A stretch of 20,990 bases of DNA from a virus. The stretch spans positions 1 to 20,990 of the IMG/VR virus record IMGVR_UViG_3300043419_000894; one strand, written 5' to 3'. This document shows positions 1-20,990 of the stretch, in pieces. Positions within the stretch are counted from its first letter, which is position 1. The number at the start of each line of letters is the position of its first letter. Under the pieces are notes generated by a model that was not told the origin of the DNA, did no database searches, and saw only the letters and a list, made by a program, of their open reading frames with translations. A program made the translations under genes and the position numbers.

Positions 1-1
1 T

Positions 2-508
2 AACCAGTTATTGGTGAACAAAGTTTCAATTGAAGAAGGGGAGTCCTATCCAAATGAAGAATTACACGAAAACATTTCTAAACTAATCTTTACTGATAAA
101 ACATCTAGCAACATTGACACAATCGTTGAGGCAACTGCTAGTATCATCAATTACATGAAAACAAACAAGGCAAAAGAGGTTAATGAATCTATCGATTTAC
201 CTAGTAGCATGATTTCAACAATCATGGTGGATAAATACAATGAAAAGTATTCAACTTTAGACGAATCTGAAAGACAAATCCTTAAAGCTTTGATTGATTC
301 AGATGATGTGAAGAAAAAAGAAGTTTATTCTGTCACGCTTAGAGAATGTATCGATTTAATTGATGTTAAGTTGGTTGAGTCTGATTTAGATGCAAAGGAC
401 AAACTATTGCGTGTTAAAGATAAACTGTTAAATGATAAACAAGAGGTTAACGAAGATTTCTTCAAAAACATATCAAAATTGGTTGAACTAAAAAACAGCT
501 TAAAATAA
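2..508 (+). CDS. Unknown helical protein, 5' end outside the window
   Basis: The frame is open to the left edge (codons for N-Q-L-L precede the first possible TTG at 11), so the gene almost certainly begins upstream and only its C-terminal ~168 residues are seen. The visible part is charged and mostly helical by composition, with no membrane segment, cysteine cluster or catalytic motif. It ends with a Lys/Glu-rich stretch (VELKNSLK). It precedes, in the same direction, two small genes and then the prohead protease. In T4 that interval follows the portal gene and holds small prohead core proteins, so a head-morphogenesis role is possible. That rests on position only. I do not recognise the family. 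Confidence 0.7.
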   Translation, partial: NQLLVNKVSIEEGESYPNEELHENISKLIFTDKTSSNIDTIVEATASIINYMKTNKAKEVNESIDLPSSMISTIMVDKYNEKYSTLDESERQILKALIDSDDVKKKEVYSVTLRECIDLIDVKLVESDLDAKDKLLRVKDKLLNDKQEVNEDFFKNISKLVELKNSLK

Positions 509-535
509 CATCAATAATTTAATCCATTATAAAAA

Positions 536-766
536 ATGACAAGCGTTCCAAGTGAAAATATTTTAAAATTAAGAGCCTTAACAGAACAAATGTGTCTACA
601 AGGTCCAGATGATGACTATAAACAAGTTGTTTCACAATTAAAAGAAATTATTGATATTTGTAGAGAAGAAATTGAAAATACAAAAAACACAAAAACAAAG
701 ATAAAATGCTACGAAACTATGTGTTTCTCAATGGCAAACATATTAAACAATATTAAAACTTTTTAA
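536..766 (+). CDS. Small unknown protein (76 aa)
   Basis: An ATG start follows an A-rich leader 27 bases after the preceding stop. The stop lies two bases before the next ATG (769), so the two genes are probably co-transcribed and translationally linked. The product is a soluble, mainly helical small protein with three Cys residues (in MCLQ, DICRE and KCYETMCF), not spaced like a zinc site. No signal peptide or membrane segment is visible. It sits among head genes of a T4-like phage, but the family is not recognised and no function is assigned. Confidence 0.6.
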   Translation: MTSVPSENILKLRALTEQMCLQGPDDDYKQVVSQLKEIIDICREEIENTKNTKTKIKCYETMCFSMANILNNIKTF

Positions 767-768
767 CT

Positions 769-1104
769 ATGGCAGAAGAAAAAGACAGCTGGGGTGATTA
801 CAGCAAGTTAGTTCTAAAAGAATTAGAACGCCTTAATGATAACCACGAAAAAATGCGTTCAGATTTTGATGCGAGGCTTAATGAAATGAACCTTAAATTA
901 AATGATGTAAAAGGCGTAGAAAAAACCGTTACAGTTAACTCAGCGTGGATTGATAAGGTTAACGATGTTTGGTCACCGACTCAAATGAAAGAAGCAAAAG
1001 ATGAAATCTATAAACAAAAAAGTCGTTGGGTTGCTGCTATAGCTATAGTGACATTTGTTCAGATTTTAGTTGGGTTGGTTATTTCTCTTTGGGGAAAATT
1101 ATAA
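769..1104 (+). CDS. Small coiled-coil protein with C-terminal membrane anchor (XhlA/holin-accessory-like architecture)
   Basis: The 111-residue protein has a charged, heptad-like N-terminal two thirds (roughly residues 5-60, rich in Lys, Glu, Leu and Asn). One strongly hydrophobic segment follows near the C-terminus (about residues 87-108, AAIAIVTFVQILVGLVISLW), ending in a Lys-containing tail. A soluble coiled coil followed by one terminal membrane helix is the layout of XhlA-type hemolysin/holin-accessory proteins and of several small phage membrane proteins. The call is architectural, not a recognised homology. It starts two bases after the previous stop and is the last gene before a promoter and an independent unit. 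It might instead be a prohead initiation or membrane-docking protein, given its place upstream of the protease. Confidence 0.55.
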   Translation: MAEEKDSWGDYSKLVLKELERLNDNHEKMRSDFDARLNEMNLKLNDVKGVEKTVTVNSAWIDKVNDVWSPTQMKEAKDEIYKQKSRWVAAIAIVTFVQILVGLVISLWGKL

Positions 1105-1116
1105 TTAAAAATAGTA

Positions 1117-1148
1117 TTTGACTTCCTGGAAAAAATTACCTATATTTG
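1117..1148 (+). promoter_or_regulatory. Bacteroidota vegetative-type promoter
   Basis: TTTG at 1117-1120 and TATATTTG at 1141-1148 are separated by 20 bases. This matches the Bacteroidetes -33 TTTG / -7 TAnnTTTG consensus. The -7 box ends 16 bases before the ATG at 1165, implying a leader of about ten bases. The same two elements with the same 20-base spacing occur on the other strand at 6848-6878. Confidence 0.6.
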
Positions 1149-1164
1149 TATAAAAATACCAGGT

Positions 1165-1608
1165 ATGAAAACAGGAAAAGAATTAAGAATCAACAAATTT
1201 AAAAACTACAATGTAGTTTTCGGGAGTGTAAACAATAAGAACCCAAAAGCAATCTACATTAACATATCAGCATGGGCTGAGCCGTTAAAAGATTATGACG
1301 TAAATTACACTAGGGTTATTAAAGACATTAATAAGAAAACAAGACAATGTTTGTTTAATTATTTTGCGTCAAACCCTCAAACAGATTTTGTAAAAGAAAA
1401 CACGATAGTGGATTTGGATATTAGAGAGTCTGGAATAAGATACGGAAAACGTAGCTTTATGAATTGTGAGGTAACATTATTTCTATCAACAGAGTTATCG
1501 GTTAACTCTGAGCGAATGAAAAACAATTTAGATGATGTGACACCTTTGATAATTAAATCAGTTTTTGAAAACGATAATACTTTCAAATTCCATAGGAAAA
1601 AGATATAA
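1165..1608 (+). CDS. Unknown protein (147 aa) in a self-contained moron-like unit
   Basis: The ATG lies just downstream of a host-type promoter (1117-1148), and a strong hairpin terminator follows the stop (1626-1654). The gene thus looks like an independent transcription unit inserted between head genes. The product is soluble, basic at both ends (MKTGKELRINKFK at the start, KFHRKKI at the end), with alternating hydrophobic stretches suggesting beta strands in the middle. There is no signal peptide, membrane segment or recognised catalytic motif. The promoter class implies early or constitutive expression, unlike the protease, scaffold and capsid genes. An accessory or host-takeover role is possible; no function is assigned. 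Confidence 0.65.
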   Translation: MKTGKELRINKFKNYNVVFGSVNNKNPKAIYINISAWAEPLKDYDVNYTRVIKDINKKTRQCLFNYFASNPQTDFVKENTIVDLDIRESGIRYGKRSFMNCEVTLFLSTELSVNSERMKNNLDDVTPLIIKSVFENDNTFKFHRKKI

Positions 1609-1625
1609 TAAATAAGAATATTAAG

Positions 1626-1654
1626 CCCTCGACATGTGTGTCGGGGGTTTTTTT
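1626..1654 (+). terminator. Rho-independent terminator after the 147-aa gene
   Basis: A nine-base-pair stem (CCCTCGACA with TGTCGGGGG, one T-G wobble) closes a TGTG loop and is followed by seven T residues. It is the most G+C-rich hairpin in the head region and lies 18 bases after the stop. Confidence 0.85.
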
Positions 1655-1666
1655 ATTAAATGAGTA

Positions 1667-1674
1667 TATTTATA
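1667..1674 (+). promoter_or_regulatory. Candidate phage late promoter box TATTTATA (protease)
   Basis: This is an exact TATTTATA in the sense of the protease gene, 19 bases before its ATG and directly after the upstream terminator. The same box, same orientation, recurs at 8624, 10418, 13854 and 18498 on the other strand. No conserved -35 element is visible, as in T4-type late promoters. Confidence 0.5.
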
Positions 1675-1693
1675 TCTATAAAGACTAGCAAAC

Positions 1694-2419
1694 ATGGATA
1701 TAAATTATAAAGATTTTAAAGTACTAAAACGTGGTGAAAGTGGTTGGGGTGGATTAATCGAGCATGATGCTGGTTATATCTCTCCAGACGAACCAAGAAA
1801 CCAACCTTTTATCAATGAGATAAAAAAACTAGACGGTGGGAATAGACTAGCGATAGTTGAGCCACTTATTGTTTACGTGGTATTGCAAAAATACGGTATC
1901 CTAAACCGTAATGGTAGAATCTATCCAGAAGCTATCTTAAAAAACCAAGACAGATTATATCAACAAGCAATTAAAGAAAGAAGAGCTGTAGGTGAATTAG
2001 ACCATCCAGAATCTTCTATCATTGCTGGTGATAGAATTTCACACAATATTATTGAAACATGGTGGGAAGGCCAAACACTTATGGGTAAGATGGAAATCTT
2101 GATGACACCTGGTTTTATTAACTATGGTATTGTATCAACCAAAGGTGATGAAGTAGCTAACCTTTTAAGAAACAGAATTAAGATTGGTGTTTCTTCTAGA
2201 GGTGTTGGTTCATTGAAAGAAGGTAGGGATGGTGAGCAAATCGTACAGGACGATTTCGAGATTATTTGTTGGGATGTCGTTACTGCACCATCTACACCAG
2301 ATGCTTGGATTTTCAGAAGTCACGAAGAGACAAAACCTTATGTAGAGAACGTAGAAACTAAAAAACCAATGTTAAAAGAAAACTTATTAAATGATTTGGA
2401 TAAATTTTTATCTGAATAA
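1694..2419 (+). CDS. 21: Prohead core protease, T4 gp21-like
   Basis: This is the serine protease that digests the scaffold and trims capsid proteins during head maturation. The family's two motif blocks are visible: GELDHPESSI with His104, and IGVSSRGVGS with Ser167/Ser168. A third block, WDVVTAPSTPDA (Asp194), follows, as in T4 gp21-type prohead peptidases. At 241 residues it is slightly longer than T4 gp21. The extra C-terminus contains MLKE-N (cut after Glu229), which resembles the predicted capsid cleavage site and could be an autocleavage point. The gene is immediately followed by scaffold and major capsid protein in the classical 21-22-23 order. A TATTTATA box precedes it. Residue roles come from family knowledge; none is tested here. 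Confidence 0.9.
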   Translation: MDINYKDFKVLKRGESGWGGLIEHDAGYISPDEPRNQPFINEIKKLDGGNRLAIVEPLIVYVVLQKYGILNRNGRIYPEAILKNQDRLYQQAIKERRAVGELDHPESSIIAGDRISHNIIETWWEGQTLMGKMEILMTPGFINYGIVSTKGDEVANLLRNRIKIGVSSRGVGSLKEGRDGEQIVQDDFEIICWDVVTAPSTPDAWIFRSHEETKPYVENVETKKPMLKENLLNDLDKFLSE

Positions 2420-2421
2420 GT

Positions 2422-2459
2422 CATTTTTTTGAGTTTATTTTGAAAAAAAAATGTTTTTT
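2422..2459 (+). terminator. Weak A/T hairpin after the protease gene
   Basis: CATTTTTTT (2422-2430) can pair with AAAAAAATG (2445-2453), and six T residues follow. The stem is almost entirely A-T, so this would be a weak or partial terminator at best. It separates the protease from the scaffold promoter region. Confidence 0.25.
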
Positions 2460-2472
2460 GGTTAAATCACAT

Positions 2473-2480
2473 ATATTTAT
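2473..2480 (+). promoter_or_regulatory. Variant late box TATTTATT (scaffold/capsid)
   Basis: One base differs from TATTTATA. It sits in the 122-base gap before the scaffold gene, on the gene's sense strand. A hairpin in the leader (2487-2502) follows within ten bases. The box also fits the first seven bases of host TAnnTTTG when read as TATATTTA, so host polymerase use is not excluded. Confidence 0.35.
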
Positions 2481-2486
2481 TAACAA

Positions 2487-2502
2487 ATGAGAACTATCTC
2501 AT
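2487..2502 (+). other. Hairpin in the 5' leader of scaffold mRNA
   Basis: A perfect inverted repeat (ATGAGA, loop ACTA, TCTCAT) lies just downstream of the TATTTATT box and would be at or near the 5' end of a transcript begun there. No U-tract follows, so it is not a terminator. Stabilisation of the scaffold/capsid mRNA is a possible role, inferred only. Confidence 0.4.
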
Positions 2503-2541
2503 AGTTTATCTAATAAAAAAAACTAAAACAAAAAAGATAAA

Positions 2542-3735
2542 ATGGCAGACAAAAAATCAATATTAGAAGAAGCGTTATTGGATATTAAAAATATTCAAAG
2601 TGCTCTTAATGCCAACACTAAAGAAATACTTCGTAGCGTTGCTAAAGAAGAAATTAACGGTGTGGTGAAAGAATCTCTAATCGATGAGGTTTACGAAGAA
2701 GAAGAATTAGAATTGGAACCAGCTGAAATGGGTGGTAAAGAAGAAGGTTCTGAAGAAGATGGCTTAGGCGACATTGAAAGCTCAGAAGAGGAACCAGAAA
2801 TGGGTTCTGAATTAGGAATGGACACTGATGTGTTAGGTGGAGCAGAAATGGATATGACCGCAGCGTCTGATGATGACGTAATCGCAATTTACAAAAAATT
2901 GAGTGGCGAAGACGAAATCGAAATCGTGGGTGACGAAATTCACTTGAATATCTCTGAACCAGGAGAGTACATAGTTAAAACTGGTGGTGAAGAAGCAGAG
3001 GAAGAAGAATTGGAATTGGAACCAGCTGAAATGGGTGGTGAAGAAGAAGAATCTGACGATGTGGAATACGAAATCGAAATGGGTGATGACGAAGAAGAAG
3101 AAAGCGAAATCCCTACTGACTTAGTACCAGCTGATGGTGAAGAAGATGAAGAGGAAGTTGAAGATGATGATGAAGTTGAGGCGTTAGAAGAAAAGATTAG
3201 TATTGGAACAGGAATGAGTGTAGGTACTCACCGTAACAAAACTGGTGCTGGTTCTATCGGAGCTCAAGAGAATCCAAAATCTATGAACGAATCTGCAAAA
3301 GCAAAACAATTAGTTTCTGAAACAACAAAAAAATATAATACTCTATTAACTGAGGCTAGAAAACTAAAAACTGAGAACGAAGAGTTCAGAAGTGCACTTA
3401 GAGAATTTAGAACTAAATTAGTAGAAACTGTAGTGTTCAATTCAAATCTTACTTATGTAACGAAATTGTTCCTTGAGCATTCAACAACTAAGGCTGAGAA
3501 AGATGCAATCATCAAACGTTTTGATGAAGCTGCAAATCTTAAAGAGTCTAAAAAACTTTACAAAACTATTGGTGGCGAATTGGAATCAAGAAAACCAATT
3601 AACGAATCAGTAGAAAGTAAAATCATTAAAGAGGCGACTACAAGTACTTCAAAACAATTAAACGAAAGTACAGCATATGTTGACCCTTCAACAAAGAGAA
3701 TCATGGATTTGATTAGCAGAGTTGAAAAAAGATAA
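2542..3735 (+). CDS. 22: Prohead scaffold protein, T4 gp22-like
   Basis: This is the internal core on which the capsid is assembled and which the protease then removes. The assignment rests on position between protease and major capsid protein, length (397 aa), and composition. A helical N-terminus (1-50) is followed by an extremely Glu/Asp-rich region (about 52-215), then a basic, coiled-coil C-terminal half (about 250-397). The acidic block contains a near-identical 12-13 residue repeat (EEELELEPAEMGG near 53-65 and 154-166). Several sites fit the T4 core protease pattern (Leu/Ile-x-Glu before Ala or Ser): after Glu10, Glu271, Glu335, Glu355, Glu364 and Glu375. Sequence similarity to T4 gp22 itself is weak, as usual for scaffolds. 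Confidence 0.8.
   Translation: MADKKSILEEALLDIKNIQSALNANTKEILRSVAKEEINGVVKESLIDEVYEEEELELEPAEMGGKEEGSEEDGLGDIESSEEEPEMGSELGMDTDVLGGAEMDMTAASDDDVIAIYKKLSGEDEIEIVGDEIHLNISEPGEYIVKTGGEEAEEEELELEPAEMGGEEEESDDVEYEIEMGDDEEEESEIPTDLVPADGEEDEEEVEDDDEVEALEEKISIGTGMSVGTHRNKTGAGSIGAQENPKSMNESAKAKQLVSETTKKYNTLLTEARKLKTENEEFRSALREFRTKLVETVVFNSNLTYVTKLFLEHSTTKAEKDAIIKRFDEAANLKESKKLYKTIGGELESRKPINESVESKIIKEATTSTSKQLNESTAYVDPSTKRIMDLISRVEKR
2701..3039 (+). repeat. 36-base direct repeat within the scaffold gene
   Basis: Bases 2701-2736 and 3004-3039 are the same except for one position (an A/G change in a Leu codon), with a 303-base period. They encode EELELEPAEMGG twice, in frame. This suggests an internal duplication or recombinational copying in the acidic domain. 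In-frame loss or gain would change scaffold length by about 101 residues. Confidence 0.8.
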
Positions 3736-3772
3736 TAACCTAACAATAAAAAAATAAAACAAAAAACAAATT

Positions 3773-5590
3773 ATGTCACATTTATTAACATCTGGACAGG
3801 TTGGTAACATCGGATTAAACCACATGAAGGCTATCCGTAAAGAAACACAATCTAAATGGGATTCATTAGGATTCCTAGACGGTCTAAAAGGACACGTTAA
3901 AGAAAACATCGCTCAGTTGTATGAAAACCAAGCGTCTACATTATTAACTGAAAACACTACTACTAACTCTTCTGGTTCTTTCGAAACAGTTGTGTTCCCA
4001 ATTGTACGTAGAGTATTCTCTAAATTATTAGCTAATGATATCGTATCTGTACAAGCTATGAACATGCCAATCGGTAAATTGTTCTACTTCGTTCCAGTTA
4101 CTTCTCAACGTGTTGACGCTGCTGGTGCTGCTGGAAGCCCTTACGGTACTAACGGTACTTGGACTCCTCAATACTCTGCTCACACAGCTATGAACGGTGG
4201 TGTTCCATCTTGTATTAGTCAAACTAACTGTGCTGTTACAGCATTTGAAGGTAAAAACTTATACGATGCATTCTACAATGACGGTTTATTTGATAACTCA
4301 AAAGGTACTCTTACAATCGTTGCTGGTGGATACAACACTTACACATTAGGTACAACTGGTGCTTATTCTGTTGCAGCTCCTTCTGCTACATTGCCTACTG
4401 CTAATGATGGTTCATTAAGAGGTATCATTATCGGAATCACTGGATTCTCTCCAAGTGTACACGCTAAACAAGTTATGACTGGTGCTAACGGTGACCCAAT
4501 GGATACTGAATCATTCTTGGCTTCATTACACGTATTGACTTCAGCTCCAATCTTAGATAGAGATGGTAACGTTATCATCGCTACTGGAAAAGAAGTTCCT
4601 TTCCGTTTAGTAACTCAACAATATGGTAAAGGTATTGTAGACTATACATCATTAACTGATGCTACTGGTACTCTTTACGTAGAATTAGACTTACGTCACC
4701 CTGTTGGAACAACTGCTTCTGGAACTCTTACGTCTCCTGGAACATCTACTTACGATGGTTACGTTGGTGCTTCTGCATCTACTGTGTCTGCATTCACATT
4801 CACAACTGCATGGGCTGAATACGCTACATTAGAACTTGAAACTGAAATGGGAGAAGTATCTTTCAAATTAGACGAAGTTGTTGTTGCTGTTGAAGAAAGA
4901 AAATTACGTGCTACTTGGTCTCCAGAGCTTGCTCAAGACGTTAGTGCATTCCACAACATTGACGCAGAAGCTGAATTAACAGCTATGTTGTCAGAACAAG
5001 TTGCTGCTGAGATTGACCGTGAAATCCTTAGAGATATCCGTAAAGCTGCTGCATGGCAATTGAGATGGGATTACAATGGTTGGAGAAAAGCTGCAACATC
5101 TGCAAACCCATACACTCAAAAAGACTGGAACCAAACTTTAATCACTAGATTGAACCAAGTTTCTGCTCAAATCCACAAATCTACTCTTAGAGGTGGTGCT
5201 AACTTTATCGTAGTTTCTTCTGAAATCTCTGCTATCTTTGATGATTTAGAATACTTCCACGTAAGTGATGCTAACCCAGAGCAAGACCAATATAACATGG
5301 GTATCGAAAGAATCGGTTCATTATCTGGACGTTTCCAAGTATACAGAGACCCTTATGCACCAGCTTACTCAGTAATCATTGGTCACAAAGGTAAATCTTT
5401 ACTTGATACTGGTTATATCTACGCTCCATACGTGCCATTACAATTAACTCCAACGATGTACAATCCGTTCAACTTTGCTCCAGTTAAAGGTATCATGACA
5501 CGTTACGCTAAGAAAGTTGTTAACAACAGATTCTACGGTCACGTAAGAGTTGATGGTGTTCCAACATTTGATGTGAACGAATTAAGATAA
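3773..5590 (+). CDS. 23: Major capsid protein, T4 gp23-like
   Basis: This is the main shell subunit. Two regions align with T4 gp23 from memory. The first is the N-terminal block around LLTENTTTNSSG followed by VRRVFSKLLANDIVSVQAMN (matching the gp23 pattern of FLTE-A, MVRRAIP, FDICGVQPMN). The second is ELAQDVSAFHNIDAEAELT near residue 390, matching gp23 ELAQDLRAVHGMDADAELS. By this alignment the delta propeptide is residues 1-60, cut after Glu60 (L-T-E before Asn). At 605 residues it exceeds the 521 of T4 gp23. The extra length lies in a Gly/Thr/Ser/Ala-rich section of about residues 110-350, so an enlarged insertion domain is likely. An A-rich leader with no Shine-Dalgarno precedes the ATG. 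Codon use is regular, as expected of a highly expressed gene. Confidence 0.95.
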   Translation: MSHLLTSGQVGNIGLNHMKAIRKETQSKWDSLGFLDGLKGHVKENIAQLYENQASTLLTENTTTNSSGSFETVVFPIVRRVFSKLLANDIVSVQAMNMPIGKLFYFVPVTSQRVDAAGAAGSPYGTNGTWTPQYSAHTAMNGGVPSCISQTNCAVTAFEGKNLYDAFYNDGLFDNSKGTLTIVAGGYNTYTLGTTGAYSVAAPSATLPTANDGSLRGIIIGITGFSPSVHAKQVMTGANGDPMDTESFLASLHVLTSAPILDRDGNVIIATGKEVPFRLVTQQYGKGIVDYTSLTDATGTLYVELDLRHPVGTTASGTLTSPGTSTYDGYVGASASTVSAFTFTTAWAEYATLELETEMGEVSFKLDEVVVAVEERKLRATWSPELAQDVSAFHNIDAEAELTAMLSEQVAAEIDREILRDIRKAAAWQLRWDYNGWRKAATSANPYTQKDWNQTLITRLNQVSAQIHKSTLRGGANFIVVSSEISAIFDDLEYFHVSDANPEQDQYNMGIERIGSLSGRFQVYRDPYAPAYSVIIGHKGKSLLDTGYIYAPYVPLQLTPTMYNPFNFAPVKGIMTRYAKKVVNNRFYGHVRVDGVPTFDVNELR

Positions 5591-5613
5591 TCAATAATCT
5601 TATATAAACTTAA

Positions 5614-5641
5614 AAGGCTAGTCGAAAGATTAGCCTTTTTT
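5614..5641. terminator. Terminator between capsid gene and HNH gene, probably bidirectional
   Basis: A ten-base-pair stem (AAGGCTAGTC with GATTAGCCTT, one G-T wobble) is closed by a GAAA tetraloop. Six T residues follow on the + strand, and flanking A residues give a short T-run on the - strand. It lies between converging stops at 5590 and 5650. Confidence 0.85.
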
Positions 5642-5649
5642 GTTTTATA

Positions 5650-6150
5650 TTACTTTTCTTTTATCATTTTCTCCCACCAAGTTAGATTCTCATCTTCTTT
5701 GGTATATTCATCTAAATAAGTAATATCTAGTTCCCATTTATGTCGTGACCTTTTAAAGTATGTGTCAAAAGCACTTACTAAATAATCTTTAGCTTCATCT
5801 TCAGTTATTCCATTAACTTTCATTAATTGTTGTAATACAATTTCACTTTCACCATTTATTTGGGCTAAGCCTGGATGTTTTACTTTATGACAATTAGGAC
5901 ATAAGGAAATTAACCCTACAAGTTTTTGAATAAGAGTTTCATCGTTATAGTCCCAAATCTCGTGACACTCTACATTGTGGTTATAACCTTGGTTTTTCCC
6001 AGTATCACCACATATTTCACATTTATTGTCAGCGGCTTCATATGATTTTTTTCTTATAATATCCCATTCTTTTTTTGTAACGTTACTTCTAACGTTGCTG
6101 TACCAAGATGTCGATGGTACTATTTCCGATGTTAATTTGTAGTCTTTCAT
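5650..6150 (-). CDS. HNH endonuclease
   Basis: The 166-residue protein carries a clear zinc-supported HNH module: Cys44-x2-Cys47, the His63-Glu64 block (ECHEIWDY), then LCPNCHKVKH with Cys84, Cys87, His88 and His92. These are the metal and catalytic positions of the ECxxCG...HExW...CxxCHxxKH type often called phage HNH or McrA-like nucleases. The N-terminal 40 and C-terminal 65 residues have no recognised domain. Its ATG overlaps the stop of the upstream gene (ATGA), so it is translated with the PD-(D/E)XK-like partner. It could be a free-standing homing nuclease next to the capsid gene, or part of a two-nuclease exclusion cassette. Confidence 0.88.
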   Translation of the reverse strand: MKDYKLTSEIVPSTSWYSNVRSNVTKKEWDIIRKKSYEAADNKCEICGDTGKNQGYNHNVECHEIWDYNDETLIQKLVGLISLCPNCHKVKHPGLAQINGESEIVLQQLMKVNGITEDEAKDYLVSAFDTYFKRSRHKWELDITYLDEYTKEDENLTWWEKMIKEK

Positions 6151-6704
6151 ATTAATTTTATCAATTCTTCGTAATTTGAAAATGGTTTAACCTTATATAG
6201 ACCAGTAAATGCCGTTTTGGTACCTCTAGCTTTTAATGACGGGCTCAATATTTCGTCATCAGATTGGTATTTGTTTAAATCTTCTGGACTAGCAACACCT
6301 AGAATACAAAATTTTTCATCGTCTAATCTTATGATGATTATCTCTGGTTTTTCTGATTGTTTAAAAATTATTGGGTATTTTCCTAATTCAACGGTTTTGA
6401 TACCAATATTCAACCCAATACTGGATAAGTCTGGTACGTGGTAATCGTTTGAGTCCCCGACACTTAAATCGACAAATTCTTTACCAATATACTGACTTAA
6501 AGCCAATTCACCACCAGTGCCAGTTCGCCATCGTTTAGCTTCATTAAAAGAATCGACTACGTGGTGTGATTCATTTTTCTTTTTAACCATTACATTCTTT
6601 ACAAACTCATCAAGTCTTTTTGAATTGTTGTCAGTTAACGTAACTGTTCGTTCAGAGGAAATTAATGAATTTGTTAAGTATTTGTAAATTAATTTCGATA
6701 ACAT
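6147..6704 (-). CDS. Putative PD-(D/E)XK-like nuclease or restriction-like protein
   Basis: The ATG at 6704 is chosen over a TTG at 6707 because it overlaps the stop of a 42-aa gene (TGATG), giving 185 residues. A weak nuclease-fold pattern is visible: Glu66 in a Gly-rich helix start (TGTGGELALSQ), Pro91-Asp92 (HVPDLSSIGLN), then Gly-Ile-Lys103 (GIKTVE). In a true PD-(D/E)XK site the residue two before Lys is Asp or Glu; here it is Gly, so catalysis is uncertain. A metal ligand could come from Glu66 or Glu106. The hydrophobic EIIIIRLD strand after it is typical of the fold. The gene overlaps an HNH nuclease downstream, which supports a nuclease context. The family is not confidently recognised. 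Confidence 0.55.
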   Translation of the reverse strand: MLSKLIYKYLTNSLISSERTVTLTDNNSKRLDEFVKNVMVKKKNESHHVVDSFNEAKRWRTGTGGELALSQYIGKEFVDLSVGDSNDYHVPDLSSIGLNIGIKTVELGKYPIIFKQSEKPEIIIIRLDDEKFCILGVASPEDLNKYQSDDEILSPSLKARGTKTAFTGLYKVKPFSNYEELIKLI

Positions 6705-6832
6705 CAATCGTTTTCTGTAATAAAATTCTTAACCATTTCTCTAATGATTTGACCTAGTTGTTGGTCATTTGGAGTTGTTTCCACCAATTCGATTATATCT
6801 TGTAAGAATTCATTTGGGTTTTTATCTTCCAT
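6704..6832 (-). CDS. Small acidic protein (42 aa), first gene of the nuclease cassette
   Basis: The reading frame starts MEDKNPNEFLQDII and ends MVKNFITEND. It has 42 codons and its TGA overlaps the ATG of the next gene. A host-type promoter (-7 box at 6848-6855) ends 15 bases before its ATG. Position, overlap and codon use argue for a real gene despite its size. The product is acidic and helical with no recognised domain. Being first in a two-nuclease operon, it could be a regulator, partner or inhibitor of the nucleases, but this is only inference from order. Confidence 0.6.
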   Translation of the reverse strand: MEDKNPNEFLQDIIELVETTPNDQQLGQIIREMVKNFITEND

Positions 6833-6847
6833 GTTGATTATTTTCTA

Positions 6848-6878
6848 CAAATATACTAATTTAATTCTTAATTAGCAA
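6848..6878 (-). promoter_or_regulatory. Bacteroidota vegetative-type promoter for the nuclease cassette
   Basis: On the - strand, TTG (6878-6876) is followed after 20 bases by TATATTTG (6855-6848), the same elements and spacing as at 1117-1148. The box lies 15 bases before the 42-aa gene's ATG. It is in a 75-base divergent region shared with the + strand nuclease gene at 6908. Confidence 0.6.
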
Positions 6879-6886
6879 GTTTTTGA

Positions 6887-6894
6887 TATTTATC
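6887..6894 (+). promoter_or_regulatory. Variant late box TATTTATC (exported nuclease)
   Basis: One base differs from TATTTATA. It sits on the sense strand, 13 bases before the ATG at 6908, matching the 13-15 base spacing seen at 10418, 13854 and 18498. An AAAGGA Shine-Dalgarno-like sequence lies between it and the start. Confidence 0.35.
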
Positions 6895-6907
6895 TTAAAA
6901 GGATTTT

Positions 6908-7555
6908 ATGAGAAAGTTAACGATAGTTTTAGCATTCATAATGGTTTCAATCACATCAATTGCTCAAACCATAACAACCGACAGTAATTTAATTATACCG
7001 CACGATGATATTACGTTATATTTGACAAAGGATACGTGTGTATTGGCATCAAAACATGTTATCACATATGCTGAGTTCCAAAAAATAGATAAAGAAAGAG
7101 ATAATAAATGGTTTCAAGATGTTTATAAAGGAAAATATACCAAGGATTCTTATTTAAAGACTGGGTATGATATTGGCCATTTAACCCCATCACATATTAC
7201 ATCGTATGATAACGTATTAAACCACAATTCTTTTAGTTTATTTAATGCCGCACCACAACTGGCTGCATTCAACAGAGGTAAATGGGCCCAAATGGAGGGT
7301 GGTGTTGAGGATACTATAGCCAAGTATAAGAAAGACGCAGTTATCATCACAGGAGTTGTCTATGACGGTAATAAGACTACATACATGGGTACATCAAAAA
7401 TTCCAATCCCAATGTCGTTCTTTAAAATTATTTATATCGATAAAAAAGTATTTTGTTGGATTGGTTCTAATGTAAATGGGTTGATTGCAACTACAACGGT
7501 TAAAGAATTAAATGAAATATTCAAATTAAACAAAATGACTTTAAAGATAGATTAA
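6908..7555 (+). CDS. Exported DNA/RNA non-specific endonuclease (NUC1 / Serratia nuclease family)
   Basis: The 215-residue protein begins with a typical signal peptide (MRKL, hydrophobic core, cut near ITSIAQ at residue 20), so it is probably exported to the periplasm or outside the cell. The beta-beta-alpha-metal nuclease core follows. YDIGHLTPSH holds the general-base His91; the usual DRGH is here DIGH, with Arg replaced by Ile. NAAPQLAAFNRGKWAQMEG supplies the Mg ligand Asn122 and Glu130 by analogy with Serratia nuclease N119 and E127. An AAAGGA ribosome site precedes the ATG and a strong terminator follows. The gene stands alone, divergent from the HNH cassette. It may degrade extracellular or incoming DNA, or scavenge nucleotides. 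Confidence 0.88.
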   Translation: MRKLTIVLAFIMVSITSIAQTITTDSNLIIPHDDITLYLTKDTCVLASKHVITYAEFQKIDKERDNKWFQDVYKGKYTKDSYLKTGYDIGHLTPSHITSYDNVLNHNSFSLFNAAPQLAAFNRGKWAQMEGGVEDTIAKYKKDAVIITGVVYDGNKTTYMGTSKIPIPMSFFKIIYIDKKVFCWIGSNVNGLIATTTVKELNEIFKLNKMTLKID

Positions 7556-7557
7556 AT

Positions 7558-7590
7558 AAAAAAGCCGAAGAATAATCCTCGGCTTTTTTT
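7558..7590. terminator. Bidirectional terminator between convergent genes
   Basis: AAAAAAGCCGA (7558-7568) pairs with TCGGCTTTTTT (7579-7589). The A and T runs serve both strands: the exported nuclease ending at 7555 and the zinc-ribbon protein ending at 7615. Confidence 0.85.
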
Positions 7591-7614
7591 ATTACGTTAA
7601 CTCTTATATTTTAT

Positions 7615-8520
7615 TTAGGCTTTTGTACCACAGCTAGAACAAAATTTATGTCCTTTACCTAATTTAGTCCCACAGTTTGTGCAATAAACCTTAACGTTTA
7701 AATCTTCAACTGTGTTTATTTTTTGTGATACTGGAAGAAGTTTATATTCTACCGTATGGAAAGCAAAGTATTCAAAATCTTTGTTTACCGTTCTGAAAGT
7801 TTGGTCTGAGCTAGAACCTTGTTCAACTCTACCAGTTTCAATTGATTTTGAACGAACCATGCTACTAAGTGTTCTTAGTTTACTTTTTTTGATTGGTTCG
7901 GTTCTTTGTGAATATGTCACATCACTTGAATTAAATGAATCCATAGTCACACTAGAACTGTAAAGTGCTGTATTGCCAATTCCAGCTGATGTACTGGTAA
8001 AGGAAGCGTTTCCAGTCGTATTGGTGCTACCATTAATATTCTGAACATAACCACCAGTATTGGTTATCCAAGTTGGGTTACCAAATGAACCTCCGATACT
8101 TGTACTACTACCTTGAAGGGTTAGTGTTCCACCAAAGTATTGAGGAATTCTTTCTTTAAAGAACTCTACCTTGATATCACCATTGTTTTCGATTGCAGCT
8201 TTTACTTCCTCGGTATTGGCTACTTCGTAAGTATCAAATAAGAATTTTTTAGCCACGTCTAAGTAACGGTCTAAAAATACTCTTTGGCCAGGATTCAATA
8301 CCAGTCCACCTTGAGATAAAGCTTTATTGTTTAGTGTGATTTTCGCCAATACAACGTCTGTTGTTGGGTTAAAGATTTCAATTTGGAACTCTTGTCCGCT
8401 TTGAAGATAATAAGTCGGCATTTCGCCTTGTTTGTTGTAGACTTTGATTCTACTTTTGTTTACAGCAACGTTAGCCGTAGGAACCTTTTTGGATGGTTCC
8501 ATAATCATTTGTTTTTTCAT
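7615..8520 (-). CDS. Probable virion protein with C-terminal zinc ribbon
   Basis: I chose the ATG at 8520 (301 aa) because the bases before it form the A-rich leader typical of this genome; a TTG at 8586 would add 22 residues. Three parts are visible. The first is a beta-rich N-terminal domain containing NPGQRVFLDRYLDVAKKF and FDTYEV. The second is a low-complexity Gly/Ser/Thr/Asn region about 80 residues long. The third is a C-terminal zinc ribbon (YCTNCGTKLG and KFCSSCGTKA, a Cys-x2-Cys, ten residues, Cys-x2-Cys arrangement) ending at the last residue. The linker-rich architecture and its place beside tail genes suggest a structural or surface-exposed virion component. The zinc ribbon could mediate protein or nucleic-acid contact. 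The family is not firmly recognised. Confidence 0.7.
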   Translation of the reverse strand: MKKQMIMEPSKKVPTANVAVNKSRIKVYNKQGEMPTYYLQSGQEFQIEIFNPTTDVVLAKITLNNKALSQGGLVLNPGQRVFLDRYLDVAKKFLFDTYEVANTEEVKAAIENNGDIKVEFFKERIPQYFGGTLTLQGSSTSIGGSFGNPTWITNTGGYVQNINGSTNTTGNASFTSTSAGIGNTALYSSSVTMDSFNSSDVTYSQRTEPIKKSKLRTLSSMVRSKSIETGRVEQGSSSDQTFRTVNKDFEYFAFHTVEYKLLPVSQKINTVEDLNVKVYCTNCGTKLGKGHKFCSSCGTKA

Positions 8521-8600
8521 TTTATTTAACTTTTTAATTTTATTATTGTACCAATTTCTTTGTTGCCTTAACAACTCTAAAGTCAAATAAATGACTCGAA

Positions 8601-8620
8601 ACCAATACGTGAGTTAACGT
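8601..8620 (-). other. Small hairpin in the leader of the zinc-ribbon gene
   Basis: On the - strand TACGT, loop TAACTC, ACGTA lies four bases downstream of the TATTTATA box at 8624-8631. It resembles the placement of the scaffold-leader hairpin at 2487-2502. The stem is only five base pairs. Confidence 0.25.
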
Positions 8621-8623
8621 AAA

Positions 8624-8631
8624 TATAAATA
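8624..8631 (-). promoter_or_regulatory. Candidate phage late promoter box TATTTATA (zinc-ribbon protein)
   Basis: This is an exact box on the sense strand in the 142-base gap between the 112-aa gene and the zinc-ribbon gene. It is 103 bases before the preferred ATG (8520) or 37 before the TTG (8586), a longer leader than at the other sites. Confidence 0.45.
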
Positions 8632-8662
8632 TACGACAAATATTTTTTTTTGTCAAGTGTTT

Positions 8663-9001
8663 TTATTCAAAATCTGGTCCTTGTTCACAAATTGTTGATT
8701 GGATTTGGTGCCAATATGTGTCTGCTTCGTCTACCATGCTATCGCCAGACATGTGAGCCGTTGAAACTTCGTTGTCTATTTTTCTTTGCTCATGTTTCAT
8801 ATTCTCTAATGGTGCGTGTATTCTTTGCATTAATCTAGTTCTAGTTTCCTCACTAACACCTTTTAACGCTGCTTCAACATAATGTATAGCTTCAGCATAA
8901 TCATTCACGGTCATTTTATTACAAAGAGTTTGAGTCCCAGAATTCATATTCTGACCGTCAATCATTTGCTCTCTAATTCTTTTTTTAATAAAATCTTTCA
9001 T
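8663..9001 (-). CDS. Unknown small protein (112 aa), tail-gene operon
   Basis: The ATG overlaps the upstream stop (TAATG at 9001), so it is translationally coupled to the 467-aa virion-type protein. The protein is soluble and predominantly helical, with a basic start (MKDFIKKRIREQ) and an acidic C-terminus. It has two Cys residues not arranged as a metal site. No recognised domain. Because it is last in a run of putative tail/baseplate genes it may be a small structural or chaperone partner of its neighbour. That is inference from coupling. Confidence 0.6.
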   Translation of the reverse strand: MKDFIKKRIREQMIDGQNMNSGTQTLCNKMTVNDYAEAIHYVEAALKGVSEETRTRLMQRIHAPLENMKHEQRKIDNEVSTAHMSGDSMVDEADTYWHQIQSTICEQGPDFE

Positions 9002-10404
9002 TATTGCGAGTTTCTTAAATCAACTTGATTAACGATATCAAATTGTATTGCTTTTTTAATTGTCGATACTTCTAGGTTAGACGTAACCAACACATCTAAA
9101 TAATATGTGTTAGGAATTAAACTCCCAGTATCTAATAAGAAATAATAATTGTTTATTGTCATTTCAACTGGTTGGAAATCAATTACAGTTAATTCAGCAG
9201 AACCTTCAGATACATATAATCTGTATCTTATGTCAGTAACGTTTTGTGATTGCTCAACAGTATAAGGGATTCTAGCCGAAACCAATACCTTACGAATGTC
9301 ACCACGTTTAATTCTTTCTTTGTTTTGTAAACCAGAAATAGATACAGCAACTTTTTTAGGTAACATATCGCTATTTCCTATGTTGTAGTACTCCATAGAG
9401 CTCTTAAGAACAAAGTCTAGGTTAATGTCTGGTCTTAGAATACCATTGATAGTTACATTCTTCCATACATCGTTATACATAGTTTCTTCATTACCAGATG
9501 ATGGAATAAGGATATCAATAGAATAAACTCCTTTTGTTTCATGATTGACTTGAGATGGTCCGTAAGTTAAAATTAAGTTTCCAGAAGCATCAAACACATC
9601 CACACTAGGGTTAAAATCCAAATTGGTTGGATTTCCCGCAAGATTTACGTAAAGGTATAACTTATTAGGTTTATCTAAGTAAAAGTTGTTCCTATCGTCC
9701 ATAATCGTGTTATGATAGATTGTTTCAATAAATGGTTCGTAGAATGTTTGCGTATTGTTAGTAAAGAACCCAACGTATTGTAATGCTGTTGTGTTCATTT
9801 CTTCAAAAGCTCTAGGGTATGCAATACCTAATCCGTAGTTCGTATCACCTGTTAATAAACCGTTTACGTAATCAGTAATATCCATTTCAATATTCTCATT
9901 ACCTTTATCGAAGTGTTGTGTTGTAACAGTGATACCACTTGGTGAACCAGAGTAAACTCCAGTACCGCCAGTCCAGTTAACACCTGTTTGTGATTCAATC
10001 CAATTCGATGGTCCATTAGCAAATGCTGGGTCACCGTAAGCTAACAATGGATATTCATAATCGTATCCAGTACCATTGTCCCAATATTGGTCTACTTTAA
10101 ATAGAATAAGGTCGAAAGAAGTTGTTCTTTCTTTTGAACCCATATTTGTATTTAATAACTCTTTATCAAATGAACCCGTGTTGGTCATTCTAAGTGTGTG
10201 TTTAAGCTTGCTTAAATCAGTGTATGTTCCACCAGTATATAAACTTTTAAGTCTAGTTTCATCGAAATGAAATAAGAACCTACTATATTGTTGTTGTCCA
10301 ATGGCACCACCGTAAAATAACTCTGTCACTGGGTTTAAACCAGTGTTAACATTAGAGTTACTAACCATAGTATTGTTTTTGTCGAAATATGTGCGTATTA
10401 CCAT
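9001..10404 (-). CDS. Putative tail/baseplate structural or adhesin protein, beta-rich
   Basis: The 467 residues are rich in Asn, Thr, Tyr and alternating hydrophobics, with almost no Cys, as in beta-sandwich virion proteins. The N-terminal ~230 residues resemble a DNRLRE-type lectin-like unit: a spaced Asn/Gly start (SNSNVNTGLNPVTELFYGG), then YSRFLFHFDETRLKSL, later FDLILFKVDQYWDNGTGYDY and IEMDITDYVNGLLTG. The C-terminal ~200 residues look like two Ig-like or fibronectin-like beta domains (VDVFDASGNLILTYGPSQV; VEMTINNYYFLLDTGSLI). A TATTTATA box lies 13 bases before its ATG. It follows the gp5-like gene. A receptor-contacting or baseplate role is likely; precise identity is unsure. Confidence 0.6.
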   Translation of the reverse strand: MVIRTYFDKNNTMVSNSNVNTGLNPVTELFYGGAIGQQQYSRFLFHFDETRLKSLYTGGTYTDLSKLKHTLRMTNTGSFDKELLNTNMGSKERTTSFDLILFKVDQYWDNGTGYDYEYPLLAYGDPAFANGPSNWIESQTGVNWTGGTGVYSGSPSGITVTTQHFDKGNENIEMDITDYVNGLLTGDTNYGLGIAYPRAFEEMNTTALQYVGFFTNNTQTFYEPFIETIYHNTIMDDRNNFYLDKPNKLYLYVNLAGNPTNLDFNPSVDVFDASGNLILTYGPSQVNHETKGVYSIDILIPSSGNEETMYNDVWKNVTINGILRPDINLDFVLKSSMEYYNIGNSDMLPKKVAVSISGLQNKERIKRGDIRKVLVSARIPYTVEQSQNVTDIRYRLYVSEGSAELTVIDFQPVEMTINNYYFLLDTGSLIPNTYYLDVLVTSNLEVSTIKKAIQFDIVNQVDLRNSQ

Positions 10405-10417
10405 TTTATCTTTTTAT

Positions 10418-10425
10418 TATAAATA
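10418..10425 (-). promoter_or_regulatory. Candidate phage late promoter box TATTTATA (467-aa virion protein)
   Basis: This is an exact box on the sense strand, 13 bases before the ATG at 10404, in the 32-base gap after the gp5-like gene. It is followed by an A-rich leader, as at 13854 and 18498. Confidence 0.5.
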
Positions 10426-10436
10426 TCTAAAAAGAT

Positions 10437-11432
10437 TTAATTAATTCGAATGTTTTTGGATAACATTGATTTTTCTAGGTCATCAGCTTTTGACTTAAAT
10501 GTGGCCAACGCTAGTTTATTACCAGAAGCTGCCAAATCAGTCGCTGGGTTTCCATTTCCATTGTGTACGTGTGCGAACAACGCTTCCTTTAAAAGCTTCA
10601 AATATTCAATTAAAACGTCACCAAATGGTAGTTGGTGTGCTTCTTCTAAAATCCTACCCATTTCTTCGTCACTGATTAGTTGGTCTTGGCCAGTTACGTT
10701 AAATCTAGGGCTACCTTCTTTATGTGTGATAAGATTTATTTTGTTTGATACAATTGTAGTTATAGTACCATTTTCCCCAGTAGTGTTTTCGCTACTAGGC
10801 GATAAAATCGATGTGTCATTTTTAATTTGAATATACCCTTGTGTTTTAGTATTAAACTGAAAATTATATGGGTTTTTATCATTTGGTGTTGAGGTTTCAA
10901 ATTTACCAGCCCTTAAAATGATTTCATTCGTTTTTTGTGTGATGTCTGTATTATACCTCCCTTGGATTGAGATGTCTTCTAAATCTGGGAAAATACCAAT
11001 TAATTGTGGGATTGTATTTACATTAACTCTAGGTGTGGTCGGTCCAAACGTAAAACCACGCATGGCACTTAGTCTAGCCTCATCTTTATTTAGTTTATCT
11101 AACTGTGAAATAATTGGACCAACATATATTCTATCGGCATGTTGTCTATATTTATCAAAAACAAAAATCCAAACCATTTCACCTACTTTAGGGACACTAG
11201 AAAAGTATTTTGGTATCATAGGAAAAGCAAATGGTAAATTACCATCTAGAACACCATCGTCACCACCAGCTGATTGTGAGCCTTTAATTCTAACTTTTAT
11301 TCGACCTAAACCAAATTCATCAACGTTTTCAACTACTTCACCATATTTTAAATATTGGAAGCTACTCATATCGTCATAGTTACTCTTACCGCCAGTTGTT
11401 AATCTGTTGGTCCCTTCGTAAATAAAATACAT
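10437..11432 (-). CDS. 5: Baseplate central spike protein, T4 gp5-like, without lysozyme domain
   Basis: The 331-residue protein has the gp5/VgrG-type N-terminal OB-fold at about residues 28-110. Key stretches are GEVVENVDEFGLGRIKVRI, LPFAFPMIPKYFSSVPKVGE and MVWIFVFDK followed by RIYVGPI. The middle is Asn/Thr-rich. The C-terminal part (about 255-331) is helical with an A-HVHNGNG motif (His288, His290) common in phage gp5-like spikes. T4 gp5 is about 575 residues with an internal lysozyme domain; no such domain fits here. A clear Shine-Dalgarno (AAAGGAG, six bases from ATG) overlaps the end of the small upstream coiled-coil gene. It belongs to the tail operon. Confidence 0.8.
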   Translation of the reverse strand: MYFIYEGTNRLTTGGKSNYDDMSSFQYLKYGEVVENVDEFGLGRIKVRIKGSQSAGGDDGVLDGNLPFAFPMIPKYFSSVPKVGEMVWIFVFDKYRQHADRIYVGPIISQLDKLNKDEARLSAMRGFTFGPTTPRVNVNTIPQLIGIFPDLEDISIQGRYNTDITQKTNEIILRAGKFETSTPNDKNPYNFQFNTKTQGYIQIKNDTSILSPSSENTTGENGTITTIVSNKINLITHKEGSPRFNVTGQDQLISDEEMGRILEEAHQLPFGDVLIEYLKLLKEALFAHVHNGNGNPATDLAASGNKLALATFKSKADDLEKSMLSKNIRIN

Positions 11433-11433
11433 A

Positions 11434-11613
11434 TTATTCTCCTTTTAAACGTTTTAATATTATTTTGTTTGCCACGTCAAATCTTTTTTCTAATTCTTCT
11501 AGTTTTTCCAAATCTTTAAGCATTTTTAATTTAATAGCTTCGTGGTCGGCTTCCATTTGTTTTATTTCAAATAAAATATCATTATTTGATTTTCCTTCTA
11601 AATCTTCATTCAT
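11434..11613 (-). CDS. Small coiled-coil protein (59 aa) upstream of the gp5-like gene
   Basis: The ATG at 11613 opens a frame of 59 codons (starting MNEDLEGKSNNDI, ending NKIILKRLKGE) that stops one base before the gp5-like ATG. The start is 11 bases after the previous stop. Heptad-like Leu/Ile/Lys/Glu spacing runs through residues 12-58, predicting one long helix or coiled coil. The gp5 Shine-Dalgarno is inside its last codons, so the two are translationally linked. It fills what would otherwise be an unexplained 190-base gap in a tight operon. A baseplate-assembly or chaperone role is plausible by position; the family is unknown. Confidence 0.65.
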   Translation of the reverse strand: MNEDLEGKSNNDILFEIKQMEADHEAIKLKMLKDLEKLEELEKRFDVANKIILKRLKGE

Positions 11614-11624
11614 ATTTGTAATTT

Positions 11625-12029
11625 TTATCTAATTATTCCATCACCTATACCCATAGTTACTGTAGAACCTTGAGATACTACTGGTGCACCTAAATTTCCA
11701 ACACCAACTGAAAACACAGAAATACCAGGTGGTATAACAACGTTAACAACAGCTTCGGTTAGTAGTGAGTTTATTATTTCTTCGATTCGAATCACTTCCA
11801 TAGCTTCTTCGTTATTTGGCCCATCGGCAAATACATCACCTACTTGTCTACCAGATTCTGATTGTCTAGATATAATTCTAGCCGCTATGGCTTGGGCAGA
11901 TAGTCCTGGTCTTAGTTTGGCACCAATCATAATAAGTGGTGGTGGCAATGGAGCCACTGGTTCATCTGGTATGTTAAAAGCCGCTAGTATTGTGTTTAAT
12001 ACACCGCTTATCGTTCCTAAATCAAACAT
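11625..12029 (-). CDS. Putative baseplate-associated protein (134 aa)
   Basis: The gene shares one base with the preceding stop (TAATG at 12029), so it is coupled to the 473-aa gene. The N-terminus has a proline-rich PVAPLPPPLIMIGAKLRPG. The middle is helical (AQAIAARIISRQ; EAMEVIRIEEIINSLLTEAV). The C-terminus is Gly/Val-rich and beta-like with VIPPGISVFSVGVGNLG and VTMGIGDGIIR. That last part resembles small spike-tip or hub-associated proteins in general feel, but has no PAAR signature. Its position between the 473-aa protein and the gp5-like spike favours a baseplate role. Identity not recognised. Confidence 0.55.
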   Translation of the reverse strand: MFDLGTISGVLNTILAAFNIPDEPVAPLPPPLIMIGAKLRPGLSAQAIAARIISRQSESGRQVGDVFADGPNNEEAMEVIRIEEIINSLLTEAVVNVVIPPGISVFSVGVGNLGAPVVSQGSTVTMGIGDGIIR

Positions 12030-13450
12030 TATCCTAATCCTTTAATTATCCTAATCGCCTCTTGTGGTACACCTACTAGGCTTAACAATTGTACGACTTT
12101 ATTTTTAGCTTTATCTACTTGTTTTTTAATTTGAGCTTGTCCAACCAATTCAGCTATTCTTTTTAAAGCGATAGCTAATAATAATTTAATTATCATGGTT
12201 GTAATCTTTTTAATTATACTTTTAATTAACTGTTTGTTCTTTTTAATGAAGTCAACACCGTCAGTAAAGGTAGCGGTAGGTCCATATACAATTTTAAAGT
12301 TAATTAAAAATATCATAACAACTTTTGGTGATAAAATAACACCAACAATCGCTTTTATTAAAGTATTTACGATTAGTTGTATGAAGTTTAATTTAACACT
12401 TTGTTTGTCGGTTGGGTCTGTCGAATTTTTGGCGTTTTGATTTGCCATAGTATCCAAATTTGACGATAGAACGTCCTTCTTTTGCTGTACAGTTACAGCA
12501 GTACCCATTTCATTGTTAAAATTAGTTAGAAAGCCTTCTGGGACCGAACCGTTTATGTCTTTTGATGTTTTTAATTTTATTATCCCTCTCTTTCTATTAT
12601 CGGCTTGAGTTTGTATTGTTGAGATTTCATCGTTATCGAATGTAAAATAAGTGTCATCAACTGTTTCACTTGTTTCGGAATTTACTATCTTATCAACAAC
12701 TGCATTTATTTTACCCTCGGCTTCTAATTGTTTTCTGGTTTTTTTCAAGCTAAAAGAAATAGAACCAAAGATAGTGTCGATAATTTTATTAACTAAATTT
12801 GCTGTGTTGAACAATTTTAAACTATCAACAAAATTGTTGTTTAAGTCGTTCAGTGTTTTTGAATTGTAAGATGGGTTAGCTTTGATTATTAGACTATTAT
12901 TAGGGTTAACTCCAGTACCATCTAATGATACGAATGTTATATCTAAAATATTCTTCCATGTATATGTATTCCCATCACCTTGAATTACACCGTATAAAAA
13001 AGTATTGAAATCTGTTGAATCGGTGAGTACTGGGGTAACATCATCATATAATAATTTACCAGAAACACTATTTGGGTCCGTTTTTAATAAATCTAAAAAG
13101 TCTATTTTTTTAACTTCAATAACAATACCCGAACCACTTGTTTTAATAAAAGCTGGTAAACTAGGGTCAACGCCACAACTAACAATACTTTTTAATTCGG
13201 TTTTAAGTGCTTTTTTAATTTCAACCTCGATTTCCTCTATTGAGTGGGTTAGGATATCGACAACAGCTTTAACCAACGCAGCATACCCAATCAATGATTT
13301 GATTAGGTCGGTAAGGAAAGTAATACTATCACCTTTATTATTAACAGAAGGGAATGACGAACTTAACTTTAACTTAGGCATACCTTCAGTTAATGTTCTA
13401 GCGGCTGCAACCCCTCCAAAAACTTTTCTTTTTTTATCTAGTACAGACAT
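12029..13450 (-). CDS. Large probable baseplate/tail structural protein (473 aa)
   Basis: No clear family is recognised. The N-terminus is Lys-rich, followed by a hydrophobic helical stretch (FLTDLIKSLIGYAALVKAVVDIL). The middle (about 90-330) is mixed alpha/beta with Asp/Asn/Thr turns. The C-terminal third is strongly hydrophobic and helical, with LIVNTLIKAIVGVILSPKVV and IIKKITTMIIKLLLAIALK. These may be membrane-interacting or buried helices of a tail-tube or hub component. It lies in a tight operon (two bases from its upstream neighbour, overlapping its downstream one) leading to the gp5-like spike. A hub, tube-initiator or membrane-contacting protein is plausible. Its length is too short for a typical tape measure. 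Confidence 0.55.
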   Translation of the reverse strand: MSVLDKKRKVFGGVAAARTLTEGMPKLKLSSSFPSVNNKGDSITFLTDLIKSLIGYAALVKAVVDILTHSIEEIEVEIKKALKTELKSIVSCGVDPSLPAFIKTSGSGIVIEVKKIDFLDLLKTDPNSVSGKLLYDDVTPVLTDSTDFNTFLYGVIQGDGNTYTWKNILDITFVSLDGTGVNPNNSLIIKANPSYNSKTLNDLNNNFVDSLKLFNTANLVNKIIDTIFGSISFSLKKTRKQLEAEGKINAVVDKIVNSETSETVDDTYFTFDNDEISTIQTQADNRKRGIIKLKTSKDINGSVPEGFLTNFNNEMGTAVTVQQKKDVLSSNLDTMANQNAKNSTDPTDKQSVKLNFIQLIVNTLIKAIVGVILSPKVVMIFLINFKIVYGPTATFTDGVDFIKKNKQLIKSIIKKITTMIIKLLLAIALKRIAELVGQAQIKKQVDKAKNKVVQLLSLVGVPQEAIRIIKGLG

Positions 13451-13452
13451 TA

Positions 13453-13839
13453 TTATTCAGCTTCACTCTCTGTTTCGTTATTGTTATTTTTTAACATCTC
13501 TCTAATTGTTCTAAAGTCATTAAGAGAGGCAGAGCCATTGCTTCTTTCTGAAATTGCAGATTCAACATCACCACGATTTTTAATGATATCGCTTTGAAGT
13601 TTAGCTAATTCTAATTTAATTCTAATAGCCGAATCTTTAACCTTTAAAAGACCACCTTTTTCTTTGGCAATCTTAACTAAATCATCCACATCAGTTGCTG
13701 TTGCACTGGCTGCTAATTCATTGATGGTCTTTTGAGCATCATTGATTTGTAAACAAGCATCATTATAAGTTTCTTGCATAAGTCCTTCTAATGATTCGTT
13801 GTTGTTTACTTTTACGTCTTGTTTTCTTTTTCTAGGCAT
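13453..13839 (-). CDS. Small helical protein (128 aa), possible terminase small subunit or tail chaperone
   Basis: The N-terminus is very basic (MPRKRKQDVK). Three helices with heptad-like spacing follow (about 15-50, 55-85 and 70-100), then a Ser/Asn/Glu-rich acidic tail. The pattern of a basic start, helical hairpin (VKDSAIRIKLELAKLQSDII) and acidic end is compatible with T4-type small terminase proteins or tail-assembly chaperones. No decisive motif is present, so the function is left open. A TATTTATA box lies 14 bases before its ATG, making it the first gene of the tail transcription unit. It ends two bases before the 473-aa gene. Confidence 0.5.
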   Translation of the reverse strand: MPRKRKQDVKVNNNESLEGLMQETYNDACLQINDAQKTINELAASATATDVDDLVKIAKEKGGLLKVKDSAIRIKLELAKLQSDIIKNRGDVESAISERSNGSASLNDFRTIREMLKNNNNETESEAE

Positions 13840-13853
13840 AATTTCTATTTTAC

Positions 13854-13861
13854 TATAAATA
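13854..13861 (-). promoter_or_regulatory. Candidate phage late promoter box TATTTATA (tail operon)
   Basis: This is an exact box on the sense strand in the 51-base gap between the sigma-factor gene and the 128-aa gene, 14 bases before its ATG. It would start transcription of the tail genes independently of the sigma and glycosyltransferase genes upstream. Confidence 0.5.
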
Positions 13862-13890
13862 CCTGTCCATGCAGTTTTATTGTATTTTTT

Positions 13891-14619
13891 CTATAAACCA
13901 TGCACTTTTAAAAGCTCATACAGCTCTTTATATCGTTTCATAGCCAATCTAATATCTTTGGTTGATAGGTTGGTATAATTTCTCATGGTTTCTAATACAG
14001 AATTTTTATTGTATTTAGAACCACCATCCATTGATTCGAATGCTGTTTCCCAATTTTCTAAAATCTCAATTAAGGCAAACCCTACTTTTTTTTCATTATC
14101 GTTTAATTTCTTTTTGGGTGGTTGGTTTTCATCATTTAATTCTTCTTTGATACCATCGGATAACTTTTTAATAAAGTCGTCCATCATAAACCCATCATTA
14201 TCGATAACGTATGTTAAGTCAGCCCTTTCTTCGAGATTGCTTGACATGTCCTCATATGAAGCTGTTTGCTTCATATATTTTTCATCTTTGATTAATAACC
14301 CTAGAATATAATTCTTGGCTATTGTTCCAAAATACGAATAAGCTTTTTTGCCTCTCCCACTTTCAAATTTATGAACTTTGGTCATCAGAAAAGAAACGGT
14401 GTCACCATGAAGTTCTTCAAAAGTTTCACCCTTTCTATATAATTTGTATCTTCTGATTATAGATTCTATCATCTTGTCTAATGGGGCTTTTAGCCATTCA
14501 TTAAAGATTAAGTTTCTTTCTGCTTCACTTTCTGATTCTAGGAAATTAACAACTGCTTCTTCTTCATTTGGACCAAAGTACATATCATTCGTCCTTTTTC
14601 GTCCTCGTGTCGTAGCCAT
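13891..14619 (-). CDS. 55: Late RNA polymerase sigma factor, T4 gp55-like
   Basis: This divergent sigma factor is expected to direct host RNA polymerase to phage late promoters. The N-terminus has FGPNEEEAVVNFLE and FNEWLKAPLDKMIESII, typical of large T4-like phage sigma factors. The core is a sigma region 2-like block at about residues 55-110: YKLYRKGETFEELHGDTVSF, MTKVHKF, then KKAYSYFGTIAKNYILGLL, the part that contacts the -10 element. It is longer (242 aa) than T4 gp55 (185 aa), with a Lys/Asp/Glu-rich insert around 150-180. The C-terminal ~50 residues form a helical region (LSTKDIRLAMKRYKELYELL) that might be a remnant of sigma region 4. It sits four bases after the GT2 gene start-side neighbour and just upstream of a TATTTATA box. 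Confidence 0.82.
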   Translation of the reverse strand: MATTRGRKRTNDMYFGPNEEEAVVNFLESESEAERNLIFNEWLKAPLDKMIESIIRRYKLYRKGETFEELHGDTVSFLMTKVHKFESGRGKKAYSYFGTIAKNYILGLLIKDEKYMKQTASYEDMSSNLEERADLTYVIDNDGFMMDDFIKKLSDGIKEELNDENQPPKKKLNDNEKKVGFALIEILENWETAFESMDGGSKYNKNSVLETMRNYTNLSTKDIRLAMKRYKELYELLKVHGL

Positions 14620-14622
14620 TTA

Positions 14623-15417
14623 TTAGTTTTGAACTTCATAACTTATCTGTCTATCGTTTGGAAAATAGTACTCTTTTTTAGCTGTTGATAACCACCATCT
14701 AGCTTCAATCGGGTCAAGTGTTTCTTTGTAGTTTGAAAACAATGAACCTTCTCTTTGGTTGACGTGTTTATAACCAAATCTAGGGATAACCATTACTCTA
14801 ACATCTTTAAATGTCATACGTAATAAGAATTCGTAAATAAATGTTAATTTGATACTAGGTTTGAAACCTCCAAATTCATCATAAGTAGATTTCTTGATAA
14901 CCATACCATCGATATTAAAGTTTTGGTACGTCAATAATGCGTTGTTATCCAATACACCTAATTCATCTGAAAAACTATTAGCCCAAACAGCTTCGTTAGT
15001 AAATCCGATAAAGTTTCCAATTGAATCTACGTCAATAATAATTGGCATAAATAAATCAACATTAGTATGTTTGTTTTTGTATTCTACAACATTTTTAAAC
15101 CAAATTTTAGCGTATTCATCATCGAATTCTAAAATAGAGAACCATTCTGTTGTTGCTACGGAAACACCGTAATTAACTTGTGATGCGAAATCTGTTAAAC
15201 CATCGTTTTCTGCGATAACTACAGATTTTTTATAATCACCAAAATCAAATGCTTTGATGTATTTTTCCGTTTCACTACCTTTTGGTACAACGATAACTAA
15301 TTCGTCTGGTCTTACGGTTTGTTCTTTAACACTTTGAACAGCATTTGCGAACATTGGTTTTGTTACTTCGTTCAATTCATGAACTGGAAGGATTACTGAA
15401 ATATTTGTTTTTTCCAT
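14623..15417 (-). CDS. Family 2-type (GT-A) glycosyltransferase
   Basis: This is a nucleotide-sugar dependent glycosyltransferase of the GT2-like class. The N-terminus is the Rossmann-type ISVILPVHELNEVTKP. An acidic metal-binding motif sits in WFSILEFDDEY (Asp99-Asp100), followed by FNIDGMVIKKSTYDEFGG and the helical acceptor region FIYEFLLRM. There is no signal peptide or membrane helix, so it is cytoplasmic. At 264 residues it is about the length of a single catalytic domain. It is flanked by a GT-B glycosyltransferase (17 bases upstream) and the gp55-like sigma (four bases downstream), all in one apparent operon. Targets could be virion proteins or modified DNA bases; the sequence does not tell which. 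Confidence 0.82.
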   Translation of the reverse strand: MEKTNISVILPVHELNEVTKPMFANAVQSVKEQTVRPDELVIVVPKGSETEKYIKAFDFGDYKKSVVIAENDGLTDFASQVNYGVSVATTEWFSILEFDDEYAKIWFKNVVEYKNKHTNVDLFMPIIIDVDSIGNFIGFTNEAVWANSFSDELGVLDNNALLTYQNFNIDGMVIKKSTYDEFGGFKPSIKLTFIYEFLLRMTFKDVRVMVIPRFGYKHVNQREGSLFSNYKETLDPIEARWWLSTAKKEYYFPNDRQISYEVQN

Positions 15418-15433
15418 TTTTCTCTTTGTTTAA

Positions 15434-16582
15434 TTAAGCGTTAGATTTTTGTGTTTTAGCTTCTTCTAATTTAGCTAATGTGTTTTTAAGTTCTACAATT
15501 CTGTTTTCTGTTAAACTACCGTACACGTTAGTAACCGCTTCTAATTGTTTTTCAGTTGTATACAAACCTTGACTAGCTTTGATACCTTCTGTTAAATCAT
15601 TTGGTACTGCGTCCTCTAACCAAACTTTTAAATAAGTTGCGATTAATTCTGGGATGTTCATAGTTGTGTTGGTCCAAACCCCATTATTTTTAATAACCAT
15701 GTTTCCTTCTTCATCAGTTGTTTCCATCCATTCTGGGATAAGGTTTGGCATTTTACCGATTACGGTTGTGTTAGATTCAATAGCTTCCAATGGGAATGTA
15801 CCGAAACCAGATGTGTCGTCAATCCAAACAGCTAAACAAGCTTTACTTAATTCAGTTGCGAATTGCGGTCTAGATAAACCTCTCAATTCTTTGAAAGTAA
15901 TCCATTTGTAGATTGGGTATTGTAAGTAGAATGATTTTGCGATTTTAGCAGCGTCACCTTGGTTTCTAGTGTGGATAGCCACAACTGGGATTTTAGGTTT
16001 GTCACTGTCTTTGAAATAGCTAGGAATAGCTACTGGCACAATGTGTGTGTTGATTGATGGGAAAAGAGTTTTCAAGTAGTTAGCTTGTTTCTCACTTGTG
16101 GTGATTACATCATTAAATCCGTAATCTGTATTCCATCTTTTACCAATTGGTAATAATTCTAATAAGTAATCATAGCTTTGAGATAAAACCACTTTTTTAC
16201 ATGGGAAAGCTTTTACTTGGTCCATGATGTTAGAGAAAATCTCTGGGATGATAATAAAGTCAGCTGGACTGATATTAAGTTGTTGTCCTTCGATAGACAC
16301 GTGCGGTAATGCAGCGTATTCTTCACCTAACCAATCAGCAATTCCGTTTCCGTTTTCATCACCTTTAAGTCTATAATCGTTTTTTTCATGAAGGATAGCA
16401 GCGTTGTATCCTAATTCGTTAAGCATTTTTACGTGTTCGTAAATGTTAGCGATACCAGCGGTTGGGTTACCTTTGGTGTCTAAAGTAAAAAAGTATAAAG
16501 TAAAAGCTTTTTTCTCTAGGTTTTCAATAACACCTGTAACTTGGGTAATTTGTTCTGCAATTTGTTTTTCTTGTTCTTCCAT
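15434..16582 (-). CDS. GT-B (GT4-like) glycosyltransferase
   Basis: The 382-residue protein has the two-domain GT-B layout. The N-terminal half has GNPTAGIANIYEHVKMLNEL followed by GYNAAILHE, the usual start of GT4 proteins (a Gly loop, then a helix and a strand). The C-terminal half contains the donor-binding block DDTSGFGTFPLEAIESN (Glu266, Glu269) with VIGKMPNLIPEW after it. A short Gln/Glu-rich coil (residues 1-25) precedes the catalytic fold and a Lys/Glu-rich helix ends it, possibly for partner contact. It is cytoplasmic by sequence. It lies in the same run as a GT2-like enzyme and sigma factor. Donor and acceptor are unknown. Confidence 0.78.
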   Translation of the reverse strand: MEEQEKQIAEQITQVTGVIENLEKKAFTLYFFTLDTKGNPTAGIANIYEHVKMLNELGYNAAILHEKNDYRLKGDENGNGIADWLGEEYAALPHVSIEGQQLNISPADFIIIPEIFSNIMDQVKAFPCKKVVLSQSYDYLLELLPIGKRWNTDYGFNDVITTSEKQANYLKTLFPSINTHIVPVAIPSYFKDSDKPKIPVVAIHTRNQGDAAKIAKSFYLQYPIYKWITFKELRGLSRPQFATELSKACLAVWIDDTSGFGTFPLEAIESNTTVIGKMPNLIPEWMETTDEEGNMVIKNNGVWTNTTMNIPELIATYLKVWLEDAVPNDLTEGIKASQGLYTTEKQLEAVTNVYGSLTENRIVELKNTLAKLEEAKTQKSNA

Positions 16583-16609
16583 TTTTGTTTTGTTTGTCGG
16601 ATTATTATT

Positions 16610-16966
16610 TTATATTTCTTTTAGAATACCATATTCCATTAAGGTATTGAATGCTATTCTATATGATAAAGGTCTTTTTTCTAAGGCTCTATCTGGACCT
16701 AATGCATCATCGTCATCTTCATTAACATCGTCTAATAGTACGTCTATTAATGTTCTAATCAACTCATATTTTGTTGAGTCAATGTCAGCCCCTCGTTCTC
16801 GTTTTGTTTCTAATAATTCAGTGCTAATAACTTTACCTTTTTCATCGGTAGTGGTTTTAGTCACACTATCAACAACCATTTCTTTAGGGTCGTAATTATT
16901 TAATTTAATTGTGTTACCATATGCCTCTAGGTCGATATGGTAGATAGTACCTCCAAATTCAATCAT
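16610..16966 (-). CDS. Unknown acidic protein (118 aa)
   Basis: The ATG is three bases after the preceding stop, so it is co-translated with the HAD-like gene. The start MIEFGGTIYHIDLEAYG looks like a beta strand pair. The middle is charged (TTTDEKGKVISTELLETKRE). A helix with a run of Asp (LLDDVNEDDDDALG) follows, ending with a helical SYRIAFNTLMEYGILKEI. No metal site, signal peptide or catalytic motif is recognised. Its operon contains PhoH, a HAD-like protein and glycosyltransferases. I do not recognise the family and assign no role. Confidence 0.6.
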   Translation of the reverse strand: MIEFGGTIYHIDLEAYGNTIKLNNYDPKEMVVDSVTKTTTDEKGKVISTELLETKRERGADIDSTKYELIRTLIDVLLDDVNEDDDDALGPDRALEKRPLSYRIAFNTLMEYGILKEI

Positions 16967-16969
16967 AGT

Positions 16970-17572
16970 TTAAAGTTCTTCGTAAGTTGTTATTGTTGTG
17001 TTTAAAATCCTATTTCTAAGTTCTTCATCTTTAATAAAATCTAAGATTGATTCTATTTCATAGTCAGCTACAACGTCTTTGTTGTAAGACGCTTTAACCT
17101 TTACACTAATTTTACCAGAAGGTTTAGATTCTAGTGCGATAGGGTTGGCTGTAACTAATACGTCAACATCACCCCATTCTTCAGAGTTTTGTTTAACAAA
17201 TCTAACTCTGTCGATTCGGCAACTGGTTTTTGATAGGAAAAAATAAGTGGATGGAATACTTTTGTCGATTTCACGGCTAACAAGTTCTACTTGATGTTCA
17301 CCGTCATCTTTCATATCCATAATAAAGTTATTGAATTGGTTCATTAAACCATCAGACATCTGGTCGGCATGACCGAAAATTTCTAGAGGGGCTTCTAAAT
17401 ATAGAAACGAGTTAAGTTTGTTGATGTCCTCAAACTTAAAAAATTCGATTAAATTGAAGTTGGTGACATCATCTTCTTTGATATCTGTCTCTGCGATATA
17501 TTTATCGTAGGTGTAGGCCAACTGTCCAATAAAATCTCTTAAAACCTCATTAATGCTTATTCCTATTTTCAT
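16970..17572 (-). CDS. HAD-like protein with degenerate catalytic motif (5'-nucleotidase-type fold)
   Basis: The start MKIGISINEVLRDFIGQL has the shape of the deoxyribonucleotidase-type HAD motif I (KxGxDxDEVL). The two essential Asp positions are replaced by Ser6 and Asn8, so phosphatase activity is unlikely. A cap-like helical middle follows. Then come YFFLSKTSCRIDRVRFV (motif II-like region with Ser) and WGDVDVLVTANPIALESKP, the usual late strand and loop where HAD proteins carry motif IV acidic residues. Total length (200 aa) fits a nucleotidase-type HAD. It is the first gene after PhoH, 49 bases on, and just ahead of the 118-aa gene. A binding, scaffolding or regulatory role is more likely than catalysis. 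Confidence in the fold is moderate. Confidence 0.55.
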   Translation of the reverse strand: MKIGISINEVLRDFIGQLAYTYDKYIAETDIKEDDVTNFNLIEFFKFEDINKLNSFLYLEAPLEIFGHADQMSDGLMNQFNNFIMDMKDDGEHQVELVSREIDKSIPSTYFFLSKTSCRIDRVRFVKQNSEEWGDVDVLVTANPIALESKPSGKISVKVKASYNKDVVADYEIESILDFIKDEELRNRILNTTITTYEEL

Positions 17573-17621
17573 GTTACCAATCTAACGGTAAAAATCAAAT
17601 AAGTAAAGCAAAAAAATTAAT

Positions 17622-18482
17622 TTACCTAAATAAATCTAAAAATTTTTTAAAAAATGATTTTCTTTTTTCTTTTTTTGTTATAATAACTTTAGGTTCTGAT
17701 TTCTTTTTATAATCCTTGTGTTCAAATATTTGTATAAAATATTTTGTAAGTCTGTGTCTAACAACTTCGTCCTCGGTAAATTCGACAATGTTTACACCTT
17801 CTTCTGGGTGTAGCTTGGCCATTCTTGTTAACTCAAATAAACAACTAGTTTCTGGGTTTTTTAAATCCACTTGGTTACTATCACCTAACGCAATTACTTT
17901 TGTGTTTTCTGAGAATCTGGTAAGAAGTGTTTTTCCGTTGTTATCGGTAACGTTTTGAAACTCATCAAAAAGGATGATACAGTTTGATAAAGACCTACCA
18001 CGAATGGAACCAAATACTTCCATTTTAATATAACCAGCTTCTAATAATCTATTAGTTAGTTCTTCACCTATAAGTTTGTAGAAAGCGTCAAAGAATGACA
18101 TCATAATAAATTTTAATTTATCTTTTTCATCACCTGGTAATGTACCTAAATCTTCGTCTTTAAGTTGTACGATTGATTTAACTAATTTTATTTCGTGGTA
18201 TTTGTCTGGATTGTTTTTTAATAGCAGTAATGCTTCGGCAACACTAAGAAGTGTTTTACCAGTTCCAGCTGGGCCTGTACATATTGTTACGTCACCAGCC
18301 TTGATTGAGTGGGTGAGTTTTTTTTGTACTTCGTTCTTATGTTTAATATCAATTTTGATTTGCGATAACAAATCAAATATAACTTTTTGCTGTGGTACAG
18401 CTGGGTTAGTTTCTGTTTTTTTTGCTCTACTTCTTGTTGTAGTTGTAGGTGTTTTTGGTGTAGTCGAAACTTTTCTAGGCAT
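17622..18482 (-). CDS. phoH: PhoH-like ATPase
   Basis: This is a P-loop ATPase of the PhoH family, common in phages with unsettled function (suggested links to RNA metabolism). Walker A is CTGPAGTGKTLLS (Lys76). The PhoH-specific ELVKSIV-like loop is KLVKSIVQLKDEDLGTLPGD. Walker B is NCIILFDEFQNVT (Asp173, Glu174), and the sensor strand is KVIALGDSNQVDL. The N-terminal ~28 residues form a Thr/Pro/Lys-rich, disordered tail, and the C-terminus is very Lys-rich. At 286 residues it is of ordinary single-domain length. A TATTTATA box lies 15 bases before the ATG, so it may head a long operon running to the sigma factor. Confidence 0.9.
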   Translation of the reverse strand: MPRKVSTTPKTPTTTTRSRAKKTETNPAVPQQKVIFDLLSQIKIDIKHKNEVQKKLTHSIKAGDVTICTGPAGTGKTLLSVAEALLLLKNNPDKYHEIKLVKSIVQLKDEDLGTLPGDEKDKLKFIMMSFFDAFYKLIGEELTNRLLEAGYIKMEVFGSIRGRSLSNCIILFDEFQNVTDNNGKTLLTRFSENTKVIALGDSNQVDLKNPETSCLFELTRMAKLHPEEGVNIVEFTEDEVVRHRLTKYFIQIFEHKDYKKKSEPKVIITKKEKRKSFFKKFLDLFR

Positions 18483-18497
18483 AAGCTTTGTTTTTAT

Positions 18498-18505
18498 TAT
18501 AAATA
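18498..18505 (-). promoter_or_regulatory. Candidate phage late promoter box TATTTATA (PhoH operon)
   Basis: This is an exact box on the sense strand, 15 bases before the PhoH ATG. It starts two bases after the 3' arm of the hairpin at 18508-18535, so termination of the sugar cassette and new initiation are adjacent. Confidence 0.5.
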
Positions 18506-18507
18506 TA

Positions 18508-18535
18508 AATGTCCTAGCGAAAACACTAGGACATT
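18508..18535. terminator. Hairpin between sugar cassette and PhoH operon
   Basis: A perfect ten-base-pair stem (AATGTCCTAG with CTAGGACATT) has an eight-base loop, 14 bases after the GDP-mannose dehydratase stop. The - strand side is followed by TATATTTATAA, not a clean T-run, so termination may be partial. On the + strand TTTT continues from the stem. Confidence 0.55.
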
Positions 18536-18548
18536 TTAATAATTATAT

Positions 18549-19523
18549 TTATTTTTTTAATTTGGTCATCCAACCATCAATCATATCATCCATTAAGGTT
18601 TCAAATGTGTATTCTGGTTTCCACCCTAGTGTTTCTCTGATTTTAGTCGAATCGCCTTTCAAATATTTCAATTCTTCAGCTCTAAGAAACTTGCCGTCTT
18701 GTGAAACATATTGTGTGTAATCCATGTCTAATTTTTTGAAAACATATTCGACCATTTCTCTAACCGAGTGCGTTGTCATTGTTGATACAACGAAATCGTC
18801 TGGTGTGTCGTGGTTGATAATCAAGTGCATAGCCTTAACATAGTCTTTTGAATGACCCCAATCTCTATAAGAATCCATATTCCCTAAAACTAATTTATCT
18901 GTTAACCCTAATTTGATTTCAACAGCTGTTTTTACAACTTTGTTGGTTACAAAGTTAGATGCTCTTCTAGGTGATTCGTGATTAAAAAGAATACCATTAC
19001 ATGTGTGTAATTTATAGGCGTTTCTATAGTTTCTAACAATGTTATACCCAAACACTTTAGAGCAACCGTAAGGACTTACTGGGTTCATTTGTGTTGTTTC
19101 TCTTTGGAAACAATCAGCGTCTACTGAATTACCAAACATCTCAGAAGAACTTGCTTGGTAAAATCTAGCTGTTGGACATGAGCGTCTATAGGCTTCTAAG
19201 ATATTTAAGATACCGATTGCATTTGTTTGCACTGTAAACTGTGGGATATCGAAACTAATTCTAACATGGCTTTGTGCTGCAAGATTGTAGATTTCATCTG
19301 GTTGAATTTCATCTAATAATTTTTCTAAACCACCTTGGTCTAATAAATCACCGTAATGAATATTAACTTTGTTTCTTACCTCATCCGAAAATCTACTTTG
19401 TTGTGACTCAACACTAGAGTTTCTTCTTATAATTCCATGGACCTCGTAACCTAATTCTAATAGGTATTCTGCTAAATATGAACCATCTTGTCCGTTGATT
19501 CCTGTGATAAACGCTTTTTTCAT
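18549..19523 (-). CDS. gmd: GDP-mannose 4,6-dehydratase
   Basis: This enzyme converts GDP-D-mannose to GDP-4-keto-6-deoxy-D-mannose, the branch point for GDP-fucose, GDP-rhamnose, GDP-colitose and GDP-perosamine. It is a short-chain dehydratase. NADP binding is by TGINGQDGSYLAEYLLELGY (residues 7-26) followed by RRNSS. The catalytic site has SSSEMFG (Ser126/127, Glu128) and SPYGCSKVFGYN (Tyr152, Lys156). The diagnostic NHESPRR block is at 181-187 and LGNMDSYRDWGHSKDYVKAM near 213-232. At 324 residues it is a little shorter than cellular enzymes (about 340-375) but all key blocks are present. It is last in the cassette GT10 / aminotransferase / gmd, and its product is the expected substrate of the neighbouring aminotransferase. 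Confidence 0.95.
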   Translation of the reverse strand: MKKAFITGINGQDGSYLAEYLLELGYEVHGIIRRNSSVESQQSRFSDEVRNKVNIHYGDLLDQGGLEKLLDEIQPDEIYNLAAQSHVRISFDIPQFTVQTNAIGILNILEAYRRSCPTARFYQASSSEMFGNSVDADCFQRETTQMNPVSPYGCSKVFGYNIVRNYRNAYKLHTCNGILFNHESPRRASNFVTNKVVKTAVEIKLGLTDKLVLGNMDSYRDWGHSKDYVKAMHLIINHDTPDDFVVSTMTTHSVREMVEYVFKKLDMDYTQYVSQDGKFLRAEELKYLKGDSTKIRETLGWKPEYTFETLMDDMIDGWMTKLKK

Positions 19524-19534
19524 TTTTCTCTTTT

Positions 19535-20137
19535 TTATTTTGTATTAAAAATTTCCATTTTTGTTAAATCTGGCCAATCGGTAACTAACCATTTTTTAGG
19601 TGTAGTATCAATTGCTTGTTTTATTTTTTCTAAACCTAATTTTGCAGTTTCTGGTGTCATATAGTAGTGAAAACCAATCGTGTCGATGTTTTGTTCTCTC
19701 CACGGTATATTAGGTAACCTACCATCATAAGACATTTTTTTCAATGTGATAAAATCCTCTTCATTGTCTAATAAAATAACACCACCTCTACCTAATGAAA
19801 GGTGTTTTTGATATTGAAAACTAAGACACATGAATGTGTTTGGGATGTAACTATCTTTCCTCCAAAGAACAGCAGCATCTATTATTCTTTTATCACCATA
19901 GTTAAGTGTATAATAATCCTCCCATTCTTCATCTCTCCATTCTCTTTCTAAACCCATTTTTTCAGCTAAAAATGGTACTGACAAATAAGTTCTTTTTGGT
20001 ACGCTTATTTTCGTTTCTTTAGTGTACCTTAAACACAATTCAATACCATGTGTACAACTATCTACTGCTACAGCATAAGGTGAACCAAAAAATTCAGCTA
20101 TTGCTTGTTCAAATTCACTAATAATTTCAAATGCCAT
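19535..20137 (-). CDS. Half-size DegT/DnrJ-type sugar aminotransferase (perosamine synthase-like)
   Basis: This is a PLP enzyme of the DegT/DnrJ/EryC1/StrS class, which aminates keto-sugars. The hallmarks are present in order. VAVDSCTHGIELCL (residues 23-36) is the phosphate-cup region. RIIDAAVLW (Asp87) is the PLP ring partner. SFQYQKHLSLGRGGVILLDN holds the Schiff-base lysine Lys111. The protein is only 200 residues against about 360-400 for the family. The large C-terminal domain is missing and the cofactor domain is compacted, yet there is no frameshift and the frame is clean. Since gmd is next, GDP-4-keto-6-deoxymannose is the likely substrate, giving GDP-perosamine; a 3-dehydratase (ColD-like) reaction is another option. 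It may need a partner or be a degenerate binding protein. Confidence 0.75.
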   Translation of the reverse strand: MAFEIISEFEQAIAEFFGSPYAVAVDSCTHGIELCLRYTKETKISVPKRTYLSVPFLAEKMGLEREWRDEEWEDYYTLNYGDKRIIDAAVLWRKDSYIPNTFMCLSFQYQKHLSLGRGGVILLDNEEDFITLKKMSYDGRLPNIPWREQNIDTIGFHYYMTPETAKLGLEKIKQAIDTTPKKWLVTDWPDLTKMEIFNTK

Positions 20138-20142
20138 ATTTT

Positions 20143-20161
20143 TTTATTTATTTATTTATTT
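20143..20161. repeat. TTTA tetranucleotide run at the stop of the GT10 gene
   Basis: Four to five tandem TTTA units (AAAT on the coding strand) cover the stop codon of the GT10-type gene and the leader of the aminotransferase. Slippage would alter only the last few residues or the leader length. Confidence 0.6.
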
Positions 20162-20966
20162 CGTTATTAACCTCAATAAAGTTTTTATAAATGTAATCTT
20201 CTGCAACCAATAAATCAATAGCTAATTGTAGATTTTTTTCAATTGATTTTATTTTTGATTCGTATAGCTCAAATGATAAATCTTCAATTTTAAAATTATC
20301 ATCTAATGTTATAATACCATTTGTATCAAAATAATCACCAATGTTTGAGATTCCGTAGTAAATTGGTATTGTACCAGTCATAAAACAATCAGTAATCTTT
20401 TCGGTAAACATGTTAGGGTATGTAGCATTTTCCATCACAATTGAAAAACAGTAATCTTTTAACCCGTCTTCTTTATTTGGTATTTGTCTATAACCCCTAC
20501 CAAAATGGTCGCATTTACTCGAAAATTTTTGAATCATTTGTTGCCTATAAATGTGCTCTGAACACATTGTTTTGTTTGATGCAATCATTGATACCAATTT
20601 ATTTTTTGGGTACATCTCACCATGTGCAAAATAAGATTTAGCACTACATTGGGTAATCTGAAATATATCTGATAGTTTTGCTAACTCGACATCATGTGTA
20701 AAAACTTTGATGAATTTGTTTTTCAATACATCAATGTTGTTTGCACACCATGTATATAGGTGTGGTATAATAGTTTTCGATTCACATAACCAACCGTAAT
20801 TTTTAGTTTCTAGTTTCATTGGAAATTGCAACCCGTTGTCGATGTATATCGAAATGGGTGCTAAACCACTACCTTTAACCCATTCTACGAATTTTGGTTC
20901 CATGTCATTTGTTGATACGCTGTGTTGGAATCCACCACCAATCATATTTATTTTTGCTCTAGCCAT
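20148..20966 (-). CDS. GT10-type (fucosyltransferase-like) glycosyltransferase
   Basis: This enzyme transfers a sugar from a GDP-sugar to an acceptor glycan. The C-terminal donor-binding signature of GT10 is clear: CFSIVMENA (residues 173-181), then MFTEKITDCFMTGTIPIYYG (186-205), matching the FSIxFENS...TEKxxDAFxxGxxPIYxG pattern. KNKLVSMIASNK (121-132), another block seen in phage and giant-virus GT10 proteins, lies upstream. It is cytoplasmic with no membrane segment, and 272 residues is near a minimal catalytic unit. The neighbouring gmd and aminotransferase supply GDP-linked 6-deoxy sugars, so the donor may be GDP-perosamine, GDP-fucose or a relative. The ATG at 20966 is 24 bases from the window edge, so any upstream partner gene is not visible. 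Confidence 0.85.
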   Translation of the reverse strand: MARAKINMIGGGFQHSVSTNDMEPKFVEWVKGSGLAPISIYIDNGLQFPMKLETKNYGWLCESKTIIPHLYTWCANNIDVLKNKFIKVFTHDVELAKLSDIFQITQCSAKSYFAHGEMYPKNKLVSMIASNKTMCSEHIYRQQMIQKFSSKCDHFGRGYRQIPNKEDGLKDYCFSIVMENATYPNMFTEKITDCFMTGTIPIYYGISNIGDYFDTNGIITLDDNFKIEDLSFELYESKIKSIEKNLQLAIDLLVAEDYIYKNFIEVNNEINK

Positions 20967-20990
20967 GTAATATTTTTTCTAAATTTTCTT

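Follow-up and report, generated by a model that had tools for sequence, protein, structure and literature searches.

Three overlapping genes beside the capsid gene of a T4-like phage are probably a chance succession in a variable locus

Introduction

Stop-to-start overlap with an upstream gene is a known trait of the free-standing homing endonucleases of phage T4, five ORFs of which overlap the ORF upstream, with the nrdA/mobE junction reading UAAUGA (PMC2988022). HNH proteins of the family phrog_5200, found in Seunavirus PVPSE1, rV5-like phages and other myoviruses, likewise often overlap the gene preceding them. A third body of comparison is the PD-(D/E)XK superfamily, in which migration of active-site residues has been documented for the lysine of motif III (PMC1913061).

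Here we analyse a stretch of 20,990 nucleotides (positions 1 to 20,990 of IMG/VR record IMGVR_UViG_3300043419_000894, hereafter the window), in which three minus-strand ORFs run convergently towards a gp23-type capsid gene: a gene for a 42-aa protein, a middle gene (MID, 185 aa) and an HNH gene (166 aa). The HNH protein belongs to the same family as the phrog_5200 proteins and has their zinc-finger and HNH residues and their habit of overlapping the preceding gene, but differs in where it is inserted, namely behind MID and next to gp23, and in residing in a Bacteroidetes-type phage. As with T4 MobE, a free-standing HNH homing endonuclease whose start overlaps the nrdA stop (PMC2988022), its start overlaps the stop of MID; the likeness is one of gene arrangement, by analogy with which the window HNH may also home.

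The window and its three-gene array

The window belongs to a T4-like myovirus of Bacteroidetes-type bacteria. It has profile matches to a prohead protease (PF03420) and a gp23-type capsid protein (PF07068), and its gp23 reaches 37% against that of a relative, Flavobacterium phage vB_FspM_immuto. The original prediction of three genes overlapping stop-to-start beside the capsid gene, under a single host-type promoter and bounded by a terminator, holds in each of these points (Table 1). The 42-aa stop and MID start share TGATG and the MID stop and HNH start share ATGA; MID begins with ATG, and a TTG 3 nt upstream is likewise open. Ahead of the array lies a predicted TTG-N20-TATATTTG element, which we take to be the Bacteroidetes -33/-7 promoter form. 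The same type of element with identical 20-nt spacing is conserved upstream of the 42-aa/MID genes in nine of ten relatives checked, which argues against a chance match, while a generic sigma-70 scan is uninformative at this locus (11 found, 11.6 expected). The terminator stem-loop reaches z -6.7 on the plus and -4.5 on the minus strand.

Table 1. Coordinates of features in the window and in related contigs
Sequence	Feature	Position	Strand	Basis or remark
Window	gp23-type major capsid protein gene	3773..5590	+	PF07068, E 2.6e-72; convergent neighbour
Window	Terminator stem-loop	5612..5639		12-bp stem; between convergent HNH and capsid genes
Window	HNH endonuclease, 166 aa, probable free-standing homing endonuclease	5650..6150	-	phrog_5200
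Window	MID, 185 aa, predicted restriction-endonuclease-like fold	6147..6704	-	Alignment, AF2; motif III GIK, not (D/E)XK
Window	42-aa acidic protein, PNDxxLGxxIR small family	6704..6832	-	Relatives at other loci
Window	Predicted Bacteroidetes-type promoter	6848..6878	-	Sequence; ahead of three-gene array
Window	Endonuclease_NS nuclease, signal-peptide-like N-terminus	6908..7555	+	PF01223, E 2.2e-27; divergent neighbour
Window	Conserved gene with C-terminal zinc ribbon	7615-8586	-	Zn_Ribbon_1, E 1.1e-6
Window	Leader-tag carrier	9001-8663	-	N-terminal pattern
L092	Leader-tag carrier	6393-5941	-	N-terminal pattern
L085	Leader-tag carrier	18322-18870		N-terminal pattern
L093	Leader-tag carrier	13256-17468		N-terminal pattern
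L094	Leader-tag carrier	7184-5910	-	N-terminal pattern
L069, L072, L074	Leader-tag carriers			N-terminal pattern

Divergent from the array is a third nuclease gene, of the Endonuclease_NS family, which the original prediction had left unmentioned. It is present in the closest relative, L003, and in L070–L074, and was not found in L001, L067 or L069.

The capsid gene shows a lower synonymous divergence from L003 (0.28) than its neighbours (0.46–1.31), with a minimum at the gene ends and a maximum at residues 120–340. Either codon bias or recombination could account for this.

Separate occurrence of the three genes in relatives

MID lies beside gp23 in 12 related contigs (L001/L002, L040–L042, L067 and L069–L074), about ten of which are distinct, and the HNH gene of the window is adjacent to it in none of them. 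Where the contig reaches far enough, MID is found between the zinc-ribbon gene and gp23. Two of these contigs, L070 and L071, have an empty HNH site: directly after the MID stop codon comes CGCAAAAAAGTCTAACCTTTCGATTAGACTTTTTT, which corresponds to the terminator located behind HNH in the window. The opposite combination occurs in L003 (gp23 86%, HNH 91%), where MID is absent and the 42-aa gene is joined straight to HNH with the overlap TAGTG. About 30 further contigs likewise have an HNH relative in a neighbourhood that lacks MID, and on the L001 contig an HNH relative is located about 39 kb from MID. Relatives thus largely carry the genes separately, with HNH kin at many unrelated sites, an outcome that the original prediction itself had named as evidence against a unit.

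Since the three genes come and go separately, the array appears to be an ordinary pile-up of accessory genes rather than a two-nuclease weapon. We hold it very probable that it represents a chance succession in a variable locus, with MID a resident, HNH a separate and probably homing insertion, and the 42-aa gene independent of both. The locus would comprise a variable accessory stretch extending from the capsid gene to the conserved zinc-ribbon gene, which marks its far edge. MID would be the resident, an accessory gene read from a host-type promoter of its own, a feature that suggests early expression. HNH would have entered at the precise junction of the MID stop codon with the terminator, where it could be produced by translational coupling from the transcript of the resident gene. 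By analogy with free-standing T4-type enzymes, HNH would propagate itself by cleaving homologous sites that are still vacant in relatives infecting the same cell. The 42-aa gene would be a third, independent small gene, placed before or after MID and often present without it. The simplest history, in its probable order, would start from an ancestral 42-aa/MID pair, behind which HNH was acquired by the common ancestor of the window and L003, followed by loss of MID in L003.

The empty site and the swapped neighbours illustrate how a compact, operon-like phage array can be built up through successive insertions and losses, and warn against taking stop-start overlap as the mark of a functional unit. 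Such overlap is no evidence for a cassette, as it is a documented habit of the free-standing T4 homing endonucleases (PMC2988022).

Across L001, L067, L069, L072 and L074, the stretch from MID to gp23 is hypervariable. It holds a UDP-glucose-epimerase-like ORF in L067, a different HNH-like ORF and an acetyltransferase-like ORF in L069, and related ORFs of 73–74 aa in L072 and L001.

The middle protein and its predicted fold

Sequence comparison placed MID in no family: searches of Pfam, PHROGs, NCBIfam, PADLOC and PDB sequences returned only chance-level or single-member matches, and tblastn with the MID of the window found no match in 50,697 phage records. None of 30 pattern matches in GTDB contigs was confirmed as a relative, in a scan that reaches fairly close relatives only. 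Weak matches of the SPN3US type to the L001 MID were rejected after profile comparison since the aligned stretch is devoid of the motif.

Structure prediction was more informative, and it is here that the PD-(D/E)XK-like fold proposed for the middle protein finds its support. An AF2 model built on a 12-row alignment (the window and 11 relatives, some near-identical) reached pLDDT 87.1 and pTM 0.85, against pLDDT 35 with a two-row alignment. Foldseek comparison of the model with the PDB remained below significance (best E 0.77, NhoI). VIA-align placed NhoI, Eco15I, DpnI and PvuII on top (Z 4.6–6.2), followed by Hjc and then a SPARDA nuclease; the top 16 matches, from Z 6.2 to 4.1, all have or contain the restriction-endonuclease-like fold, and the first unrelated match follows at Z 3.9, every Z being under 8. 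The superfamily members NhoI, Eco15I, DpnI, PvuII and Hjc share the order of core helix and strands with MID (Z 4.5–6.2 over 100–131 residues), and D92 and K103 fall in motif-like positions. Among the viral models of BFVD, Foldseek matched 15 phage proteins at E below 0.001 and, slightly more weakly, A0A6J5NRJ2, which is named Restriction endonuclease. These uncharacterised phage proteins (including A0A6J7WYC6) resemble MID in overall fold (E 1e-5 to 2e-3, probability 1.0, TM 0.52–0.65) but share only 10–17% identity with it. We conclude that the fold is likely PD-(D/E)XK-like. MID may represent a restriction-endonuclease-like family that has not been described before and whose active site is degenerate, which would add a well-predicted family invisible to sequence profiles.

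MID differs from the superfamily in its want of sequence similarity and in a glycine that replaces the acid of motif III, as had been read from the window. The motif is D92-x8-G101-I-K103, and E66 belongs to the first core helix. Because the glycine is fixed, with motif III reading G-I/V-K in all 12 aligned sequences, the canonical (D/E/Q)XK form is absent throughout. This glycine is what makes it plausible, though we lean slightly away from it, that MID is a catalytically dead nuclease fold retained as a DNA-binding or inhibitor protein. Against such a loss of activity, motif II D92, motif III K103 and helix-1 E66 are invariant at their sequence positions, as are 59 positions overall in the 12 sequences. 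Moreover, E106 or E121 could substitute for the lost acid, given that active-site residues migrate in the superfamily (PMC1913061, in the case of the lysine). The gene evolves under purifying selection (dN/dS about 0.1). On the model, MID is best described as an accessory protein of nuclease-like fold that may be either active or dead. The suggestion that the glycine makes MID dependent on its HNH partner is contradicted, since every HNH-free MID has the same glycine.

A more far-reaching proposal, which we regard as unlikely, is that MID founds an undescribed nuclease-like family, expressed early and with a relocated acid, that acts on host or competitor DNA, and that the locus below gp23 is an arms-race hotspot. 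If true, the locus downstream of gp23 would be a hotspot of turnover for nucleases and virion-delivered proteins.

The MID of L069 (2106–2609) has lost its normal C-terminus and ends in ...ATNITKTTCY. It is possibly a copy in decay, and its locus contains an HNH-like gene distinct from that of the window.

The HNH gene as a probable homing endonuclease

The assignment of the third gene to the HNH nucleases is borne out by a full-length match to phrog_5200 (E 2e-55; residues 4–155 against 3–149 of the 154 profile positions) and by the zinc cysteines C44, C47, C84 and C87 together with H63, H88 and H92, none of which varies across an alignment of 35 sequences. Relatives were found in 241 phage records and at 34 IMG/VR loci, and several carry annotation as homing endonucleases. 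The neighbouring genes vary, with DNA polymerase III alpha, T4-type RNA ligase, HTH and other genes standing ahead of the HNH relatives and a phrog_13596 gene among the further neighbours, and in Seunavirus PVPSE1 the relative is placed behind a different gene. Their ORFs, with mechanically called starts, often overlap the end of the preceding gene by 1–35 nt. We posit that HNH is probably a free-standing homing endonuclease by analogy with described systems, firstly because occupied and empty alleles exist at one site, and secondly because the family is scattered over unrelated sites.

The gene could also have been domesticated, no longer homing and instead serving phage DNA processing or host DNA breakdown. 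Its synonymous divergence between the window and L003 (1.31) is similar to that of some vertically inherited neighbours (1.14 for the neighbouring nuclease, 1.12 for a 467-aa gene), and thus it appears to be an old resident of this lineage, which fits vertical inheritance since the common ancestor. Strong purifying selection over the same comparison (dN/dS 0.04) would likewise suit a gene that benefits the phage. We nevertheless consider domestication improbable, as HNH is missing at this locus in all other close relatives, and both the scattering of the family and the pair of occupied and empty alleles, the latter a prediction of homing, count against it.

Two arrangements of HNH relatives elsewhere were recorded. 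In L009, L011, L014, L019 and L021 the relative immediately follows a gene for DNA polymerase III alpha, with a 14-nt overlap in four of the five, and in L024 a 31% relative of the Endonuclease_NS nuclease adjoins the HNH gene.

The 42-aa gene and the proposed joint function of the array

An alignment-based search for the 42-aa family (PNDxxLGxxIR) retrieved relatives in L003, L041, L042, L067 and L069. The gene stands together with MID at five loci, ahead of it and overlapping in the window, L067 and L069, and after it in L041 and L042. This proximity would be expected if the 42-aa protein and MID formed a pair of the toxin-antitoxin-like or nuclease-inhibitor type, HNH being a bystander. We consider such a pair very improbable, however, as a toxin should never occur without its antitoxin neighbour and the 42-aa gene is absent beside MID at five loci (L001, L070, L071, L072 and L074). 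Conversely, L003 has a member of the 42-aa family but no MID, and 18 other loci have one with neither MID nor HNH.

Least credible of all is the original prediction of one functional cassette, in which a 42-aa leader, MID and HNH would jointly keep out other phages or break down the DNA of the host, HNH completing MID: the common promoter, double stop-start overlap, terminator boundary and purifying selection on both nuclease-like genes speak for it, but it is largely refuted by the retention of MID, glycine included, without this HNH in 12 contigs, of HNH without MID in about 30 contig neighbourhoods and of the 42-aa and HNH genes without MID in L003, and no defence system was matched in PADLOC, a library of known systems, at E up to 1.

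N-terminal leaders in the same phages

The amphipathic N-terminus of MID raised the option of a capsid-targeted protein, which was rejected as the family has no consistent protease site.

Separately, leaders like M..(I/F)(K/R)K(L/I)LRE (M..IKK(L/I)LRE) are found at the start of unrelated ORFs in these phages. Across the window and the contigs of two relatives the pattern stands at seven N-termini, and it has no internal occurrence in the 51,149 aa of the two contigs. Among the carriers is an ART-PolyVal ADP-ribosyltransferase (E 2.6e-10), recalling T4 Alt, which is both an internal head protein and an ADP-ribosyltransferase (PMC9026906). Internal proteins of T4 carry a capsid-targeting sequence that is cut off by gp21, with a cleavage logo fitting LIE (PMC9026906), and SPN3US gp53/54 begin MANFVKSKLARESVE (PMC5694885). 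By analogy with T4 and SPN3US, the leader may be the capsid-targeting sequence of this clade, with a prohead-protease site.

Follow-up and report, generated by a model that had tools for sequence, protein, structure and literature searches.

A predicted exported nuclease encoded beside the phage capsid gene

The phage DNA analyzed here carries a gene for what we read as a Sec-exported, metal-dependent nuclease of the beta-beta-alpha (NUC) type, which would be made together with the virion genes; we put the probability of this reading at roughly 0.6. The window, that is, the whole stretch of 20,990 bases that was analyzed, is a virus record to which none of 50,697 phage records is closely similar at the DNA level. 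Since profile searches revealed in it a gp23-like capsid gene (PF07068, 2.6e-72) along with genes for an S77 prohead protease and PhoH, its source is a T4-like phage. Phage-encoded exported nucleases are already known elsewhere, and the noteworthy parts of the present case are the clade-wide loss of two arginines and a candidate cargo slot with two kinds of tag.

6908 to 7555, plus strand: DNA/RNA nonspecific endonuclease of 215 amino acids (PF01223 profile, alignment and predicted fold)
7558 to 7589, no strand assigned: intrinsic terminator-like hairpin of 14 pairs in the interval between the nuclease gene and the convergent gene 7615 to 8586, flagged on the minus strand, with runs of A and T on either side

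The nuclease open reading frame (ORF) starts with the ATG at 6908 and stops at 7553 to 7555, in agreement with the position, frame and length of the original prediction. Its product matches Endonuclease_NS (PF01223) with an E value of 2.2e-27 and a score of 96.6 bits (curated cutoff, 23), which bears out the proposed phage-encoded NUC family; it also matches the nuclease family PHROG 14168 (3e-13), and an NCBIfam search with this ORF gave no match.

The predicted fold pointed in the same direction. A profile built from 23 viral proteins, which share 19 to 87% identity with the window protein, matched 47 PDB sequences, including EndoG, NucA and Serratia nuclease (3.5e-21). The structure model computed from the 23-row alignment (mean pLDDT, 76.3; pTM, 0.75) has the beta-beta-alpha metal-finger fold, with low confidence in the active-site loop (residues 81 to 110, block means of 55 to 73), its weakest part outside the signal; an earlier model from a shallow alignment had been poor (mean pLDDT, 56). 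The best re-aligned PDB matches of the model were the Serratia nuclease entries 1qae and 1ql0 (Z 14.1, rmsd 3.3 over 176 residues), and Foldseek matched it to EndoG 4qn0 (5.5e-8). The window protein thus resembles Serratia nuclease, Anabaena NucA and EndoG in its modeled fold and in having counterparts of Arg57, His89, Asn110, Asn119 and Glu127. It differs from them, however, in reading DIGH for DRGH, in having Glu for a second Arg, in sharing only about 20% identity with them and in being encoded by a phage, in a probably late gene adjoining gp23.

Two active-site arginines are lost across the clade

7097 to 7099, plus strand: Arg64, counterpart of Anabaena NucA Arg93 and Serratia Arg57 (2o3b alignment; invariant in 23 viral rows)
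7169 to 7180, plus strand: DIGH, residues 88 to 91, DRGH in most relatives; Ile89 lies at Serratia nuclease Arg87 and His91 at the general-base position (sequence, alignment)
7271 to 7273, plus strand: Asn122, metal-ligand position (Serratia Asn119; alignment)
7295 to 7297, plus strand: Glu130 (Serratia Glu127; alignment)
7307 to 7309, plus strand: Glu134, at NucA Arg167 and Serratia Arg131, the second lost arginine (alignment)

By its aligned residues, the protein is a DXGH-type member of PF01223 that stands outside the canonical DRGH subgroup. It has the general-base His (H91), the metal-ligand Asn (N122), the Glu (E130) and the Arg57-type arginine (R64) of the family, the first three at the residues named in the original prediction. 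The altered DRGH motif reported there is indeed DIGH, and the residue four positions past the catalytic Glu is Glu134, so that both arginines of the canonical subgroup are missing. In the profile match to NucA 2o3b, R64, H91, N122 and E130 correspond to Arg93, His124, Asn155 and Glu163, whereas I89 and E134 stand where NucA has Arg122 and Arg167. The numbering of His-124, Arg-93 and Asn-155 is that of PMC2653514, from which the NucA numbers 122, 163 and 167, as well as EndoG R184 as the second position, were obtained by counting. The only residues invariant among the 23 viral proteins are R64, D88, G90, H91, F109, N113, Q117, N122, W126, E130, P168 and K173; divergent as these proteins are, the counterparts of Serratia Arg57, His89, Asn110, Asn119 and Glu127 are unchanged in all of them.

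Both arginine positions are altered throughout the clade. Position 89 is Ile in 17, Leu in 6 and Met in 1 of 24 clade records (window included, among the matches listed). At position 134, all 15 aligned clade proteins have Glu or Gln, whereas the 8 viral proteins from outside the clade all have Arg. A sequencing error at Ile89 was rejected because Arg is missing from this position in 23 additional records. Among 13 sequences, the mature part had a median dN/dS of 0.081 (60 of 78 pairs were usable) and the signal one of 0.448 (70 of 78), values that are rough due to saturation of dS (median, 1.49). A clade-wide dead pseudogene was rejected as well, given the mature dN/dS of 0.08 and the invariant catalytic positions. 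In one record (L014/L031), the nuclease frame is broken after about 50 codons, near 7989 to 8116, either genuinely or by a sequencing error.

The original prediction had treated the change of Arg to Ile as a possible loss of activity. This need not follow, because the remaining catalytic positions are invariant in the 23 viral relatives and the gene appears to be under purifying selection. In human EndoG, replacement of the DRGH arginine (R139A) is reported to lower kcat from 0.07 to 2.77e-5 per second, about 2,500-fold, and Km about 18-fold, and R184A lowers kcat 9-fold, to 7.68e-3 per second (PMC2653514). Streptococcus agalactiae NucA, which naturally has DKGH, is active, and its Arg version is more active (PMC4220975). 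From the slowed alanine mutants together with the active DKGH enzyme, we predict that the chemistry is retained and that the window protein is an active nuclease, probably slower than or differently tuned from the DRGH enzymes; by analogy with the effects of R139A and R184A, it could be very weak.

The loss of both arginines might instead have abolished turnover, leaving a nearly dead nuclease that binds DNA or RNA outside the cytoplasm. ENPP proteins, whose NUC-like domains are inactive, were matched by both the profile and the structure searches, which is consistent with such a binder. So are the lower Km and kcat of EndoG R139A and the tsetse Tsal proteins, members of the same family described as high-affinity binders with residual activity (PMC3479092). 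The Tsal proteins are, however, described in the same report as lacking the general-base His, whereas His91, Asn113, Asn122 and Glu130 are invariant here, and the activity of the DKGH enzyme of S. agalactiae further argues against complete loss of turnover. We consider a pure binder unlikely and retain an active, retuned nuclease as the preferred reading. An aliphatic residue or Lys at the DRGH Arg position is also found in other phage NUC proteins, and this variation, with Ile, Leu or Met in close relatives and Lys or Arg in distant phages within an otherwise invariant active site, offers a natural test of the role of the DRGH arginine.

Arginine replacement is common in phage relatives and rare in sampled cell relatives

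A pattern scan that left out the motif retrieved 13 viral records, 13 of 13 with DIGH; three pairs among them (L004/L013, L009/L012 and L010/L011) have the same or nearly the same protein. Seven further clade records (L018, L019, L021, L022, L027, L032 and L033) and the distant L034 were added by a second scan, and three more clade records (L153, L157 and L241) came from loci fetched by gp23 or L153. Selection of the first 13 records and of the gp23- and L153-fetched loci was independent of the DIGH or DMGH motif; the second scan used the pattern TGYDIGH and a later one SGYDMGHM, so that L034 and several of L232 to L238 are biased toward an aliphatic residue. Outside the clade, the motif is DMGH in XaC1, L232 to L234 and L238, DKGH in K64-1, DRGH in YerA41, L236 and L237, ARGH in Phosso and DIGH in L034; L158 carries a very divergent NUC protein with DKGH in the same genomic slot. 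On a quick tree with joined long branches, in which clade placement is not to be trusted, aliphatic and basic residues at this position are separated by at least four state changes.

Of 395 genomes from the class to which L099 (Crocinitomix) belongs, 147 gave a hit at 1e-3; the best scored 67.7 bits, and none was close. The 31 cell proteins inspected (top 30 by score plus L117) read DRGH in 29 cases, DKGH in 1 and SKGH in 1, with no aliphatic residue. A residue other than Arg thus appears to be common in phages and rare in the sampled cell relatives, a comparison subject to the sampling bias of the motif patterns. A recent gain from the host was rejected, as no relative was found in the genome contigs (searched with two patterns only) and no close cell protein in the 395 genomes. 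Two records from an Acinetobacter "phage" contig were discounted as phage evidence because this contig contains chromosomal genes.

Endonucleases of the same family with a hydrophobic N terminus occur in several large phages (Klebsiella K64-1, RaK2, Xanthomonas XaC1, Sinorhizobium Phosso and Yersinia YerA41), and the XaC1 enzyme shares the aliphatic residue (DMGH). These proteins are nevertheless only about 30 to 35% identical to the window protein and lie in other gene neighborhoods. Streptococcal prophages likewise carry genes for exported DNases, such as Spd-3 (PMC3629212), and motif variants are reported in related streptococcal enzymes (NRGH in Spd1, DRSH in Sda1; PMC4220975). Those DNases, however, are virulence factors encoded by temperate phages of Gram-positive hosts, in contrast to the window gene, with its late-type box in a T4-like phage. 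Our literature search, which covered secreted nucleases of phages, jumbo phages and superinfection, found no study of this clade.

The N terminus resembles a Sec signal peptide

6908 to 6964, plus strand: probable Sec signal peptide, residues 1 to 19, with proposed cleavage before Gln20 (every clade row has a small residue followed by Gln)
7037 to 7039, plus strand: Cys44, possible disulfide partner of Cys183 (clade alignment)
7454 to 7456, plus strand: Cys183, possible disulfide partner of Cys44 (clade alignment)

The signal peptide of the original prediction is supported, as a putative assignment from sequence features only, by the architecture of the N terminus: residues 1 to 19 comprise a basic start, a hydrophobic stretch and a small residue ahead of Gln20, which is invariant in the clade. 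The best 12-residue Kyte-Doolittle mean was 2.3 to 2.7 in 7 of 7 listed NUC genes. We conclude that the nuclease carries a probable Sec-like export signal; the Serratia and Anabaena nucleases are exported too. Of 15 clade rows, 12 have both Cys44 and Cys183 and the remaining 3 have neither; such joint gain or loss is as expected of a disulfide and would fit an exported protein.

A late-type box precedes the nuclease gene

6887 to 6894, plus strand: late-type box TATTTATC, one mismatch versus TATTTATA (sequence; enrichment of TATTTATA in related phages)
6897 to 6903, plus strand: AAAAGGA, possible ribosome-binding site ahead of the ATG (sequence, inference)

The late-type box with one mismatch was correctly identified in the original prediction, and its consensus recurs at other genes. 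On the sense strand and within 45 nucleotides upstream, TATTTATA precedes 5 of the 25 window ORFs, compared with 0.17 expected at random positions and a maximum of 3 in 2,000 draws; these boxes lie upstream of 1694, 7615, 9001, 13453 and 17622. Within the same distance in 19 loci, it precedes 12 of 17 protease genes, 11 of 18 g9001 genes, 7 of 7 g13453 genes and 8 of 14 NUC genes and none of the other 16 gene groups. Where the NUC gene has no box of its own (e.g., in L018 and L024), the upstream gene running into it has one. The late box of T4 is TATAAATA, the reverse complement of TATTTATA; on the sense strand, TATAAATA was absent from the upstream regions of both the four box-bearing gene groups and all 25 window ORFs. 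The box common to the protease, g9001 and g13453 genes supports the virion-phase expression suggested in the original prediction, and the nuclease gene is probably late.

The nuclease gene occupies a variable slot beside gp23

3773 to 5590, plus strand: gp23-like major capsid protein gene, left border of the cargo slot (PF07068, 2.6e-72)
5650 to 6150, minus strand: HNH endonuclease gene, another slot gene (PHROG 5200, 2e-55)
6147 to 6707, minus strand: slot gene of unknown family, divergent from the nuclease gene, start uncertain (ORF; neighborhood comparison)
8663 to 9001, minus strand: small late gene with the capsid-targeting-like N terminus MKDFIKKRIRE, a degenerate copy that misses the tag regular expression

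Judged from its gene content, the region between the gp23-like capsid gene and the tail-region genes is a variable cargo slot. In all NUC loci that reach far enough, the NUC gene lies between gp23 and either the zinc-ribbon gene or g9001, in the orientation of gp23. Among the gp23-fetched loci (the best 80), NUC sits in the slot of 5 of the 44 that have both borders (one pair being near-identical), the others holding different genes. NUC and gp23 identities are uncorrelated across 14 phages (rho 0.14, Mantel p 0.157), and the gene therefore seems to be mobile between phages; vertical coinheritance with gp23 is unsupported by the same figures. The gene at 6147 to 6707 is kept beside NUC in L005, L021, L022, L027 and L032 and matched no family at a usable E value.

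Many slot products begin with an 11-residue tag like MKxxIKKLLRE. Among unassigned ORFs, 34 of the 170 in the slot carry the tag, compared with 9 of the 448 located elsewhere; among assigned genes, it was found in 9 of 14 g8663 genes, 9 of 88 scaffold-gene hits and 1 of 514 others. Shuffled N termini gave 0.46 matches on average. Without the tag, the tagged ORFs belong to 25 families. Examples, with an [IL]xE prohead protease site, are the window gene 8663 to 9001 (minus strand), L158 10301 to 12650, L166 11673 to 12367 and L024 7058 and 8646. In T4, the capsid-targeting sequence of an internal protein is described as its N-terminal 10 residues, which the prohead protease cuts, and the internal proteins themselves (IPI to IPIII and Alt) form a comparable variable late cargo set (PMC9026906). 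Our literature search on capsid-targeting tags in Bacteroidota phages listed no study of them. The tags lead us to infer that cargo packaged in the capsid is encoded in the slot. The window nuclease differs from the T4 internal proteins, and from many of its own neighbors, in that it looks exported: the tag is present in 0 of 16 NUC proteins, which start with a hydrophobic stretch, and NUC would therefore be an exported kind of slot cargo.

This distribution also bears on the idea that the nuclease travels with the virion, on its surface or inside it, to act at the next host's surface or on biofilm DNA. The gene adjoins gp23 and has the common late box, the annotation of a relative in Yersinia phage YerA41 reads "phage particle associated protein," and particle-associated proteins of YerA41 are reported to include endo- and exonucleases (PMC7354516). 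The Sec-type start and the missing capsid-targeting-like tag, which other slot genes do have, nevertheless speak against it, and we regard a virion-borne enzyme as improbable.

Other slot genes illustrate both kinds of product. The L018 gene at 8624 to 9103, which overlaps the end of the nuclease gene, encodes an exported-looking CAP-domain protein, and the L175 gene at 10715 to 11980 encodes an M43 metallopeptidase whose N terminus is signal-like and whose C terminus has a weak, sub-cutoff match to Por_Secre_tail; both fit the export reading. Tagged slot proteins include an ADP-ribosyltransferase-like ART-PolyVal protein (L033, 6019 to 6873) and a GNAT protein (L165, 9848 to 10630), which are possible injected effectors like T4 Alt. 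The slot as defined here is a feature of little-studied large phages in which exported and capsid-targeted proteins are seemingly swapped.

Proposed action of the nuclease at lysis

In the mechanism that we propose, the nuclease would be synthesized late, together with the virion genes, moved by Sec and collected in the periplasm, where the inner membrane would shield the phage's own cytoplasmic DNA. Because it would be kept apart from that DNA, no dedicated inhibitor should be needed; a cognate inhibitor gene was sought and rejected, as NUC has no constant neighbor in the compared loci. Lysis would then free the nuclease to cleave host DNA and RNA that might otherwise trap virions. Such lysis-stage clearing is our first choice of role, held tentatively and at somewhat less than even odds, and a block to superinfection ranks second.

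While periplasmic, the enzyme may also cut the DNA of rival phages during its injection into the infected cell. The putative export signal is in line with a weapon against superinfection, and a variable, exchangeable slot (5 of 44 loci among the best 80; rho 0.14 with gp23) would suit competition between phages. The gene has a late box, however, rather than an early promoter, its late timing and position weakly oppose early exclusion, and our literature search returned nothing on periplasmic phage nucleases in superinfection. We therefore rate this as somewhat unlikely as the principal role. If the enzyme does hold off rivals or clear lysate DNA, that property of the phage would be open to direct measurement.

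DNA digested outside the cytoplasm could also supply nucleotides to the infected cell. Late expression follows most phage DNA synthesis, and the predicted timing and position of the gene oppose a supply for the phage's own replication; moreover, no conserved uptake gene lies beside the nuclease in the compared loci. Exported NUC-type enzymes of bacteria do digest extracellular DNA, as reported for Moraxella catarrhalis NucM (PMC6384898), and we still hold scavenging to be highly improbable.

A broader and, as a whole, doubtful reading would be that large T4-like phages, probably of Bacteroidota, carry an exchangeable late island beside gp23 in which an address tag sets the destination of each product. 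The 11-residue capsid-targeting-like tag would send a protein into the next host, and the Sec signal would send it outside the current one; the nuclease would be an exported item, made by its two lost arginines into a tight-binding, slow enzyme that holds and cuts periplasmic DNA.

Probable host and adjoining window genes

Among the isolates in the phage records, Flavobacterium phage immuto has the most similar capsid protein (about 37% identity). The L175 M43/Por_Secre_tail gene suggests type IX secretion in a Bacteroidota host, and this gene and the capsid similarity together point to Bacteroidota as the probable host of this large phage. Moraphages, described as large T4-related aquatic phages, are likewise predicted to have Bacteroidota hosts (PMC12619734). 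The GDP-mannose dehydratase gene was uninformative about the host, with matches across many phyla. It belongs to a stretch adjoining PhoH (18549 to 20966, minus strand) with GDP-mannose dehydratase-like, aminotransferase-like (by eye) and GT10 fucosyltransferase-like genes, possibly a sugar-modification set.
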